DNA of 64,000 nt from Poritiphilus flavus (GTDB lineage: Bacteria; Bacteroidota; Bacteroidia; Flavobacteriales; Flavobacteriaceae): positions 372,001 to 436,000 of the forward strand of contig NZ_WXYO01000001.1 of assembly GCF_009901585.1 (NCBI RefSeq), in the 5' to 3' direction. The notes under the pieces were generated by a model. The model saw nothing but the letters and a program-made list of their open reading frames with translations, made no database searches and was not told where the DNA came from. Of this stretch, positions 1-64,000 are shown one piece after another. Within the stretch, counting starts at the first letter, position 1. Every line of letters begins with the position of its first letter. Position numbers and translations under genes: made by a program.

Positions 1-2
1 AT

Positions 3-425
3 GAAATACTGCATATTGATTTTTACCAGTTGTTCCCGGACAAGCCGGTTACCATGAACATCCCTGTTCGCCTCCAAGGAAACTCTCCCGGGGTACGAAA
101 TGGTGGTCGTTTGTTGTTTAGAAAAAGAAAGCTTACCATCAAGGCACTTCCGGACAACCTGCCTGATTTCTTCAACGTGGATATCTCCAAACTGAAGATC
201 GGTCAGAATATCTCCGTGGATTCGCTATTGAGTGACGATTTTACTATCCTCCACCCAGACAGCACAGTTGTTGTACAGGTTAAAACAGCCCGTGCCGCTA
301 TTGTCGTTGAAGATGAAGAGGAAGAAGAAGGAGTGGAAGGAGCAGAAGCTGCTGAAGGCGCTGCTGAAGGTGCTGAGGCCCCTGCAGCTGAAGGTGCAGA
401 AGCCCCTGCCGAAGCAACGGAATAA
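3..425 (+). CDS. rplY: 50S ribosomal protein L25/CTC (5' end outside window)
   Basis: The reading frame is open from base 3, so the N-terminal part lies outside the window. The visible part carries the C-terminal beta domain of the L25/TL5/CTC family (FPDKPVTMNIPVRLQGNSPG, then LPDNLPDFFNVDISKLKIG), which accompanies 5S rRNA binding in the 50S subunit. The last 40 residues are an acidic tail of short Glu/Ala/Gly/Pro repeats, common in Bacteroidota L25. pth follows, a neighbour pair often seen in bacteria. An intrinsic terminator sits directly after the stop. The identification is firm; only the start is missing. Confidence 0.93.
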   Translation, partial: EILHIDFYQLFPDKPVTMNIPVRLQGNSPGVRNGGRLLFRKRKLTIKALPDNLPDFFNVDISKLKIGQNISVDSLLSDDFTILHPDSTVVVQVKTARAAIVVEDEEEEEGVEGAEAAEGAAEGAEAPAAEGAEAPAEATE

Positions 426-444
426 CAATTATCACAATTATGCG

Positions 445-487
445 AAAGCATCCTGTCCTGATGTAAATCGGGATTCAGGATGCTTTT
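445..487 (+). terminator. Intrinsic terminator after rplY
   Basis: AAAGCATCCTG and CAGGATGCTTTT form an 8 bp GC-rich stem, extended inward by TCCTGAT/ATCGGGA, and end in a T run. It lies 20 bases after the rplY stop and separates it from pth. Confidence 0.8.
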
Positions 488-511
488 GTACTTTTGGGCT
501 TTTAGAAAACT

Positions 512-1144
512 ATGATTTTCCGATTCCTTCGATCTGTTTTTGCTAAAAAGAAGTTCATACTAGAGCATACGGAACCCATGAAGAAGTATTTAATAGCCGG
601 CCTGGGGAATATTGGGCCAGAATACCAGGAAACCAGGCATAACATAGGGTTTCAGATACTTGATGCGCTTGCTGAAAAACAGGAATTCTCCTTTGCAACA
701 GACAAACTTGGCGACCTGGGGAACTATAAGATCAAAGGTCGCAATGTACTATGCCTGAAACCTTCCACCTTTATGAATCGCAGTGGCAAGGCGGTAAAAT
801 ACTGGATGGAAAAGGAAAAGATCCCCATGGAAAACGTTTTGATCGTTACGGACGATATCAACCTTCCCTTTGGCAGCCTACGCCTTAAAGCAAAGGGTAG
901 TGATGGTGGACACAATGGCCTGAAAGACATACAGAATATGCTGCAAACCACAAATTACCATCGCTTTCGGTTTGGGGTGGGCTCAGATTTTGCACGCGGC
1001 AGACAGGTAGACTATGTTCTAGGTAAATGGTCGGAGGAGGAAGCGAAATCGCTTAAAGAACGCCTGGCAAGAGCAACCGAACTGCTAAACTCCTTTGTGC
1101 TGGCCGGGCCTAAGATCACCATGAATCAGTACAACGGTACCTAG
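512..1144 (+). CDS. pth: Peptidyl-tRNA hydrolase
   Basis: Cytosolic enzyme that cleaves the ester bond of peptidyl-tRNAs released from stalled ribosomes, recycling tRNA. With the start at 512 the protein has 210 residues. The bacterial Pth signature residues are present: Asn in GLGNIG (33), the catalytic His in RHNIGF (43), Asn in FMNRSGKAV (89), Asp in VTDDINL (115) and Asn in GGHNGL (135). An internal ATG at 578 ([11 protein letters not shown]) gives the length usual in E. coli; the basic N-terminal extension resembles ones I recall from flavobacterial homologues. A TACTTTTG -7-like box at 489-496 fits transcription starting just before 512. The end lies 3 bases from a convergent gene. Confidence 0.95.
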
Positions 1145-1147
1145 TCC

Positions 1148-1825
1148 TTACAAAACCCTGAAAGAATAAACCCCGGAATCCGAACTGTTCCCTTCCTCAT
1201 CTGTAGTGACGATCTTCCAGTAATACACGGTCCCGGAAACCACTACAGCAGATTGTTGTGATGCCGTTGCGCCCGGCGAAGCCACCAGATTTACCGGAGG
1301 ATTCACGGTGTCCAGGTAGATATCATAGGTAGAAATATCCCCATCCACATCAGCGCCTGTCCATTCCAATGTTACCTCATTATTTGAATCGGCTGCTACC
1401 GAAGCCCCGGAGGTTGGCCTTACTATAGTCGCCGGAAATGGGGCATAGGTGGTTTGAGTCCCTGCATTGTAAAACTGCCAGGTTTCACTGCTTGCAGTTA
1501 CCTGCGTATTGGAATTACGAGACAAGACCTGCCAGGAATAGGGCGTTCCCTTCTGCAATGTCAACTCCGCAGAAGGGGTCTGTGTACTTACACTCTGGGT
1601 TGCAGAAGTATTTAAATTGGTAGCGCGTAATTCGTAGGTTTCCGTATGATTGGAAGCCTGCCAGCGGAATTCTACCAGGCTGGTGGTCTCATTCTGATCC
1701 ACACCGGTTGTACATTCCGAATTCTGTAGCGGAAATTCCAAAATGGCAGCTTCTGGCGGCTTGGGATCATCCTTTTTACAGGCCATGATCGCTAATACTA
1801 ATAGGAAAACCAAGCTTCTGCTCAT
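1148..1825 (-). CDS. Lipoprotein with fibronectin-III-like repeats
   Basis: A 225-residue protein with a short lipoprotein signal (Cys16 in LAIMACKKDD), so probably an outer-membrane or surface lipoprotein. The rest looks like two beta-sandwich repeats of fibronectin III type: residues about 45-115 (VEFRWQASNHTETYELRA, YSWQVLS) and 130-225 (VTLEWTGADVDGDISTYD, YYWKIVTTDEEGNSS). The ATG overlaps the stop of the upstream metalloprotease by 4 bases, so the two genes are translationally coupled. The same Trp/Tyr sandwich pattern occurs inside that protease, suggesting a related surface role. No catalytic motif is visible; the function is unknown. Confidence 0.75.
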   Translation of the reverse strand: MSRSLVFLLVLAIMACKKDDPKPPEAAILEFPLQNSECTTGVDQNETTSLVEFRWQASNHTETYELRATNLNTSATQSVSTQTPSAELTLQKGTPYSWQVLSRNSNTQVTASSETWQFYNAGTQTTYAPFPATIVRPTSGASVAADSNNEVTLEWTGADVDGDISTYDIYLDTVNPPVNLVASPGATASQQSAVVVSGTVYYWKIVTTDEEGNSSDSGVYSFRVL

Positions 1826-4800
1826 CGTTTTACAAGTTTATAAGTTTCCCTTCCTCCTTCCATACGGAGGTTAACAAAATAGAGCCCTGCAGCGAGTTCA
1901 GACATATCTATCGATATCTCACTCTCCCCGACCAAATTATAGCTTCGCGCTTTAATGAATCTTCCATTAGCGTCAAAGACCTCAACATTCACTGTACCGG
2001 TTGTAGCGCCCAGGAAGGCACTTACCCTGCTGCTTACCGGATTGGGGTAGAGTATTGGCCTGTCCGAATTAAAGATCACTTCTTCATAGGTCCCCTGGCA
2101 AGAAAGATCAGTGCTTACCTTGAGCGTGTTTAAGCCCTGTTTTAAACTCAACGTAATCTCAGCGGAATTCGTCTGGGTTTCTACCCCGTTCAGTTCCACT
2201 ACGTAATTTTCCGACCCTGAAAGTGTCAACGTGATCTGTTGACTGTCCAGGATGAGCTGCGAGCTTACGTCCAGTGATTCGGGTTCCGAAACAACCGCCT
2301 CAAAACAAAAGGGTTCAAAGGTATTGGTTCCGTCCGTTCCCGTGATACAGATTGAATAGGTGCCCGCTTCCAGGTTTTCCAACTGATAGTTCGTAGTGAA
2401 GTTTTCAGTAACATCAACTCCATTTCCATTTACAGTGAGAGTATAATCCATGCTCTGCATTGCCGTAATTTCAATACTCCCATTGTCATTGGCAATACAG
2501 GTTTCGCCTTGAATCGCTACCGTAAAATTATCCGGAGGAAATCTAAATATCTCGCAACCATCTACCCCAACTTCGGCCCCTGGCGGAGTTCCTAAGCAGA
2601 GGTCATCGCCATCGTCAAACACACCATCGCCATCGTCATCAGGTCTCAATTCTCCCTCCACACAGATCTCAAGGCTAAAGTTGTTCAAAACCCCTCCGTC
2701 TGCAGGTGCGGAATCTGCTATAGTCAGGGTCCAGTCCCCTAAGAGCGATTCCCCGGCAAAGGAGCTTAACGCGCCTAAAGGTTTTACCGTGCCACTAATA
2801 CCGGGATTCCCCTGGCAGTTGAAGCTAGGACCACTGTCTGTAAACACCGCATTGATATCACTGAGGTCTCCGCAGGAGTTTGCCACCAGGGTTACCGTTG
2901 TTCCCTGTGGAGAAGTAAGGCTTATGGTGAGGTCTGCCAAAAAGGAATGCTCCAGGTCCAGTGTGACCCTTAGGTCGTTTATAGGAAGGTTATTTATAAA
3001 CGATACGGTTGAAGTTATGGTAGGCGTTCCAACCGCTGGTATGTTTATCGGTAATCCACTTGCCGTTATTGTTTTGCAATTCACTGCGACGGTCTGAAAA
3101 TCAAACGGACTTGAAAAATTACCATCCCCACAACTGTTCTTTGGCCTTACACGCCAGAAATACTGTGTTTCCTGGTTTAATCCCAGCGCTTTGTATCTCG
3201 GTACAGCTACATTGGCAGCGGCCACTATGGTACCAAAGGCCACATCCGTGGCAATTTCAATATCATAAGATGTGGCACTGGCATTGGCTTCCCATTCAAA
3301 CAAAGGGTTTAGGCTCACCGTAGTTGATGAATTGGCCGGGGTGCTTAAAACCACATCCGAAAAAGCGGCGTCATAAATGCTAAGGTTCAGGTCTACTTCG
3401 GCAGATCCTCCAGTCCATTCCCCCCTTACCGTAACAGGATAAGTCCCGGGTGTGACCCCTGCTGTCCCTGAAAGTGTTAGATCGACATCCGTATTATTAG
3501 CACTGGCCATAGCTGGACTAAAAGCAGAAGAAAGTCCTGCAGGTGCTCCGATAAGGCTAAAAGTCACTTCTTCACTGAAGGCTCCGAAAGTTTGCAGTGT
3601 AAACGGAATAACCAGGTTATCCGGCTGACATACTTCGTAATCCAGCTCACTAAAACTAAGCACTACATCGGTCTGCTGTATTGTAAAGTTAGTAGTATTA
3701 ACAGCGAAGAAAACATTATCGCTGGCTTTGACCATGATCCTGGCCGAAGTAGTTGCATCTCCAGGGATCAAAACCTCATGTTCCCCGTCATTTACAACAT
3801 TCTGAGCCAGTTGGATAGGAAAACTAAGTCCGCCATCAGTGGATAAAAATATATCTACAAACTGGGCGTTCACGGGCAATTGATCTGTATTGGCGACATC
3901 CCAGTTGAGCTGTTGTATGGATCCTGCCGTATATACTTCCGCCCCGGATTGAGACGTCACCCGGAAAGGTCCTGAACCATTTTGCACACTGATATTCACA
4001 AAATCCGAGGATACCTGGCCACCGGGTTCGGCATTATCCCTTACTGTTAATGCGAAATTCATTTCACGTTGTACATCCGAAACAGTTTCCCAGGCAGAAT
4101 TTAACTCCGGATCGGTCTGGGTAAGGTTGCCCTGGGCCACTTCGGACAATCTGGGAAAATAGCGAGCCGGATTGCTGCTGGGTCTCAATGACCTGAAATT
4201 GGCCCCGTTGGGCCGGTTTGGACCAAAAGTTTCATTGGTTACCACCCCATCGTCTATTTGTTCCCAGGCATAGGTAAGCACATCTCCGGCATCTGGATCC
4301 GTCGCATTTGCGGTAAGCACAAAAGCCGTAGACTTTGGAATGATGAAATTCCCTGTTGGGGTGATAACTGGCGGTGAATTGGTAAGGGCTGTTTCCTGCG
4401 CACAGGAAACCGTTTCCAGGTAATCCGTTATTTGCTGTATACTGAAATAGTGAAAATAGTCGTCTCCATTGGGAGCCACATTATTAGCGCCGGCAATGCC
4501 AGCATAACCCATTATGGTAGTACCACTACCCGGCTCCGCCTGTACCTGGGTCCCTTCAGACTCGAAAGACCAGGTGTGGTTTGCACCGAACTGGTGGCCC
4601 AATTCATGGGCTACAAAGTCCAGGTCAAAAATGTCTCCCTGAGGTGCGGTGGTAGCGGCAAAGGCGCTCCCTTTCTGGTTGTCCCTACAGACGGACCCAA
4701 TAAATCCCGCATTTCCATTATTATTAGCCCGATGAAAAAGGTGCCCAACATCGTAATTGGCCTCCCCTATCTCGCTGGTCAACGTAGTTTGTACCTGAGC

Positions 4801-5607
4801 GTTCAGGTTTCCGGAGTACGGATCTGTTTCAGGATCTGTATAAATTACCTGGTCAGTAGTCGCAACCAGTTCAAGAGTTACTCCGAGATCCCGTTCAAAT
4901 ACCTCATTTACCCTGGTTAGGGTCCCATTAATAGCGGCCAGGGCATCCGCGACTGTTCCTCCGTGAAATTGCGTATACTCTCCGGTCGCGGAAACAGCGA
5001 TCCGAAACCTGCGCAGGATCTGATCGTCAACCAGTTTGGCAACGGTAGGGCCCAATCCCATAATGGCAGCCGAAGGCGTATTACAAACCAACTTATTCGC
5101 ATATCCTGTATGCGAATCCTTGGGGTAGACCACATAGACGTCCCCATTGTCGGAAGATTTGTCAATAAAGAGTGTTTTTTCAGTACCGGTATACACAATC
5201 ATTCCCTGAAACCCCTTATGGGAAATACTAAAACGTATACGTGAATGCCCTTGAAGAGCATAACCGGTATACGACTTAATACTGGGGTATTTTCTGGCCA
5301 GTTCCGGGGCCAGAACCGGTGTCTCAACTACCCTGTAAGCCACTAGTTTGCCCTTTTGATCCGGAAAATGGAGTATGTTTTGGTCGCTTGCGGAAGTACC
5401 ACTTAAGGCCAGCTTTTGTGAAATAGCCTCTTGTTCGAGGGAGAAAAACCGGGTTTTTTTAATGTCCAGACGTTGCAATGCCGGCGAAGTGATCTCATTT
5501 CCACGGATCTCTTGTTTCCAGTAGGATGTCTGCGCGGCTCCGGAAAAGGAAAGTAACAGAAATAATATGGTTATTGGTAAAACAAGATGTAATTTTGCGA
5601 ACATCAA
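1822..5607 (-). CDS. Secreted reprolysin-type zinc metalloprotease with T9SS domain
   Basis: A 1261-residue secreted peptidase. Order: signal peptide (1-25), propeptide-like region to about 195, then an M12B-like (metzincin) catalytic domain with the zinc motif HELGHQFGANH at 334-344 and the Met-turn IMGY at 365-368. Ig/Fn3-like repeats follow (about 410-840), then a proprotein-convertase P-like domain (about 845-985), an acidic DDDGDG calcium-binding stretch, further beta domains, and a C-terminal type IX secretion sorting domain of about 80 residues starting at ILYPNPVSS and ending in a basic tail. The likely role is extracellular protein degradation. It is coupled to the lipoprotein downstream and diverges from ribF. 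Confidence 0.9.
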   Translation of the reverse strand: MMFAKLHLVLPITILFLLLSFSGAAQTSYWKQEIRGNEITSPALQRLDIKKTRFFSLEQEAISQKLALSGTSASDQNILHFPDQKGKLVAYRVVETPVLAPELARKYPSIKSYTGYALQGHSRIRFSISHKGFQGMIVYTGTEKTLFIDKSSDNGDVYVVYPKDSHTGYANKLVCNTPSAAIMGLGPTVAKLVDDQILRRFRIAVSATGEYTQFHGGTVADALAAINGTLTRVNEVFERDLGVTLELVATTDQVIYTDPETDPYSGNLNAQVQTTLTSEIGEANYDVGHLFHRANNNGNAGFIGSVCRDNQKGSAFAATTAPQGDIFDLDFVAHELGHQFGANHTWSFESEGTQVQAEPGSGTTIMGYAGIAGANNVAPNGDDYFHYFSIQQITDYLETVSCAQETALTNSPPVITPTGNFIIPKSTAFVLTANATDPDAGDVLTYAWEQIDDGVVTNETFGPNRPNGANFRSLRPSSNPARYFPRLSEVAQGNLTQTDPELNSAWETVSDVQREMNFALTVRDNAEPGGQVSSDFVNISVQNGSGPFRVTSQSGAEVYTAGSIQQLNWDVANTDQLPVNAQFVDIFLSTDGGLSFPIQLAQNVVNDGEHEVLIPGDATTSARIMVKASDNVFFAVNTTNFTIQQTDVVLSFSELDYEVCQPDNLVIPFTLQTFGAFSEEVTFSLIGAPAGLSSAFSPAMASANNTDVDLTLSGTAGVTPGTYPVTVRGEWTGGSAEVDLNLSIYDAAFSDVVLSTPANSSTTVSLNPLFEWEANASATSYDIEIATDVAFGTIVAAANVAVPRYKALGLNQETQYFWRVRPKNSCGDGNFSSPFDFQTVAVNCKTITASGLPINIPAVGTPTITSTVSFINNLPINDLRVTLDLEHSFLADLTISLTSPQGTTVTLVANSCGDLSDINAVFTDSGPSFNCQGNPGISGTVKPLGALSSFAGESLLGDWTLTIADSAPADGGVLNNFSLEICVEGELRPDDDGDGVFDDGDDLCLGTPPGAEVGVDGCEIFRFPPDNFTVAIQGETCIANDNGSIEITAMQSMDYTLTVNGNGVDVTENFTTNYQLENLEAGTYSICITGTDGTNTFEPFCFEAVVSEPESLDVSSQLILDSQQITLTLSGSENYVVELNGVETQTNSAEITLSLKQGLNTLKVSTDLSCQGTYEEVIFNSDRPILYPNPVSSRVSAFLGATTGTVNVEVFDANGRFIKARSYNLVGESEISIDMSELAAGLYFVNLRMEGGRETYKLVKR

Positions 5608-5653
5608 GGGGACTTTAAAAGATTAAAATTAAGTCTTTTTATTATTTTATCTA

Positions 5654-6580
5654 GTGGTTACCGTCCAAAACATCTCCAAGTACGATAAAACCCATCCGAC
5701 CGCCATTACCATTGGCACTTATGACGGTGTTCATGTCGGTCACCGTAAGATATTAGAACGCCTCATAAATAATGCCAAAAAAACCGGTTTGCGGTCTACT
5801 GTACTCACCTTTTTCCCACATCCACGGATGGTTTTGCAAAAAGATGCGGATATCAAATTGTTGAATACGGTAAACGAAAAGGCCCAGATCCTTGAGGATA
5901 TTGGGCTGGACACCCTCATTATTCATCCTTTTACCAAAAAATTCTCTCGCTTATCCGCTACGGAGTTTGTGCGTGATATCCTGGTAAACGAATTGAATAT
6001 CAGAAAGATAATTATAGGTTACGATCACAGATTCGGCAGGAACCGCAACGCGAATATCAATGATCTGATAGCTTTTGGAAGTACTTTCGACTTTGAAGTA
6101 GAAGAGATCCCGGCCCAGGAGATAGATGATGTCTCTGTAAGCTCAACCAAGATAAGGAGGGCGCTTCACGAAGGTGATGTAAAAACCGCCAACACTTACC
6201 TCGGTTATGAATATATGCTCACAGCTACGGTCGCAAAAGGAAAGGGACTTGGGAAAGAGATACATTTCCCCACGGCTAATTTGCACATCCCGGAAAGCTA
6301 TAAGCTAATCCCAAAGAACGGTGTATATGTGGTTAGGGCGGATATGGGAGATAATGAAGTTTACGGCATGATGAATATCGGATATAACCCTACGGTGAAT
6401 GGTACCCAAAAGAGTATAGAGGTACACTTTTTCGATTTCGAGGCTGATATATATAACCAGGAGATCCAGGTCCGCGTATTGGAACGCATCCGGGATGAAC
6501 ACAAATTTGATTCCCTGGAAGCCCTGCAGCAGCAGCTCAGGAAGGACCGGGAGACTTCGCTGGCTATAATCAACAGATAA
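5654..6580 (+). CDS. ribF: Bifunctional riboflavin kinase/FAD synthetase
   Basis: Converts riboflavin to FMN and FMN to FAD in the cytosol. The 308 residues match the two-domain family: N-terminal adenylyltransferase with TIGTYDGVHVGHRKIL (about 19-34), the FPHPR stretch and VSSTKIRR, and a C-terminal riboflavin kinase domain with GKGLGKEIHFPTANL (about 198-212), NIGYNPT and EVHFFDF. The start is a GTG at 5654 placed a few residues before the nucleotidyl motif; I see no ATG in a better place. The HTTM gene follows after 4 bases, so the two are probably co-transcribed. Confidence 0.95.
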   Translation: MVTVQNISKYDKTHPTAITIGTYDGVHVGHRKILERLINNAKKTGLRSTVLTFFPHPRMVLQKDADIKLLNTVNEKAQILEDIGLDTLIIHPFTKKFSRLSATEFVRDILVNELNIRKIIIGYDHRFGRNRNANINDLIAFGSTFDFEVEEIPAQEIDDVSVSSTKIRRALHEGDVKTANTYLGYEYMLTATVAKGKGLGKEIHFPTANLHIPESYKLIPKNGVYVVRADMGDNEVYGMMNIGYNPTVNGTQKSIEVHFFDFEADIYNQEIQVRVLERIRDEHKFDSLEALQQQLRKDRETSLAIINR

Positions 6581-6584
6581 GGAC

Positions 6585-7928
6585 ATGCTGAATCGGCTGC
6601 TTTTTTCCAAAATAGACAACGGATCTCTAGTCCTTTTTCGGATTTTCTTCGGGCTACTGATCAGTTTTGAGGGCTTTGGCGCCATAGCAACGGGCTGGGT
6701 ACGAAGAACCCTGATAGAACCAAAATTCACCTTTAATTTTATTGGATTTGAATGGCTTCAGCCGCTGCCCGGCAACGGAATGTATCTCTATTTTGCCATT
6801 ATGGGCACCCTGGGGCTGCTGATCGCCCTGGGATATAAATACCGCTATGCCATGATCGCGTTTGCGTTGATGTGGTCCGGAGTCTACCTGATGCAAAAAT
6901 CATCCTATAATAACCATTATTACCTTCTGGCCCTCATCTCGGTGATCATGTGTTTTTTTCCTGCTAACCGTGCTTATTCGCTGGATGCGAAGCTCAATCC
7001 GGAAATTCGTACGGACAGTATGTATGCCTATGTGAAATGGATAGTGGTGCTACAGCTGTTTTTGGTTTATACCTATGCCTCAGTAGCCAAATTATACGGG
7101 GATTGGTTAGACTTTACCTTTATCGACGTATTGATGCGAAGCAAGAGCGATTACTTCCTAATTGGCGGGCTGCTACAGGAGACCTGGTTCCAGAAAGTCA
7201 TAGGTATTTCCGGGATCTTGTTTGATCTGCTCATCATTCCGGCTCTCCTCTGGAAGCCTACCCGGCTTTTCGCCTTCATCGTCTCTATCTTTTTTCATCT
7301 TTTCAATTCCTTCGTCTTCCAGATCGGGATCTTCCCTTACCTGGCTCTGGCCTTTACCGTCTTCTTTTTTAGCCCGGAAACCATCAAAAAGCGGTTTTTA
7401 TCCAATAAAACCTTGTATTCCGACAACGAAATTATAATTCCGTCATACAGAAAAATACTTCTGCTCGTCGGAGGCACCTACTTTATTATTCAATTCGCTT
7501 TGCCCCTGCGCCACCATTTTTTCCAAGACGATGTACTCTGGACGGAAGAAGGCCACAGGCTCAGTTGGCGGATGATGTTGAGAAGCCGAAACGGGACCAT
7601 TCAATTCCGGCTAGTCAACCGAACTACAGGGAAATCCGAATACGTAAAACTGGAGGATTATCTGACCAAAAAACAACGCAGAAAGGTGGCATCCTATCCG
7701 GACTTTATGTGGCAGTTCGCGCAACATCTGAAAAAGGAATACGCGGCCAAGGGTGAAGAGATCTCCGTGTTTGCCAGGTCACGCGTACGCATTAACGACC
7801 ACCCTTACAGAACCTTTATCGACCCCAAAACCGACCTGGCCAACGTCCCCTGGCATCATCTTAAACATCACAACTGGATACTTCCTTCAAACTTTTCCAG
7901 CAAAAAGAAGCTTCCGGACAGACCCTAA
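6585..7928 (+). CDS. HTTM-domain membrane protein
   Basis: A 447-residue integral membrane protein of the HTTM / vitamin-K-dependent gamma-carboxylase-like family. The first 270 residues hold several hydrophobic helices with the typical NNHYYLLALISVIMCFFPANR and VLQLFLVYTYASVAKL segments; the last 150 residues are soluble and basic, with WTEEGHRLSWRMMLRSR. Bacterial members are mostly uncharacterised, so the reaction is not assigned. It follows ribF by 4 bases. The final 29 or so codons are duplicated 1637 bases downstream (9465-9565), and the terminus here (KKKLPDRP) differs from the copy (KKKLPNKP), which points to insertion of an islet at this gene's 3' end. Confidence 0.85.
   Translation: MLNRLLFSKIDNGSLVLFRIFFGLLISFEGFGAIATGWVRRTLIEPKFTFNFIGFEWLQPLPGNGMYLYFAIMGTLGLLIALGYKYRYAMIAFALMWSGVYLMQKSSYNNHYYLLALISVIMCFFPANRAYSLDAKLNPEIRTDSMYAYVKWIVVLQLFLVYTYASVAKLYGDWLDFTFIDVLMRSKSDYFLIGGLLQETWFQKVIGISGILFDLLIIPALLWKPTRLFAFIVSIFFHLFNSFVFQIGIFPYLALAFTVFFFSPETIKKRFLSNKTLYSDNEIIIPSYRKILLLVGGTYFIIQFALPLRHHFFQDDVLWTEEGHRLSWRMMLRSRNGTIQFRLVNRTTGKSEYVKLEDYLTKKQRRKVASYPDFMWQFAQHLKKEYAAKGEEISVFARSRVRINDHPYRTFIDPKTDLANVPWHHLKHHNWILPSNFSSKKKLPDRP
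7828..7915 (+). repeat. Direct repeat copy 1 (3' end of HTTM gene)
   Basis: These 88 bases are identical to 9465-9552 (offset 1637). Similarity continues beyond but with several substitutions up to both stop codons. This copy is the functional 3' end of the HTTM gene and forms the left border of the abi islet. Confidence 0.95.
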
Positions 7929-8089
7929 AATCCGGTTTGCGAATCACCATTTTCGACATCTATACTCAAAATGGGAAAGGGAAGAGCGCTTTTGCTATGA
8001 TTCAATAGGAAGTACTTTTGTTGATTTAGGAGTTCTGATTAGCTCGCCACTCATTTAGGAGAAAAGAATAGCGAAATACTATACCCTTT

Positions 8090-8194
8090 TCAACGAGCAT
8101 CAAGGTACTTTTCTAACTCTACCAACATTGGCCAATTACCGTTCTTCTTTTGCGGTTTCTTTTCTGACACATAGCGAACATAGGCTAAAACCAT
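8090..8194 (-). CDS. Possible 34-residue protein downstream of abi gene
   Basis: The ATG follows the abi stop codon directly (TAA then ATG), giving MVLAYVRYVSEKKPQKKNGN and ending ELEKYLDAR. It is basic and has no recognisable domain. Immediate abutment suggests translational coupling, but the length is near chance level. The rest of the 7929-8090 gap holds nothing I recognise beyond two copies of ATTTAGGAG about 31 bases apart. Confidence 0.25.
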   Translation of the reverse strand: MVLAYVRYVSEKKPQKKNGNWPMLVELEKYLDAR

Positions 8195-9205
8195 TTACTG
8201 AGAATCTTTCATAGCCTTTTTTGCCGCAGCTTCAAGCTTCTTTTGTGATTTACTTTGGCCATATTTTGTCCATAGAGGTTGCTCTTTCCAATTCTCAGGA
8301 AATCCCATATGATTAAGGTCTACCTGAGGATATTTATTAAATAGCTCTATTAAGCTTGAAGCATATTTGTTATATGGATTCACAAATCCGAGACAGTAAA
8401 CAATTATGCAAAAGCCTGCATATATCTTTAACACTTTATCTTTGGAGTCTGCCCTTGTTGAAATATTGTTTTCCCACCGATCTACCCACGGTCTTTTTGG
8501 GGACTTAATCCATTCTGGGCTGATAGTTAAAATAATATTCCATAGTCTACCGTGATGTGCGCAGATATTTCTAATGTAAACTAAACACTCTAACCAAGAA
8601 ATTAGAATGCTATGGTGTAATCCGATACTCTGTGCAATAGGGATTATTTGTTTATAATTCTTTACGTTTTTTAATACTGAAAGGAGGTTGGTAAAAGTCA
8701 AGAGTTCGAACGCCTTCCACGATGGGGGCATATATTGAACATAATTACGATGGTACTTTAGAATATATTCTTGTTTAGTTTCTTGGACGTTTTTGGTGAT
8801 TTTAGTTAGAAACTGTACATAGTTGGGATAGTCTTTAAATGAGTCGCTTGATTCATACCAAAATCCAGTCTTATAATCATGGGAAAGATGATATATTGTT
8901 TGAGTTCTAATTGCTATTTCAATTTGCTCAATAGCCTGAAACGTCAACGTTCTTAGATCACTATCAAACTGATACAATTTAAAAATAGTTTCGAAAGTAG
9001 AACCTTCTTTAAACTGTTCTTCTTCTTTTGGTTCTTTTAGCAAAGGATACCAGTAGTTACTCAGTCGGTTATAACTGATATATGTAAGTATTTTTTCTGC
9101 TTTATGCTTATTTTCAATATTTAGACCTCTGCTTTCAAGAAGATCGACTTGTTCTGTAAAAGTCTTAGGAGACTTTGTGTAAATTTCCTTCTTGGTTTCT
9201 GGCAT
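8195..9205 (-). CDS. Abi_2 (AbiD/AbiF-type) HEPN abortive-infection protein
   Basis: A 336-residue protein of the Abi_2 family (AbiD/AbiF), associated with phage abortive infection and RNA-regulated toxins. Family landmarks are NRLSNYWYPL at 46-55, FDSDLRTLTFQAIEQIEIAI at 80-99, and RNICAHHGRLWN at 212-223, which contains the HEPN signature R-x4-H (Arg212, His217), expected to form an RNase site. The start is ATG at 9205 (MPETKKEIYTKSPKT); the frame continues upstream to 9250, but that part crosses the terminator-like T tract at 9226-9234. It is the only clear gene in the direct-repeat-bounded islet and is AT-rich relative to its neighbours. Upstream on its strand lie a terminator hairpin and a larger nested fold. 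RNA-degrading toxin activity is an inference from family. Confidence 0.88.
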   Translation of the reverse strand: MPETKKEIYTKSPKTFTEQVDLLESRGLNIENKHKAEKILTYISYNRLSNYWYPLLKEPKEEEQFKEGSTFETIFKLYQFDSDLRTLTFQAIEQIEIAIRTQTIYHLSHDYKTGFWYESSDSFKDYPNYVQFLTKITKNVQETKQEYILKYHRNYVQYMPPSWKAFELLTFTNLLSVLKNVKNYKQIIPIAQSIGLHHSILISWLECLVYIRNICAHHGRLWNIILTISPEWIKSPKRPWVDRWENNISTRADSKDKVLKIYAGFCIIVYCLGFVNPYNKYASSLIELFNKYPQVDLNHMGFPENWKEQPLWTKYGQSKSQKKLEAAAKKAMKDSQ

Positions 9206-9225
9206 TAGTCTGGTTAAGTAAATAA

Positions 9226-9271
9226 AACAAAAAACCCCCCAAAAGTGCACATCGTTGAGAGGTCCGGGAGG
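9226..9271 (-). terminator. Intrinsic terminator or attenuator just upstream of abi start
   Basis: Read on the minus strand, CCTCCC (9271-9266) pairs with GGGGGG (9240-9235) across a 25-base loop that holds GTGCAC, followed at once by TTTTTTGTTTT. It lies about 20 bases before the abi ATG, so it would end any RNA made upstream or limit readthrough into the gene. Confidence 0.65.
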
Positions 9272-9282
9272 TGTTGATAAAA

Positions 9283-9290
9283 CAAAAATA
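9283..9290 (-). promoter_or_regulatory. Candidate -7 box upstream of abi
   Basis: TATTTTTG on the minus strand matches the Bacteroidota -7 consensus TAnnTTTG exactly. No TTG is found at the usual -33 spacing. Transcription from here would start just before the terminator hairpin at 9271-9226, giving an attenuated leader. Confidence 0.35.
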
Positions 9291-9356
9291 ATAAATATAA
9301 CTTATGGAATATTCGTTATTTCATACTCAATATCTATTAAAAAATATAAACCCATA

Positions 9357-9458
9357 GAGCATCCTTATAAACAGGCGTATACTTCCAACTATTTGTTTAT
9401 CAATACATTATACTTCAAAAAACTCTTACTTTACCGTTGGCGTATACCTTAGATGCTC
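9357..9458 (-). ncRNA. Candidate structured RNA upstream of abi gene
   Basis: Three stems nest in the right order: GAGCATC (9458-9452) with GATGCTC (9363-9357), GTATAC (9447-9442) with GTATAC (9382-9377), and CCAAC (9440-9436) with GTTGG (9389-9385). Together they give 18 pairs around a loop of about 46 bases. On the minus strand a T-rich stretch follows, and a clear terminator lies at 9271-9226, so an RNA of about 100 to 230 bases ending before the abi start is possible. Some AbiF-family toxins are reported to be paired with a regulatory RNA encoded beside them, which is why the fold is called here. The transcribed strand and ends are inferred; no promoter upstream of 9458 was recognised. 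Confidence 0.4.
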
Positions 9459-9464
9459 AGCTTT

Positions 9465-9565
9465 AAACCGACCTGGCCAACGTCCCCTGGCATCATCTTA
9501 AACATCACAACTGGATACTTCCTTCAAACTTTTCCAGCAAAAAGAAGCTTCCTAACAAACCCTGA
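9465..9565 (+). pseudogene. Orphan 3' fragment of HTTM gene (direct repeat copy 2)
   Basis: The fragment reads in the same frame as the end of the HTTM gene, from TDLANVPWHHLKHHNWILPS through KKKLPNKP to a TGA. Its first 88 bases are identical to 7828-7915; the last codons differ (Asn-Lys instead of Asp-Arg, TGA instead of TAA). It is probably the original chromosomal 3' end, cut off when the abi islet entered. The rest of the gene-free stretch, 9566-9680, holds only the serS promoter. Confidence 0.85.
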
Positions 9566-9630
9566 TATGCCGGCTCTGACATACCTCAATTCCCCGCTGA
9601 TATTGGAGTAAGGAAATGTGCAAATTGTCG

Positions 9631-9661
9631 TTGATTCATTGGTCAAATAGCCCTAAATTTG
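9631..9661 (+). promoter_or_regulatory. Promoter of serS
   Basis: TTG at 9631-9633 and TAAATTTG at 9654-9661 with a 20-base spacer match the Bacteroidota -33/-7 consensus. Transcription would start near 9668, 13 bases before the serS ATG. Confidence 0.7.
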
Positions 9662-9680
9662 CCGCTTAAACCAAAATCTC

Positions 9681-10952
9681 ATGTTACAGCTACAGGCCAT
9701 ACGGGAACGCAAGGACGACATAGCCGAAGCACTGAAAAAGCGAAACCTGGATGCGGGTCCCATATTGAATTCCGCACTCCAGTTGGATGAAGAACGAAGA
9801 TCTGTCCAGGCTGAGCTGGACAATACCCTGGCCACTTCGAACAAGCTTTCAAAAGAGATCGGGATGCTTTTTAAAAGCGGGAAGGCTCAGGAAGCCAATA
9901 CCCTGAAAGAAAAAACAGCCGAGTTAAAAGAATCGTCTAAAGCGCTTTCCGAAAAACTTAATGAGGTCAGTCTGAAACTTAATGAGATCTTATACCAGAT
10001 CCCAAATGTTCCACACCCTTCGGTACCGGCAGGCAATAGCGATGAAGATAACGAGGAAGTGTTCAGGGAAGGAGATATCCCCGAACTTTCAGGAGATGCC
10101 CTGCCTCACTGGGAGCTGGCCAAAAAGTACGATATCATAGATTTTGAGTTGGGTGTCAAGATCAGTGGTGCCGGTTTCCCGGTCTATAAAGGAAAAGGCG
10201 CCCGGCTGCAGCGCGCGTTGATCGCCTATTTTTTAGATAAGAATACCCAGGCCGGATACTCCGAAATACAGGTGCCTCACCTGGTAAACGAAGCCTCAGG
10301 TTATGGAACAGGGCAACTGCCGGACAAAGAGGGGCAAATGTACCATGTGGGTTCAGACAACCTGTATCTCATCCCAACGGCGGAAGTACCTGTAACCAAT
10401 TTGTTTCGCGATACCATTGTGGATCCCGATGAGTTCCCGATACGCTACACTGCTTATACACCTTGTTTTCGGAGGGAAGCCGGAAGCTATGGGGCTCATG
10501 TCCGAGGACTGAACCGCCTGCACCAATTTGATAAGGTGGAAATTGTTAGAGTGGAACATCCGGACCATTCATATGAAGCACTGGACAGTATGGTGGAACA
10601 CGTAAAGGGCATTCTCAGAGAGCTTAAATTGCCGTATCGCATCCTGAGACTATGTGGAGGAGACCTTGGCTTTACTTCCGCACTTACCTTTGATTTTGAA
10701 GTATTCTCTACCGCCCAGGACCGCTGGCTGGAGATCAGTTCGGTATCCAATTTTGAAGCATACCAGTCTAACCGATTAAAAGTCAGATTCAAAGATGGTC
10801 AAAAGAAAACGCAATTGGCACATACCCTGAACGGTAGTGCGCTGGCCTTGCCGCGGGTGCTTGCCGGAATATTGGAGAACTATCAGACGGAAGAAGGGAT
10901 CCGAATCCCCGAAGTTCTGGTACCGTATACAGGCTTTTCCATCATAGATTGA
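9681..10952 (+). CDS. serS: Seryl-tRNA synthetase
   Basis: Class II aminoacyl-tRNA synthetase that charges tRNA-Ser (and tRNA-Sec where present). At 423 residues it has the expected length. The N-terminal 100 residues are the long antiparallel coiled coil that grips the tRNA variable arm. The catalytic core shows motif 2 (FRREAGSYGAHVRGLNRLHQ) and motif 3 (GSALALPRVLAGILENYQ) with the conserved ELGVKISGAGFPVYKG stretch. The start at 9681 fits the promoter at 9631-9661. It sits immediately downstream of the islet; the ancestral order was probably ribF, HTTM, serS. Confidence 0.97.
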   Translation: MLQLQAIRERKDDIAEALKKRNLDAGPILNSALQLDEERRSVQAELDNTLATSNKLSKEIGMLFKSGKAQEANTLKEKTAELKESSKALSEKLNEVSLKLNEILYQIPNVPHPSVPAGNSDEDNEEVFREGDIPELSGDALPHWELAKKYDIIDFELGVKISGAGFPVYKGKGARLQRALIAYFLDKNTQAGYSEIQVPHLVNEASGYGTGQLPDKEGQMYHVGSDNLYLIPTAEVPVTNLFRDTIVDPDEFPIRYTAYTPCFRREAGSYGAHVRGLNRLHQFDKVEIVRVEHPDHSYEALDSMVEHVKGILRELKLPYRILRLCGGDLGFTSALTFDFEVFSTAQDRWLEISSVSNFEAYQSNRLKVRFKDGQKKTQLAHTLNGSALALPRVLAGILENYQTEEGIRIPEVLVPYTGFSIID

Positions 10953-11053
10953 TCCCAATATAGACAGTATTAATCCGTTATTACCTTAGGGGATGTTAAA
11001 ACCTTGTAATCTCCTTAACAAATACTTCTGCTTAACTGTGCTATATTTGTTTA

Positions 11054-12847
11054 ATGACGCGAATGAGAATTAGGCTGTTTTTACTGATGTTTTTGATGTG
11101 TTTTGGGCTTTCCGCCCAGGACGATTTTCTGGCCAAGCAATACTTCAACGACGGCGATTTTTCAAAAGCCCTGGTTTTTTACGAGAAATTGGTTAAAAAG
11201 CATCCCAGGAGAACGGATTATGCCGAAGGCCTTATTGCCTGCTACCAGCAACTGGAAAAATACAAGGAAGCCGAAGAATTCCTCTTGAACAAGATTGGCA
11301 ATGGCAACCCCTATCCCACCATATACATTGAATTGGGATATAATTATACACTTCAGGAACTCCATATAAAAGCAAGGGAATACTACGACAAGGCCTTGCA
11401 GGCCATAGAAGAAAACCCGAATTATGGTTATGGGATTGGCTTTAAATTCCAGAGGCTAACCCTTCTGGACGATGCTCTTAAAGCCTACTCCAGGGCCATG
11501 GCCTTGAATCCACAACTGGATTACAATTTCCAGATGGCCCGGATCTACGGAGAGCAGGGTGATATTGAAAGAATGTACTCCTCCTATCTGGAGCTGATCA
11601 GTAACGGAAAGTCTTCCAAGTCCAATGTATTGCGAAATATTGATTATTTCATTACTTCCGACCCTGCTAATGAAAACAATGTCAAACTAAAAAAGATCCT
11701 GCTGCAAAAGGCACAAAAAAATCCTGATGTATTATGGAATGAGCTGTTGAGTTGGCTCTTTGTGCAACAAAAGCAATACAACAGCGCCTTTAACCAGGAA
11801 AAAGCCATTTACCGCCGGGCAGAAGCCTCCTCCCTCCAAAGACTTGAAAGTCTTGGGCATCTTGCCCTTGAGGATAAGGCCCTGGAAGAGGCCCATACGA
11901 TTTTTGAATACATTGAGGACAATGCCAGTGATCCGGTTATAAGACTGAATGCCAGGCTGGAACTGATTCAATTACGGCTTTTGGAAAACGATTCAAAAGC
12001 CCTTTCTGAAGTAACCAAAACCTTTGAGCAGTTGTTGGAGGCCTATGGTTATCAGAGCGAGACCATACAGCTGCAAATCGCTTACGCCAACTTCCTGACC
12101 TTTGAGAAAGACAAGGCAGAAACCGCCATAGGCGTGCTTAAAAAAACCCTGGAACTCCCTTTAAACCGGTTTGAGCGAGCCAGCATTAAAATGGCTTTGG
12201 GTGATATCCTGGTTTTCGATCAGAAATTCAACCAGGCTCTCATCCATTTTTCACAGGTGCAGAAAAGCTTAAAAAATGATGTCATGGGTCAGAATGCGAG
12301 ATTTAAAGTAGCGCAGACCAGTTTTTATAAAGGCGATTTTGAGTGGGCGCTGACCCAGCTAAAGGTTTTGCGAAGCTCAACTTCTCAGCTTATCGCTAAC
12401 GATGCCATGCAGCTAAGTTTGTTGATCTCAGATAATTCCCTGGAAGATTCTACCCAGACCGCCCTGAAAAAGTACGCCCGGGCAGACTTGCTGGCATACC
12501 AGAACAAAACGGAAGAGGCCATACAAATTCTGGATGACATCCTTCAAAACCATAAAGGTGAAAAAGTCGAAGATGAAGCACTGCTAAGACAGGGGAAACT
12601 TCTGGAATCCCTTAGAAAGTTTGACAGTGCCAAATTCAATTATCAAAAGATCGTGGAATTTTACGGGAATGATATCCTGGCGGACGACGCCCACTTCGCC
12701 CTGGCCGAACTTTACGAGAATTACCTTGAGGATACCGAAAAAGCCAAGGAACACTACGAAAAGATCATTTACAACTACCAGGATAGTTACTTTTTTCCTC
12801 AGGCAAGGAAACGCTTTAGGATATTGCGGGGAGATGTTATAAATTAA
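11054..12847 (+). CDS. Exported tetratricopeptide-repeat protein
   Basis: A 597-residue protein with an N-terminal signal peptide (RLFLLMFLMCFGLSAQ) followed almost entirely by helical TPR units, for example YFNDGDFSKALVFYEKLVKK near residue 30, KAYSRAMALNPQ and YDKALQAIEENPNY. The final repeats, with YQKIVEFYGNDILADDAHF and YEKIIYNYQDSYF, resemble BamD/YbgF-type envelope TPRs. It probably acts as a periplasmic protein-protein scaffold. A TATATTTG -7-like box at 11042-11049 sits so close that the second ATG at 11063 (MRIRLFLL) may be the true start. It heads a run with the DUF4286 fusion, rsmA and mgtE. Confidence 0.85.
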   Translation: MTRMRIRLFLLMFLMCFGLSAQDDFLAKQYFNDGDFSKALVFYEKLVKKHPRRTDYAEGLIACYQQLEKYKEAEEFLLNKIGNGNPYPTIYIELGYNYTLQELHIKAREYYDKALQAIEENPNYGYGIGFKFQRLTLLDDALKAYSRAMALNPQLDYNFQMARIYGEQGDIERMYSSYLELISNGKSSKSNVLRNIDYFITSDPANENNVKLKKILLQKAQKNPDVLWNELLSWLFVQQKQYNSAFNQEKAIYRRAEASSLQRLESLGHLALEDKALEEAHTIFEYIEDNASDPVIRLNARLELIQLRLLENDSKALSEVTKTFEQLLEAYGYQSETIQLQIAYANFLTFEKDKAETAIGVLKKTLELPLNRFERASIKMALGDILVFDQKFNQALIHFSQVQKSLKNDVMGQNARFKVAQTSFYKGDFEWALTQLKVLRSSTSQLIANDAMQLSLLISDNSLEDSTQTALKKYARADLLAYQNKTEEAIQILDDILQNHKGEKVEDEALLRQGKLLESLRKFDSAKFNYQKIVEFYGNDILADDAHFALAELYENYLEDTEKAKEHYEKIIYNYQDSYFFPQARKRFRILRGDVIN

Positions 12848-12934
12848 TACTGCGAAGTCTCAAATTCAGGAATCGTATCTTTAAGTTCCCACTCTTAGAC
12901 TTAAACTTACGCTTAATCTTCAAACCAGAAAACC

Positions 12935-13576
12935 ATGTTAATTTATAACGTAACCATAAATATAGACGACACGGTTCACGATAGCTGGTTAGACTGGATG
13001 AAGGAAGTTCATATTCCTGAGGTTCTCGCAACCGGCAAGTTTATGGAAGCCCGGATGACCAGAGTCCTGGTAGAGGAGGAAACCGGAGGCACTACCTATT
13101 CCATTCAATATCTTTCCAAAGACCGTGAGACCCTGGAGGCCTATTACAAAGAAGACGCACCCAGGCTTCGGGAAGATGGCCAGAAGTTGTTTGCCAATAA
13201 ATTTGTTGCCTTTAGAACAGAGTTGGAAGTTATAAGTGAACAAAAACAGGCTTCTAACAGTGCTACTGAGTTCTTATTCACCTATGGCACCCTGCAGGAC
13301 AGCCCTACTCAGATAGCAGTGTTTTCCAGGTCTCTTCAGGGCAAAGACGCGGTGCTTCCCGGGCATAAAATAGCTACGGAACTCATTGCGGGTCTTTACC
13401 CTTCCGTTACGCGTTCGGATAATGCTTCGGACTCTGTCCAGGGAAAAGTTTATGCGATCAGCGGTATGGAACTCCTAAAAGCAGATACTTACGAAGGCTC
13501 AGCCTATCACAGAAAAAAGGTGGTTCTTGAATCCGGCCTTAGGGCCTGGGTCTATTACGGCCGATCTATGGGTTAA
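12935..13576 (+). CDS. DUF4286 domain fused to gamma-glutamylcyclotransferase-like domain
   Basis: A single open frame of 213 residues holds two parts. Residues 1-103 are a DUF4286 domain ([46 protein letters not shown]), a small alpha/beta family common in Bacteroidota. Residues 112-213 look like the GGCT/AIG2-like cyclotransferase fold ([26 protein letters not shown], then [11 protein letters not shown], where the Glu is the usual catalytic acid). Members act on gamma-glutamyl amines or peptides. In genomes I know, DUF4286 usually stands alone next to the TPR gene and rsmA, as here, so the fusion is unusual. Substrate unknown. Confidence 0.75.
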
Positions 13577-13586
13577 AATAGCAAAG

Positions 13587-14456
13587 GTGTCCAAAAAGAA
13601 GAAGAACAAAAGACATTACAGATCGCCAAAGGCGGGGTCTAATAAGCCAAAAGGACCGGTAAGACCCAAAAAATTCCTGGGACAGCACTTCTTGAAAGAT
13701 GATGAGATAGCCGCCCGTATCGCGGATGCACTGCCCTTAAAAGCTTGTAAGAATGTCCTGGAGATCGGACCTGGGACCGGGGTATTGACACGGTTTTTAC
13801 TCCAAAGGGATCTTAAGCTTTCCGTGATGGAGCTCGACCGTGATTCTGTGGCCTATCTAGAGCGTCAATTCCCCCTGGACGCAGCTGAGTTATTTGATGG
13901 CGGAAAGAGCTTTGATATTATTGAAGCTGATTTCCTGACCTATGACCTGGACAGCTTGTTCCCTGGTGATTGCTTTGCCATAGTAGGCAATTTTCCATAC
14001 AATATTTCTTCCCAGATCGTTTTCAAAATGCTGGAGCACAGGCAGCGCATCCCGGAATTTGCCGGAATGTTCCAGAAAGAGGTTGCTGAACGGATCTGCG
14101 AAAAAGAGGGCAGCAAAACCTATGGGATACTCTCGGTACTCGTCCAGGCTTTCTACGAGGCAGAGTATCTTTTCACAGTAGGTCCGGAAGTTTTTGTACC
14201 CCCGCCAAAAGTAGCCTCTGGTGTCCTTAGACTGATTCGCAAAGAAGTTTTTGAACTTGAGTGCGATGAAGCCCTTTTCTTCCGGGTTGTAAAAACAGCC
14301 TTTAACCTTCGTAGGAAGACCTTGCGGAACAGCCTAAAAGTCTTTGACCTTTCCGATAATCTAAAAGAAGATGCTATCTTTGACCGGCGTCCGGAGCAAT
14401 TGGCCGTGGCTGATTTTATCGCTCTGACCGATAAGATAGCAAATGACACCCTTTAA
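13587..14456 (+). CDS. rsmA: 16S rRNA (adenine1518/1519-N6)-dimethyltransferase
   Basis: RsmA/KsgA dimethylates two adjacent adenines in helix 45 of 16S rRNA during 30S maturation. After a lysine-rich N-terminal stretch the family motifs appear: [11 protein letters not shown], the SAM-binding [10 protein letters not shown], and the catalytic [10 protein letters not shown], with [10 protein letters not shown] near the C-terminus. The frame is open from 13527 inside the previous gene; GTG at 13587, 10 bases after that gene's stop, is the most likely start and gives 289 residues. The 3' end overlaps mgtE by 14 bases, implying coupled translation. Confidence 0.93.
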
Positions 14457-15795
14457 GCTAACAGACGAACTTCTGGCTGAAATAGAGCAGCTCATTGAAA
14501 CCCAAAAAGGTCCGGAATTGGAGTACCTTTTGGGAGACGTGCACTATGCAGATATCGCGGAGATCATCAACGAGCTCAATGAGGATGAAGCTACTTACCT
14601 GATTAAATTACTCGACAGTGACAAGACCTCCGATGTACTGACGGAATTGGATGAAGATGTTCGTGAAGCCATCCTCAACAACCTTTCTTCCAAGGAAATT
14701 GCCGAAGAGCTGGAGGAACTGGATACGGATGACGCCGCAGACATTGTTGCAGAGCTTCCCGAAGAGATCATTCAAGAGGTTATTTCGGAAATAGAAGACC
14801 GGGAACACGCCCAGGACATCGTAGATCTACTGAGATATGACGAGAATTCCGCAGGGGGTCTCATGGCCAAGGAGCTTGTTAAGGTAAACGAGAACTGGAA
14901 CGTGCTGACCTGTGTAAAAGAAATGCGGGCACAGGCAGAGAATGTGACCAGGGTTCATTCCATTTATGTCGTAGACGATGAGGATGTTCTTAAGGGAAGA
15001 TTGTCCTTGAAGGACCTTCTCACCACCTCAACTACCGCCCAGATCAGAGACGTTTATATCCCTAAGGTAGATTCTGTCAATGTGAACGAAGATCCGGAGG
15101 AAGTCGCAAAGATCATGTCTAAATACGACCTGGAAGCCATCCCGGTGGTGGATGAAATGGGTCGACTTGTTGGCCGTATCACCATCGACGATATTGTGGA
15201 TGTGATCAAAGAGGAAGCGGATAAGGATTACCAGCTGGCCGCCGGTATCTCCCAGGTAGTGGAGGCAGATGACAGCATTTGGGAACTTACTAGGGCGAGA
15301 CTGCCATGGCTCTTTCTGGGGCTGTTAGGCGGAGTAGGAGCCGCGGCCATCATGGGTGGCTTTGAAGAAATGATAAGTAAGCATGCGATCCTCTTTTTCT
15401 TTACCCCCTTAATCGCGGCGATGGCGGGTAACGTAGGTGTTCAATCCAGCGCGATCATCGTTCAGGGTCTGGCAAATGACGATCTGAAAGGAAGTGTTAG
15501 TAACCGATTGTTCAAAGAAATGTTACTTGCCCTGTTAAACGGACTTATACTCGCGGCCATTTTGTTATTGTTTACCTGGTTCTGGAAAGGTGATTTTTAC
15601 ACGGCTCTGGCCATTTCCGCCTCCCTGGTAGCAGTCATTATTGTGGCAGGTATCATAGGCACCTTCACTCCGCTATTCCTAAACCAAAGGGGTATAGACC
15701 CTGCTATTGCCACTGGTCCCTTCATTACCACCAGCAATGACATATTTGGTATCCTGATCTACTTCTGGATCGCCAAAATAATCCTCGGGATCTGA
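14443..15795 (+). CDS. mgtE: Magnesium transporter MgtE
   Basis: A 450-residue Mg2+ channel of the inner membrane. The order is the standard one: an N-terminal superhelical MgtE_N domain (about 20-130, acidic, with [17 protein letters not shown]), two CBS domains (about 130-255, including [20 protein letters not shown]) that sense Mg2+, a plug helix, and five transmembrane helices from about 285 with [15 protein letters not shown], the signature of the pore. The length is typical. It overlaps the end of rsmA by 14 bases and belongs to the same operon. Confidence 0.96.
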
Positions 15796-15871
15796 GGGAA
15801 CTCCTTATCTCTAAAATTTGGCTTACCTTAAACCGGAGAAAAATACTTTTGCGATTGAAAACTCTATCCGC

Positions 15872-16792
15872 ATGAATGTCAAAGTAGGCGTGGTTCAGGA
15901 AAGCCCTGTTTTTTTTGATAAGGCAAAGACCTTGGAAAAGCTGGAAAAGCTGTGTACATCATATGCCGCTCAAGGTTGTGAATTGTTGGTTTTTCCTGAA
16001 TCCTTTATTCCGGGATACCCCAGGGGATTCACCTTTGGGGCTAGGGTAGGAAGTCGTACCAAAGAAGGTAGAAAGCTCTATACGGAATACTATAATAACA
16101 GCATTGAACTGGAGGGGTCGGACCTCAAGCGGTTGGAAGGGATCTCCAAAGAAAACTCCATCTATCTGGTGGTGGGAATAACTGAAAAGGAGGCCAAAAG
16201 CGGTAGTCTGTACTGCTCCATGCTTTACATTTCACCCCGCAGCGGATTGCTTGGTGTTCATCGGAAGATTAAACCAACCGGAACGGAAAGGATTATCTGG
16301 AAAGAGGCGGCAGGAGAATCATTGACAAGTTTTCAGACCCAAATTGGCAAATTGGGTGGTTTGATTTGCTGGGAGAATTATATGCCTCTGGCACGAATGG
16401 CTATGTATAGCAAAGGTGTTGAGATCTATATCGCCCCAACGGCTGATTCACGGGAAGAATGGACCGCCACTATGCGGCACATTGCCCTGGAGGGGCGCTG
16501 TTTTGTTCTGGGATGTAATCAGTATTTCACCAAATCCATGTACCCGGAAAGATTCCGTCAGTTGCTGGAGGGGGAACCGGAAAACCTCTGCAGAGGTGGG
16601 AGTATAATTGTATCACCCCTGGGTAAGGTAATTACTGGTCCTCTATATGATGAAGCAGGGGTCCTGGTCGCCGATCTGGATCTTGATGAAGTCTCCGGCA
16701 GCAAGCTGGACTTTGATGTGATCGGACATTACTCCAGAGATGATATTTTTGAACTTAAAGTGCACGGACAACCCGAAATGCGGAAAGAATGA
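15872..16792 (+). CDS. Nitrilase-family carbon-nitrogen hydrolase
   Basis: A 306-residue cytosolic hydrolase of the nitrilase branch of the C-N hydrolase superfamily, expected to convert nitriles to acids and ammonia. The catalytic triad is visible: Glu43 (FPESFIPGYPRG), Lys132 (HRKIKPT) and Cys166 (ICWENYMPLARM). The CWENYMPL context is the one seen in true nitrilases rather than amidases. The frame is open from 15818, but ATG 15872 aligns with the family start, and a TACTTTTG -7-like box at 15844-15851 lies upstream of it. The natural substrate is unknown. It is the last gene of the rsmA-mgtE run or has its own promoter. Confidence 0.88.
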   Translation: MNVKVGVVQESPVFFDKAKTLEKLEKLCTSYAAQGCELLVFPESFIPGYPRGFTFGARVGSRTKEGRKLYTEYYNNSIELEGSDLKRLEGISKENSIYLVVGITEKEAKSGSLYCSMLYISPRSGLLGVHRKIKPTGTERIIWKEAAGESLTSFQTQIGKLGGLICWENYMPLARMAMYSKGVEIYIAPTADSREEWTATMRHIALEGRCFVLGCNQYFTKSMYPERFRQLLEGEPENLCRGGSIIVSPLGKVITGPLYDEAGVLVADLDLDEVSGSKLDFDVIGHYSRDDIFELKVHGQPEMRKE

Positions 16793-16843
16793 AACCTAAC
16801 CAACAACCCTTTCTTTTTACAATTCAGATACAACTCAAACCCT

Positions 16844-17818
16844 ATGGATCAACTTAAAAACCCCTTACTGTTTATACTACTGTTGGCCTTTGGATGCCAG
16901 CAGCCGGGTGAAACTCCTAAATTCAGCCTGGATGAAACCCCTGGCCAACTGGAGATCTTTGGAGAAGAAATAGTCTCCACATCCCTGTACGAAAGGGATT
17001 TTGCAATATCCCCTAACAGAAAAGAGATCGTTTTTACTCTTGGGAATTACAAACAAAGTCAACGCTGTCTGGTAAGTATCAAAAAAGAGGATCAGGGATG
17101 GGGATCTAAACAAATACTGCCATTTTCCGGCAAATACAACGATATAGAACCCTTCTTTTCGGTAGACGGGAAGCAACTGTTCTTCGCGTCTAACCGGCCG
17201 ATGGATGCGGATACTACACGAAAGGATTACAATATCTGGTCCGTAGAACGCGGTCCTGAAGGTTGGGGCGATCCTGTCCCCCTGGATACCCTGATCAACA
17301 CCAGTGGAGATGAATTCTATCCTGCATTGGGAAAAAGCGGAAACTTATACTTTACCGCAACACGGAAAGACGGGATTGGAAGGGAGGACATTTTTCTTAG
17401 CACTTATGGCGACCAGGGCTATCAAAAACCGGTACCCTTAGACAGCACCGTAAATACAGCTGTATTTGAATTCAACGCCTATGTGGACCCCGATGAAGAA
17501 CTGCTGATCTTCAGCGCCTTTGGAAGAAAGGATGGGAATGGCGGGGGAGATCTTTACTTTAGTAAAAAAACCGCGGATGGGGGCTGGGCTCCAGCCAAAA
17601 ATATGGGCGAACTGGTCAATTCAGACAAATTGGACTACTGTCCGTTCCTGGACCAAAGCAACGGGAATTTCTATTTCACCAGTGACAGGGCCGGAAAATT
17701 TGAAGGGCGGCTTCGTTCGGTGGAAGAATTGCAGGATCTTGCGGATGAAATTCTAAACGGAATGGGGAATATCTATCGCTTAAACACCGGGCAATTAGAT
17801 ATGGAAATTGACCAATAA
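16844..17818 (+). CDS. PD40/WD40-like beta-propeller lipoprotein
   Basis: A 324-residue lipoprotein (Cys18 in LLLAFGCQQ) with repeated propeller blades of PD40/TolB type: RDFAISPNRKEIVFT, EPFFSVDGKQLFFASNRP, FYPALGKSGNLYFTATRKDG, LLIFSAFGRKDGNGGGDLYF and CPFLDQSNGNFYFTSDR. Such proteins in Bacteroidota sit on the periplasmic or outer surface, and their ligands are mostly unknown. The blade motif SxDGKxLxFxSxR is clear, so the fold is firm and the function open. It lies 51 bases after the nitrilase and 30 bases before the Crp-type regulator. Confidence 0.82.
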   Translation: MDQLKNPLLFILLLAFGCQQPGETPKFSLDETPGQLEIFGEEIVSTSLYERDFAISPNRKEIVFTLGNYKQSQRCLVSIKKEDQGWGSKQILPFSGKYNDIEPFFSVDGKQLFFASNRPMDADTTRKDYNIWSVERGPEGWGDPVPLDTLINTSGDEFYPALGKSGNLYFTATRKDGIGREDIFLSTYGDQGYQKPVPLDSTVNTAVFEFNAYVDPDEELLIFSAFGRKDGNGGGDLYFSKKTADGGWAPAKNMGELVNSDKLDYCPFLDQSNGNFYFTSDRAGKFEGRLRSVEELQDLADEILNGMGNIYRLNTGQLDMEIDQ

Positions 17819-17848
17819 GACTATTTTAATAGTACTTCAGTTCTGTTT

Positions 17849-18430
17849 ATGAATACGGACGCAATTATTAATTCATTCAAACAATATCTGCCATTAGGCA
17901 AGGCAGACAGTGCTGCTCTTGCCGAGAGACTTATAGAAAAACGCATAAAACGAAGGCACTTTGTATTACAACAAGGTGATATATGCAGGCACTACAGTTT
18001 TGTGGTACAAGGTTGCCTGAAAATGTACAAGGTAGATGACAAGGGCCAGGAGCACAACCTGCAATTCGCAATCGAAAACCAGTGGATCACGGATATCGGC
18101 AGTTTTCATAGTGAACTCCCCAGTGAACTTTATATTGAGGCCTTAGAACGTTCAATTATACTTCAAATATCTAAAGATCAACTGATCTACCTTTACGTAA
18201 ACCACCCAAAATTCGACCGGAACTTTAGAGTGATCATTGAAAACGCCTTCGTTGATCTTCAAAAAAGGGTGCTGCAGAATATCAGCTGTACGGCCGAAGA
18301 ACGATATCTCTACTTTAAGGAGAAGAACCCGGAACTGTTCAATCGCATCTCAAACGTGCAAATTGCTTCATACATAGGGGTTACACCAGAATTCCTAAGC
18401 AAAATAAGGCGTTCCCTGGCATCCCGCTAG
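17849..18430 (+). CDS. Crp/Fnr-family transcriptional regulator
   Basis: A 193-residue regulator with a cyclic-nucleotide-binding-like beta barrel (about 30-120: HFVLQQGDICRHYSFVVQGC, IEALERSIILQI) and a compact C-terminal helix-turn-helix (about 150-190: RISNVQIASYIGVTPEFLSK). This short form is the common Bacteroidota Crp-like type; the ligand is often not cAMP. There is no cluster of cysteines as in Fnr. It is followed by a pair of 11-bp direct repeats and a small lipoprotein gene that it may control. Confidence 0.88.
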   Translation: MNTDAIINSFKQYLPLGKADSAALAERLIEKRIKRRHFVLQQGDICRHYSFVVQGCLKMYKVDDKGQEHNLQFAIENQWITDIGSFHSELPSELYIEALERSIILQISKDQLIYLYVNHPKFDRNFRVIIENAFVDLQKRVLQNISCTAEERYLYFKEKNPELFNRISNVQIASYIGVTPEFLSKIRRSLASR

Positions 18431-18435
18431 GCCAA

Positions 18436-18469
18436 TTTCTTAAACTATATTAAGACGCTTTCTTAAACT
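18436..18469. repeat. Two perfect 11-bp direct repeats between crp-like gene and DUF4440 gene
   Basis: TTTCTTAAACT occurs at 18436-18446 and 18459-18469, a 23-bp period of roughly two helical turns. The first copy also overlaps the inverted pair CTTAA/TTAAG. It lies about 60 bases before the DUF4440 ATG, a plausible operator position. Confidence 0.4.
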
Positions 18470-18526
18470 GCCTTATAGGCAACTTTTTTTCCATTGCCTC
18501 AACTTTGTCGTATAAAAAACAAAGCG

Positions 18527-19021
18527 ATGAAAACCTGGATCAAAATTACACTGATAGCACTAATACTACATGGTGCATGTACCGACAAGTCACAAAAAAA
18601 TACAAAAACCTTAAACAACGAAGAGATGGAAAAACAAGCAAAACAGGAAATCGAAACAATTCTGGCCAAGTACGAAGAGGTCTTAAATACTTCAAACGCG
18701 ACAGCCGCAGTAGCACTATATACCCAAGATGGAGTCTTTATGCCCTCTAATGCTCCATCTGCAAGGGGATCAGAAAATATTCAAGCTGCTTATGAATTTG
18801 TATTCTCAAACATACAGCTGAATATTAAGTTCTTTATTGATGAAATTGTTATAGATCAGGATATTGCTTATGCAGTCACCGGATCTAAAGGAACCACATT
18901 AATACATGCCAGCGGGGAAACCGTACCGGAGGAAAACCGGGAACTTTTTGTTTTTGAAATAGAAAACGGAAAGTGGAAAATAGCGCGTTATATGTTCAAT
19001 AAAACAAATAGTACACTTTAA
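18527..19021 (+). CDS. DUF4440/SnoaL-like lipoprotein (NTF2 fold)
   Basis: A 164-residue protein with a lipoprotein signal (Cys in LILHGACTDK) and a single NTF2-like domain (about 45-160: EIETILAKYEEVLNTSNATA, LYTQDGVFMPSNAP, VTGSKGTTLIH, ELFVFEIENGKWKIARYMFN). It matches the SgcJ/EcaC/DUF4440 family, small proteins with a hydrophobic ligand pocket and usually no known reaction. ATG 18527 is chosen because it begins the signal peptide. A strong terminator follows. Possibly regulated by the upstream Crp-like protein. Confidence 0.8.
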   Translation: MKTWIKITLIALILHGACTDKSQKNTKTLNNEEMEKQAKQEIETILAKYEEVLNTSNATAAVALYTQDGVFMPSNAPSARGSENIQAAYEFVFSNIQLNIKFFIDEIVIDQDIAYAVTGSKGTTLIHASGETVPEENRELFVFEIENGKWKIARYMFNKTNSTL

Positions 19022-19044
19022 GATCCCCCCGAATATATTTAGCA

Positions 19045-19074
19045 AAGCATAAACCATATGGTTTATGCTTTTTT
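19045..19074 (+). terminator. Intrinsic terminator after DUF4440 gene
   Basis: AAGCATAAACCAT pairs perfectly with ATGGTTTATGCTT and is followed by TTTT. On the minus strand AAA tracts also flank it, so it could work weakly both ways. Confidence 0.82.
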
Positions 19075-19137
19075 ATTACATTTAATCCTTGCAGAATCAT
19101 CTTTTTTACTGATCCACAAACGAAACAGATCCCACTT

Positions 19138-19503
19138 ATGAAAGCCATAAACCTCAAGGAGAAACACGGTCTTTTTACAAAGAAATGGCATCCACATCAA
19201 ATAGCGACCGTAGACGATATGCAGGTCATATTGGCGAAGATCCAGGGAGAGTTCGTATGGCATGCCCATGATGAGGAAGATGAACTTTTTCAGGTACTCA
19301 AGGGAACCCTGATCATGAAGTTCCGCGACAAGGTGGTAGAGGTGAATGAAGGCGAGATCATCGTAGTTCCCAAGGGAGTTGAACATTGCCCTTCTACCCG
19401 GGATAATGAAGTTGTCCATCTCTTGCTTTTTGAAAAACAAAACACCGCGCATACCGGGAACGTACAGCACGAAATGACCCAGACCACCTATCCTAAAATA
19501 TGA
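19138..19503 (+). CDS. Cupin-domain protein
   Basis: A 121-residue single cupin. The metal-binding motif 1 is visible as HAHDEEDELFQVLKGTL (from about residue 42) and motif 2 as PKGVEHCP, with two His, one Glu and a further His as probable ligands. Many such small cupins are sugar or polyketide-like binding proteins of unknown substrate. The last 4 bases (ATGA) overlap the start of the esterase gene, so the pair is translationally coupled. Confidence 0.85.
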   Translation: MKAINLKEKHGLFTKKWHPHQIATVDDMQVILAKIQGEFVWHAHDEEDELFQVLKGTLIMKFRDKVVEVNEGEIIVVPKGVEHCPSTRDNEVVHLLLFEKQNTAHTGNVQHEMTQTTYPKI

Positions 19504-20243
19504 AATACTTCCCCATTGCCTTGTTGTTCCTGGTCTTACTGAGTCCTGACTTTGCATATCCCCAACAGGAGTTGGACCCTGCCGCCAAATCCTTTTCCAA
19601 AATAGAAATGAGCCCGGGGATTTCGGATGTTACTTTTCTGAGCAGTTCCGGGAAAAAATGGAAAATGAGGGTCAGTTTTCCACAAAACATAAGACAAGCA
19701 GAGAAGAACACCTTGATCATTGCCCTGCATTGGGCAGGAGGTTACGGAACCTACAGCGGATTTGCAGACTGTCTCGCTTTCCCGGGATTCAAGTCCATGG
19801 AGGCCATTGTAGTCGCTCCTGAAGGAGAAGGCCAATTGTGGTCCAGCGAGAATAACATAACAAAAATAAGGACCATAGTAGCCCAGGCCGTAAAGCACTG
19901 GAAGGTAGATCCGGAGAGGGTAGCGGTAAGCGGATATAGTAACGGCGGTAATGGCAGTTGGTATTTTGCTGAACACCTTCCTGGATTGTTTTCGGCAGCC
20001 ATCCCCATGGCCAGTGCGTACAAGGCTGAAGGTAAAATTAGCATCCCTCTTTATGTCGTGCACGGAGGAAAGGACGAGCTTTTTCCGCTGTCCCGTACAC
20101 AGCAATGGGTAGACCTTGCCAAAAAAGAAGGAAGTGAGATCACACTTGTGGTCAACAATGCGCTTTCCCATTTTGAGGGATGCGCTTATACAGAAGAACT
20201 TAAAAAGGCCGGGCAATGGCTTAGAAAAATATGGGAAAACTAA
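19500..20243 (+). CDS. Exported alpha/beta hydrolase (esterase/dienelactone hydrolase-like)
   Basis: A 247-residue enzyme with a signal peptide (IALLFLVLLSPDFAYPQ). The nucleophile elbow is GYSNGG (Ser), an HWAGGYGTY oxyanion region precedes it, and VVHGGKDELFPL carries the catalytic Asp with His in ALSHFEG near the end. It resembles the poly-hydroxyalkanoate depolymerase/feruloyl esterase-like and phospholipase/carboxylesterase groups; the substrate cannot be fixed from sequence. It is coupled to the cupin upstream and overlaps the dehydrogenase downstream by 13 bases. Confidence 0.8.
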   Translation: MKYFPIALLFLVLLSPDFAYPQQELDPAAKSFSKIEMSPGISDVTFLSSSGKKWKMRVSFPQNIRQAEKNTLIIALHWAGGYGTYSGFADCLAFPGFKSMEAIVVAPEGEGQLWSSENNITKIRTIVAQAVKHWKVDPERVAVSGYSNGGNGSWYFAEHLPGLFSAAIPMASAYKAEGKISIPLYVVHGGKDELFPLSRTQQWVDLAKKEGSEITLVVNNALSHFEGCAYTEELKKAGQWLRKIWEN

Positions 20244-21178
20244 AGGTATTACATCTGGACACCAACCATCCTTTGCTTTTAGAACAACTAAAAGCCCTTC
20301 GTTTCAAAAACTACGAAGACTATAACTCTTCCAGGGAAAAAATTGAGAAGAAGATCCACAAATACGACGGAATCGTGATCCGCAGCCGCTTCACTTTGGA
20401 TAGACCTTTTCTGGAGAAAGCTTCCAAATTGAAATTTATCGCCAGGGTTGGAGCAGGGCTGGAGAACATTGATACTCGGTACGCCAGGGAACGGGAAATA
20501 TTTTTGGCCGCGGCCCCAGAAGGTAACAGAAATGCGGTAGGAGAACACGCGCTGGGTATGCTTCTATCCCTTTTCAACAAACTAAACAAAGCCCACAGGG
20601 AAATACAACAGGGCATTTGGGACAGAGAAGGAAATCGAGGGCTGGAACTCGAAGGGAAAACGGTGGGTATTGTCGGATACGGTAACACCGGAAAAGCCTT
20701 CGCCAAAAAATTGGCTGGTTTTGACACTGAGGTCATTTGCTACGACATTATAGGAGGTGTGGGAGACTCCAATGCGCGGCAGGTAGGCATCATGGAGTTG
20801 CAACAGCGAACGGATGTCTTAAGTCTACACGTTCCTCAAACACCCGAGACCACCGGAATGATCAATGAAGAATTCATCAATGGCTTTCAAAAGCCTTTCT
20901 GGTTTCTAAATACGGCAAGAGGAAAATGCGTGAATACCAGGGACCTGGTTAGCGCCCTGGAATCCGGTAAGATCTTAGGGGCCGGATTGGATGTTTTGGA
21001 ATACGAAAAAACCTCCTTTGAAGATATGTTTTCCGAAGAGCAGTTACCCGAAGCCTTCCACTATCTGATGAAGGCCGAGAACGTCATTTTAAGTCCGCAT
21101 GTAGCGGGTTGGACCGTGGAAAGTAAGGAAAAATTGGCCCAGACCATTGTAGATAAGATCAAAGCTGAATTTTGTTAA
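20231..21178 (+). CDS. D-isomer-specific 2-hydroxyacid dehydrogenase
   Basis: A 315-residue NAD-dependent dehydrogenase of the phosphoglycerate/hydroxypyruvate family. The Rossmann motif GIVGYGNTGKAFA is at about 139-151, the substrate Arg is in LNTARGKC, and the acid-base His lies in LSPHVAGWT near residue 298. There is no C-terminal ACT domain, so it is not a regulated SerA. The likely reaction is reversible reduction of a 2-oxo acid. Its start overlaps the esterase by 13 bases; the membrane LuxR gene follows after 9 bases. Confidence 0.88.
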   Translation: MGKLKVLHLDTNHPLLLEQLKALRFKNYEDYNSSREKIEKKIHKYDGIVIRSRFTLDRPFLEKASKLKFIARVGAGLENIDTRYAREREIFLAAAPEGNRNAVGEHALGMLLSLFNKLNKAHREIQQGIWDREGNRGLELEGKTVGIVGYGNTGKAFAKKLAGFDTEVICYDIIGGVGDSNARQVGIMELQQRTDVLSLHVPQTPETTGMINEEFINGFQKPFWFLNTARGKCVNTRDLVSALESGKILGAGLDVLEYEKTSFEDMFSEEQLPEAFHYLMKAENVILSPHVAGWTVESKEKLAQTIVDKIKAEFC

Positions 21179-21187
21179 ATTTAGGAT

Positions 21188-21607
21188 GTGAAGCGGACCG
21201 TCCTAATTTTCGCTGCGCTTATTGCGGCTTTGCTGAGTCTTTTTCAACTCAGCAAATACTCCTATATCTCCGGGGACAGCTCCATAGAAATGATCATCGC
21301 CGTCATTGCAGTGGTCTTCCTTTTGATCGGGCTCTACATCAATAAGAGGAGAAACCAGGGCAAAAAAGATCCCGAAAGCCTTGGAATTGACCATGAGAAG
21401 ATCAAACAGCTGGGTTTGAGTAGCAGGGAGTACGAAGTATTACAGGAAATCTCAAACGGGCTATCCAACCGCGAGATCGCATCAAAACTGTTCGTTTCGG
21501 AAAGTACGATCAAAACCCATGTCTCCAATCTGCTGATCAAGCTGGATGCTAAAAGGCGGACCCAGGCCATTCAAATAGCCAAAAAGTACAGAATACTCCC
21601 TGAATAA
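21188..21607 (+). CDS. Membrane-anchored LuxR-type HTH regulator
   Basis: A 139-residue protein with two transmembrane helices at the N-terminus (VLIFAALIAALLSLFQL and IIAVIAVVFLLIGLYI) and a LuxR/GerE HTH at about 75-135 (LSSREYEVLQEISNGLSNRE, STIKTHVSNLLIKL). There is no receiver domain, so activity is probably set by membrane localisation. Start is a GTG at 21188. A 22-bp tandem repeat lies directly downstream in front of the DUF4199 gene, which makes that gene a candidate target. Confidence 0.85.
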   Translation: MKRTVLIFAALIAALLSLFQLSKYSYISGDSSIEMIIAVIAVVFLLIGLYINKRRNQGKKDPESLGIDHEKIKQLGLSSREYEVLQEISNGLSNREIASKLFVSESTIKTHVSNLLIKLDAKRRTQAIQIAKKYRILPE

Positions 21608-21612
21608 GGGGT

Positions 21613-21656
21613 GTTTGGCACTAAAGTACGAGTAGTTTGGTACTTTAGTATGAGTA
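21613..21656 (+). promoter_or_regulatory. Tandem 22-bp operator-like repeat upstream of DUF4199
   Basis: Two adjacent 22-bp units (21613-21634 and 21635-21656) share 18 of 22 positions, with the pattern GTTTGGyACTwwAGTAyGAGTA. Their cores also form a perfect inverted repeat, ACTAAAGTAC and GTACTTTAGT, around 10 bases. The block ends 19 bases before a -7 box that lacks a -33 TTG, as expected for activator sites. Confidence 0.6.
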
Positions 21657-21675
21657 CGCTGAGCAGTGCCTTATG

Positions 21676-21683
21676 TAATTTTG
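21676..21683 (+). promoter_or_regulatory. -7 box for DUF4199 operon
   Basis: TAATTTTG matches TAnnTTTG. The -33 position is occupied by the end of the tandem repeat rather than TTG, suggesting activator-dependent transcription. The ATG at 21708 would be about 18 bases from the start point. Confidence 0.55.
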
Positions 21684-21707
21684 AGTCAAACAATAAAGAC
21701 CAACATT

Positions 21708-22217
21708 ATGAAAAAAACCATTCTCCGTTTTGGGATCTACAGCGCAGTGACCATTTGTGTGCTATTCCTTTTAAGCTGGTATCTGATCGGCGATCAGGAT
21801 TACACCACACAGGAAATCCTGGGTTATGCCTCTATAATCGTTTCGCTCTCCTTTGTCTATTTTGGAATAAAACACTACCGGGATAAAGAAAGCGAAGGGC
21901 TGATCAGCCTTGGTAAGGCCCTTGGTATCGGAATTCTGATCACGCTATGTGCGGCTTTGGCATTCGGGATACTCGATATCATTTACAACCAATTCATCAA
22001 CCCCGATTTTCTGAATGAATATTACCAAAGGAATATTGAAGAGCTCCGAAGCACATTACCCCCTGAGGAATTCCAGGTGAAACTTGAGACAATGGAATCT
22101 GAAAAAGCCCTATTTGCGAATCCGATGATGAGTTTCATCCTCATGTTCATGACGGTTTTTGTAATCGGATTTATCATGTCGCTCATTTCGGCCTTGATCC
22201 TACAGAAAAAGTCCTAA
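21708..22217 (+). CDS. DUF4199 membrane protein
   Basis: A 169-residue membrane protein with four hydrophobic helices (SAVTICVLFLLSWYLIG, ILGYASIIVSLSFVYFGIKHY, ALGIGILITLCAALAFGILD, SFILMFMTVFVIGFIMSLISAL) and a cytosolic or periplasmic helix pair between helices 3 and 4. This matches DUF4199, a Bacteroidota family without assigned function. The motif FGIKHYRD after helix 2 is typical. ATG 21708 follows the -7 box; the frame is open further upstream without purpose. DUF1801 and VOC genes follow closely. Confidence 0.8.
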   Translation: MKKTILRFGIYSAVTICVLFLLSWYLIGDQDYTTQEILGYASIIVSLSFVYFGIKHYRDKESEGLISLGKALGIGILITLCAALAFGILDIIYNQFINPDFLNEYYQRNIEELRSTLPPEEFQVKLETMESEKALFANPMMSFILMFMTVFVIGFIMSLISALILQKKS

Positions 22218-22234
22218 TCCAATAATCATCAACC

Positions 22235-22696
22235 ATGAGATCATCAGCATCCAGCCCAGAAGCATACCTGTCAGAACTGCCGGAGGACCGTCGGGAGGCG
22301 ATGAGCCAACTCCGAAATACCATCTTGGAAAACATCCCCGAAGGTTTTGAAGAGACCATGAATTACGGGATGATAGGTTATGTAGTTCCGCATTCCATTT
22401 ATCCGGATGGGTACCATTGCGACCCTAAGCTGCCTCTGCCTTTCATCAATATTGCATCCCAAAAGAACTTTGTGGCCTTATACCATATGGGAGTCTATTC
22501 CGATAAAAAACTACTGGATTGGTTCACTAAGGAATATCCGAAATACGTAAAGACCAAACTGGATATGGGTAAAAGCTGTATTCGGTTCAAAAAGATCGAG
22601 ACCATTCCCTACAAGCTCATCGGAGAACTGTGTTCCAAGATCAGCGTTCAGCAATGGATAGAATTTTACGAGAAATCAACAAAAACAAATCAATAA
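22235..22696 (+). CDS. DUF1801 protein
   Basis: A 153-residue soluble protein of the DUF1801 (YdhG-like) family. Typical elements are LPEDRREAMSQLRNTI at the N-terminus, EGFEETMNYGMIGYVVPHS, and MGKSCIRFKKIETIPYKLI at the C-terminal half. The fold is related to frataxin/YjbR-like proteins, and the function is unknown. It lies 17 bases after the DUF4199 gene and 11 bases before the VOC gene, consistent with a small operon. Confidence 0.83.
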   Translation: MRSSASSPEAYLSELPEDRREAMSQLRNTILENIPEGFEETMNYGMIGYVVPHSIYPDGYHCDPKLPLPFINIASQKNFVALYHMGVYSDKKLLDWFTKEYPKYVKTKLDMGKSCIRFKKIETIPYKLIGELCSKISVQQWIEFYEKSTKTNQ

Positions 22697-22707
22697 AACG
22701 AACAGTC

Positions 22708-23094
22708 ATGAAAAACAGAGTAACAGGTATTGGGGGATTCTTTTTTAAAACCAAGGACCCGGACGGCATTAAACAATGGTATAACAGGCACCTGGGGCTA
22801 AATACCGATCAGTATGGTTGGTCTTTTTGGTGGAAGGACAAAGAGGGGAACGACTGCGTAACCCAATGGAGCCCCTTTAAAGAGGATACTGAGTACTTCG
22901 CTCCCAGCGAGTCGTCTTTTATGATGAATTTCAGGGTGGAAAATCTGGTAGAGCTTTTGGAAGTGCTAAAGGAGGAAGGTGTTACTATAGTTGGTGAAAT
23001 TGAGGAATACGACTACGGAAAGTTCGGTTGGATCCTGGATCCTGAGGGGAACAAGCTGGAGTTGTGGGAACCTGTGGACAAAGCATTTCTCTGA
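22708..23094 (+). CDS. VOC-family (glyoxalase-like) protein
   Basis: A 128-residue single-module vicinal-oxygen-chelate protein: GIGGFFFKTKDPDGIKQWYN, HLGL, then a second half ending GWILDPEGNKLELWEP, where the Glu is the usual metal ligand. Such proteins include glyoxalases, fosfomycin-type transferases and binding proteins; no specific reaction can be named. ATG 22708 begins the first beta strand; the open frame further upstream overlaps DUF1801 and is not used. Confidence 0.83.
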   Translation: MKNRVTGIGGFFFKTKDPDGIKQWYNRHLGLNTDQYGWSFWWKDKEGNDCVTQWSPFKEDTEYFAPSESSFMMNFRVENLVELLEVLKEEGVTIVGEIEEYDYGKFGWILDPEGNKLELWEPVDKAFL

Positions 23095-23148
23095 TATCAG
23101 AAAATTTGCTACATTTAGTACCAATAGTAACCAACAAAATAAGCAAGC

Positions 23149-23622
23149 ATGTCAGACGATAACAAAGATCTCGGGGATAAGGCTGAAGATGCATTTGAAA
23201 ATGCAAAAGAAAAAGCCGGTGAATTTGCCGAAGAGGCCAAAGAAAAGGCCAGTGATTTTGCTGAAGACGCCAAAGAGGCCGCCAGCGATTTTGCAGAAGA
23301 GGCAAAGAAAACCGCAAATGAATTTTCAGAAGGTCTGAAAAACGCCACCGGAGGTAGTGACAATAAGAAAATACTGGCCGGGATCCTTGCCATAGTACTC
23401 GGATGGGCTGGTGTCCATAAATTTATCCTTGGATACACCAAGGAAGGTTTTATTTTACTTGGCTTCTCCTTGATCTCATACGTATTAGCCTGTTTTATTA
23501 TTGGTGCCTTCCTGGCATGGATTCCACCAATCATTGGTCTGATCGAGGGGATTATTTACCTGACCAAGTCGGACGAAGAATTCTACAACACCTACCAGGC
23601 TGGCAAAAAGCCCTGGTTCTAG
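23149..23622 (+). CDS. TM2-domain protein with LEA-like 11-residue repeats
   Basis: A 157-residue protein in two parts. Residues 8-62 are a charged amphipathic helix made of 11-residue repeats of the form ASDFAEEAKEK, similar to LEA_4 or apolipoprotein-like repeats. Residues 72-150 form a TM2 domain with two transmembrane helices (GILAIVLGWAGVHKFILG and YVLACFIIGAFLAWIPPI). TM2 proteins are membrane proteins of uncertain function. The pairing suggests a membrane-bound stress or envelope protein. A terminator follows. Confidence 0.82.
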   Translation: MSDDNKDLGDKAEDAFENAKEKAGEFAEEAKEKASDFAEDAKEAASDFAEEAKKTANEFSEGLKNATGGSDNKKILAGILAIVLGWAGVHKFILGYTKEGFILLGFSLISYVLACFIIGAFLAWIPPIIGLIEGIIYLTKSDEEFYNTYQAGKKPWF

Positions 23623-23627
23623 AATAA

Positions 23628-23662
23628 AAAAGTCAGATTATTGCGATCTGGCTTTTGTTTTT
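23628..23662 (+). terminator. Intrinsic terminator after TM2 gene
   Basis: AAAAGTCAGAT pairs with ATCTGGCTTTT (one G-T pair) over a 7-base loop and continues into TTTTGTTTTT. It isolates the arsenic operon from upstream genes. Confidence 0.85.
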
Positions 23663-23677
23663 AGTTTTATTATCGTA

Positions 23678-23689
23678 ATATTGCAATAT
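23678..23689. promoter_or_regulatory. Palindromic operator in front of arsR
   Basis: ATATTGCAATAT is a perfect 12-bp palindrome 12 bases before the arsR start. It has the AT-rich dyad form bound by ArsR/SmtB repressors, so autoregulation relieved by arsenite is likely. Confidence 0.6.
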
Positions 23690-23700
23690 ATAAATATGAA

Positions 23701-24024
23701 ATGGGGGTTACCAAATCACAAATATTCACGGATCGTCAAAACGGATTGGCCGCTACCTTCAGGGTACTCGCCAACCCGGCAAGGATCGCCATCCTGGAGT
23801 ACATTGCTTCGCAAAAAGCCTGTATCTGCAATGATATTGTAGACGAGATAGGACTGGCCCAGCCCACAATTTCACAACATCTGAAAGAGCTCAAGAGTAT
23901 TGACCTGATCAGTGGCGAGATTGAAGGCAAAAAAGTTTGTTATTGCATTAACCTGGAGAAGTGGAAAGAAGTACAACAACAACTTAACACCTTCTTCGAT
24001 AAAACTTCTTTCATTTGTTGTTAA
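23701..24024 (+). CDS. arsR: ArsR-family arsenite-responsive repressor
   Basis: A 107-residue winged-helix repressor. The helix-turn-helix reads IVDEIGLAQPTISQHLKELK (about 46-65). Cys41 and Cys43 (ACICNDI) match the CxC metalloid site in the alpha3 helix of ArsR proteins; further Cys occur at 80, 82 and in the terminal pair 106-107. It should release DNA when As(III) binds. It heads a four-gene run with DUF6428, ArsN-like GNAT and arsC, with a palindrome in its promoter. Confidence 0.92.
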   Translation: MGVTKSQIFTDRQNGLAATFRVLANPARIAILEYIASQKACICNDIVDEIGLAQPTISQHLKELKSIDLISGEIEGKKVCYCINLEKWKEVQQQLNTFFDKTSFICC

Positions 24025-24039
24025 TCAAATATTATAATT

Positions 24040-24534
24040 ATGAAAACAGGAGAATTCCTTTCCCTATTGAGAGCGCATCAGAACAAGAGTTTATTGTTCG
24101 ATTACCGTAACGGAGCCCTTGTTGGTGCCAATTATCATATCACTGAAGTCAAGAATATTCATATAGATGCTGTGGACTGTGGTGCCAGGACAGATACCTG
24201 GAAGGAGACCGTTGTCCAGCTTTGGGAAAGCCCCAAGGAGATCGGCAAAACAGAATATATGACCACTTATAAGGCCCTTAGCATTTTGAACAGGGTTGGC
24301 CGAATGAAACCCATGGAGGCCGAGGCCGAATTAAAATTTGAATACAGCAACGACGGTTTTCATACCGCCCAGTTATACGTGCAGGATGTGGAACTATCGG
24401 CTGACCAATTCCTGGTTAGGCTTTCTGTTCAAAAAACGGACTGCAAGGCGAAGGATGCCTGCGGCGTACCGGAGTCCAAACTGGTTGGACAGGCAGTTGA
24501 AGCTGGATGTAATCCTGAAAGTGGTTGTTGCTGA
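24040..24534 (+). CDS. DUF6428 protein with Cys-rich tail (ars operon)
   Basis: A 164-residue cytosolic protein that I assign to DUF6428, often found between arsR and arsC in Flavobacteriaceae. N-terminal landmarks are LLRAHQNKSLLFDYRNG and GANYHITEVKNIHIDAVDCG; the centre has WKETVVQLWE. The last 35 residues carry six cysteines, three of them in the final GCNPESGCC. A role in binding or delivering arsenite is suggested by those thiols and the operon, but has not been shown as far as I know. Confidence 0.78.
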   Translation: MKTGEFLSLLRAHQNKSLLFDYRNGALVGANYHITEVKNIHIDAVDCGARTDTWKETVVQLWESPKEIGKTEYMTTYKALSILNRVGRMKPMEAEAELKFEYSNDGFHTAQLYVQDVELSADQFLVRLSVQKTDCKAKDACGVPESKLVGQAVEAGCNPESGCC

Positions 24535-24536
24535 TC

Positions 24537-25034
24537 ATGTCTATACGTATCCGAAAAATGGTAGCTGAAGACTGGGAGGGCGTGGCCCGCATTTATGCGG
24601 AGGGCATTGCCACCGGTTTCGCCACCTTTGAAAAGCAAGTACCCTCCTATGCGGATTGGGATCAAAACCATCTTAGCAGCTGCCGTCTGGTGGCCCAGGA
24701 AGGGGAAGAACTCCTGGGCTGGGCTGCACTTTCACCGGTTTCCAGTCGCTGCGTGTATGGCGGGGTAGGTGAAGTAAGCGTCTATGTGGGAGAGCAGGCC
24801 CGTGGCAAAGGTGTTGGGGAATCGCTAATGAAAGAACTGATCGTCCAAAGCGAAGCCGAAGGGCTTTGGACCCTGCAGTCCGGTATCTTTCCTGAGAATT
24901 TAGGCAGTATCAAATTACATGAGAAGGTAGGCTTTAGGAAGATCGGCAAGCGAGAAAGGATAGGGAACCTGGATGGGGTCTGGAAAGACAATGTCCTCTT
25001 TGAAAGACGAAGTAATACTATAGGAACAACATAA
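24537..25034 (+). CDS. GNAT acetyltransferase, ArsN1/phosphinothricin-type
   Basis: A 165-residue GNAT enzyme close to phosphinothricin acetyltransferases and ArsN1. The family pattern is visible: IRIRKMVAEDWEGVARIYAE, GIATGFATFE, VGEVSVYVGEQARGKGVGES with the acetyl-CoA loop, and GIFPENLGSIKLHEKVGFR. In an ars operon the likely substrate is arsinothricin or a related organoarsenical amino acid, acetylation of which detoxifies it. ATG 24537 follows the previous stop by 2 bases. Assignment to ArsN1 rests on similarity of pattern plus context. Confidence 0.83.
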   Translation: MSIRIRKMVAEDWEGVARIYAEGIATGFATFEKQVPSYADWDQNHLSSCRLVAQEGEELLGWAALSPVSSRCVYGGVGEVSVYVGEQARGKGVGESLMKELIVQSEAEGLWTLQSGIFPENLGSIKLHEKVGFRKIGKRERIGNLDGVWKDNVLFERRSNTIGTT

Positions 25035-25038
25035 AATT

Positions 25039-25458
25039 ATGAAAAACATTTTGGTATTGTGCACAGGGAATTCCTGCAGAAGCCAGATGGCCCATGGCTA
25101 CCTAAATCAGCTTACCAATGGGGATGCCAACATTTACAGTGCAGGTATTGAAACCCATGGACTCAACCCCGGGGCCGTAGCCATAATGAAAGAAGACGGT
25201 ATAGATATTTCCGGGCACAGCTCAAATCATGTGGATGAGTACCAGGGTGTGGAATGGGACTATATTATCACGGTCTGTGATCACGCCAATGAGAACTGCC
25301 CGTTTATCCCGGCCAAAAACGCACAAAGGATACACCGGAATTTCTTTGATCCTTCCAAGGTAATCGGAACGGAAGACGAAAAGCACAAGGCTTTTTTAAA
25401 AGCGCGGAATGAGATACGGCAGTTCTTTATGGAATTTGTCGCCTCAGAATTAGCCTAG
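25039..25458 (+). CDS. arsC: Arsenate reductase, thioredoxin-coupled type
   Basis: A 139-residue reductase of arsenate to arsenite with a low-molecular-weight phosphatase fold. The P-loop CTGNSCRS carries Cys8 as nucleophile; Cys80 and Cys87 (VCDHANENCP) provide the disulfide cascade resolved by thioredoxin. It closes the operon: the stop codon shares the palindrome CTAG with the stop of the convergent acyltransferase gene. No gene for an arsenite exporter (Acr3 or ArsB) lies in the operon, so the product As(III) must leave by a pump encoded elsewhere or by a different route. Confidence 0.93.
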   Translation: MKNILVLCTGNSCRSQMAHGYLNQLTNGDANIYSAGIETHGLNPGAVAIMKEDGIDISGHSSNHVDEYQGVEWDYIITVCDHANENCPFIPAKNAQRIHRNFFDPSKVIGTEDEKHKAFLKARNEIRQFFMEFVASELA

Positions 25459-27266
25459 GAAGCTCCGTTTGTCTCCATAAACTTGCGTTCCAGCTCTGCC
25501 TGAAACTCTTCCATAACGGGTTTTACGGTGCTTTCGGGCAGGTCGGATATCTTGATGTACATCAGCCCGTCTACGGCATTGTTAAAGAGCGGATCTACAT
25601 TAAAGGCCACAACTTTGGCGTTCTGCTTGATGTACTTTTTGATCAGTACCGGCAGACGCAGGCTACCCGGTTCCACTTCTTCGATCAGGCGGTCGAATTT
25701 ATTTAGGTCCGCGGCAGTAGCGTCGAATACGAATTCCTTATCCGCATCCTTCAGCTTTACCTTGAACTCTTTTTTGGGCCTTACATACTGAGCCACGTAG
25801 GGGTCCCAGTAATTAGACTTCATAAACTCTATCATAAGGGACTTGGAGAAATTGGAGAATTGATTGCTGATACTTACCCCACCAATGAGGTATTTGTGTT
25901 CCGGATATCGCAGGGTGGTATGAACAATTCCCTTCCAAAGCAAAAACAAGGGCATGGGCTTTTGCTGGTACTCTTCTACAATATAAGCTCTGCCCATTTC
26001 AATGGATTGCTGCATCATACCATACAATTCGGGTTCAAAACCGAACAGGTCCTGCAGGTAAAATCCATCAATTCCGAAATTCTTGAATATTTCCGCACCC
26101 ATTCCCATGCGGTAGGCCCCGACAATTGTCTTTTCATGGTTATCCCATAGGAAAAGATGGTGATAATAGGAATCAAAACGATCGAGGTCTATAGGGTTAT
26201 TGGTACCCTCCCCTATGGCCCGGAAAGTCACTTCCCTTTGCCTTCCAATTTCTTTTAAAATAAAGGGCATGTCCTCCTTCTGTGCCAGGAAAACCTCGTA
26301 GTTCTTACTTTGTAGCAGCCTGCAGTCCTTCTCCCTTAACTTTTCAATTTCACCCTCAATAACTTCCTTCCGTATGGCGGAGGCAATCTTCCTGGGCGGT
26401 TTTGGGATCTTTAAGGTTGATGGGATCTGATCTATAAGTCGATCTTTCTCATAGGCATTCGCCAGGATATAAGTCTTTTTGCGGAGCAGCTCAGCGAATT
26501 CATCCAAATGGTGGTGCTCCTTTTGAGTGCTTACAGAAATTGGTTGCCCGATCCGCACCTTGATAGCCCTGTTGCGTTGGGTGGTCAGCTCGGAAGGCAA
26601 TTTAGCCGTCCGGAATATGTCGTTTATTTTGGATAGGCGATAGAAAAGCTTGCTGTTCCTCGCATGGAAATAAATTGGTACAATCGGCACCTCCGCTTTA
26701 CGGATCAGCTTTAGAGCCGCTTCTTCCCAGGGTTTGTCCACGATGAGTTTACCATCTTTATAGGTGGAGACCTCTCCCGCGGGAAAGATCCCAAGCGGAT
26801 GGCCTTCGCGGAGATGCGCAATAGCATTTTTGAAGCCTGCAATGCTACTTTTGGCATCCTTGTGGTTCTCAAAAGGGTTTACCGGCATGATGTAGGGGGC
26901 CAGGGGTTCTACCCTGTGGAGTAGAAAATTGGCGATGATCTTGAAATCCTCCCTTTTTTGAAGCAAAAGCTTTAACAGCAGAACACCGTCTATACCCCCC
27001 AATGGATGATTGCTAATAGTTATATAAGCACCTTCTTTGGGTAGCCTTTTAAAATCTTCTTCAGGTATCTCGAAGTCAATTTCGTAGTAATCCAGGATAG
27101 CATCTAAAAAGTCCAGGCCTTCCAGGTGCTTATGTTTGTTATAAAAACGGTTGATCGTGGCAATCTTGGTGATCTTCATCAACAGCCATCCCATAAAAGT
27201 TCCCAGAAAACCGTACTTCTGCAGGTGTATCGCCTGAGCAACCTCTTTTGCGGTCACTAAACCCAT
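25455..27266 (-). CDS. OlsF-like bifunctional acyltransferase (amino-acid lipid synthesis)
   Basis: A protein of 603 residues with two acyltransferase parts. The N-terminal half is a PlsC-like O-acyltransferase with ISNHPLGGIDG (around residue 85) and FPAGEVS; the C-terminal half is a hemolysin/OlsB-like GNAT N-acyltransferase (EVFLAQKEDMPFILKEIGRQ, SIEMGRAYIVEEYQQKPMPL). This arrangement is that of OlsF, which makes ornithine lipids, and of related glycine-lipid enzymes in Bacteroidota. The open frame begins at a TTG at 27275, but that codon overlaps a TATTTTTG -7 box (27280-27273), so ATG 27266 is chosen. The amino acid used cannot be told from sequence. Confidence 0.82.
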   Translation of the reverse strand: MGLVTAKEVAQAIHLQKYGFLGTFMGWLLMKITKIATINRFYNKHKHLEGLDFLDAILDYYEIDFEIPEEDFKRLPKEGAYITISNHPLGGIDGVLLLKLLLQKREDFKIIANFLLHRVEPLAPYIMPVNPFENHKDAKSSIAGFKNAIAHLREGHPLGIFPAGEVSTYKDGKLIVDKPWEEAALKLIRKAEVPIVPIYFHARNSKLFYRLSKINDIFRTAKLPSELTTQRNRAIKVRIGQPISVSTQKEHHHLDEFAELLRKKTYILANAYEKDRLIDQIPSTLKIPKPPRKIASAIRKEVIEGEIEKLREKDCRLLQSKNYEVFLAQKEDMPFILKEIGRQREVTFRAIGEGTNNPIDLDRFDSYYHHLFLWDNHEKTIVGAYRMGMGAEIFKNFGIDGFYLQDLFGFEPELYGMMQQSIEMGRAYIVEEYQQKPMPLFLLWKGIVHTTLRYPEHKYLIGGVSISNQFSNFSKSLMIEFMKSNYWDPYVAQYVRPKKEFKVKLKDADKEFVFDATAADLNKFDRLIEEVEPGSLRLPVLIKKYIKQNAKVVAFNVDPLFNNAVDGLMYIKISDLPESTVKPVMEEFQAELERKFMETNGAS

Positions 27267-27350
27267 TCTAATCAAAAATATTGGAACGGTAAATATAGGA
27301 AAATAGGATGTGGAGACCCTCTTTTGCTGAAATAAAAAGGAAGAATTTGC

Positions 27351-28601
27351 TTACTTCACTACCAATTGTACAGTTTCTTTACCGCGTTGCTCCAGCAGCA
27401 CTTCCCTTCCGTTTTGCAAGGATTCAATGGCAGCCGTATCAAAATGCCTTATGGTATAAAGTGATACCTCTTCGTGGTGTACTACCTTGAATTTTCCCTG
27501 GAGCTGTTCCAGAAGCGCTTCCAGTTTCCCGAATTTGTTATCCACACAGACGGAAAAGCTAATAGCTGAATTTTGAATGAGATCCACCTTCATCTTATGA
27601 TCGTGAAGAAGCTTAAAAAGATCACTGATATTATCTTCAACGATAAATGAAAAATCCAATGAAGACAACTTCATCAGGACCTGGTTCTTCTTAACTATAA
27701 AGCAGGGGATCTCCGGATCTATCCCTATCCCTTTTCCTACAGTAGTCCCCGGGTCTGCCGGATTCAAAAAGGACTTAACATGCAAGGGGATCTCTTTACG
27801 CTGAAGAGGTTGCAGCGTTTTAGGGTGAATTACCGATGCCCCGTAGAAGGCCAGTTCTATGGCCTCGCGATAGGATATCTTGTTGAGCAATCGGGTTTCT
27901 TCAAAGTATCGAGGATCCGCATTCAATACCCCGGGAACGTCCTTCCAGATAGTCACCGATTGCGCGTCAAGGCAGTAAGCCAGGATAGCGGCTGTATAGT
28001 CAGAGCCTTCGCGCCCCAGTGTGGTTGTAAAATTGTTGTCGTCACTCCCCAAAAAACCCTGAGTGATATAGAGTTTTCCCATTTTTACGCTATTGGAGAT
28101 CCTTTCCTGGGTACTTTCCCAGTTTACTTTTACATCCCGGTAATTGTTATCTGTTTTGATCAGATCGCGTACGTCCAGCCAGCTGTTTTGAATGCCCACA
28201 AGGTTCAGGTAGTTACTGACAATGGTAGTGGAAACCAATTCCCCATAGCCAACAACCTGATCGTAAACAAAACTGTATTTGGGGGATTTATTCCAGGCTA
28301 AAAAGCCGCGAACCTCATCAAAGAGGGACTGAATTTCACGAAAAACCGGATGGTCTTCATCTTCAAAGAGTCCTGTTAAGATGGCACTATGAGTGTTCAT
28401 TACCTCCCTGAGCGCATTGGCTACCGAGCTCTTGTCCTCAAAGTAGGCATCAACGACCCGCTCCATGGCATTGGTCGTCTTTCCCATGGCCGAAACCACT
28501 AAAAAAGTATCCTGATAGCCGGTCTTCTGTAATACGCTTACCAGGTTTTTAACCCCATCGGCATCCTTTACAGAAGCACCTCCAAATTTAAATATCCTCA
28601 T
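27351..28601 (-). CDS. lysC: Aspartate kinase
   Basis: A 416-residue monofunctional aspartokinase that phosphorylates aspartate, the first step to lysine, threonine and methionine. The kinase part shows FKFGGASVKDADGVK at the N-terminus, GREGSDYTAAIL and WKDVPGVLNADPRYF; the last 130 residues form the ACT regulatory part. It lacks the homoserine dehydrogenase domain of ThrA. It starts 38 bases after the GNAT gene upstream, and the two probably share the promoter at 29139-29170. Confidence 0.93.
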   Translation of the reverse strand: MRIFKFGGASVKDADGVKNLVSVLQKTGYQDTFLVVSAMGKTTNAMERVVDAYFEDKSSVANALREVMNTHSAILTGLFEDEDHPVFREIQSLFDEVRGFLAWNKSPKYSFVYDQVVGYGELVSTTIVSNYLNLVGIQNSWLDVRDLIKTDNNYRDVKVNWESTQERISNSVKMGKLYITQGFLGSDDNNFTTTLGREGSDYTAAILAYCLDAQSVTIWKDVPGVLNADPRYFEETRLLNKISYREAIELAFYGASVIHPKTLQPLQRKEIPLHVKSFLNPADPGTTVGKGIGIDPEIPCFIVKKNQVLMKLSSLDFSFIVEDNISDLFKLLHDHKMKVDLIQNSAISFSVCVDNKFGKLEALLEQLQGKFKVVHHEEVSLYTIRHFDTAAIESLQNGREVLLEQRGKETVQLVVK

Positions 28602-28639
28602 AAATAACTGTTTCCTTCTCTTATGATAATACGGCCTGT

Positions 28640-29119
28640 TTACAAATTTGCCAGGTAGTTTTGTATCCCATTTTCATCCAATTGAACTACGTCCCAATCG
28701 CGCATCACCCTTGCGCCCTTGCTTTCGTAGAAACGGATAGCAGGCTCATTCCAATCCAGGACTTCCCAACATATTCGTTTAACGCCTAATTCTTTTCCGT
28801 ATTTCACTACTTCATTCAAAAGTGCTGTCCCCAATCCGCTGCCACGCATCTTTTCGGATACGATGAGATCTTCCAAATGTAAGGCTATACCTTTCCAGGT
28901 GGAATAACGCGGATATATTAAGGCCATACCAACGATCTCCTCATCGATCTCAGCGACGAAACAATGGAATCGACTATTTTTCCCAAAGCCATCCTGCACC
29001 AGATCCTCGATCTGTACCTCAACCGCGTCAGGGTCTTTTTCAAAGGCGGCCAGTTCTTTGATCAGGTCCAGGACCTGTGACATATCAGCCTCTCGGGCAT
29101 CGCGAATGTTGTAGTTCAT
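28640..29119 (-). CDS. GNAT N-acetyltransferase
   Basis: A 159-residue GNAT protein similar to the diamine/spermidine acetyltransferase-like group: YNIRDAREADMSQVLDLIKE at the N-terminus, LIVSEKMRGSGLGTALLNEV with the acetyl-CoA-binding R/G loop, and CWEVLDWNEPAIRFYESKGA near the end. The substrate is uncertain (polyamine, thialysine or similar). It is the first gene of a two-gene unit with aspartate kinase and diverges from fbp. Confidence 0.85.
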   Translation of the reverse strand: MNYNIRDAREADMSQVLDLIKELAAFEKDPDAVEVQIEDLVQDGFGKNSRFHCFVAEIDEEIVGMALIYPRYSTWKGIALHLEDLIVSEKMRGSGLGTALLNEVVKYGKELGVKRICWEVLDWNEPAIRFYESKGARVMRDWDVVQLDENGIQNYLANL

Positions 29120-29138
29120 AACTGTTACAAATAAAACA

Positions 29139-29170
29139 CAAAGTTATAAATTTAAAAAACTAAGCTTCAA
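29139..29170 (-). promoter_or_regulatory. Promoter of GNAT-lysC unit
   Basis: On the minus strand TTG (29170-29168) and TAACTTTG (29146-29139) stand 21 bases apart, a full Bacteroidota -33/-7 match. The GNAT ATG is about 20 bases downstream of the -7 box. Confidence 0.68.
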
Positions 29171-29233
29171 CGAAATCGATGTAGTATCACAAAATAAACG
29201 ATATTTGTGCCTAAATAAATCCTCTTCCCATTC

Positions 29234-30232
29234 ATGGACAAAAAAAACAGTACCCTTGGCGAATTCATCATTGAAAACCAGGCATCATTCCAATATTCCT
29301 CAGGGGAATTATCCAAACTGATCAACGCGCTTCGTCTCGCTGCAAAAGTAGTTAATCACGAAGTGAATAAGGCGGGACTTATAGACATTCTGGGAGCTGC
29401 AGGGGATACTAATATCCAGGGAGAAGACCAGCAAAAACTGGATGTGCTGGCCAATGAAAAATTCATTCAAACCCTGAAGAACAGGGAAATTGTATGCGGT
29501 ATCGCCTCGGAAGAAGAAGATAGTTTTATCAGTATAAACAGTAGTGACGAAAGGCATCAGAACAAATATGTGGTATTGATAGACCCTCTGGATGGTTCTT
29601 CCAATATAGATGTCAATGTTTCCGTAGGAACTATCTTTTCCATCTACCGAAGAATTACTCCTGTGGGTACACCGGTTACCCTTGAGGATTTCCTTCAACC
29701 GGGCAAGAACCAGGTAGCCGCGGGATACATTATTTACGGTACTTCAACCATGCTGGTTTACACTACAGGCCATGGTGTGAATGGCTTTACCCTGAACCCG
29801 GCTATCGGGACCTTCTACCTATCGCACCCGGACATGCAATTTCCTGAAACAGGGAAGATCTATTCCGTAAACGAGGGAAATTACATCCACTTCCCTCAGG
29901 GTGTCAAAGACTATATTAAATACTGCCAGAAAGAAGAAGGGGACCGTCCCTATACCTCGAGATATATAGGGTCCCTGGTATCAGATTTCCATCGGAATAT
30001 GATCAAGGGTGGGATCTATATGTATCCTAAGAGCAGTATGGCATCTAACGGAAAATTGCGTTTGCTGTACGAATGCAATCCGATGGCATTTTTGGCAGAA
30101 CAGGCCAACGGAAAGGCCAGTGACGGGCATCAGAGGATCTTAGATATCCAACCCACGGAACTTCACGAAAGAGTACCCTTTTTCTGTGGCAGCAGGAAGA
30201 TGGTGGAAAAAGCGGAGGAGTTTATGAAATAG
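29234..30232 (+). CDS. fbp: Fructose-1,6-bisphosphatase, class 1
   Basis: A 332-residue gluconeogenic phosphatase acting on fructose 1,6-bisphosphate in the cytosol. Metal and active-site motifs are plain: [25 protein letters not shown], and [20 protein letters not shown], with [20 protein letters not shown] near the C-terminus, all class 1. The length is standard. A weak -7-like box (GATATTTG, one mismatch) lies at 29200-29207. Confidence 0.96.
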
Positions 30233-30235
30233 ACA

Positions 30236-30259
30236 AGAAAAAAGGGGCTGTATGCCCCT
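30236..30259 (-). terminator. Terminator of terB (minus strand), possibly bidirectional
   Basis: AGGGGC/GCCCCT stem with a 5-base loop; on the minus strand it runs directly into TTTTTTCTT. On the plus strand the following CTCTAATTCTT is only mildly T-rich, so it may weakly end fbp as well. Confidence 0.75.
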
Positions 30260-30280
30260 CTCTAATTCTTCCGGAATCCT

Positions 30281-30712
30281 TTAGCGATTCATTTTTTTGA
30301 TCTCGTCGATAAAATTATCTCGGTCTACCCCTGCCCTAACCAATCTTAGTGCCTTATCTACTACATAATGTACATTAACGGTAGAAAATCCGAGTCCAAC
30401 TCCCAACCTTTCCAAAAGGCCGGTCTGGTTTTCCCCGAGTTCGTCATCTGCATAAACCATTCTGGCCAGATCGTAGAGGCGTTCCAACCTCTTGTCATAA
30501 CTGGTTGGCGGGTTGATCTGATGAGATTTGTAATTCTTCAATATCTTTTTGTAATCCGCTTCGGAGATATGAAGATTGGCTGCCAATCGGTGTAAAAAGG
30601 CTCTTTCTTCATCGGTGATCACTCCATCGCTCATCGCTACCCTTACAATAGCCGCGAAATGATCCTGGTTGCGTTTTCTGAATCCGCTATCAAATAGATC
30701 TAATATAGACAT
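30281..30712 (-). CDS. TerB-like protein
   Basis: A 143-residue helical protein of the TerB (tellurite resistance/DjlA N-domain) fold: FAAIVRVAMSDGVITDEERA, HISEADYKKILKN, RLERLYDLARMVYADDELGE. The acidic DGxIxxEE motif is the metal-binding signature of the family. There is no ter operon around it, so tellurite resistance should not be assumed; standalone TerB proteins are widespread in Flavobacteriaceae. ATG 30712 is used because the upstream TTG in the same frame has no family support and the promoter lies at 30734-30766. Confidence 0.83.
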   Translation of the reverse strand: MSILDLFDSGFRKRNQDHFAAIVRVAMSDGVITDEERAFLHRLAANLHISEADYKKILKNYKSHQINPPTSYDKRLERLYDLARMVYADDELGENQTGLLERLGVGLGFSTVNVHYVVDKALRLVRAGVDRDNFIDEIKKMNR

Positions 30713-30733
30713 GCATCTCAAAATTTAATTCCG

Positions 30734-30766
30734 CAAATATAATTTTTTTAGAGGTCTTTATTTCAA
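30734..30766 (-). promoter_or_regulatory. Promoter of terB-like gene
   Basis: Minus-strand TATATTTG (30741-30734) matches the -7 box; TTG (30766-30764) lies 22 bases upstream. The ATG at 30712 is about 21 bases from the -7 box. Confidence 0.55.
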
Positions 30767-30814
30767 TCCAACCCCAACTTTATTTTGGGCCTAAATTCGT
30801 ATCTTCATCCGGCT

Positions 30815-31843
30815 ATGCAAAAACCGCTTCTGAAGTTCACGGACAAAGGGATCTACTGTGAAATCGCTGACGTATACCTGGATCCATGGCGCCCCGTTAA
30901 AAAAGCGATCATTTCTCATGGCCACTCAGATCACAGTCGTTGGGGACATCAAAAATACATCACCCACCACCGCAATATCCCCATTGTAAAACACCGTCTC
31001 GGAGACATTGATATAAGTGGCAGGGAATGGGGAGAGACCTTTCGGATCAACAATGTAAAATTCAGTCTTCATCCCGCCGGCCATATCGTTGGTTCCTCTC
31101 AAATTCGCGTGGAACATCAGGGCGAAGTGTGGGTCTTTACCGGAGATTATAAAACGGAAAACGACGGCCTGGCCACTCCCTATGAGTCCGTTCAATGCCA
31201 CACCTTTATCACAGAGTGTACCTTTGGGCTTCCGGCGTTTAAATGGAGTCCGCAGACAGAGGTCTTTGATGAAATAAATCAATGGTGGGCGGCCAACAAG
31301 GCGGAGAAAAAGACCTCGGTACTTTTCGGTTATACTCTGGGCAAAGCTCAGCGTTTACTGAAACATCTCGATACCAATATCGGGAAAATTTACACCCATG
31401 GAGCCGTGGAGAACATGACCCAGGTTATACGTCCGCTGGCCGACTTACCGGAGACCATACAGATCACTCCCGAAACCAAAAAGGAAGAACTGCTCGGGAA
31501 CATGGTATTGGCCCCTCCCAGCGCCCATGGGAGTAGCTGGATCCGAAAAATGGTGCCTTTTGTCACCGCCTCGGCAAGCGGCTGGATGACCTTTAGAGGC
31601 GCCAGAAGGCGAAGGGCCATTGATAAGGGTTTCGTACTTAGCGATCACTGCGATTGGCAAGGTTTATTGGAGAGTATAGAGGCCACCGGGGCCGAAAGGG
31701 TAATTTGTACTCACGGCTATACCGACATATTCTCCAGGTACCTCAGGGAAAGGGGATACGATGCCTCCACGGAAGATACACAGTACGAAGGAGAACTGGC
31801 CGAAATTGACAGCGGAACTCAAACAGAAGAAAAGGAGGGCTGA
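30815..31843 (+). CDS. Ligase-associated metallo-beta-lactamase-fold DNA exonuclease
   Basis: A 342-residue MBL-fold nuclease of the mRNA 3'-end processing factor-like group that accompanies bacterial ATP-dependent ligases. Metal ligands appear as SHGHSDH (His35, His37, Asp39, His40), with HPAGHIVGSSQI, FTGDYK and FVLSDHCDW further on. The expected role is trimming DNA ends in repair. ATG 30815 begins MQKPLLKFTDKGIYCE. The ligase gene follows after 22 bases, then the helicase and pdeM. Confidence 0.9.
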   Translation: MQKPLLKFTDKGIYCEIADVYLDPWRPVKKAIISHGHSDHSRWGHQKYITHHRNIPIVKHRLGDIDISGREWGETFRINNVKFSLHPAGHIVGSSQIRVEHQGEVWVFTGDYKTENDGLATPYESVQCHTFITECTFGLPAFKWSPQTEVFDEINQWWAANKAEKKTSVLFGYTLGKAQRLLKHLDTNIGKIYTHGAVENMTQVIRPLADLPETIQITPETKKEELLGNMVLAPPSAHGSSWIRKMVPFVTASASGWMTFRGARRRRAIDKGFVLSDHCDWQGLLESIEATGAERVICTHGYTDIFSRYLRERGYDASTEDTQYEGELAEIDSGTQTEEKEG

Positions 31844-31865
31844 GAAAGCGCTAAGATTATAAGGT

Positions 31866-33500
31866 ATGAAAGATTTTGCCCTACTTATCAAAACCCTGGA
31901 TAGCACCAATAAAACCAATGAGAAAGTGGCTGCATTGGCACATTATTTCCGTACTGCAACGGATGATGATAAGGTATGGACCATAGCGATCTTATCTCAT
32001 AGAAGGCCCCCCAGGCCCGTTAATACCACTTTGTTAAGAAACTGGGCTTCTGAATTAGCCGCTATACCACTTTGGCTTTTTGAAGAGAGTTACCACATTG
32101 TAGGGGACCTGGCGGAAACTATTGCCCTGGTGATCCCTTCCTCTAAAAAAAGCACGGATAAAAGCCTTACTCAATTCCTCAGGGAAATGATCGCTTTAAA
32201 AACAGCGGAGGAGGAAGACAAAAAATCCTACCTGCTGGAAAACTGGGAAACGCTGAATTACTATGAGCGATTTGTTTTTACCAAGTTGATCACGGGTGGA
32301 TTTCGTATTGGAGTGAGCCAAAAGCTAATGACCAGGTCACTTTCAAAGGCTACCGGGATAGATGAGGACATTCTCGCCTACAAACTCATGGGAAACTGGA
32401 ACCCGGACACGATTTCTTTTCAGCAATTGGTACTGGAACAAAATGAAAACGACATGCGCTCCAAACCTTACCCTTTTTACCTGGCGTATGCCGTAGAGGA
32501 CGAGGTTGAAAAACTGGGTCCGCCGGAAAGCTGGTTCGCGGAACACAAATGGGATGGTATACGTGCCCAGGTTATCATCAGGAATAAAGAACTTTTTGTT
32601 TGGAGCCGTGGAGAAGAGCTGGTCACCGATAAATATCCGGAGTTTCAAATTTTTCCCCAGATCATTCCCGATGGGACTGTTTTAGATGGGGAGATACTGC
32701 CATATCCGAACAACGAAATAGGCAGCTTTAACGATCTGCAAACCCGGATAGGACGAAAGACCGTCTCCAAAGCCTTGCTGCAAAAAGTCCCGGTGATCCT
32801 AAAGGCCTATGATCTGCTTGAATGGCAGGGCAAAGACATCCGGGAGCTGGCATTCAGCGAAAGGCGAGAGATACTGGAAGAACTCTACCTTAAATTAACT
32901 GAGCCTGAGCAGCGTGCAAATGCCTTCTTTTCAGGTTCTCACCGGGTACTGCAACTTTCGGAAACCATAGATTTTGACTCCTGGGAAGAAGCCGCTCGCG
33001 AAAGGGAGCGCTCACGTGAAGTAAAAAGCGAAGGTCTTATGCTTAAAAGGAGGGATTCGCCCTATTTGGTGGGACGCAAAAAGGGAGACTGGTGGAAGTG
33101 GAAAGTAGATCCGCTTACTGTAGACGCCGTGCTGACTTATGCCATGAGAGGTCATGGCAGGCGAAGCAACCTGTTCACGGATTACACCTTTGCACTCTGG
33201 GATGAAAATGAAGCGGGAGAGCGAGAACTGGTTACCTTTGCAAAGGCCTATTCCGGACTGACGGATGCCGAATTCAGGGAAGTAGATGCCTGGATCAAGA
33301 AGAATACTCTAGAGCGCTTTGGACCTGTCCGCAGTGTTACCCCTCACCACGTATTCGAAATCGCCTTTGAAGGGATCGCCTTTTCCAAAAGACATAAAAG
33401 CGGAGTGGCTACGCGCTTCCCCAGAATACTTCGGTGGAGAAAAGACAAAAAAATGGAAGAGGCGGACAGCCTGGAAGACATTAAAAAATTGATTCCCTAA
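31866..33500 (+). CDS. ATP-dependent DNA ligase
   Basis: A 544-residue ATP-dependent DNA ligase: N-terminal DNA-binding domain (to about 205), adenylation domain with the nucleophilic Lys228 in motif I (EHKWDGIRA), DGEILPY (motif III), SEGLMLKRRDSPY (motif IV) and WWKWKVDP (motif V), then an OB domain. It is the ligase of the ligase-associated DNA-damage response set and probably acts beside the essential NAD-dependent LigA. Tight spacing with the nuclease before and helicase after shows an operon. Confidence 0.93.
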   Translation: MKDFALLIKTLDSTNKTNEKVAALAHYFRTATDDDKVWTIAILSHRRPPRPVNTTLLRNWASELAAIPLWLFEESYHIVGDLAETIALVIPSSKKSTDKSLTQFLREMIALKTAEEEDKKSYLLENWETLNYYERFVFTKLITGGFRIGVSQKLMTRSLSKATGIDEDILAYKLMGNWNPDTISFQQLVLEQNENDMRSKPYPFYLAYAVEDEVEKLGPPESWFAEHKWDGIRAQVIIRNKELFVWSRGEELVTDKYPEFQIFPQIIPDGTVLDGEILPYPNNEIGSFNDLQTRIGRKTVSKALLQKVPVILKAYDLLEWQGKDIRELAFSERREILEELYLKLTEPEQRANAFFSGSHRVLQLSETIDFDSWEEAARERERSREVKSEGLMLKRRDSPYLVGRKKGDWWKWKVDPLTVDAVLTYAMRGHGRRSNLFTDYTFALWDENEAGERELVTFAKAYSGLTDAEFREVDAWIKKNTLERFGPVRSVTPHHVFEIAFEGIAFSKRHKSGVATRFPRILRWRKDKKMEEADSLEDIKKLIP

Positions 33501-33515
33501 AGCGCTACTGCAACA

Positions 33516-35981
33516 ATGACAAGATCGCAGCTTTACGAAATCGCGGAATCCTGGTTTGAAGAACAGGACTGGACCCCCTTTCCTTTTCAGAAGAAGACCT
33601 GGAACGCCTTTTTGCAAGGGAAACACGGACTATTGAACGCCCCTACAGGAAGTGGGAAAACCTATGCACTTTGGTTTCCCATTGTACTGCAGTACATCAA
33701 ACAAAATCCGGATTACAAGAAACTTCATAAAAAGGGGCTAAAAGCCATATGGATAACCCCGCTTAGGGCTCTATCCCAGGAAATCAAACAGTCTGCAGAA
33801 CGGGTTACCTCTGATCTGGGTACCTTGCTTACCGTTGGCATCAGAACCGGCGATACCTCAACCAAAGAAAGGGCGGCACAGCGAAAAACCATGCCCGATC
33901 TTTTGATTACCACTCCTGAAAGCCTTCACCTTTTGCTGGCCACCAAAGGTTATCCCCAGATATTTAAGGACTGTTTCGCCGTAGTGGTGGATGAATGGCA
34001 CGAACTTCTTGGTACCAAAAGAGGTGTACAAATGGAACTAGGCCTGTCCCGATTAAAAACAATTTCCCAAGACCTCAGGATATGGGGTATTTCCGCAACC
34101 ATTGGCAACCTGGAACAGGCTCGGGAAGTACTGCTTGGACCGGATTCAGCCGAGTTAAACAACTCCGTATTGATCAAGGCCAGGTTAAACAAAAAGATCA
34201 CGGTTAAAAGTATTATTCCGGAAGAGATGGATACCTTTCCCTGGCGTGGCCATTTGGGCATTCGGTTGCTCGAAGCCATAGTGCCCATCATCAACAATAG
34301 CCGGACTACCCTGATTTTTACCAATACCCGCAGTCAATGTGAGATCTGGTTTCAAAAGATACTGGAAAAGCACCCGGAATTCGCCGGAGAGATGGCGATG
34401 CATCACGGGAGCATCAATAAGGAAACCCGCATTTGGGTAGAACAGGCGATCCGCAATGAGAGTCTAAAAGCCGTGGTCTGCACCTCCAGTCTGGATCTGG
34501 GTGTAGACTTTGCCCCGGTAGAGACAGTGATCCAGATAGGCGGACCGAAGGGCGTTGCCCGATTCCTCCAACGTGCGGGTAGAAGCGGCCATAGGCCAGG
34601 CAAGGAAAGTGTTATATATTTTCTTCCCACGCATGCCATTGAATTGGTAGAGGCCTCTGCGCTGCAACAGGCCGTTAAGACCGAAGCCATGGAAGACAGG
34701 ATCCCTTATCTCTTCAGCTTCGATGTTTTGGTCCAATACCTTACTACCCTGGCGGTTTCCGATGGATTTTTCCCTGAGGAGATCTATCCGGAGGTTGCAA
34801 AGACATTTTGTTTTCAAGGTTTATCGGAGGACCAATGGCAATGGCTGCTTAACTTTCTGGTCCTGGGCAGCCAAAGCCTGCAGTCTTATGACGAATACAA
34901 AAAAGTGGAGATCGAAGACAGCGGCAGGTTTAAGATCAACAACAGGGGAATCGCCATGCGCCATCGATTTCAAATCGGCACCATTGTGGGGGATGCCCAC
35001 CTTTCCGTGCGTTATCAAAAAGGAGGCTATATTGGAAGTATAGAAGAATACTTCATTTCCAAGTTGAGCCCTGGAGACGTTTTTACCTTTGCAGGCCGGA
35101 ACCTCGAATTCATCAGGATCCGTGATATGCAGGCAATCGTCCAGAATTCTAATAAAAGAACGAATAAGGTCCCCAGTTGGATGGGAGGCCGGCTGTCCTT
35201 ATCCGCCCAAATGTCTGAGATCCTCAGACAAGAACTTTACGCGGCCAGTCTGAACAAAAAAGAACAGTCCGAAGAGATCCGTTCCCTGGTTACCTTATTC
35301 GCGCGCCAGGAAAAAGAAAGTATTGTCCCTAAACCGGATGAATTCCTGATCGAGACCTTTAAGACCCGTGATGGATACCATCATATCTTCTATCCCTTCG
35401 AAGGCAGATTTGTCCACGAGGCAATGGGCAGCCTCCTGGGTTATCGAATCAGCCTTTTATCCCCCATCTCCTTCTCCCTGGCTTTCAATGATTATGGCTT
35501 TGAATTACTCTCGGATCAGCAGGTGGATATGCAACAGGTCCTGGACAACGATCTTTTTACCACCACACATCTTATGGACGACCTGCAAAAGAGTCTGAAT
35601 GCCACCGAAATGGCCAAGCGTAAATTCAGGGACATCGCCGTAATTAGTGGTTTGGTCTTTACGGGCTACCCGGAGAAAGGGGTTAAAATGAAACATTTAC
35701 AGAGTAGTTCGCAACTGTTGTTCGAGGTTTTCAAGGATTATGAGCCGGATAATCTCCTCTACCAACAATCCTACAGGGAAACCTTTGAGCACCAATTGGA
35801 AGAAGGCCGGCTCAGGCTTGCCCTGGAACGGATTGCAGGCCAAAAAGTAGTTTGGAAGGCCTGCAAGGAACCAACACCTTTTTCTTTCCCCATCATCACA
35901 GATCGTCTGAGGGAAAAACTCACCAGCGAAAAAATGGCCGATCGCATCCGGAAAATGACAGCCAGGCTTATGAAAAAATGA
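33516..35981 (+). CDS. Ligase-associated DEXH-box helicase (Lhr-like)
   Basis: An 821-residue superfamily 2 helicase. Walker A is NAPTGSGKTYALW (about 41-53), the Walker B/DEXH box reads VVVDEWHELLG, motif III is WGISATIGN, and motifs V/VI appear as SSLDLGVDFAPVETVIQIGG and RFLQRAGRSGHRPG. The C-terminal half is the Lhr-type winged-helix and extension domain. It belongs to the ligase-associated DNA-damage response and probably unwinds or remodels repair intermediates. It starts 15 bases after the ligase. Confidence 0.92.
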   Translation: MTRSQLYEIAESWFEEQDWTPFPFQKKTWNAFLQGKHGLLNAPTGSGKTYALWFPIVLQYIKQNPDYKKLHKKGLKAIWITPLRALSQEIKQSAERVTSDLGTLLTVGIRTGDTSTKERAAQRKTMPDLLITTPESLHLLLATKGYPQIFKDCFAVVVDEWHELLGTKRGVQMELGLSRLKTISQDLRIWGISATIGNLEQAREVLLGPDSAELNNSVLIKARLNKKITVKSIIPEEMDTFPWRGHLGIRLLEAIVPIINNSRTTLIFTNTRSQCEIWFQKILEKHPEFAGEMAMHHGSINKETRIWVEQAIRNESLKAVVCTSSLDLGVDFAPVETVIQIGGPKGVARFLQRAGRSGHRPGKESVIYFLPTHAIELVEASALQQAVKTEAMEDRIPYLFSFDVLVQYLTTLAVSDGFFPEEIYPEVAKTFCFQGLSEDQWQWLLNFLVLGSQSLQSYDEYKKVEIEDSGRFKINNRGIAMRHRFQIGTIVGDAHLSVRYQKGGYIGSIEEYFISKLSPGDVFTFAGRNLEFIRIRDMQAIVQNSNKRTNKVPSWMGGRLSLSAQMSEILRQELYAASLNKKEQSEEIRSLVTLFARQEKESIVPKPDEFLIETFKTRDGYHHIFYPFEGRFVHEAMGSLLGYRISLLSPISFSLAFNDYGFELLSDQQVDMQQVLDNDLFTTTHLMDDLQKSLNATEMAKRKFRDIAVISGLVFTGYPEKGVKMKHLQSSSQLLFEVFKDYEPDNLLYQQSYRETFEHQLEEGRLRLALERIAGQKVVWKACKEPTPFSFPIITDRLREKLTSEKMADRIRKMTARLMKK

Positions 35982-36033
35982 CCCTGAATACCGTTCATTT
36001 TGTCAAGCTAAATTCTCTGACTACTTTTGAGAA

Positions 36034-36666
36034 GTGACCGCGAATGTACAGATACACGACCAGAATTTTGTGCTGCACCCCAGTGGCGGGCTGTTTTGGG
36101 TGGAGCGTTCCGCCCTGCTGATCAGTGATGTTCACCTGGGAAAGGTATCTCATTTTAGAAAATACGGCGCAGCCGTTCCCAGAAAGGCGCTTCACAGAAA
36201 TTTCGATCTTCTCGACGAAGCCATCTCCTTTTTCCGGCCAAAACTAATCTGCTTCCTGGGAGATCTATTCCACTCCCATCTCAATGCGGAGTGGACCTTA
36301 TTTGAGCTATGGGTAGAAAGAACCCCCATGGAGATTATTCTCGTGGCTGGGAATCATGATATCATCTCACCTCATAAATACGAGCAACTGGGAATACGTG
36401 TCGTGGCCGAAATACAGTCCGGGGATTTTCTGCTTACCCATCATCCGGAGATCCGGGAGGGTTTCTTCAATTTTTCAGGACATGTGCATCCCGCGATAAG
36501 ACTTAGGGGCTCCGGTCGTCAATCCTTAAGGCTACCCTGCTTTTTTAAGGCTGAACATCAACTTATATTACCGGCCTTTGGAGAATTCACAGGCAATCAT
36601 GTTCTGGAGAAGTCAAAGGGCCATGAGGTATATGCCATAGCCGATGAAACTGTAATAAAAATTTAA
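36034..36666 (+). CDS. pdeM: Ligase-associated endonuclease PdeM (metallophosphoesterase)
   Basis: A 210-residue calcineurin-like metallophosphoesterase. Motifs: LLISDVHLGKVSHFRKYG (Asp, His), CFLGDLFHS (Gly-Asp), LVAGNHDII (Asn-His-Asp), LLTHHPE and FSGHVHPAI. This combination, its length and its place after nuclease, ligase and helicase identify PdeM. The start is a GTG at 36034; an ATG nearby is not in frame. It ends the four-gene operon; mfd follows with its own promoter. Confidence 0.9.
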   Translation: MTANVQIHDQNFVLHPSGGLFWVERSALLISDVHLGKVSHFRKYGAAVPRKALHRNFDLLDEAISFFRPKLICFLGDLFHSHLNAEWTLFELWVERTPMEIILVAGNHDIISPHKYEQLGIRVVAEIQSGDFLLTHHPEIREGFFNFSGHVHPAIRLRGSGRQSLRLPCFFKAEHQLILPAFGEFTGNHVLEKSKGHEVYAIADETVIKI

Positions 36667-36676
36667 CCTATATCTC

Positions 36677-36708
36677 TTTGGGCAACTTTTGCCCAGCCCT
36701 TATCTTTG
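36677..36708 (+). promoter_or_regulatory. Promoter of mfd
   Basis: TTTG (36677-36680) and TATCTTTG (36701-36708) with a 20-base spacer fit the Bacteroidota consensus. A short perfect hairpin, GGGCAA/TTGCCC with a 3-base loop, occupies the spacer and could affect promoter use. Confidence 0.7.
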
Positions 36709-36723
36709 CACAAATTACGGCGG

Positions 36724-39700
36724 TTGACGCATTCTACCATTCAGCAGCTTTTCGCAAAGTCTCCTCAACTGGGGAAACTTGAGGAAACTATTGCCCAATC
36801 CGAAAAAAACATAATACTTAACGGCATAGTCGGGTCTGCCCTGTCCTTTTGGCTTACAGAGGCATTCAAGAAGCTGGAAAGGCCATTTCTGATCGTTCTG
36901 AACGACAAAGAAGAGGCCGCTTACTATCTTAACGACCTGGAACATCTCATAGGGGAACGGCACGTGTTATTCTACCCGGGCAGTTATCGCAGGCCTTACC
37001 AGATAGAGGAAACAGATAATGCCAATGTATTGCTACGGGCGGAGGTACTAAACCGTATTAATTCCAGAAAAAAACCGGCGGTCATGGTTACCTATCCGGA
37101 TGCACTGTTTGAAAAAGTGGTCACCCGGAAAGTCCTTAACAAGAGTACGCTTAAGGTACGGCTTGGTGATACCATTTCTCTCGATTTTCTCAATGAGGTA
37201 CTTTTTGAGTACCAGTTTAACCGGGTGGATTTTGTAACAGAGCCAGGAGAGTTTTCCGTCCGTGGTGGTATTGTGGATGTTTTTTCTTTTTCGCATAATG
37301 AACCCTATCGCATTGAATTCTTTGGGGACGAGGTAGACAGTATACGCACCTTTGATGTAGAAAGTCAATTATCTACCAGCCAGGTTAAGAAGATCACCCT
37401 AATTCCGAACGTAGAAAATAAATTCCTGAGCGAGACCAGGGAAAGCTTCCTGAAATACATTAATGAAAATACGCTGATCCTTGTCAAGAATCCGGATTAC
37501 CTCGCTCAGCGAATTGACAAGTTATTCGAAAAAGCTGAGGAGGCGTTCGCTCAATTGAGTACAGAGTTAAAACACGAACGGCCTGAAGAATTGTTCGCCA
37601 CCTCTTCGCTTCTTAATGAACAGTTGAAAGCCTTCAGGAAGATCTCTCTTGACCCCCTGAATAATGGCAGTCCCAAGGAAACTCCGGCGGTACTGGATTT
37701 CAATACTAGTCCACAACCTTCTTTTAATAAGAAGTTCGATCTGCTGATAAACAACCTCAACGAGAATCACGGCAAGGGGTACCAGAATTATATTTTTTGC
37801 GCCACTGAGCAGCAGGCCCGGCGATTTCACGACATCTTTGAAGAGGTAAGCGCAGAGGTTCATTACCATACCCTGGTTTTTCCACTCTACCAGGGGTTTG
37901 TGGAAAAGGACCTGAAGATTGCCTGTTATACGGATCATCAGATCTTTGAGCGATACCACAAATTCTCCCTGAAAAATGGCTACGCCAAAAAACAGGCCAT
38001 AACCCTTAAGGAACTCAACAAGCTGGAAGTGGGTGATTATGTCACCCATATAGACCATGGGATCGGGAAGTTTGGCGGGCTACAGAAGATTGAGGTGGAA
38101 GGCAGCCAGCAGGAAGCCATCAAACTGATGTATGGGGATCGGGACATTTTATATGTCAGTATTCACTCCCTGCACAAGATCTCTAAATACAACGGGAAGG
38201 ATGGTGCGGTACCCAAAATCTACAAATTGGGTTCCGCGGCCTGGAAGAAACTCAAGCAAAAAACGAAATCCAGGGTTAAGAAGATCGCTTTTGACCTTAT
38301 TAAGGTATATGCCAAACGAAGATTGGAAAAAGGCTTTCAATACCAACCCGACAGCTATTTACAGCATGAGTTGGAGGCTTCCTTCCTCTATGAGGACACC
38401 CCGGATCAGAGCACAGCTACGGCGGATATAAAAAGGGATATGGAGAGCGAAAGACCCATGGACCGTCTGATATGCGGAGACGTCGGATTTGGAAAAACAG
38501 AGATCGCCATCCGGGCTGCATTTAAAGCTGTGGACAACGGAAAGCAGGTGGCCGTGCTGGTTCCGACCACAATACTGGCATTTCAGCATCAAAAGACATT
38601 CAAGGAACGCCTCAAAGACATGCCGGTGACCATTGACTACCTGAACCGCTTTAGGTCGGCTCGGGAGAAAAGGGAGATCCTGGAAGGTTTAGGTTCCGGG
38701 CGAATCGATATAATAATAGGTACCCACCAATTGGTGAACAAAAGTGTAACCTTTAAAGACCTGGGTCTGTTGATCGTTGACGAAGAACAAAAATTTGGGG
38801 TATCGGTAAAGGACAAACTGAAGTCCATAAAGGAAAATGTTGATGTACTCACACTTACAGCCACACCCATACCCAGGACACTGCAATTCAGCCTGATGGC
38901 CGCCAGGGATCTTTCCGTCATCAATACTCCACCCCCCAATCGATACCCGATCGATAGCCGGGTGGTGCGCTTTAACGAGGAAATCATAAGGGATGCTATT
39001 ATTTACGAGATCCAGCGTGGCGGACAGGTATTCTTCATCCACAATCGAATTGAGAATATCCGCGAGGTTGCGGGCCTGATCCAGAGATTGGTGCCCGATG
39101 CCAAGGTGGGGATCGGACATGGGCGGATGGAAGGAAAGAAACTGGAGGCGCTGATGCTCGCATTCATGAACGGTGAGTTTGACGTGCTGGTTTCTACCAC
39201 CATCGTTGAAAGTGGTCTGGACGTCACCAATGCCAATACCATATTTATAAACAACGCCAATAATTTTGGCTTGAGCGATCTGCATCAAATGCGCGGCAGG
39301 GTGGGTAGAAGTAATAAAAAGGCATTCTGCTTTTTCATCACCCCTTCTTACGATGCCATGACCCCTGACGCCAGGAAAAGAATTCAGGCACTGGAGCAAT
39401 ATACCGAACTGGGCAGCGGCTTCAATATCGCGATGAAAGACCTTGAGATTAGAGGTGCGGGTGACCTTCTGGGAGGAGAACAAAGCGGCTTTATCAACGA
39501 GATCGGCTTTGAAGCCTACCAAAAGATCCTCGTCGAAGCCATTGACGAACTCAAAGACAACGAATTCAAAACGCTGTATGAAGAAGTGGATACGGGGCCA
39601 AAGGTCTACCTGAAAGAGACCCAGCTGGATTCGGATTTTGAACTTTTATTCCCGGACGATTACGTCAACAATATTACGGAAAGGCTTAATCTTTATACCG

Positions 39701-40092
39701 AACTCAACAAGATCAAAGACGAAGAGGGGCTGGGTGAATTTGAAACCCGACTGTTAGATAGATTCGGACCTATCCCTTCAGAAGTGGAAGACCTGTTGAA
39801 CTCTGTGCGCATTAAATGGATAGCCAAGCAGATCGGGCTGGAAAAAATTCTCATGAAAAAGCGCAAACTGGTAGGATATTTTATTTCGGACCAGCAATCG
39901 GACTTCTATCAAAGCGCGGCATTCGGACGGGTGCTTCAGTTTGTACAGCAGAACAGCGGTATTTGCAAGCTCAAGGAAAAGCAAACCCGCAACGGGCTTC
40001 GTTTACTGCTGAGCTTTGAAAACATCAGATCCATAGAGCAGGCGCTCCAGGCACTACAACCCCTTGCCGCCGAACCCGAGGTAGTTTCTTAG
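36724..40092 (+). CDS. mfd: Transcription-repair coupling factor
   Basis: A protein of about 1122 residues that removes RNA polymerase stalled at lesions and recruits UvrABC. Order: UvrB-like N-terminal module, RNAP-interaction domain (LEVGDYVTHIDHGIGKFGG), SF2 motor with Walker A CGDVGFGKTEIAIRA, VDEEQKFGVS and LTATPIPRTLQFS, helicase C-domain (VSTTIVESGLDVTNANTIF, QMRGRVGRS) and C-terminal TRCF domain. The frame is open from a TTG at 36706, but that codon sits inside the -7 box TATCTTTG, so the TTG at 36724 is preferred. It follows the repair operon but has its own promoter. Confidence 0.95.
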   Translation: MTHSTIQQLFAKSPQLGKLEETIAQSEKNIILNGIVGSALSFWLTEAFKKLERPFLIVLNDKEEAAYYLNDLEHLIGERHVLFYPGSYRRPYQIEETDNANVLLRAEVLNRINSRKKPAVMVTYPDALFEKVVTRKVLNKSTLKVRLGDTISLDFLNEVLFEYQFNRVDFVTEPGEFSVRGGIVDVFSFSHNEPYRIEFFGDEVDSIRTFDVESQLSTSQVKKITLIPNVENKFLSETRESFLKYINENTLILVKNPDYLAQRIDKLFEKAEEAFAQLSTELKHERPEELFATSSLLNEQLKAFRKISLDPLNNGSPKETPAVLDFNTSPQPSFNKKFDLLINNLNENHGKGYQNYIFCATEQQARRFHDIFEEVSAEVHYHTLVFPLYQGFVEKDLKIACYTDHQIFERYHKFSLKNGYAKKQAITLKELNKLEVGDYVTHIDHGIGKFGGLQKIEVEGSQQEAIKLMYGDRDILYVSIHSLHKISKYNGKDGAVPKIYKLGSAAWKKLKQKTKSRVKKIAFDLIKVYAKRRLEKGFQYQPDSYLQHELEASFLYEDTPDQSTATADIKRDMESERPMDRLICGDVGFGKTEIAIRAAFKAVDNGKQVAVLVPTTILAFQHQKTFKERLKDMPVTIDYLNRFRSAREKREILEGLGSGRIDIIIGTHQLVNKSVTFKDLGLLIVDEEQKFGVSVKDKLKSIKENVDVLTLTATPIPRTLQFSLMAARDLSVINTPPPNRYPIDSRVVRFNEEIIRDAIIYEIQRGGQVFFIHNRIENIREVAGLIQRLVPDAKVGIGHGRMEGKKLEALMLAFMNGEFDVLVSTTIVESGLDVTNANTIFINNANNFGLSDLHQMRGRVGRSNKKAFCFFITPSYDAMTPDARKRIQALEQYTELGSGFNIAMKDLEIRGAGDLLGGEQSGFINEIGFEAYQKILVEAIDELKDNEFKTLYEEVDTGPKVYLKETQLDSDFELLFPDDYVNNITERLNLYTELNKIKDEEGLGEFETRLLDRFGPIPSEVEDLLNSVRIKWIAKQIGLEKILMKKRKLVGYFISDQQSDFYQSAAFGRVLQFVQQNSGICKLKEKQTRNGLRLLLSFENIRSIEQALQALQPLAAEPEVVS

Positions 40093-40107
40093 AGGGACCT
40101 GCAATAA

Positions 40108-40767
40108 TTAAAGGGTTTTAAGGTCCTTGATGGTTTTGAAGGCACTGTCTACCTGATCGTCATTGACCAGGATGGTAAACTCATTAGTGGTAGAGATCAC
40201 CTCGTATAATACGATGCCTTCCCAGGCCAATCGTTGAAAAATGAAGTAATATATTCCAGGGACGGAAACATTCTCAGCAGGTAGCTTAACGGTTATGGAT
40301 GAGAGGTTTTCCGCCTTCTGAGTAAGGCGTTCGTTCTTGAATAGTTCTTCTACCGTACCATCCAGGCTATTGCTGACCACAATATTCAGCTCGTTTACCC
40401 CACGGGAGGAAGTGTAAAACACATCCTTGTTCTTATTCACCTCCTCCAAGAGCATGGATTGATTTTCGAGTATGGAGTCCGAAACCAAAAAAGTGAAATC
40501 GGTAAGGGAAGAGCGTACGGTAATCTCGCCTATGTTCTTAAGTACCTTAATTATTCTATGCGTTGCCCGGAATTCCATATCATCGGACAGGCGTTTTAGT
40601 GCCATCACTATGGCTCCGTTCCGAATTTCTTTCCCAAGCTCTTCCTCGATCTCGGGTTTTACAATGCGCGAAAGAGATGTGAGATTAATAATCCCCTGGG
40701 CCAGGGCGCTTTGTAAAAAAGGCTTTTTTTTGATGTACTGTTCAACAACAGCGGAGATAGTTTTCAT
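40108..40767 (-). CDS. ACT-domain-like protein of unknown function
   Basis: A 219-residue protein conserved, as far as I recall, across Bacteroidota and sometimes labelled aspartate kinase-like. The N-terminal 85 residues are helical (SAVVEQYIKKKPFLQSALAQ, GKEIRNGAIVMALKRLSDDM). The remainder looks like two ACT-type units (NELNIVVSNSLDGTVEELFK and GIYYFIFQRLAWEGIVLYEV followed by STTNEFTILVNDDQVDSAFK), similar to the regulatory end of aspartokinase. It may bind an amino acid and regulate; no enzyme domain is visible. It converges with mfd. Confidence 0.65.
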   Translation of the reverse strand: MKTISAVVEQYIKKKPFLQSALAQGIINLTSLSRIVKPEIEEELGKEIRNGAIVMALKRLSDDMEFRATHRIIKVLKNIGEITVRSSLTDFTFLVSDSILENQSMLLEEVNKNKDVFYTSSRGVNELNIVVSNSLDGTVEELFKNERLTQKAENLSSITVKLPAENVSVPGIYYFIFQRLAWEGIVLYEVISTTNEFTILVNDDQVDSAFKTIKDLKTL

Positions 40768-40852
40768 TTAGTTCAGGTTGAGCAACAAAAATAACATTTT
40801 GTTATAAATAAAACAAATCCTTATTTTACTACAAAAAGCTGTAGGCATTTCC

Positions 40853-41212
40853 TTAAAAGTGGTAAAAAGCGTTTTGGATATGTTCCAGTTGATAAGTCCC
40901 TTGCAGTTCCCGGATCGTAATGATGTCAAAACGCACCTCTACGTTCAGGGCTTCCGAATTGACAAAATGATCAGCAGCCATCACCAAAAGTTTGATCTTT
41001 TTCGCATTTACTGCGCCGGAAATATCCTCAAGAAAATCCGCACTTCTGGATTTTACTTCTACAATACTGAGAATGTCATTTTTCCTTGCAATAATGTCAG
41101 TTTCGGCTTTTCGGTATCTGTAATTGCGGCAAATAATCCTGTAACCCCTGTCTTTTAGGTGCTTTACAGCCAGGTCTTCCCCCATTTTTCCTATAGTGTT
41201 GTGCTTACCCAT
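40853..41212 (-). CDS. YraN family (UPF0102) nuclease-fold protein
   Basis: A 119-residue protein of the UPF0102/YraN family, which has a restriction-endonuclease-like fold. The core pattern is GKMGEDLAVKHLKDRGYRII, then the PD-(D/E)xK-like EAD/ETDIIARKND and IVEVKSR. A role in DNA repair or recombination is often proposed but unproven. ATG 41212 (MGKHNTIGKMGED) is used; the longer frame begins with an unsupported TTG. It lies 85 bases from the ACT-like gene on the same strand. Confidence 0.85.
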   Translation of the reverse strand: MGKHNTIGKMGEDLAVKHLKDRGYRIICRNYRYRKAETDIIARKNDILSIVEVKSRSADFLEDISGAVNAKKIKLLVMAADHFVNSEALNVEVRFDIITIRELQGTYQLEHIQNAFYHF

Positions 41213-41401
41213 AATGTGGTCCAATTCTTAAAAAAAGGTGTAATTCATCGAAAAATTAACATTTCGTTCAGTCGTTTCTGAGTGAAGCTTGTATATTGCT
41301 CCGCAGAATAACGAAAATAATTGGATCACGATAATATCCATGCAGTTTAAGCGTTAAGAATAAGCCCCTAAACACATGAACGTTCTTAAAGCCTACAAAC
41401 T

Positions 41402-42895
41402 ATGGAATATTTCGTTAATTGTAACACCTCTACATTAGCGCCTTATACCACGCCTTTGGATAGACAAAAGGCGGCGCATCTGTACAGAAGACTGGGGTTT
41501 AGCGCCTCAGTACAAACCATCGACCAAGCCGTTGGCCAAAACGCCGGCACTTTGGTTGATACCCTTATCAGTGAAGCCATAAATATGGCCCCCACCCCGG
41601 CCCCGGCCTGGGCAGATTGGAATAACAGCAACTATCCTGCAGACGATCAGGCTGCGAATCAGGTTCGTCGTGCTCAGCGCGATGAATGGAGGTTGACGTA
41701 TACCAACGGATTACTCAACAACAACTTAAGGGATCGACTCAGCTTTTTCTGGAGCAATCACTTTGTTACGGAAATCGATGTTTACGATTGTAGTTCTTTC
41801 CTTTATTACTACACGAATTGCCTGCAGCGAAATGCTATCGGTAACTTCAGGACCTTTATCAGTGAGATCGGGTTGACAGATGCCATGTTGTATTACCTCG
41901 ACGGCGTATACAACAATGGTAACAATCCGAACGAAAACTACGCCAGGGAGTTGTACGAACTTTTTGCCCTGGGAGAAGGAAACGGATATACTGAAGAAGA
42001 TATCATAGAAACAGCCCGTGCCCTTTCCGGTTATGTGGAAAGAGGAGAAATAGGTTGCGAGCCGGTGACCTTTAACGCAGAGCGATTTGACAACGGTACC
42101 AAAACCATTCTCGGACAGACCGGGAACTGGGGTTATGACGATGTAATCAATATTCTTTTCCAACAACGCCCTAACGAAATAGCAGGATTTATATGTAAAA
42201 AGCTTTACGAGTTCTTTGTTCACCCGGATTCAGACGATGATGCCGGAAATGCACAGGCTATTATCTCAGAATTGGCCAACACTTTTATTGAGAGAAATTT
42301 TGATATATACCCGGTTTTGTCTCAGTTGTTTAAAAGTGAGCACTTCTTTGATGACAATGCCATTGGGGTGATCATTAAGAGTCCATTTGATTTTTACCTG
42401 AACTTTCTCAAAGAAACCAGCTTTGCTTATACTGATACAGACGTAAGCAGTATGATCAACTACAGCGGTTTGCTCGGGCAGACCCTCTTTGATCCTGTAG
42501 ATGTTGCAGGATGGCAGAGAGACCGACAATGGATCAATACCAATTTTATCATTGGCCGCTGGCTAAGTATAGAATCTGTAATAGACGAACTTTATCTGGA
42601 CAACAATGAGCAATTCCGTGACTTTGCACTTTCGCTTACCGGAAATGACGGCTTGACCAGCAATAACCCGGACATTATTGCCCGCGCTATTATAGATTTC
42701 GTCTTACCCAATGGATTGCTAACGGATACCGATTACGAAACGGCCTATGTGGCTTTCCGTAGTGATGTCCAGGACATTTACTACGAAGGCGGTACCGATC
42801 CTATCTGGACCCTGGCCGGTTGGCAGGCAGCCCCCTACCAGGTCTATCTGTTATTGCAATACCTGGCCAGACAACCCGAGTTTCAACTTAAATAA
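41402..42895 (+). CDS. DUF1800 protein
   Basis: A 497-residue protein of the DUF1800 family. Markers are AAHLYRRLGFSASVQTID near the start, RLSFFWSNHFVT, NENYARELYELFALGEGNGY, GFICKKLYEFFVHPD and DPVDVAGWQRDRQWIN. No clear signal peptide is seen at this start. DUF1800 and DUF1501 genes nearly always occur side by side, as here (11 bases apart), in marine Bacteroidota and Planctomycetes, and the pair is thought to act at the cell envelope, but the function is unknown. Confidence 0.87.
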   Translation: MEYFVNCNTSTLAPYTTPLDRQKAAHLYRRLGFSASVQTIDQAVGQNAGTLVDTLISEAINMAPTPAPAWADWNNSNYPADDQAANQVRRAQRDEWRLTYTNGLLNNNLRDRLSFFWSNHFVTEIDVYDCSSFLYYYTNCLQRNAIGNFRTFISEIGLTDAMLYYLDGVYNNGNNPNENYARELYELFALGEGNGYTEEDIIETARALSGYVERGEIGCEPVTFNAERFDNGTKTILGQTGNWGYDDVINILFQQRPNEIAGFICKKLYEFFVHPDSDDDAGNAQAIISELANTFIERNFDIYPVLSQLFKSEHFFDDNAIGVIIKSPFDFYLNFLKETSFAYTDTDVSSMINYSGLLGQTLFDPVDVAGWQRDRQWINTNFIIGRWLSIESVIDELYLDNNEQFRDFALSLTGNDGLTSNNPDIIARAIIDFVLPNGLLTDTDYETAYVAFRSDVQDIYYEGGTDPIWTLAGWQAAPYQVYLLLQYLARQPEFQLK

Positions 42896-42906
42896 ACCCT
42901 ACAGCT

Positions 42907-44601
42907 ATGTGTAATCATCATATCCCAATAAACATACACGATCAGAACGAACACGATCAGGAACACAAGTTCTGGAGCAGACGATCCTTTTTGCAGGCAT
43001 TAGGCATTGCCGGGTCGGGCACCATGATGCTGGGTAGTAATATGCTCACCGCATCGGCGCCGTCCCCACTGACCGCGGCTATTGCCAATGCCGAAAACGA
43101 CTGCATCCTTATACTTATCCGACTTTCAGGAGGAAATGATGGTCTGAGTACCGTTATTCCTATTGAACAGTACGATACCTATGCCAACGCGAGGCCAAAC
43201 ATCTACATTCCGGAAAGTAAGATCCTTAAACTTACCGATGATTTTGGAGTGCCTACCTATATGAATGCCCTGGAACCGCTATGGGGCGAAGGGCAATTCA
43301 AAGCCGCACACGGTGTGGGTTACCAAAATCAAAGTCTTTCGCATTTTACCGGTTCGGATATCTACGCGAATACCGACCTGACCACTACCGGTTTCAGCGG
43401 ATTGGATACCGGTTGGATGGGACGATATTTTGAAAATCTCTATCCGGATTACCTGGTAAATCCACCTGCCGCACCGGCAGCCATACAGATAGGGCAATAC
43501 GGTAACCTCATCTTTGAAGGGGAGGAAACCAATTATGCCTTTGTGGCTAACAATATCGATCAGTTGGAAGAGATTGCCCAATCCGGTCAGTTCTATGCGT
43601 TGGATGATGCCCTGTTTGATGGATGTATGTACGGAGATCAGTTGAAATTCCTAAGGGGAGTTGCCAACACCACTTATGAATTCTCCGGACTGATCCACGA
43701 GGCCTACGAAAGAGGCTCTAACCAGGTAGAGTATCAGGACAATGGCTTTGCAAGGCAATTGGCCCTTTTGGCCCGATTGATCAAAGGAAATCTGGGTACT
43801 AAGGTATATATGATCTCTATGGGTGGATTTGACACTCACGGAAATCAGCCATTGGCCCACGAACGCCTGATGTCTAACCTTTCTGTAGCCATCAATAACT
43901 TCTACGAAGACCTTACGTTTACCCAACAGGACGAGAAAGTATTGAGTATGACCTTCTCCGAATTCGGACGAAGGATCTTTGAGAACGGTTCTAACGGAAC
44001 GGATCACGGTAAGGCTGCCCCTACCCTGTTCTTCGGTTCCGGATTGAACGGTAGTGCTTTTGTAGGTGAACACCCATCATTGGACGCTCCTAACGGAAGG
44101 GGTAACCTGGAATACACTATGGATTTCAGGGACCTGTACGCAACGGTACTGGCTGAGTGGTTATGTGTACCCATCCCGCTCGTAGAACAGCATTTATTAG
44201 GACACACTTACAACCCTATAAACCTTGGCTTTAACTGTAGCGGGGTAGAATTCCCGGATATCGCTTACGATGATCAACCGCCAACGCCACCATCTCCGGA
44301 TGATCCCGTAGCGGACAATCCTACAGATGAGTTGCTTAACGCCATTGTACACAAGCCGTTCTATCCAACAGACGGAGCGCCGCATATCTATCTGGAAATG
44401 CCGCTTACCGCTCATGTTGATATTCAGTTGTACAACATACTGGGACAGAATGTAGGTACGGTATACAATGAGATCATGGCTGAAGGATCTGCTGAGATCA
44501 ATATCCGTGACCGTATGCCTAATCATTTGTCTACAGGTAAATATATTTACCGTATTCAGGTCTCAGACCGTAAAATGTCCAAATCTATCATGGTGTCATA
44601 A
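42907..44601 (+). CDS. DUF1501 protein with Tat-like signal and T9SS tail
   Basis: A 564-residue sulfatase-superfamily-like protein (DUF1501). Residues 22-45 hold a Tat-type signal (FWSRRSFLQALGIAGSG with Arg25-Arg26). The body has LIRLSGGNDGLSTVIP, FSGLDTGWMGRYF, GGFDTHGNQ and FSEFGRRIFENGSNGTDHG, all typical of the family. A Pro/Asp-rich linker (PPTPPSPDDPVADNPTDE) leads into an 85-residue beta domain ending in KSIMVS that resembles a type IX sorting signal. It is co-transcribed with DUF1800 and followed by a terminator. Confidence 0.87.
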   Translation: MCNHHIPINIHDQNEHDQEHKFWSRRSFLQALGIAGSGTMMLGSNMLTASAPSPLTAAIANAENDCILILIRLSGGNDGLSTVIPIEQYDTYANARPNIYIPESKILKLTDDFGVPTYMNALEPLWGEGQFKAAHGVGYQNQSLSHFTGSDIYANTDLTTTGFSGLDTGWMGRYFENLYPDYLVNPPAAPAAIQIGQYGNLIFEGEETNYAFVANNIDQLEEIAQSGQFYALDDALFDGCMYGDQLKFLRGVANTTYEFSGLIHEAYERGSNQVEYQDNGFARQLALLARLIKGNLGTKVYMISMGGFDTHGNQPLAHERLMSNLSVAINNFYEDLTFTQQDEKVLSMTFSEFGRRIFENGSNGTDHGKAAPTLFFGSGLNGSAFVGEHPSLDAPNGRGNLEYTMDFRDLYATVLAEWLCVPIPLVEQHLLGHTYNPINLGFNCSGVEFPDIAYDDQPPTPPSPDDPVADNPTDELLNAIVHKPFYPTDGAPHIYLEMPLTAHVDIQLYNILGQNVGTVYNEIMAEGSAEINIRDRMPNHLSTGKYIYRIQVSDRKMSKSIMVS

Positions 44602-44625
44602 AAGACACCCTATCGAGGATTTATG

Positions 44626-44686
44626 CCCTCGGACGCTGGACATTCTAACAATGCCGTTAGTCCAGTGTCTCGAGGGTTTTCTTTTT
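44626..44686 (+). terminator. Intrinsic terminator after DUF1800-DUF1501 operon
   Basis: CCCTCG and GACGCTGGA pair with TCCAGTGTC and CGAGGG around a 20-base loop, followed by TTTTCTTTTT. Confidence 0.85.
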
Positions 44687-44720
44687 ACATACAGGGTGAT
44701 GCCGGGCTGAAAATATTGGT

Positions 44721-44728
44721 TATTTTTG
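44721..44728 (+). promoter_or_regulatory. -7 box of metG
   Basis: TATTTTTG matches the -7 consensus 23 bases before the metG ATG. No TTG stands at the usual -33 spacing. Confidence 0.45.
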
Positions 44729-44751
44729 TGCCTTAATTCCACATCCTAAGC

Positions 44752-46827
44752 ATGCAAGACCCTGAAAATCCAGCTCGCTATACTTTAACGGCGGCACTAC
44801 CGTACACCAATGGCCCCATACATATTGGGCACCTGGCGGGGGTTTATGTGCCGGCAGATATCTATGCCCGTTACCTGAGGCTAAGGGGTAGAGACGTCCT
44901 TTTTATTTGTGGGAGCGATGAACACGGGGTAGCTATTCCGATGAAGGCCAAAAAGGAAGGGGTTTCCCCCAGGGAGATCATTGACAAGTATCACGGGATG
45001 ATCAAGAAGTCCTTTGAGGACTTTGGCATTTCTTTCGATAACTATTCGCGGACCTCAGCTCAGATCCATCATGAGACTACTTCAGATTTTTTCAGGAAGC
45101 TCAATGAGCAAGGGGATTTTATAGAGGAAACTTCGGAGCAATTGTACGATGAGGAGGCACATCAGTTCCTGGCAGACCGCTTTGTAACCGGAACCTGCCC
45201 CAATTGCGGTTATGAAGAGGCCTATGGGGATCAGTGTGAGAACTGCGGGTCCTCTTTGAATGCTACAGATCTGATCAACCCAAAATCCACAATTACCGGG
45301 GCCGTTCCTTCTATGAAGGAGACCAAACACTGGTATTTGCCGCTCAACCGTTACGACGACTTTCTGAAGGAATGGATCATTGATGGGCATAAGGCAGACT
45401 GGAAACCCAACGTCTACGGCCAGTGCAAATCCTGGATTGACGATGGGCTTAAGCCACGGGCCGTTACCCGCGATCTCGATTGGGGTATTCCTGTACCTGT
45501 AGAGGGAGCAGAAGGTAAGGTGATCTATGTTTGGTTTGACGCCCCAATCGGTTACATCTCATCCGCCAGGGAGTGGGCGGAACAGCAAGGCAAAGATTGG
45601 GAGATCTACTGGAAAGATAAAAACACCAAATTGGTGCATTTTATAGGTAAAGACAATATCGTATTCCATTGCATTATTTTTCCGTGCATGCTAAAAGCTC
45701 ACGGAGATTATGTGCTACCGGATAATGTTCCCGCTAATGAATTCCTAAACCTGGAAGGCAATAAATTATCCACTTCCAAGAACTGGGCCGTATGGCTGCA
45801 TGAATACCTGGAAGACTTTAAGGATATGCAGGATGTACTGCGTTATGTGCTTACAGCAAATGCTCCTGAAACCAAGGATAACGACTTCACCTGGAAGGAT
45901 TTCCAGGCCAGGAACAACAATGAACTGGTCGCGATTTTCGGGAATTTCATCAATCGGGTTGTGGTGCTGACCAATAAGTACTTCCAGGGAGTGGTTCCGG
46001 AGGCTGAGGAGCTTACGGAAACAGATCTGAGCACCCTGGAAAGCCTGAGGAGTTTTCCCGGAATCATTTCCGGTTCGCTGGAACGATACAGATTCAGGGA
46101 AGCCAGCCAGGAATTGCTCAATCTTGCCAGACTGGGGAACAAATACCTGGCGGATGAAGAACCCTGGAAGGTGATCAAGGAGGATGAGGCCCGAGTGCGG
46201 AGCATTATGTTCGTAGCGCTGCAGATCGCCTCAGGTCTGGCCATACTCAGCGAACCTTTTTTACCTCATACCTCGGAGAAACTCAAAGGCATTTTAGGCT
46301 TTGATTCCGGTGAGGTAGTCTCGACCTGGGAGGAAGTGGAAACGGTGGAAACACTAATCCCATCCGGACATCAGATCGGGAAGTCTGAACTACTATTCAG
46401 AAAAATAGAGGATAAGGAAATAGAAACGCAATTGGAACGACTACAAGCCACCAAAAAAGCCAACGAAAACGAAAACAAAGAGATCATGCCACAAAAAGAC
46501 ACCATTAGTTTTGAAGATTTTAGCAAAATGGACATGCGGGTAGGTACAGTGCTGGAGGCTGAGAAAATGCCCAAAACCAAAAAACTGATGGTGCTGAAGG
46601 TAGATACCGGTTTGGATACGCGGACCATTGTCTCCGGGATAGCGGAAAGCTTTAGTCCGGAAGAGGTTGTAGGCAAAAAGGTCACCGTATTGGTAAACCT
46701 GGCTCCCCGGCCCTTGAGAGGGGTAAATAGCGAGGGGATGATATTGATGACAGAGAACTCCGAAGGCAAATTGGTTTTCCTTAATCCGGATGAGGATGGT
46801 GTTGGGAATGGAGAGACAATCAGCTAA
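44752..46827 (+). CDS. metG: Methionyl-tRNA synthetase
   Basis: Class I synthetase charging tRNA-Met. The 691 residues contain the HIGH motif ([14 protein letters not shown], about 16-29), a zinc knuckle with [18 protein letters not shown], the KMSKS equivalent NKLSTSKNW, the helical anticodon domain, and a C-terminal EMAP/Trbp111-like OB domain ([19 protein letters not shown]) that aids tRNA binding and dimerisation. All parts are intact and the length is normal for this form. Confidence 0.97.
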
Positions 46828-46881
46828 GGTAAATAGGCATTATTAAACCTCAGACCCTTTAAAATCCACTAAATACTTGCT

Positions 46882-47721
46882 ATGCGCATACTTCTTTCTA
46901 CTATTTTCATTTTTTCTTTTTTGATTGGTATTGCCCAGACCGATACCATAAAACAACCTAAGAACCTCTGGCAGGAATTCACCTATGATATTGGGAATAT
47001 GTTTGGCGGAATGGGTTATTCCTATAGTCGGCCCTTTCATTGGAAAGGCAAGCAGTGGGGGCATTTTGGGATGATTACAGCTGGAACCGCAGGACTCTAT
47101 TTTGTAGATGATGAGTTTGAGCATTGGGTAAACGGCTTTAGTGGTGATGCTCCGGATTGGTTGATCACCTACGGTACGGAGTACGGTAGCCCTGAAAACA
47201 ACTATATGCTTACCGGCGCGGTGTATCTTACAGGCCTATTTACCAAAAATGAAAAATTGCGAAGAACCGGAGTGCTGCTGATCTCTTCGGCCTCGGCCGC
47301 AGGTCTGCTACAACAGGTCAGCAAACGGATCATCGGACGGGCAAGGCCAAGAAGCGGGGACTCCTCTGATGTTTTTGACCCCTTTCATTTGGATAGGGTC
47401 CTAAACTATGATTCCTTTCCCTCGGGCCACGCCATGCTGGCTTTTACCAATGCCTATGTTATCGCCAAACAATTTAAAAGCCCATGGGTGAAGGCTGGAT
47501 TATACGCCGTAGGATCTATTCCGGGTTTTGTAAGGATTATGGACGACTACCACTGGATCTCCGATGTGGCCTTTGGCATGGCCATAAGTGTTTTCATCGT
47601 AGAAGCCATAGATCGTTATCTTGATAAAAAATACGATCAGAAATACAATGATAATTCTAAGAAACTAAGTTGGGACCTTAATATCGGTCCGGGCCAAGTG
47701 GGTGTTATCATGCGCTTTTGA
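46882..47721 (+). CDS. PAP2-family phosphatase
   Basis: A 279-residue exported or membrane phosphatase. The three phosphatase motifs are present: KRIIGRARPR, SFPSGHAMLAF and RIMDDYHWISDVAFG, with signal peptide or first helix at the N-terminus (LLSTIFIFSFLIGIAQ) and further helices around the motifs. Family members dephosphorylate phosphatidate, undecaprenyl diphosphate or related lipids on the outer face of the inner membrane. The exact substrate is not evident. The C-terminus after the last motif is short and basic. Confidence 0.85.
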   Translation: MRILLSTIFIFSFLIGIAQTDTIKQPKNLWQEFTYDIGNMFGGMGYSYSRPFHWKGKQWGHFGMITAGTAGLYFVDDEFEHWVNGFSGDAPDWLITYGTEYGSPENNYMLTGAVYLTGLFTKNEKLRRTGVLLISSASAAGLLQQVSKRIIGRARPRSGDSSDVFDPFHLDRVLNYDSFPSGHAMLAFTNAYVIAKQFKSPWVKAGLYAVGSIPGFVRIMDDYHWISDVAFGMAISVFIVEAIDRYLDKKYDQKYNDNSKKLSWDLNIGPGQVGVIMRF

Positions 47722-47765
47722 TTCCTTGATCCTTGGATATAGCAGATGATGACAATTTTTAGGCC

Positions 47766-48668
47766 ATGCTGAAAGTAGCCTTCCATCCCATCTACAGGCA
47801 CCCACTACCGGAGAAACATCGGTTTCCCATGTTGAAATACGAACTACTCCCACAGCAACTTTTGCATGAAGGCACCTGCAATCAGGACAATTTCTTCGAA
47901 CCAGAAGTTCCGAACGACAAATATATTGTCTCCGTACATGAGCCCGAATACTTTTACGATCTTCTGAACCTCAAGATCCCGCACCGTGAAGCACGCAAAA
48001 TAGGCTTTCCTTTAAGCAGGGAGTTGGTACAACGAGAAAGGATCATTGCTGACGGTACCATGAAAGCCTGTGAATATGCTTTGGAGAACGGTATAGCCAT
48101 GAATATTGCCGGCGGCACCCATCACGCCTACACAGACCGGGGTGAGGCTTTTTGTATGCTGAACGATCAGGCCATAGGTGCGCGTTACCTGCAGGCCAAA
48201 GGATACGCCCGGCGCATCCTGATCATAGATCTGGATGTTCACCAGGGTAATGGCACAGCCCAGATCTTTCAGGAAGACCCTTCTGTATTTACTTTCTCTA
48301 TGCACGGAGCCTCAAACTATCCCTTCAAAAAAGAGACTTCGGACCTGGATATCCCGCTGCCAAAAGGCACTACTGACAACGAATACCTCTCTATACTTTA
48401 TGATACCCTCCCGGGATTGCTGCAGGAGTTCAGACCGGATTTTGCTTTTTACCTCAGTGGAGTAGATATACTGTCAACCGACAAATTAGGAACTCTATCC
48501 CTTAGCCCTCAAGGATGCCGAAAGCGCGATGAATTTGTACTAAAGGCCTGTAAGCGTCATGGTGTTCCAATTCAGTGTAGCATGGGTGGAGGTTATTCCA
48601 GGGATATTAAGATCATCGTGGAGGCTCATGCCAACACCTATAGAGCGGCTCAGCAGATCTTTTTCTAA
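47766..48668 (+). CDS. Histone deacetylase-family amidohydrolase
   Basis: A 300-residue zinc amidohydrolase of the HDAC/acetoin-utilisation/acetylpolyamine group. Zinc and catalytic elements appear as NIAGGTHHAYTDRGEAFCML, LIIDLDVHQGNGTAQIF and FYLSGVDIL, with MGGGYS near the end. In bacteria these enzymes act on acetylated polyamines, acetoin-related compounds or acetyl-lysine; which applies here is unknown. It ends 79 bases before the nucleoside hydrolase gene. Confidence 0.88.
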   Translation: MLKVAFHPIYRHPLPEKHRFPMLKYELLPQQLLHEGTCNQDNFFEPEVPNDKYIVSVHEPEYFYDLLNLKIPHREARKIGFPLSRELVQRERIIADGTMKACEYALENGIAMNIAGGTHHAYTDRGEAFCMLNDQAIGARYLQAKGYARRILIIDLDVHQGNGTAQIFQEDPSVFTFSMHGASNYPFKKETSDLDIPLPKGTTDNEYLSILYDTLPGLLQEFRPDFAFYLSGVDILSTDKLGTLSLSPQGCRKRDEFVLKACKRHGVPIQCSMGGGYSRDIKIIVEAHANTYRAAQQIFF

Positions 48669-48747
48669 GACCCGTGTTCAAGCTTTGTTCCTATTGCTGT
48701 TTTCCCTGGTAAATTTGTATATTGAAAGCAGTAATCAACCTGGTAAA

Positions 48748-49812
48748 ATGACGCAACCTTCCCTCAAAACCGACTCCCATTATTCCATTATCATTTGTCT
48801 CTTTCTTTTTCTAACCACTCTGCTCGGCTGTAAGGATGGCCCCAACAGATCCGAAGCGGCATCGTCTGCCGAGTCAGCGGAAAAAGAGACGGTCTCAGAA
48901 AAAGTAAAAGTCATATTCGATACGGACGCGAACAATGAGCTGGACGATCAACACGCCCTGGCTTACCTGCTTTTTAATGGCCCTACTTTTGACCTGCAGG
49001 CAGTCACTGTAAATGCCACCTACAACGGTGGTGATATTAATGGCCACTACGAGGAAGCCGAAAGGGTGTTGCAACTCTGCAATCTTAAGGACAGTGTTCC
49101 CTTGCTTAAAGGCGCTAATGGAGGGTTTTCTGAAATAGCCCCAACATTTGACCCGGAGAATTATGACGGACAGGAAGCCGTGGATTTTATCCTTGAATCC
49201 ACAAAGAAAGACTCGGTTATAATTATTGCCGTAGGCAAACTTACCAACGTGGCCCTGGCATTGAAGAAGGATCCCTCCTTTGCGAGCCGAACCCGGATCG
49301 TATGGCTGGGCTCCAATTATCCGGAGCCGGGAGAATACAACCAGGACAACGATACCATTGCTATGAACTACGTACTGAATACAGATATTCCTTTTGAAAT
49401 GGTTACGGTACGATATGGTGACCCTTCCGGTACGGATGCCGTAAAAGTCACTCAAAGTGAGATCAATACTAAAATGCCTGGCCTGGGTCCAAAAGCGACC
49501 AGCCCCATAACCGGGAGGCACGGAGGAACCTTTGAGACTTTTGGGGATTACTCTGTAAGCCTGTTTGAATACATAGATTATCACGGCGATCCGCCATCCC
49601 GCCCGCTTTTTGATATGGTGGCAGTGGCGCTGCTCAAGAACCAGGCCTGGGGTGAACAAAAAACCATACCCGCTCCTGTTCTGATAGACAATACCTGGAT
49701 TGAAAGGCCTGATAACCCCAGGAAAATCATCTTATGGGAAAACTTTGACAAGCAGGGCTTGCTGGAAGATTTCTATGCCACCCTGGAAAACCCCAAGCCA
49801 ATTTCTAAATAG
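48748..49812 (+). CDS. Nucleoside hydrolase lipoprotein
   Basis: A 354-residue inosine-uridine-type nucleoside hydrolase that splits nucleosides into base and ribose. The Ca2+ site reads DTDANNELDDQHAL at about 56-69; AVTVNATYNGGD and IVWLGSNYP are also family stretches. A lipoprotein signal (Cys in FLTTLLGCKDG) precedes it, so it should act in the periplasm or on the cell surface rather than in the cytosol. ATG 48748 begins the signal; the open frame upstream is not used. ribokinase follows after 7 bases and a sugar porter after that. Confidence 0.87.
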   Translation: MTQPSLKTDSHYSIIICLFLFLTTLLGCKDGPNRSEAASSAESAEKETVSEKVKVIFDTDANNELDDQHALAYLLFNGPTFDLQAVTVNATYNGGDINGHYEEAERVLQLCNLKDSVPLLKGANGGFSEIAPTFDPENYDGQEAVDFILESTKKDSVIIIAVGKLTNVALALKKDPSFASRTRIVWLGSNYPEPGEYNQDNDTIAMNYVLNTDIPFEMVTVRYGDPSGTDAVKVTQSEINTKMPGLGPKATSPITGRHGGTFETFGDYSVSLFEYIDYHGDPPSRPLFDMVAVALLKNQAWGEQKTIPAPVLIDNTWIERPDNPRKIILWENFDKQGLLEDFYATLENPKPISK

Positions 49813-49819
49813 CCGTAAG

Positions 49820-50719
49820 ATGGGAAAAATTGTAGTTGTAGGCAGTTCAAACACTGATATGGTGGTAAAAACCCCGAGGTTTCCTGAGCCGGGTGAGACC
49901 ATCCTGGGTGGTGACTTTTTTATGTTCCCGGGAGGAAAGGGCGCAAACCAGGCGGTTGCGGCCGCCCGTGTGGGTGGTGAGGTTTCCTTCATATGTAGTT
50001 TGGGGGATGATATATTCGGAAAGAATTCCCTCGATGGATATACCAAAGAAAAAATTAACACTAGCAGCGTACTGGTGACCGCGAACACCCCTTCCGGGGT
50101 TGCCCTGATCACAGTTAATGCTTCAGGTGAAAATGAAATTGTGGTGGCTTCCGGAGCCAATGCCTTGTTGTCTGAAGAGCACCTGGAAAGCGCTTCCGGA
50201 ATGCTAAATCAGGCAACTATGGTGCTGACGCAACTGGAAACACCAATGGCTACCGTGGAATTTTTGGCCCAAAGATGCCGGGAAACAGGCATACCACTGA
50301 TCATTAACCCGGCACCCGCACAGAAACTGACCGATGAAACCCTTAAAGGTCTTTACCTTATAACCCCAAACGAGACGGAGACCCGAATCCTTACCGGAAT
50401 TGATCCGTCTGAAGAGGGTGGTGCAGAGAAGGCCTCCGCTTATTTACTCGAAAAGGGCGTACAGAATGTGATCATCACCCTTGGAAAAAGAGGCGCCTAC
50501 TTCCACAATGCTGAAAAACAGTTTCTTAGTAAACCCCCTGTTGTAATGGCGGTTGATACCACAGCTGCAGGTGATGTTTTTAATGGGGTTTTAACCGTCT
50601 GCCTGTCGCAAAATAAATCCTGGGAAGAGAGTATTGCATTCGCGAATAAAGCCGCTGCCCTTTCCGTAACGCGAATGGGGGCACAGGCCTCTGCACCCTA
50701 TTTGGATGAAATCAACTAA
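49820..50719 (+). CDS. rbsK: Ribokinase
   Basis: A 299-residue PfkB-family kinase phosphorylating ribose to ribose 5-phosphate. Signatures are GGKGANQAVAAARVGG (about 37-52) and the catalytic DTTAAGDVFNGVL near residue 250, with ITLGKRGAYF before it. ATG 49820 lies 7 bases after the nucleoside hydrolase; a longer overlapping frame is not supported. The gene order hydrolase, kinase, transporter argues that ribose from nucleosides is the substrate. Confidence 0.93.
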   Translation: MGKIVVVGSSNTDMVVKTPRFPEPGETILGGDFFMFPGGKGANQAVAAARVGGEVSFICSLGDDIFGKNSLDGYTKEKINTSSVLVTANTPSGVALITVNASGENEIVVASGANALLSEEHLESASGMLNQATMVLTQLETPMATVEFLAQRCRETGIPLIINPAPAQKLTDETLKGLYLITPNETETRILTGIDPSEEGGAEKASAYLLEKGVQNVIITLGKRGAYFHNAEKQFLSKPPVVMAVDTTAAGDVFNGVLTVCLSQNKSWEESIAFANKAAALSVTRMGAQASAPYLDEIN

Positions 50720-50730
50720 ACCAAATACCT

Positions 50731-51726
50731 ATGTTTATTATTGAATCGTACCCGGTAGCTGTAATATTCTGTATTATTACCATGCTGGCCTGGGGCTCCT
50801 GGGCAAATACCCAGAAATTGGCCTCACCCAACTGGCGTTTTGAACTTTTTTATTGGGATTATGTTTTTGGGATCGTAATTTTTTCCCTTTTATTGGCGCT
50901 TACTGCCGGTAGTAGTGGAGATGCCGGCCGGCCATTCATGGAAGACCTTGCCCAGGCGGACCAAGGCAATATAGGCTCGGCTGTTCTTGGCGGGATACTT
51001 TTCAATGCTGCGAATATTTTGCTGGTGGCAGCCATTACTATAGCTGGAATGTCTGTAGCATTTCCCGTAGGTATAGGTTTGGCATTGGTTATCGGGGTTA
51101 TAGTTAACTACATTGACAGCCCGCTGGGAAACTCAGTGTTGCTCTTTGGCGGGGTCGCGCTTATTGTAGTTGCCATGTTGCTCAATGCGAACGCCTATAA
51201 AAAACTTTCAGCCAGTCAGGATAAGGTACCTACTAAGGGTCTGGTCCTGGCCGTAATCGCAGGTCTCCTCATGGGGCTGTTTTACAAATACGTGGCAAAC
51301 TCCATGTTCCCGGATTTTACCCAGCCTATTGACGGAAAGCTTAGCCCCTATACCGCGGTCTTTCTGTTTTCATTGGGGATCCTGGCCAGTAATTTCATTT
51401 TCAATTCTATATTGATGAAGAAACCGGTGGAAGGCACACCTTTAGGATTCGGGGCCTATTTTAAGGGAAGTTCCAGGGATCATTTTATGGGCATACTCGG
51501 TGGTCTTATCTGGTGTGTGGGAATGTCCTTCAGTATACTGGCCTCGGACAAAGCCGGGCCTGCCATCTCCTATGGCCTGGGTCAGGGTGCTACCGTGGTG
51601 GCTGCTTTATGGGGTATTTTTGTTTGGAAAGAGTTCAAAGGAGCCCCCAAAGGTGTCCCAACACTTTTGAATGTGATGTTGGTTGTCTATGTCATTGGCC
51701 TGGCGCTGATCGTTATGGCGCGTTAA
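50731..51726 (+). CDS. GRP/RhaT-like sugar transporter (probable ribose porter)
   Basis: A 331-residue membrane protein with about ten helices, of the glucose/ribose porter (GRP) branch of the drug/metabolite superfamily. Recognisable stretches are MLAWGSWANTQKL near the start, FNAANILLVAAITIAGMSVA FPVGIG-like helices in the middle and ISYGLGQGATVVAALWGIFV near the end. It lies 11 bases after rbsK, so ribose import for the salvage pathway is likely. Substrate choice is inferred from context only. Confidence 0.8.
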   Translation: MFIIESYPVAVIFCIITMLAWGSWANTQKLASPNWRFELFYWDYVFGIVIFSLLLALTAGSSGDAGRPFMEDLAQADQGNIGSAVLGGILFNAANILLVAAITIAGMSVAFPVGIGLALVIGVIVNYIDSPLGNSVLLFGGVALIVVAMLLNANAYKKLSASQDKVPTKGLVLAVIAGLLMGLFYKYVANSMFPDFTQPIDGKLSPYTAVFLFSLGILASNFIFNSILMKKPVEGTPLGFGAYFKGSSRDHFMGILGGLIWCVGMSFSILASDKAGPAISYGLGQGATVVAALWGIFVWKEFKGAPKGVPTLLNVMLVVYVIGLALIVMAR

Positions 51727-51835
51727 ACTCCGGATTCAGGCTTATAGTTTTGGTCTATTCGGGCATAAAATTAGCCTGGGTTTAGGGGCATAATTTCATC
51801 TTAAGAATTTGTACCTTTATGCAAAATTCTTAGAT

Positions 51836-52357
51836 ATGTTAAGCCAGCGCGTAGAAAAAGCATTAAACGATCAGATCCGTGTAGAAGCGGAATCTTCACA
51901 AGTATATTTATCTATGGCCTCCTGGGCCGAAGTCAAAGGATTGGAAGGTATCTCCCAATTTATGTACAAACATTCGGACGAAGAGCGGATGCATATGCTT
52001 AAACTGGTTAAATACGTCAACGAACGCGGGGGGCATGCCCATATTTCAGACCTGAAGGCACCAAAAACCGACTTCGGTTCCTTCCAGAATATGTTCCAGG
52101 AATTATACGAGCATGAGATCTTTGTTTCCAACAGCATAAACGAGCTGGTACATGTAACTCTTGAAGAAAAGGATTATGCCACCCATAATTTCCTGCAATG
52201 GTACGTGGCCGAACAGATAGAGGAAGAGGCTTTGGCCCGGACTATCCTGGATAAGATCAACCTGATTGGGAATGACAAGGGTGGACTTTACCTGTTCGAT
52301 AGGGATGTACAGCAAATTACGGTGGAAAGCGCCGCGGCAGCCAACCCTGAGGAGTAG
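51836..52357 (+). CDS. ftnA: Ferritin
   Basis: A 173-residue non-haem ferritin that oxidises and stores iron. The ferroxidase centre follows E. coli FtnA numbering: Glu17, Tyr24, Glu50 and His53 (SDEERMH), with Glu94 and Gln127 equivalents in FVSNSINELVHVTLEE and NFLQWYVAEQIEEE. ATG 51836 gives the standard start MLSQRVEKALNDQI. A near-consensus -7 box (TACCTTTA) lies at 51812-51819. Confidence 0.95.
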   Translation: MLSQRVEKALNDQIRVEAESSQVYLSMASWAEVKGLEGISQFMYKHSDEERMHMLKLVKYVNERGGHAHISDLKAPKTDFGSFQNMFQELYEHEIFVSNSINELVHVTLEEKDYATHNFLQWYVAEQIEEEALARTILDKINLIGNDKGGLYLFDRDVQQITVESAAAANPEE

Positions 52358-52397
52358 TTTTTAACAGTTTTCTTTATTTAGATTGAATAAAAATTAA

Positions 52398-52405
52398 TAG
52401 CTTTG
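52398..52405 (+). promoter_or_regulatory. -7 box of the Cys-rich mini-gene
   Basis: TAGCTTTG fits TAnnTTTG exactly and lies 20 bases before the TTG start at 52426. The -33 element is poor. Confidence 0.45.
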
Positions 52406-52425
52406 CCCGACTTCAAACTTTTAAG

Positions 52426-52614
52426 TTGGGAAAAAAGAAAAAGGACAAGGCAAAAAAGAAGCTGAAAAAGGCTTTAAAGAAGGAGCAGAAAATACTGCTC
52501 AACATGACCTTCTCCAAGTCCTGTAAAAGTAAGTGTTGCAAGAAATTTGAAAAGGGCGAGCACAAGAGGTGCAAGCGTTGCCCTTGTTTTGATCTGCTCC
52601 AAAAGGTAGCTTAA
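52426..52614 (+). CDS. Small Lys-rich, Cys-rich protein (putative metal-binding)
   Basis: A 62-residue protein in two halves: residues 2-22 are almost all Lys/Ala/Leu, and residues 33-54 hold six cysteines (33, 37, 38, 49, 52, 54) with CKSKCCKKFEKGEHKRCKRC, resembling a small zinc-binding knuckle. The start is a TTG. A consensus -7 box, a terminator hairpin after the stop and orderly cysteine spacing argue it is real. I recall similar short proteins in other flavobacteria but no function. Nucleic-acid binding is possible. Confidence 0.65.
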   Translation: MGKKKKDKAKKKLKKALKKEQKILLNMTFSKSCKSKCCKKFEKGEHKRCKRCPCFDLLQKVA

Positions 52615-52618
52615 TCCC

Positions 52619-52641
52619 CTAAAATTATTTTAGTTTCTTTT
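52619..52641 (+). terminator. Terminator of the Cys-rich mini-gene
   Basis: CTAAAA/TTTTAG stem with a TTA loop followed by TTTCTTTTT. AT-rich and short, so modest strength. It overlaps the end of the convergent gene. Confidence 0.5.
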
Positions 52642-53056
52642 TCTGCACGGCCGAAATGCTTTCGGACTCGGCGTTTTTAGGATCCAGGTAGGGCCTTGAA
52701 CCGTAATGTTCGTAGAAGGCGGCCATTCTGTAGTAGTAGTCGCTATGGCTGCAACTGCTGTCGCATTGCATACTTTGATCCGCATAAGCGTTTCGCTTTT
52801 CCTTTAGATATGCCTGATAGGTCTTATAGCTGAGTTTTTTGAGATCTTTTTCGAAGTTTCGCTGGTCTGCCCAGTAGTCCCGCTCGTCTTCGGGATGGGT
52901 GTGTTTCAGCAAATGCTCGTTTCTGGCATCTTCCCGGGCTCTTTCTTCAAAAAAGCGCAGGAGGTCTGCCTTCTTGGTTCCTTCCTGGGCTACAAGGCCT
53001 GCCGGAGCGAACAAGAGCAATAGCAACAAGGCGGTATGTCTTCTTATCAACCACAT
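52625..53056 (-). CDS. Exported hypothetical protein
   Basis: A 143-residue protein with a signal peptide (ALLLLLLFAPAGLVAQ) and a mature part that is helical and charged: DLLRFFEERAREDARNEHLL, RDYWADQRNFEKDLKKL, then a CDSSCSHSDYYYRMAAFYEHYG stretch with two Cys. I recognise no domain. ATG 53056 is chosen over a TTG 9 bases upstream that overlaps a TTTTTG promoter-like run. It converges on the Cys-rich mini-gene. Confidence 0.65.
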   Translation of the reverse strand: MWLIRRHTALLLLLLFAPAGLVAQEGTKKADLLRFFEERAREDARNEHLLKHTHPEDERDYWADQRNFEKDLKKLSYKTYQAYLKEKRNAYADQSMQCDSSCSHSDYYYRMAAFYEHYGSRPYLDPKNAESESISAVQKKKLK

Positions 53057-53131
53057 ACGGGGCAAAAATGTAGTTTGGTTGGAATTTGCTATACTTCATG
53101 CCTTAATAAGTTAGTTCAATAATAGCGGTCT

Positions 53132-53156
53132 GAAAAGAAAAGAGGGCGAAATGCCC
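53132..53156 (-). terminator. Terminator of ssb (minus strand)
   Basis: On the minus strand GGGC and GCCC pair around a 5-base loop, then CTCTTTTCTTTTC follows. It lies about 25 bases after the ssb stop. Confidence 0.6.
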
Positions 53157-53179
53157 CCTTTTTCGACAAGCCGTATGGT

Positions 53180-53515
53180 TTAAGGCTTGCCCAGCATAAG
53201 TAGCTCGTTGCATCGGACTTCGGTGACGTAGCGTTTCGCTCCTTCCTTGTCTTCATAAGAACGGTGAAGGAGTTTCCCTTCCACGGCCACTTCACTACCT
53301 TTTCCGAGATAATTCTCTACGATTTCCGCTGTCTTGCCCCAGGCCACTACATTGTGCCACTGGGTATCCGTTACTTTTTCTCCTGCGGAATTACGGTAGG
53401 TCTCATTTGTTGCAATAGAGAATTTAGCCAGTTTTCCTCCGTTATCCAGGAGTATGATTTCCGGGTCCTGGCCCAGGTTCCCAATCAATTGTACTTTGTT
53501 TCTAAGAGCATTCAT
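53180..53515 (-). CDS. ssb: Short single-stranded DNA-binding protein
   Basis: A 111-residue protein consisting of a single SSB OB domain: NKVQLIGNLGQDPEI, KLAKFSIATNETY, WHNVVAWGKTAEIVENYLGKG, VTEVRCNELLMLG. It stops right after the fold and lacks the acidic C-terminal peptide by which canonical SSB recruits partner proteins. It is therefore probably an accessory paralogue beside a full-length SSB elsewhere. ATG 53515 is the family start; the longer frame to 53545 is not supported. Confidence 0.9.
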   Translation of the reverse strand: MNALRNKVQLIGNLGQDPEIILLDNGGKLAKFSIATNETYRNSAGEKVTDTQWHNVVAWGKTAEIVENYLGKGSEVAVEGKLLHRSYEDKEGAKRYVTEVRCNELLMLGKP

Positions 53516-53763
53516 GATATAAAATTTATAGGTGAAACAGTTCATGCTATCGGCGATGCTATCACCGAGGTCATAAACCTAGTAACCCGATTACAAACAA
53601 GCCGGTTGGGAATTGTTTGTTTTCGTTTGTAAGCATTTGTTCTCACTTAGAACCTCCTGAAACAACTGAATCTCAAACCTCTTAAAATACAGCTTCCTCT
53701 TTTAGAAGTTGATTTTAAAAGCTTGTAGTATATTAGTTAGAAAGACATTTCTAAAATTGAAGT

Positions 53764-54258
53764 ATGGATAGCAACTCAACCTTTACAAAGCGGATAGGAG
53801 GATATCTCCACAAAATGATCCCTATCACCGATGCCGGAGGAAAGATATTGCATTACGTGGCCAAACCCTTAATGGTGGAATTCCGGCCTCGCGATATCAT
53901 GCAAGTCATCATTGGTTCCACCATATTGGCCTTACCAATCGCATATACTGAAGAAGCCTGGAAACTAGGGGAGGAACTGCCGCTGATCAATGTCGCTTTT
54001 CTATCCCTGCTATCCTTAACATTCATAGCCCTGTTCGTCTTTTTCAACTTTTACCGTTTCAATATTAGAGGGCACAGGTTCAATTATTTCAAAAGGGTTC
54101 TCGCCACCTATCTGATTTCGATTCTAGTAGTAGCTGTTCTACTTACCATCATCCAACGCTGCCCCTGGCAAGAAGACCATATATTGGCGATTAAACGAAT
54201 AATTATCGTTTCTTTTCCAGCATCCATGAGTGCGACGATAAGTGATGTAGTGAAGTAA
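53764..54258 (+). CDS. DUF2391 (TIGR02587-like) membrane protein
   Basis: A 164-residue membrane protein. After a soluble N-terminus comes VEFRPRDIMQVIIGSTILAL, typical of the DUF2391 family, and then helices at about 55-70, 80-98, 112-132 and 140-160. No function is established. The 248-base gap before it (53516-53763) holds TAGAAA/TTTCTA as a small inverted repeat at 53737-53752, possibly regulatory, and nothing else recognised. Confidence 0.7.
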   Translation: MDSNSTFTKRIGGYLHKMIPITDAGGKILHYVAKPLMVEFRPRDIMQVIIGSTILALPIAYTEEAWKLGEELPLINVAFLSLLSLTFIALFVFFNFYRFNIRGHRFNYFKRVLATYLISILVVAVLLTIIQRCPWQEDHILAIKRIIIVSFPASMSATISDVVK

Positions 54259-54319
54259 ACCCTTGTATTATCCCTGTGAATTTTGATACTACATAAAGCA
54301 GAATTGCATCAGTCCGCAT

Positions 54320-55678
54320 CTATGCTCCTATCTGCTGTTTGATATACTCCCTGGGAGTCATGCGCATTTGTTTTCTAAATGCCGCGTTGAAACTGGACTT
54401 GGACCGGAACCCGGATTGGTTGGCTATAGCTTCTATGGTAAGATTGCTGTAATTCCTGTCCCCCAGGCGTTCCTTTACCTCCTCAATACGGTATTGGTTG
54501 ACAAAATCATAGAAATTCTTTCCCAAAGCGTTATTAAGAATGGTACTCAGGTACTTGGGAGGTAGGTCCATGGCTCCAGCCAGGGCGTCGAGGCTTAGAT
54601 TGGGGTCCGCGTACAACTTCTTTTCATTCATCAAATGATCCAATTTAGTTTTGAAGCCCGAAATCTCAGTCTCGGTAAGGAATCGACCACTATTGACCAC
54701 ATTAAGCCTTTTGTTCAGCAAAAAGAACTTAACATTAGATACCACTTCAATTCCCAGCCAAAGTAAAACCAGGCCCATCACCAGCCAAAGTGGATTATAG
54801 GATACCGTGGCAACCCCAAAATCGTACACCCAATAATTGATCAAGATCATAATGCCCCAGCTAACCAACAGGGCCGTCATCCCGATCAGGAATCTTTTTA
54901 TCCACCCTATCAGTCCGTTCTTTCTTATAGGATTGGTTTTCCTCCAGGACCTAAAAACGGAAAAGGCATAAGCGAGGTACCCTAATCCTGTAAGAACAGC
55001 GACTAATTGCTCCGTATGACTGAAACGAACCTCAAAGGGGGAAAACATAAACTGTAACTTTAGCCTTTCCGGCCCTAGAAAAAGTAAACTGTAATAAAAG
55101 AACATCAAAATACCGGGGATAAAATGCATCAGGTATTTTGAATGCCATTTAAAAGATGGATTGATCAGGCTTCTGATATAAAAAAAGCCCAACGGACCAA
55201 GCCATAAAATAAAGGAAATTGGGGTAAAAAGGCTTTTGTAGGAGCTGGTCAGGCTGTAATTCACCGCAAATAGCTGGTTCTTAAACCCATATAGCGATAG
55301 CACCAGGATGATCAGGCTCAGAAATACGTTCAGGGACTTTCCCCTGGTCCTTTTGAACAATAAAAACAGGGAAATTAGTATTCCGGCCGCAAATAAGGGA
55401 TAGATCAGTTTGGTATAAAGCTGTCCCAGCATCCCGGCCTCCAGGTATGAGGCGAGTCCCAGATCAATTTTTCTGGCCAGGCCGCTGGGTACCTCAACCA
55501 GTTCCATATTGCAGACAGGGCATAATCCGGGTTCCTTAAAATGAATGGTATCGTGGCTACAACCACATGGCGGGCAGCGGTACAAAACCGCAGTGGGATC
55601 AGCAGGGATTTCTCCCTGAAAGCCCGCCGCAACTGAGGGAAGGAAGACACAAAAAACTATGATAAAAACACCTTTCAT
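54320..55678 (-). CDS. Membrane AraC-type regulator with N-terminal heavy-metal-binding domain
   Basis: A 452-residue protein in three parts. A signal peptide (1-19) leads to a small extracytoplasmic Cys-rich domain (Cys35, Cys38, Cys40, Cys53, Cys56, Met58: YRCPPCGC...CPVCNMEL), which resembles the heavy-metal-binding domain of copper and zinc efflux proteins. About seven transmembrane helices follow (85-320), and an AraC-type double HTH closes the protein (LDALAGAMDLPPKYLSTILN, AIANQSGFRSKSSFNAAFRK). 7TM-AraC regulators are known in Flavobacteriaceae; the metal domain in front is unusual and suggests direct signalling from periplasmic metal to promoter. Confidence 0.85.
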   Translation of the reverse strand: MKGVFIIVFCVFLPSVAAGFQGEIPADPTAVLYRCPPCGCSHDTIHFKEPGLCPVCNMELVEVPSGLARKIDLGLASYLEAGMLGQLYTKLIYPLFAAGILISLFLLFKRTRGKSLNVFLSLIILVLSLYGFKNQLFAVNYSLTSSYKSLFTPISFILWLGPLGFFYIRSLINPSFKWHSKYLMHFIPGILMFFYYSLLFLGPERLKLQFMFSPFEVRFSHTEQLVAVLTGLGYLAYAFSVFRSWRKTNPIRKNGLIGWIKRFLIGMTALLVSWGIMILINYWVYDFGVATVSYNPLWLVMGLVLLWLGIEVVSNVKFFLLNKRLNVVNSGRFLTETEISGFKTKLDHLMNEKKLYADPNLSLDALAGAMDLPPKYLSTILNNALGKNFYDFVNQYRIEEVKERLGDRNYSNLTIEAIANQSGFRSKSSFNAAFRKQMRMTPREYIKQQIGA

Positions 55679-55796
55679 CCGAGTAACACAGGGTGAAGCC
55701 TTTTAAATTTAGGAAAAGCAGTTCTAAAGTTTCTGTTAAATGTCTGCCAGAATTCCGCTAAGTAGTAAGAAACCCGGTCCGGGACTGTTGAGAAAT

Positions 55797-55820
55797 GTAC
55801 GTTTGGAAGCATTCGTACAA
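55797..55820. promoter_or_regulatory. Inverted repeat in divergent AraC/serine hydrolase interval
   Basis: TGTACG and CGTACA form a perfect 6-bp inverted repeat with a 12-base spacer. It sits in the 290-base interval between the divergent AraC regulator and the hydrolase, a natural place for the regulator's site. A CCCGGTCCGGG dyad lies just upstream; nothing else in 55679-55968 was recognised. Confidence 0.35.
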
Positions 55821-55968
55821 AAGCTGTTATGGTTCCAGGGGGTATTGCAGCTCGTAGTGATAACTTTTACAGTAATCCATAAAGCATCTCTGTCACAAAA
55901 TTGTATTCTTCCCGCCTAATACATTATTTTCGATCTTAGAGATCACATAATAAAGATTCTTAAGCCTC

Positions 55969-57078
55969 ATGAAGTCATTTTACCAGACTTTCGGATTCTA
56001 CCTCTTTTTGCTGCTGTTGAGCCTGAAGACGGCCGTGGCGCAATCCAAAGACTATTACCCGGACGAAAAATGGCGCGTAAGTGCTCCTGAAGCACAGGGG
56101 ATCAACTCAAAAAAGATAAACGACTTCATTTCTCTCTTAAGGGCCGGCCGTATTCAAAAGCCAATCACTTCATTCGCCATTGTAAAGAATGGTTATTTGG
56201 TAGTTGATGAAACTTTTGGTAACTATAATGGCAACACGCCTCACACCCTTCAATCTGTAACAAAGAGTATTACGGCTACCCTTGTAGGGGTAGCGATCGA
56301 GCAGGGTTTTATCCAGAGTACGGAACAGAAGATCATCAGCTTTTTTCCTGAGTACAGCAGCATAGCAAATATGGATAACCATAAACGGGACCTGGATCTT
56401 GAAGATGCGCTTACGATGCGAACCGGACAGGCCTGGACGGGTGAAAGCCATTTGGATGCTCTTAACCGGTATCCCGGGGATCGGATGAAATACGTGCTCG
56501 ACTATAAAATGGAAACCAGCCCGGGTAAAAAATGGTACTACAATAGCGGTATCGCGATCCTGCTGGGTGGTCTGCTGCAAAATGCCAGCGGAATGTATAC
56601 TCAGGAGTTTGCACAGAAATACCTTTTTGACCCCATGCAGATCTCATCCGCAAACTGGAGGTGGAGCCATAGAGGAATTCCTCATACCGGCGGTGGTCTT
56701 TTCCTCAAACCAAAGGACATGGCCAAAATAGGATATCTCTATTTGCGCAATGGTAACTGGAAGGGTAAACAATTACTCCCGGAATGGTGGGTAAAGAAGG
56801 CAACTACAAGGCATGTGACTTATACAGAAGATATAGCAGGTATCAGCCAACTGAGTTATGGCTATATGTGGTGGTTGATGTCTTTGGATAAAAAAGCGCG
56901 GAATCAGGTATCCACCGAGATCTTTATGGCTTATGGCCACTGGGGACAGTTTATTTTCATAATCCCCAGGTACGACATGGTGGTCGTTTTTACGAACAGC
57001 AGTTCGGCTAGCTATGCCGAGGAACTAAAACCCATTAGTTTGTTGTTTGATTATGTTCTGCCGGCTGTTGAAGGCTAA
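55969..57078 (+). CDS. Exported serine hydrolase (class C beta-lactamase-like)
   Basis: A 369-residue penicillin-binding-protein-like serine hydrolase with a signal peptide (YLFLLLLSLKTAVAQ). The catalytic SxxK is SVTK in LQSVTKSITATLVG (about 95), the YxN equivalent is YYNSG (about 188), and a Y/HxG-type element lies in AYGHWGQFIF. Such enzymes act as esterases, D-amino peptidases or, rarely, beta-lactamases; resistance should not be assumed. It is divergent from the AraC-type regulator and converges on the DJ-1 gene. Confidence 0.87.
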   Translation: MKSFYQTFGFYLFLLLLSLKTAVAQSKDYYPDEKWRVSAPEAQGINSKKINDFISLLRAGRIQKPITSFAIVKNGYLVVDETFGNYNGNTPHTLQSVTKSITATLVGVAIEQGFIQSTEQKIISFFPEYSSIANMDNHKRDLDLEDALTMRTGQAWTGESHLDALNRYPGDRMKYVLDYKMETSPGKKWYYNSGIAILLGGLLQNASGMYTQEFAQKYLFDPMQISSANWRWSHRGIPHTGGGLFLKPKDMAKIGYLYLRNGNWKGKQLLPEWWVKKATTRHVTYTEDIAGISQLSYGYMWWLMSLDKKARNQVSTEIFMAYGHWGQFIFIIPRYDMVVVFTNSSSASYAEELKPISLLFDYVLPAVEG

Positions 57079-57093
57079 TACCGGTAGAATGCC

Positions 57094-57810
57094 TTAAGGG
57101 TTCATTACCTTACCATCCTCCGGAATCCATTTATCATATTCCATATATTCCGCTGTCGCCCGGGCAGATTTTGGGCTTATCAACCTATTTACCAAATGTA
57201 AGGCACCGTCAATTCCGGCAGACACCCCGGCGGTGGTGACCACTTGTCCATCATCCACAAATCGCGTTCCCTTCAGAACCTCAGTTTTTGGAAAAGCCCC
57301 TTCCAGGCGTTCCAAAGCCCCATACCAGGTGGTGGCAGACTTGTTGTCCAGAAGCCCCGCATCTCCCAAAAGAAAAGCTCCCGTAAAAACAGACATCAGC
57401 AAAGCACCATCTCCCGCGCTTTCCCTGATCCAACGGATCACTTCCGGGGTTTTGCGCGACTTTCCCGTTGCACCCCCGGGAAGAACTATAATATCCGCAG
57501 ACGGGGCATCTTCAATAGTGTAATCCGGCATAACTTTGAGAAATCCCTGGCTTATTATTGGATCTTTGCCTACCGCAACGGTAAAGACCTCAAATGCCCT
57601 TTGGTAATTCCCATGGATATCGCGGTAACCGGATACGGCAAAGACTTCGGCCGGACCACTGAAATCCAGTATTTCAACGCCGTCATAGAGAAATATGGCC
57701 ACCTTCTGTTTTTCTTTTTCCTCTGGCAAATCGCTTTCCTGGATTGCTTTATCAGAAATACCAATAAGACACGAACATAATATTAATAAAATCAAGGACA
57801 AATAATTCAT
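57094..57810 (-). CDS. DJ-1/PfpI-family lipoprotein lacking the nucleophile cysteine
   Basis: A 238-residue protein with the GATase-like DJ-1/PfpI fold of the GlxA N-terminal type: VAIFLYDGVEILDFSGPAEV (Glu55), IIVLPGGATGKSR, and the elbow LMSVFTGAFLLGDAGLLDNK. In relatives this elbow reads SVCTGA; here residue 142 is Phe (TTT codon at 57387-57385). The AraC domain of GlxA is absent. The N-terminus is a signal with two close cysteines (LILCSCLIG), so it is probably an exported lipoprotein. Without the cysteine, hydrolase or hydratase activity is doubtful; a binding role is possible. Confidence 0.82.
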   Translation of the reverse strand: MNYLSLILLILCSCLIGISDKAIQESDLPEEKEKQKVAIFLYDGVEILDFSGPAEVFAVSGYRDIHGNYQRAFEVFTVAVGKDPIISQGFLKVMPDYTIEDAPSADIIVLPGGATGKSRKTPEVIRWIRESAGDGALLMSVFTGAFLLGDAGLLDNKSATTWYGALERLEGAFPKTEVLKGTRFVDDGQVVTTAGVSAGIDGALHLVNRLISPKSARATAEYMEYDKWIPEDGKVMNP

Positions 57811-58022
57811 CGGAACAGGGTTTTGATCTAACTGACAAAATAATCCAACTCCCTATATCATCAAACTGCTGATCCACTAAGGATGTGTGAATTCCAGAAT
57901 CCCTACAAAATGCGATTCCTCGCGAATTCCGGATTTTTCAAAAAACGGACGACAGGATGCAGCCGCACTTTTTTGACCTCAGAATTTCCGCGCTTCCTCC
58001 CTGCTCTTTCTAATTTGACGGT

Positions 58023-58868
58023 ATGAATCAAAAAACGCTCATCATGAAATTAATTAATGTCATTTCCCTTGGTCTACTTACCTTCTTCCTGTTTGCAGTC
58101 ACCGCCCGGCTACAGTCTCAGGAGAAAGCCTTTGTCCGATTGGAGTACACCAAACTCCCAACAAACGACTGGACCGGATACTGGAACGAAATACAAACCA
58201 AATGGAAACCCCTGTATCAGGACATGATCACCAAGGGTGATCTAAAAGCCTGGAAACTCTTTTGGGTACGCTTTCCCGCCGGCACTGAGATCCCATATGA
58301 TATCGTCAGTGTAACTTTTCACAAAGACAGTGTAGGGCTGGCCAACGCGGCAGTTTCCAAATTCTATGAATCCAACAAGAAAGCTGGCGAAAGCCCGTTT
58401 GTTGAGATGGAAAAACCTCTGCTGGATATCATCAACCGGGTAAAAGTTGAGACCTATGAGGTTTTGGAACAGGCGAGGGGTACTTTTGAACTGGACTCCC
58501 TGGCCAGGACAAATCAAAATTATCAGATAGACTTTATGGATTCCTCCAGGTCTAACGCGGAAGACTATGTGAAGATGGAACGGGAAGTGTTTTTGCCCAT
58601 GCATCAGGTAGCCATGAACGATGGCCGACTCAAAAGCTGGACGCTCTGCAGGCGATTGAGTCAGGATGGGAATGCGGTCCTTCAGCGATTTATCATTCTA
58701 AATCAATGGAGTTCCTGGGCGAACTGGCAATCCGCCGGAGGACTTCAGGATTTCCAGCAGGTAGACCCTGAGATCGATCAGAAGGCATTCAACGAGATCT
58801 TCAATAAGATCGGCAGGCTCAGGCAAATGACCAAATCTGAAATGTGGTCTATTTGGGATGAACTATAG
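58023..58868 (+). CDS. Exported protein with two ABM-like halves, function unknown
   Basis: A 281-residue protein with a signal peptide (ISLGLLTFFLFAVTARLQS). The mature part shows two similar halves, around FVRLEYTKLPTNDWTGYWNE and VKMEREVFLPMHQVAMNDGR followed by LKSWTLCRRLSQDG; the pattern of strand-helix with KAWKLF/KSWTLC suggests a tandem dimeric alpha/beta barrel fold. I do not recognise a named family. A second ATG at 58044 may be the true start. The interval 57811-58022 before it holds only a loose GAATTCCRGA-type repeat. Confidence 0.6.
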   Translation: MNQKTLIMKLINVISLGLLTFFLFAVTARLQSQEKAFVRLEYTKLPTNDWTGYWNEIQTKWKPLYQDMITKGDLKAWKLFWVRFPAGTEIPYDIVSVTFHKDSVGLANAAVSKFYESNKKAGESPFVEMEKPLLDIINRVKVETYEVLEQARGTFELDSLARTNQNYQIDFMDSSRSNAEDYVKMEREVFLPMHQVAMNDGRLKSWTLCRRLSQDGNAVLQRFIILNQWSSWANWQSAGGLQDFQQVDPEIDQKAFNEIFNKIGRLRQMTKSEMWSIWDEL

Positions 58869-58889
58869 GTGTGAGCAATTCCCGGATAA

Positions 58890-59654
58890 TTAGCCGCTAT
58901 TTAATATCCCGCCGTCAATAGTAATGGCAGAGCCCGTGATCCAGGAAGCCTCATCTGAGGCAAGAAATAAGGCGAGCCGGGCCACATCCTCAGGTTCGCC
59001 CAGCCGTTTCAACAGCGTCTTTGCCTCGGTAGCTGCTATGATGCTTTCCGGGTTCTCAAAGGCCTGGGCCGAATCATGCAACAAAGGAGTATTTACCGGT
59101 CCGGGGCAGATGGCATTTACCCTGATCTCCGGGCCGTAATCCAGTGCCATTTGTTTCATCAGGGCAACGGCACCCGCCTTGGAAGCACAATAGGCCGCAT
59201 GTTGTGGAAAGCTCTTAAAGGCAGCAATAGAAGCGTTTATAAGTACTACCCCTCTGCCTGTTTTTTGCAATTCCGGGAGGCCGTATTTGCAGAGGTAGAA
59301 AATAGAGTTCAGGTTGGTTTCTATGGTATGCTGCCATGTTTCTACGGAAGTCCCGCTAACCGTACCCAGTCCCAGGACACCCGCATTAAGCGATAGTATG
59401 TCAAGCCGGCCAAAGGCCTGGGCTGCTTTCTTTATCAGCTGTTTGTTCTCCTCCGCTTTGCTTACATCAGCCTGAAAAAATAGGGTTGGGGATAGCTCGC
59501 TTAGTTCATTCGCAAGTTGCTCCCCTCGTTTCAGGTCTCTTCCCGAAACGATACATCGGGCCCCTTCCCTGGCAAATGTTTCAGCAATGGCCTTGCCCAT
59601 ACCGCTGGTTGCACCAGTGATCAGTGCTACTTTGTCTTTGAGTTTCCCTTGCAT
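58890..59654 (-). CDS. SDR-family oxidoreductase
   Basis: A 254-residue classical short-chain dehydrogenase. The cofactor motif is TGATSGMGKAIAE (about 14-26), NAG is at LNAGVLGLG, and the catalytic Ser-Tyr-Lys comprises Ser in LINASIAAF, and YCASK. The ending ITGSAITIDGGILNSG is typical. An Arg after the first beta strand region (SGRDLKRG) favours NADP. Substrate unknown. It is on the same strand as the LytTR gene, 45 bases downstream. Confidence 0.9.
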   Translation of the reverse strand: MQGKLKDKVALITGATSGMGKAIAETFAREGARCIVSGRDLKRGEQLANELSELSPTLFFQADVSKAEENKQLIKKAAQAFGRLDILSLNAGVLGLGTVSGTSVETWQHTIETNLNSIFYLCKYGLPELQKTGRGVVLINASIAAFKSFPQHAAYCASKAGAVALMKQMALDYGPEIRVNAICPGPVNTPLLHDSAQAFENPESIIAATEAKTLLKRLGEPEDVARLALFLASDEASWITGSAITIDGGILNSG

Positions 59655-59698
59655 CTTTGTTTATTAATGTTGATGGCCCGGCCCTGAGATTATCGTTC

Positions 59699-60808
59699 TT
59701 ACAGATTCAACCACTGTTTGAACTGAGCTGCGCGGTTCTTACTGATCACCACGCTGATATCCGAACTGGGTGTAACAAGGATCTTCAGCTGGTTATTCCC
59801 GTACTTTACGATCTTGTCTATACTGGATATGGCAATGATGAATTGGCGGTTGGCCCGGAAGAAATAGGAACTGTCTAACTGCGAGAACAGCTCATCCAGG
59901 CTCAGGTTGGTGGTGGATCGCCTACCGTCTATACACACTACATAGGTAATGGTGTTTTCGGTAAAGATATAGGCCATTTCTTCAATGGGAATGGGGATCA
60001 ATTCATTTCGGATATAGGTAAGTATCCGCTTTTTAGTGGTACTGTCCCCGTTCTGCTCTTCCGGTTTTTGCTCGATTACTTTTTGTTGGTAGTCCCCCAC
60101 TGCCCTGTTCAGCTTGGAAAGGTTTACCACCTCGTCCTCCAGTTTTTCATTCTTGAGTTCCAGCCTCTTTTCATAGGCACTACCCAACAAACGCACTGTG
60201 ATGACGTAAGACAATATCACCACCAATCCCATTACCAGGAAGATGGTATAAAAACGCCTGCTTATCTGCCCGATCTGTGTGGAAATATTTCCTATGTTGA
60301 CATGAGCAGCGACGATCCAATCCGAATTTTGCACAGGATACAAATGGATCACCTCAGACTCCAGGCCTTCATCCTCAGAAACATCAGACTCCAGGAGCTC
60401 CTGTCTTTGATGTAATAAGGTATAGAAGCTTTCCGGGCTCAGGTCGTCCGTAACGGAAGAGACAAAGGACTTGTTAGTGCTGGCCGGTTGCCCTACATTT
60501 TTGATATCCGGATGGCAGACTACTCTACCAGACCAATCGTACATGCTCAGGAAACCCATTTCAAAATCTGTTCCCTTCAGGCTTTGTTGTATCTGATCCA
60601 CAACAGAATCTTTAGCAATACCATTGCTCAGCTGATGACCAACCAGTATCCCAAAGGTCTTAGCTTCCTTTTTGCTGAATTCCAGATGCGCCTCCAGCAC
60701 TTCCATCGTACTTGCGCGGATCAGGTATTGCAGGGCGATACCTGCTATAGCCGTGTAAATGATCGCAATAGATAAAAAGGTAAGAAAATAGAGTTTGTCT
60801 TTTCGCAT
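59699..60808 (-). CDS. Membrane sensor with LytTR DNA-binding domain
   Basis: A 369-residue one-component regulator: transmembrane helix (about 8-30), a periplasmic sensor region of about 150 residues with dCache/single-Cache character (FLSMYDWSGRVVCHPDIKNV, HLYPVQNSDWIVAAHVNIGN), a second helix (YTIFLVMGLVVILSYVITV), a coiled coil and a C-terminal LytTR domain (IPIEEMAYIFTENTITYVVC, FFRANRQFIIAISSIDKI). It should sense a periplasmic signal and bind direct repeats. The divergent interval with tandem repeats and the following envelope gene cluster are the obvious targets. Confidence 0.88.
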   Translation of the reverse strand: MRKDKLYFLTFLSIAIIYTAIAGIALQYLIRASTMEVLEAHLEFSKKEAKTFGILVGHQLSNGIAKDSVVDQIQQSLKGTDFEMGFLSMYDWSGRVVCHPDIKNVGQPASTNKSFVSSVTDDLSPESFYTLLHQRQELLESDVSEDEGLESEVIHLYPVQNSDWIVAAHVNIGNISTQIGQISRRFYTIFLVMGLVVILSYVITVRLLGSAYEKRLELKNEKLEDEVVNLSKLNRAVGDYQQKVIEQKPEEQNGDSTTKKRILTYIRNELIPIPIEEMAYIFTENTITYVVCIDGRRSTTNLSLDELFSQLDSSYFFRANRQFIIAISSIDKIVKYGNNQLKILVTPSSDISVVISKNRAAQFKQWLNL

Positions 60809-60900
60809 TATAGGCCGGGCAATTTTGATTCTAAGATAAGAATTTGGTTTTCATTCAGATACAAAAAATGTCGCTTCAAAGGCCATTTAGCATTTCCAAA

Positions 60901-60957
60901 AAAACCGGATTCCTTTCAAGGCCGATATTTCCCTTTTAAGACCGATTCTTCCCTCTC
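60901..60957. repeat. Tandem CCG-type repeats in LytTR/cytochrome divergent region
   Basis: Three similar units, beginning at 60901, 60918 and 60938, share the form AAraCCGATwyTTCC; the last two are 20 bases each. A weaker fourth copy precedes them near 60879. Direct repeats at about two helical turns are the kind of site LytTR proteins bind. Confidence 0.5.
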
Positions 60958-61014
60958 ACCAAGGTTTTGTCTTTGTAAACGGCTGATTTGCACTTGTTTT
61001 GGAAAAGAATTTCA

Positions 61015-61026
61015 GGGCAGCTGCCC
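61015..61026. promoter_or_regulatory. Perfect 12-bp palindrome GGGCAGCTGCCC
   Basis: The sequence is fully self-complementary and lies 54 bases before the cytochrome-like gene. It may act in the mRNA leader or bind a dimeric protein. The rest of 60809-61079 shows the tandem repeats and no full consensus promoter. Confidence 0.3.
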
Positions 61027-61079
61027 GGCTTACAAAACGAACATTTTAGTGATAACCTCATCAATTTAAAAGAAGTATT

Positions 61080-61442
61080 ATGAAAAAGAAAGTGACATTT
61101 ATCCTGCCTCTCCTGGCTTTACTAGCCACTGCCTGTACCAGCGACAGTGAGAGTGATCTTACTGAAGTAGAAGAACCGGATGGACCTATCTCTTATACGG
61201 CCAATATCCGGGGTGTTATAAACAGTAATTGTTTAAGCTGCCACTCGGACCCCACAAGGAACGGCGCCCCCTTTCCATTGACCAATTTTGAGCAGGTCCA
61301 GGTTCGGGCAGAAAACGGTTCTTTGCTTAGAGCAATCAGCAGGCAGACCGGAGAGGCAGGTGCGATGCCACCCAGTGGTCGATTACCACAAGCTACCATA
61401 GACCTGGTAGAACAATGGATACAGGAAGGTTTAAGGGAATAA
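61080..61442 (+). CDS. Mono-haem cytochrome c-like lipoprotein
   Basis: A 120-residue lipoprotein (Cys19 in LLATACTSD) with a single haem-binding motif CLSCH (51-55) and a likely axial Met96 in GAMPPSGRLPQ, the pattern of small periplasmic cytochromes and of the planctomycete-type cytochrome c domain. The end, IDLVEQWIQEGLRE, is typical. It should be anchored in the periplasm and carry one electron. It heads the run of envelope genes divergent from the LytTR regulator. Confidence 0.87.
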   Translation: MKKKVTFILPLLALLATACTSDSESDLTEVEEPDGPISYTANIRGVINSNCLSCHSDPTRNGAPFPLTNFEQVQVRAENGSLLRAISRQTGEAGAMPPSGRLPQATIDLVEQWIQEGLRE

Positions 61443-61466
61443 GAACAAGTGGTAATCAACGCAATT

Positions 61467-62033
61467 ATGAAAAAACTGAAGAAGTTACTGTTTTGGGCAA
61501 TGCCCATCCTGGCTGGTTTAGCCATAAGCGGCATACAGGCACAGGACAAGTACATAGACAGAAATGGCACCATAATCTTTGAGGCATCCGAAAAACTCTT
61601 CGAAGAGGTTAAGGCCAAACATGAATCGGCAACGGTCATCTTCAATGCCGAAAACAATCAGATCGCGGCACTGGCCCTGGTCAAGGGGTTCCACTTCAAG
61701 AATTCTCTGATGGAAGAACACTTTAACGAGAATTATATCGAATCGGAATCCTATCCCAAAGCGATATTTAAAGGAGAACTGCTCAATCTGGACCCCGAAG
61801 CACTGAACGAAAACAGTACCGAGGTTACCGTAAAAGGGGTGTTGGAACTACACGGGAAACAGAAGGAGATAGAAACGGCCTTAAAAACCCAAAAAGTCGG
61901 GGATATCATTTCCATGACCGGAGAGTTTAAGGTGACCCCAGCTGATTTTGACATCGAGATCCCCAAGATCGTCAGAAACAAGATCGCCAAAGAAGTACAT
62001 GTTAAAATGGATTTTAAACTGGTTAAAAAGTGA
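61467..62033 (+). CDS. YceI-family periplasmic protein
   Basis: A 188-residue exported lipocalin-like protein of the YceI family, with a signal peptide (LLFWAMPILAGLAISGIQAQ). Typical stretches are IIFEASEKLFEEVKAKHESA, FHFKNSLMEEHFNENYIESE, PKAIFKGELL, VKGVLELHGKQKEI and FKVTPADFDIEIPKIVRNKI. Family members bind isoprenoid chains such as quinones. ATG 61467 starts the signal. Its stop overlaps the next start (TGATG), so translation is coupled. Confidence 0.9.
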   Translation: MKKLKKLLFWAMPILAGLAISGIQAQDKYIDRNGTIIFEASEKLFEEVKAKHESATVIFNAENNQIAALALVKGFHFKNSLMEEHFNENYIESESYPKAIFKGELLNLDPEALNENSTEVTVKGVLELHGKQKEIETALKTQKVGDIISMTGEFKVTPADFDIEIPKIVRNKIAKEVHVKMDFKLVKK

Positions 62034-62428
62034 TGCGAAGAAAACAATACATCGTACTGGCTTCGAGCCTGTTCGTATTCTTACTGGCCATTTCAGCCTA
62101 TAAGTACATCTACAGGGAACACCGGGATATCGGATCAGAAAAGGCGGATTTCTCCATGTCCGCGGTGGAACTCAAAACAGTTCTTGCCCAGGAAGCCATA
62201 GCCCCAAAATATATAGATAAAGTGATTAAGACCCACGGCATGATCACGGCTATAGAACAACAATCCGCCATAATAGATAACAAGGTCCAGGTAAACTTTA
62301 ACGGAGACGTTTCCGGCAAGCTAAGCCTCAAAAATCCAATTGCTATCAAAGGCAGATGTGTAGGTTATGACGACCTATTGGAACTAGTCAAAATAGATCA
62401 GGCCATACTGGTTTCGCCAAATAACTAA
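62033..62428 (+). CDS. OB-fold (tRNA_anti-like) membrane-anchored protein
   Basis: A 131-residue protein with one N-terminal membrane anchor (IVLASSLFVFLLAISAYKY) and an OB-fold domain: VIKTHGMITAIEQQSAIIDN, KVQVNFNG, IKGRCVGYDDLLELVKIDQA. This matches small tRNA_anti-like proteins often found in Bacteroidota near YceI genes. The function is unknown; an extracytoplasmic place is expected. The ATG shares bases with the TGA of yceI. Confidence 0.75.
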   Translation: MRRKQYIVLASSLFVFLLAISAYKYIYREHRDIGSEKADFSMSAVELKTVLAQEAIAPKYIDKVIKTHGMITAIEQQSAIIDNKVQVNFNGDVSGKLSLKNPIAIKGRCVGYDDLLELVKIDQAILVSPNN

Positions 62429-62447
62429 TCAATATAAATACTGAAAA

Positions 62448-63293
62448 ATGAAAATACTCAAAGTCCTCATATTCTTGTTTCCCCTAATGATCCTTTCACA
62501 GGAGGATCTATTAGATGAAATCGATACCAATGACAGCTCGGATTACGAACAGGCCGCCTTCAAAGGTCTGAAGATCGTGAATTTTGAATCCACCAAAATG
62601 GTATCCCAAAAACAGCTCTTTTTTGTGGTATCCCACCGTTTTGGTTCTATCAAAACAGGGATCGAAGATTTTTTTGGCCTGGATCAGGCTGTCACCAGGC
62701 TCAATTTTATCTACGGTATTTCTGATGGGATCAATATTGGGGTTTCTCGGAGTTCATTCCAAAAAACTTACGAGGCCTCCTTAAAACTTAGATTGCTGCG
62801 TCAGAAACAAGGAGGTTCTCCTTTTACCGTGGTCCTGTTCAATAGCGTATTACTCAACACCGCCCTGGAAGAGGAAGTACTTCCCGGCCTGGAATTCGAA
62901 AACCGCCTAAGTTATTCCACACAGGCACTGATCTCCAGGAAAGTGAACAAGAATCTGTCCCTGCAATTAGCGCCAACCTTCTTTCACGATAACCTGGTGG
63001 CCCTTGATGAGCAGGAAAATTCGCAATTCGCCATAGGGATCGGTGGCAGGCACAAGCTCACCAAAAGATGGTCCATCAATATTGATTACGGCCTGCATCT
63101 GAACCGGGCTTCCGGATCGCCATTTCAAAACCCGCTATCCATAGGTTTTGATCTGGAGACAGGAGGACATGTCTTTCAATTGCACTTTACCAATGCGCAA
63201 CCGATGAATGTAAACACCTTCCTCGGACAGGCTACGGGCGACTGGGGCACCGGCGACATCTTCTTCGGGTTCAACTTATCCAGGGTATTCTAA
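62448..63293 (+). CDS. DUF5777 outer-membrane beta-barrel-like protein
   Basis: A 281-residue exported protein (signal ILKVLIFLFPLMILSQ). From residue 45 on it has alternating strands typical of the DUF5777 family: SQKQLFFVVSHRFGSIKTGI, FGLDQAVTRLNFIYGISDGI, NKNLSLQLAPTFFHDNL, HVFQLHFTNAQPMN, and a C-terminal aromatic ending LSRVF, as expected of a barrel. No function is known. In this cluster it may form the outer-membrane part of the module with YceI and the cytochrome. Confidence 0.82.
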   Translation: MKILKVLIFLFPLMILSQEDLLDEIDTNDSSDYEQAAFKGLKIVNFESTKMVSQKQLFFVVSHRFGSIKTGIEDFFGLDQAVTRLNFIYGISDGINIGVSRSSFQKTYEASLKLRLLRQKQGGSPFTVVLFNSVLLNTALEEEVLPGLEFENRLSYSTQALISRKVNKNLSLQLAPTFFHDNLVALDEQENSQFAIGIGGRHKLTKRWSINIDYGLHLNRASGSPFQNPLSIGFDLETGGHVFQLHFTNAQPMNVNTFLGQATGDWGTGDIFFGFNLSRVF

Positions 63294-63304
63294 AAGACAA
63301 TACT

Positions 63305-63658
63305 ATGAAAACAGGTCTGGCCAAAATTTCAGTTCGTAACAGCTTCTGTTCGAACTGTTCCGAAAAAATTGAGAACGCCTTAACGGCAATAAGGGACATC
63401 AGCAATGTACACCTTTACCCTTCTGAGGCATTGATCGTCTTTAGCTTTAGAAAAGCGAATGAGCTTGCAGTAGCCCTGAATACACTGACGGACTTGGGCT
63501 ATCCACCAAAAAGCGATAGCCTAAACCCGAACAATAAAATAAAGCCTTCATGCATCTGTATGAGGCCTGCCATGCAAGAAGCCTTACCGGCAGGATTCAA
63601 CGAGCTTTACCGCATTCCGGGCAAGGCAGCGGAAAAACAACTCAACATCGCCTCATGA
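63305..63658 (+). CDS. HMA-like small CxxC protein
   Basis: A 117-residue protein whose first 70 residues follow the ferredoxin-like heavy-metal-associated fold: ISVRNSFCSNCSEKIENALT with CSNC (Cys15, Cys18), NVHLYPSEALIVFSF and LNTLTDLGYPP. A second cysteine pair, CIC (83, 85), follows. No signal peptide is evident, so it is probably cytosolic. It could be a metal chaperone or redox sensor of the cluster. It is 11 bases downstream of the DUF5777 gene. Confidence 0.7.
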   Translation: MKTGLAKISVRNSFCSNCSEKIENALTAIRDISNVHLYPSEALIVFSFRKANELAVALNTLTDLGYPPKSDSLNPNNKIKPSCICMRPAMQEALPAGFNELYRIPGKAAEKQLNIAS

Positions 63659-63785
63659 TGGTGATCAGCAAATATCTGAACAAAAATTTACGGCGGTAGT
63701 CGCATCAATTAATACCGTACCGCCACATGAACAGGCTATGGCCTGAGCCCCTATAATAATTGTTTTAACATCTAATCTTTAAAAA

Positions 63786-64000
63786 ATGGAAATGAGAAAA
63801 TTCTTTTTATTAACAATGGTATTTTTTGTACTGCTCGGCTGTAGCAGTGACGACAACGGCGACCCGGTTGACGATGATCCGGTTGACGATGGTCCGCCTC
63901 CGGTTGAAAATAACGCGGTAAGACTGCGGAACGATGCCACATTTGGCAATATACTTACGAGTACCGACGGTTTCTCCCTCTACTTTTTCTCTTTGGACAG
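63786..64000 (+). CDS. Secreted lipoprotein, Yx(FWY)xxD-repeat type (3' end outside window)
   Basis: The ATG at 63786 opens a frame that leaves the window. A lipoprotein signal (Cys in VLLGCSSDD) is followed by a short acidic tandem repeat (DPVDDDPVDDGPP) and RNDATFGNILTSTDGFSLYF, which fits the secreted lipoprotein family with Yx(FWY)xxD repeats. That family is exposed on the cell surface and often lies near small cytochromes. The 127-base gap before it contains GGCGGTA/TACCGCC and CAGGC/GCCTG hairpins. Confidence 0.75.
   Translation, partial: MEMRKFFLLTMVFFVLLGCSSDDNGDPVDDDPVDDGPPPVENNAVRLRNDATFGNILTSTDGFSLYFFSLD

Follow-up and report, generated by a model that had tools for sequence, protein, structure and literature searches.

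Bacteroidota abound in marine waters; few outer-membrane electron routes have, to our knowledge, been described for them. Conduits of the MtrAB/PCC type use a multihaem periplasmic cytochrome with about ten haems. The barrel of porin-cytochrome conduits has 26 strands, and the Cyc2 proteins of iron oxidisers are fused cytochrome-porins with 16 strands and an AxPxFAR[QK][TY] motif that precedes CxxCH by 5 residues; they are believed to admit Fe2+ into their pore (PMC8406198). In Burkholderia, YceI and a linked cytochrome (BcnA-LcoA-PsrA) protect against lipid peroxyl radicals, and a YceI-b561 fusion is found in alphaproteobacteria (PMC9113575); Cbp2D of Cellvibrio carries a YceI-like X158 domain and an X183 cytochrome c (PMC12542752). 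Here, we describe a gene cluster at the end of a 64,000-nucleotide stretch of Poritiphilus flavus DNA (the window) that looks like an undescribed route by which electrons would reach or leave the cell surface. From co-conservation, gene fusion, haem ligands and an operator-like repeat in the sequence, we read it, with a probability of about 0.5, as an outer-membrane redox module under LytTR control, comparable in its working to a porin-cytochrome conduit yet distinct from Cyc2, Mtr and BcnA-LcoA. A search of open-licence papers, and so a weak negative, found analogues but no described system joining YceI, LytTR and a cytochrome.

Every open reading frame listed in a preliminary description of positions 59699-64000 was found in its place in the ORF listing of the 64-kb window. 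A divergent LytTR gene (59699..60808, reverse strand) is separated by 271 bases from forward-strand genes for a mono-haem class-I-type cytochrome c lipoprotein (61080..61442), a YceI-family periplasmic protein (61467..62033), a membrane-anchored OB-fold-like protein (62033..62428), a DUF5777 outer-membrane beta-barrel (62448..63293), an HMA-like CxxC protein (63305..63658) and a Yx(FWY)xxD lipoprotein (PF03640; 63786..64000). The spacing is as tight as had been claimed, with 24 bases between the cytochrome and YceI genes, a 1-base overlap of YceI and OB genes (TGATG), 19 bases between OB and DUF5777 and 11 between DUF5777 and HMA, followed by 127 before the lipoprotein. The lipoprotein gene is cut by the window end and extends to 65747 (locus L004, 3787-5748), encoding 653 aa; past position 64000 the cluster continues with the rest of this Lipoprotein_15 protein and then a second OB-fold/YceI/DUF5777 module, to about 67727. 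Domain names in the window are based on Pfam profile searches with curated cut-offs, which were exceeded by LytTR (6.5e-16), YceI (8.6e-12; 46.1 bits, cut-off 23.7) and DUF5777 (PF19089, 3.5e-91; 305 bits, cut-off 23.1). Cytochrome_CBB3 (6e-4, with CxxCH), the tRNA_anti-like OB-fold (PF12869, 0.0055) and HMA (0.0051) scored below their cut-offs, so the names cytochrome, OB-fold and HMA rest on motifs and co-conservation.

The gene-neighbourhood survey proposed in the preliminary description shows the cluster to be strongly co-conserved, clearly contrary to the lack of co-conservation that would have refuted that description. Of 80 close loci, 52 have the genes in the order cytochrome-YceI-OB-DUF5777, and 45 of these have a divergent LytTR gene as well; in a phylum-wide sample of 80 DUF5777 loci YceI adjoins the barrel gene in 72 and a haem protein lies nearby in 68. 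Away from DUF5777, YceI accounts for 0 of 482 genes and C(2-4)CH proteins for 7 of 482, so the association is not a matter of chance. A profile of the window YceI matched solved YceI structures, a single-sequence PDB search returned no solved-structure relatives of it, and X158 of Cbp2D is a distant profile relative. This YceI probably carries isoprenoid or quinone. Cbp2D, like the cluster, combines a YceI-like part with a cytochrome c, in its case as domains of one secreted protein linked to extracellular electron supply; it differs in its multidomain build, which includes a cellulose-binding domain and no barrel. An iron-limitation-upregulated YceI gene of Riemerella (PMC5429918) was considered and set aside, as no link to this cluster could be made.

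As in BcnA-LcoA-PsrA, YceI is genetically tied to a cytochrome, and the cluster could instead serve envelope lipid-peroxide or radical detoxification, with YceI as a BcnA-like lipocalin scavenger, the cytochrome recycling YceI in place of b561, and the barrel extracting or delivering lipid or quinone at the outer membrane. The protection given by YceI-cytochrome in Burkholderia, the alphaproteobacterial b561 fusion (PMC9113575) and the adjacency of YceI in 72/80 deep loci favour this reading, which we nevertheless consider rather unlikely: a c-type lipo-cytochrome and a barrel stand in place of the membrane b561, no cytochrome b561 family member is present in the genome (no PF01292 match by Pfam), and a surface slot of cupredoxin and DOMON proteins, described below, is left unexplained. 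In addition, YceI is dispensable in some lineages, as cytochrome and barrel are retained without it in L159, L208, L209, L219 and L222 and around cytochrome-DUF5777 fusions.

The DUF5777 barrel is predicted to have 12 strands; its AF2 model (pLDDT 94) is closed with an even strand number, and a hydrophobic N-terminus is read from the sequence, as for outer-membrane beta-barrels. Of 395 genomes sampled across the phylum Bacteroidota, 153 carry DUF5777, and no paper naming it was found among open-licence papers, a weak negative. Its fold neighbours are FapF, KdgM, NanC, COG4313 and the FadL family, with PDB barrel matches at Z 16-18. Together with the slot protein, which differs in kind between loci, these neighbours could speak for a regulated channel that exports or takes up some hydrophobic substrate, and whose redox proteins would be a maturation enzyme of a surface protein and not a conduit. 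We regard such a channel as highly improbable, since the matches, at about 10% identity, reflect the likeness of barrels in general, and cytochrome fusion and Rieske replacement (below) are hard to explain by it. The redox module that we favour is like MtrAB/PioAB/PCC in that a cytochrome works with an outer-membrane barrel and with a redox partner at the surface, but has one haem against about ten and 12 predicted strands against 26.

The window cytochrome has one haem motif, a lipobox Cys19, CxxCH and a Met96 ligand, the CxxCH and distal Met ligand of class I cytochromes c; haem attachment is predicted from sequence. In an alignment of 30 sequences, C19, C51, C54, H55, M96, P97, W113 and G117 are invariant and some sequences have a CX4CH variant of the haem motif. 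Cytochrome and barrel are fused in one protein in seven genomes from several families. In the L200 fusion (421 aa), DUF5777 occupies 171-418 and is joined to a cytochrome domain that shares homology with separately encoded partner cytochromes (best E 1e-15); six genomes beyond L200 gave near full-length fusion matches without stops, and the fused gene was reread in loci L268-L274. In a model of the fusion (pTM 0.63) the linker has pLDDT < 50, so that relative domain placement is uncertain and the cytochrome position not fixed; the fold search with this model covered the barrel only. The cluster resembles Cyc2 in its single haem c domain, which stands N-terminal to the outer-membrane barrel where the two are fused, as in the L200 lineage, and is encoded by a separate, adjacent gene in the window. 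It is unlike Cyc2 in its 12 predicted strands (16 in Cyc2) and different barrel family, in the absence of a PxFAR[QK][TY] motif before CxxCH in the 30 aligned cytochromes, in its separate genes outside the L200 lineage, and in its YceI, OB-fold and surface proteins. At L147, L151, L184 and L221, a Rieske-type protein (PF00355 3e-10, tested in L151) adjoins DUF5777 without a cytochrome. The earlier suggestion of electron transfer towards the outer membrane or surface gains independent support here, as three independent signs in the sequences point to electron transfer: fusion, Rieske replacement, and the cupredoxin/DOMON surface slot. Further redox proteins in the neighbourhood also favour this reading: MbnP, MbnH-like di-haem and sulfite-dehydrogenase-like enzymes precede the fusion gene at L270, and 4Fe-4S, NrfD and cytochrome c proteins lie nearby at L222, a setting seen at this single locus and not taken as a rule.

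A single-sequence PDB search found no solved-structure relatives of the cytochrome, and its profile has as best solved relative FoxE (E 9e-9). This match, the likeness to Cyc2 with Fe2+ thought to enter its pore (PMC8406198), the cupredoxins in the slot, the HMA-like CxxC protein, whose CxxC is kept in 50/52 relatives, and the MbnP and MbnH-like proteins that precede the fusion gene raise the idea of envelope copper or iron handling, in which the barrel would admit the ion, the cytochrome would change its oxidation state, and HMA-like and cupredoxin proteins would bind or route copper. Metal handling is, in our view, distinctly unlikely, because FoxE is the first of many ordinary class I cytochromes among the matches, the HMA match lies below its cut-off, type II and deep loci lack the HMA-like gene, and no gene for metal transport or resistance was found to recur in the neighbourhoods. 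No signal peptide is visible in the HMA-like protein, which should therefore be cytosolic, and the preliminary description had gone too far in calling the whole cluster periplasmic.

The lipoprotein has six PF03640 stretches (Pfam) and a C-terminal domain with a His..Cys-x2-His-x2-Met pattern, present in the window protein and most relatives. Pfam gave no cupredoxin match in the window lipoprotein, for which the cupredoxin name rests on this motif, and a single-sequence PDB search gave no solved-structure relatives. Compared with the consensus SDDFE/SDDDD of the surface lipoprotein export signal (LES; PMC5080379), taken as acidic residues at +2 to +6 from the lipidated Cys, the lipoprotein family has C-SSDD and many of the cytochromes have C-SNDSEDD. 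Among 38 neighbours in the variable slot beside the cluster, 31 have a T9SS sorting domain, 14 a cupredoxin, 12 an LTD and 5 a DOMON domain. We know of no redox role for LTD proteins.

For the redox module we infer the following topology, electron flow and direction, activation and YceI ligand. The mono-haem lipo-cytochrome c would sit on the periplasmic side of the 12-stranded DUF5777 barrel, and electrons would pass between it and a surface partner, either through the barrel or at it; in this cluster the likeliest partner is the lipoprotein with the cupredoxin-like C-terminal domain. YceI, with its probable ligand, and the OB-fold protein may serve the module from the periplasmic side. A point against this picture is that one haem is too short to bridge the membrane, so that a small substrate, or else a surface redox site, would have to enter the barrel. 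More tentatively, and somewhat short of even odds, the cluster may belong to a phylum-wide, undescribed family of Bacteroidota outer-membrane conduits (DUF5777 with a mono-haem cytochrome or Rieske protein), unrelated to Cyc2/Mtr, which would wire the periplasm to T9SS- or lipoprotein-exported cupredoxin/DOMON surface proteins under lineage-specific LytTR, ECF sigma/FecR-like or Crp control. With a common cytochrome-barrel-YceI unit, a large family of barrels of unknown role, as well as YceI proteins and surface cupredoxins, would gain a function open to testing.

Here the cluster looks to have its own dedicated switch in the divergent LytTR regulator, which has hydrophobic stretches at about residues 6-30 and 186-208 (read from sequence), a roughly 155-residue extracytoplasmic part between them, and a C-terminal LytTR DNA-binding domain at residues 269-367. 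No receiver domain was found in it, and the closest other protein of its own genome (E 1.6e-13) matches mainly over the LytTR domain. The forward strand upstream of the cytochrome gene carries operator-like half-sites TTCCCTTTTA (60929..60938) and, 20 bp later, TTCCCTCTCA (60949..60958), pattern matches conserved across loci, with a degenerate third copy, TTCCTTTCAA (60910..60919), as an overlapping pattern match. A -7 box-like TTGTTTTG (60994..61001) begins 45 bp downstream of the first base of half-site 2, and resembles the flavobacterial consensus TAnnTTTG (PMC9723704); the offset is 45 bp in 30 of the loci scored. The 20-bp direct repeat lies upstream of the cluster in 44/51 LytTR loci and 0/105 loci without LytTR, counts that come from related sequences and a scoring pattern derived from the same loci. 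The proposed link of LytTR to the cluster is strengthened by this conserved repeat, a candidate operator tightly tied to LytTR presence. The regulator would sense an envelope signal and activate the operon through the repeat, just upstream of the promoter. Like known LytTR regulators, it combines a LytTR domain with a candidate direct-repeat site whose half-sites are about two helical turns apart; unlike them, it is membrane-bound, lacks a receiver domain and has the half-site TTCCCTTTCA. We propose no wider regulon, since other matches in the genome, with 2 mismatches, lie near the level of a reversed-pattern control. The exact repeat occurs once in the 5-Mb genome, at this cluster only, and a LytTR switch with a single strong genomic site offers a simple handle on the inducing signal.

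The genes that extend from a LytTR regulator towards a Yx(FWY)xxD lipoprotein (59699-64000) are best read as a compact periplasm-to-surface redox module, which would carry electrons to or from the surface. All genes named in a preliminary description of this region are present in the ORF listing of the window, which covers 64 kb of contig C10 in a 5 Mb genome. Pfam matches exceed the cut-offs for LytTR, YceI and DUF5777 but fall below them for the cytochrome, OB-fold and HMA proteins, whose names are supported by motifs and conservation. The closest named relatives of the window DUF5777 are from Flavobacteriaceae, e.g. Ulvibacterium marinum (86% identity). Fetched flanking sequence shows that the cluster extends beyond the window end, and its Yx(FWY)xxD protein (653 aa, six PF03640 stretches, above the NCBIfam cut-off for SCO0930-family lipoproteins) is followed downstream by a second OB-YceI-DUF5777 set. 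The window also encodes, at 57094-57810, a member of the DJ-1/PfpI family that appears to begin with a signal or lipoprotein sequence, an unusual trait in a family whose proteins are mostly cytosolic.

Co-conservation was assessed in 80 close loci, selected solely by a close DUF5777, and in a deep set of another 80 loci drawn from many families of the phylum; in the deep set, YceI and C(2-4)CH proteins were scored within 3.5 kb of DUF5777. The close loci show two layouts. Type I has LytTR divergent from cytochrome-YceI-OB-DUF5777-HMA, followed by the lipoprotein and OB-YceI-DUF5777, and type II starts with a distinct block, whose genes look from their sequences like those for an ECF sigma factor, FecR and a TonB receptor, followed by OB, surface protein, DUF5777, cytochrome and YceI. 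The ordered cytochrome-YceI-OB-DUF5777 set is found in 52/80 close loci (45 with LytTR), both modules with LytTR in 44/80, the first module without the second in 7/80 (LytTR in one of these 7), and type II in 25/80 (LytTR in 0/25). By these counts, LytTR tracks the doubled module and the core is retained under other regulators; a Crp-type gene occupies the regulator position in L213, a locus from another family. Near deep-set DUF5777 genes, YceI is found in 72/80 loci, a C(2-4)CH protein in 68/80 and either one in 78/80, against background rates of 0/482 and 7/482 genes for YceI and C(2-4)CH proteins, respectively, so the genes are co-conserved, as the preliminary description requires. A third DUF5777 gene of this genome, on contig C11 (L005, 7092-8717), has a divergent YceI and no adjoining cytochrome, and seems to be a type II cluster in reduced form, since it shares its carB-like and other flanking genes with clusters of that type.

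An operator-like direct repeat, TTCCCTTTTA-N10-TTCCCTCTCA (60929-60958), lies between the LytTR and cytochrome genes, with a degenerate third half-site copy upstream of the pair. The pair scores at least 18/20 in 44/51 LytTR loci and 0/105 loci without LytTR, counts that are not probabilities since the pattern was derived from those same, mutually related loci. Genome-wide, the exact pattern occurs once, at the cluster. In 30 of the loci scored, a TNNNTTTG box that resembles the -7 consensus of flavobacteria, TAnnTTTG (PMC9723704), lies exactly 45 bp downstream of the second half-site start. Constant spacings despite intergenic lengths of 95 to more than 500 bp argue for a functional repeat, and its position upstream of the promoter suggests that LytTR may activate the cluster through it.

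Lipobox Cys, CxxCH and Met are kept in 30/30 aligned cytochromes. In L200, a deep-lineage locus, a single 421-aa frame joins a cytochrome domain to DUF5777, and the cytochrome part matches free-standing DUF5777-neighbour cytochromes of other loci (E down to 1e-15). The same fusion is present, stop-free, in six further genomes of several families; in L270, its DUF5777 part is above cut-off and Cytochrom_C barely so, and in L268, L271, L272 and L274 a second, free cytochrome gene follows. A Rieske-type protein (Pfam-tested in one) adjoins the barrel in L147, L151, L184 and L221, where no cytochrome was found beside DUF5777. YceI is absent, with cytochrome and barrel retained, in L159, L208, L209, L219 and L222 and also near fusions, so a redox protein and the barrel look like the irreducible pair. 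Many deep-lineage partner cytochromes (L186 7629-8054, L200, L205 and others) have CX4CH in place of CxxCH as haem motif.

The window DUF5777 (62448-63293) is predicted to have 12 strands (mean pLDDT 94), and its solved fold neighbours, a general fold match, are FapF, KdgM, NanC and COG4313 channels. The predicted strands carry conserved polar residues; those that include His63, His180, His241 and several Arg/Lys recur in roughly 80-90% of 75 sequences and could form a metal- or haem-binding interior. In the model of the fusion the barrel is well predicted, but a linker pLDDT below 50 leaves haem-domain placement unfixed. Since barrel N-termini are periplasmic by established topology, the N-terminally fused haem domain should be periplasmic as well. 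One haem does not reach across the membrane, so either a small substrate would have to enter the barrel or a surface redox site would have to reach inward. Both the topological argument and substrate entry into the barrel have been put forward for Cyc2 (PMC8406198).

Among 38 core-adjacent proteins are 31 with type IX sorting domains, 14 cupredoxins, 12 LTD and 5 DOMON. The type I slot often holds the Yx(FWY)xxD lipoprotein, most members of which have a His..Cys-x2-His-x2-Met motif in the C-terminal part. In one locus (L222, 7371-12449), cytochrome and DUF5777 are followed by 4Fe-4S, NrfD and cytochrome c genes, possibly a quinone-linked inner-membrane partner. Upstream of the fused gene, L270 (5961-10137, domain-tested) and L269 (3204-7450, assigned from resemblance) encode MbnP together with MbnH-like di-haem and sulfite-dehydrogenase-like enzymes, which links the fusion unexpectedly to the chemistry of copper and molybdoenzymes. 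The electron transfer first proposed for this cluster is thus favored by the fusion, the Rieske displacement and this redox and surface company. The main rival, less likely, is that the cluster detoxifies lipid radicals as BcnA-LcoA does (PMC9113575); the genome has no b561, and YceI is the dispensable part. A role in metal handling is the second rival. As an electron-transfer module, the cluster would work like porin-cytochrome conduits, but it falls outside Cyc2 and MtrAB by their defining tests, and DUF5777 is not named in any paper of the open-licence literature searched. Some deep lineages also encode, beside DUF5777, a Temptin_C-domain protein (L185 9497-11131, L278 73-753) that combines a CxxCH-like motif with a T9SS-type or FlgD_ig-kind domain at its C-terminus.
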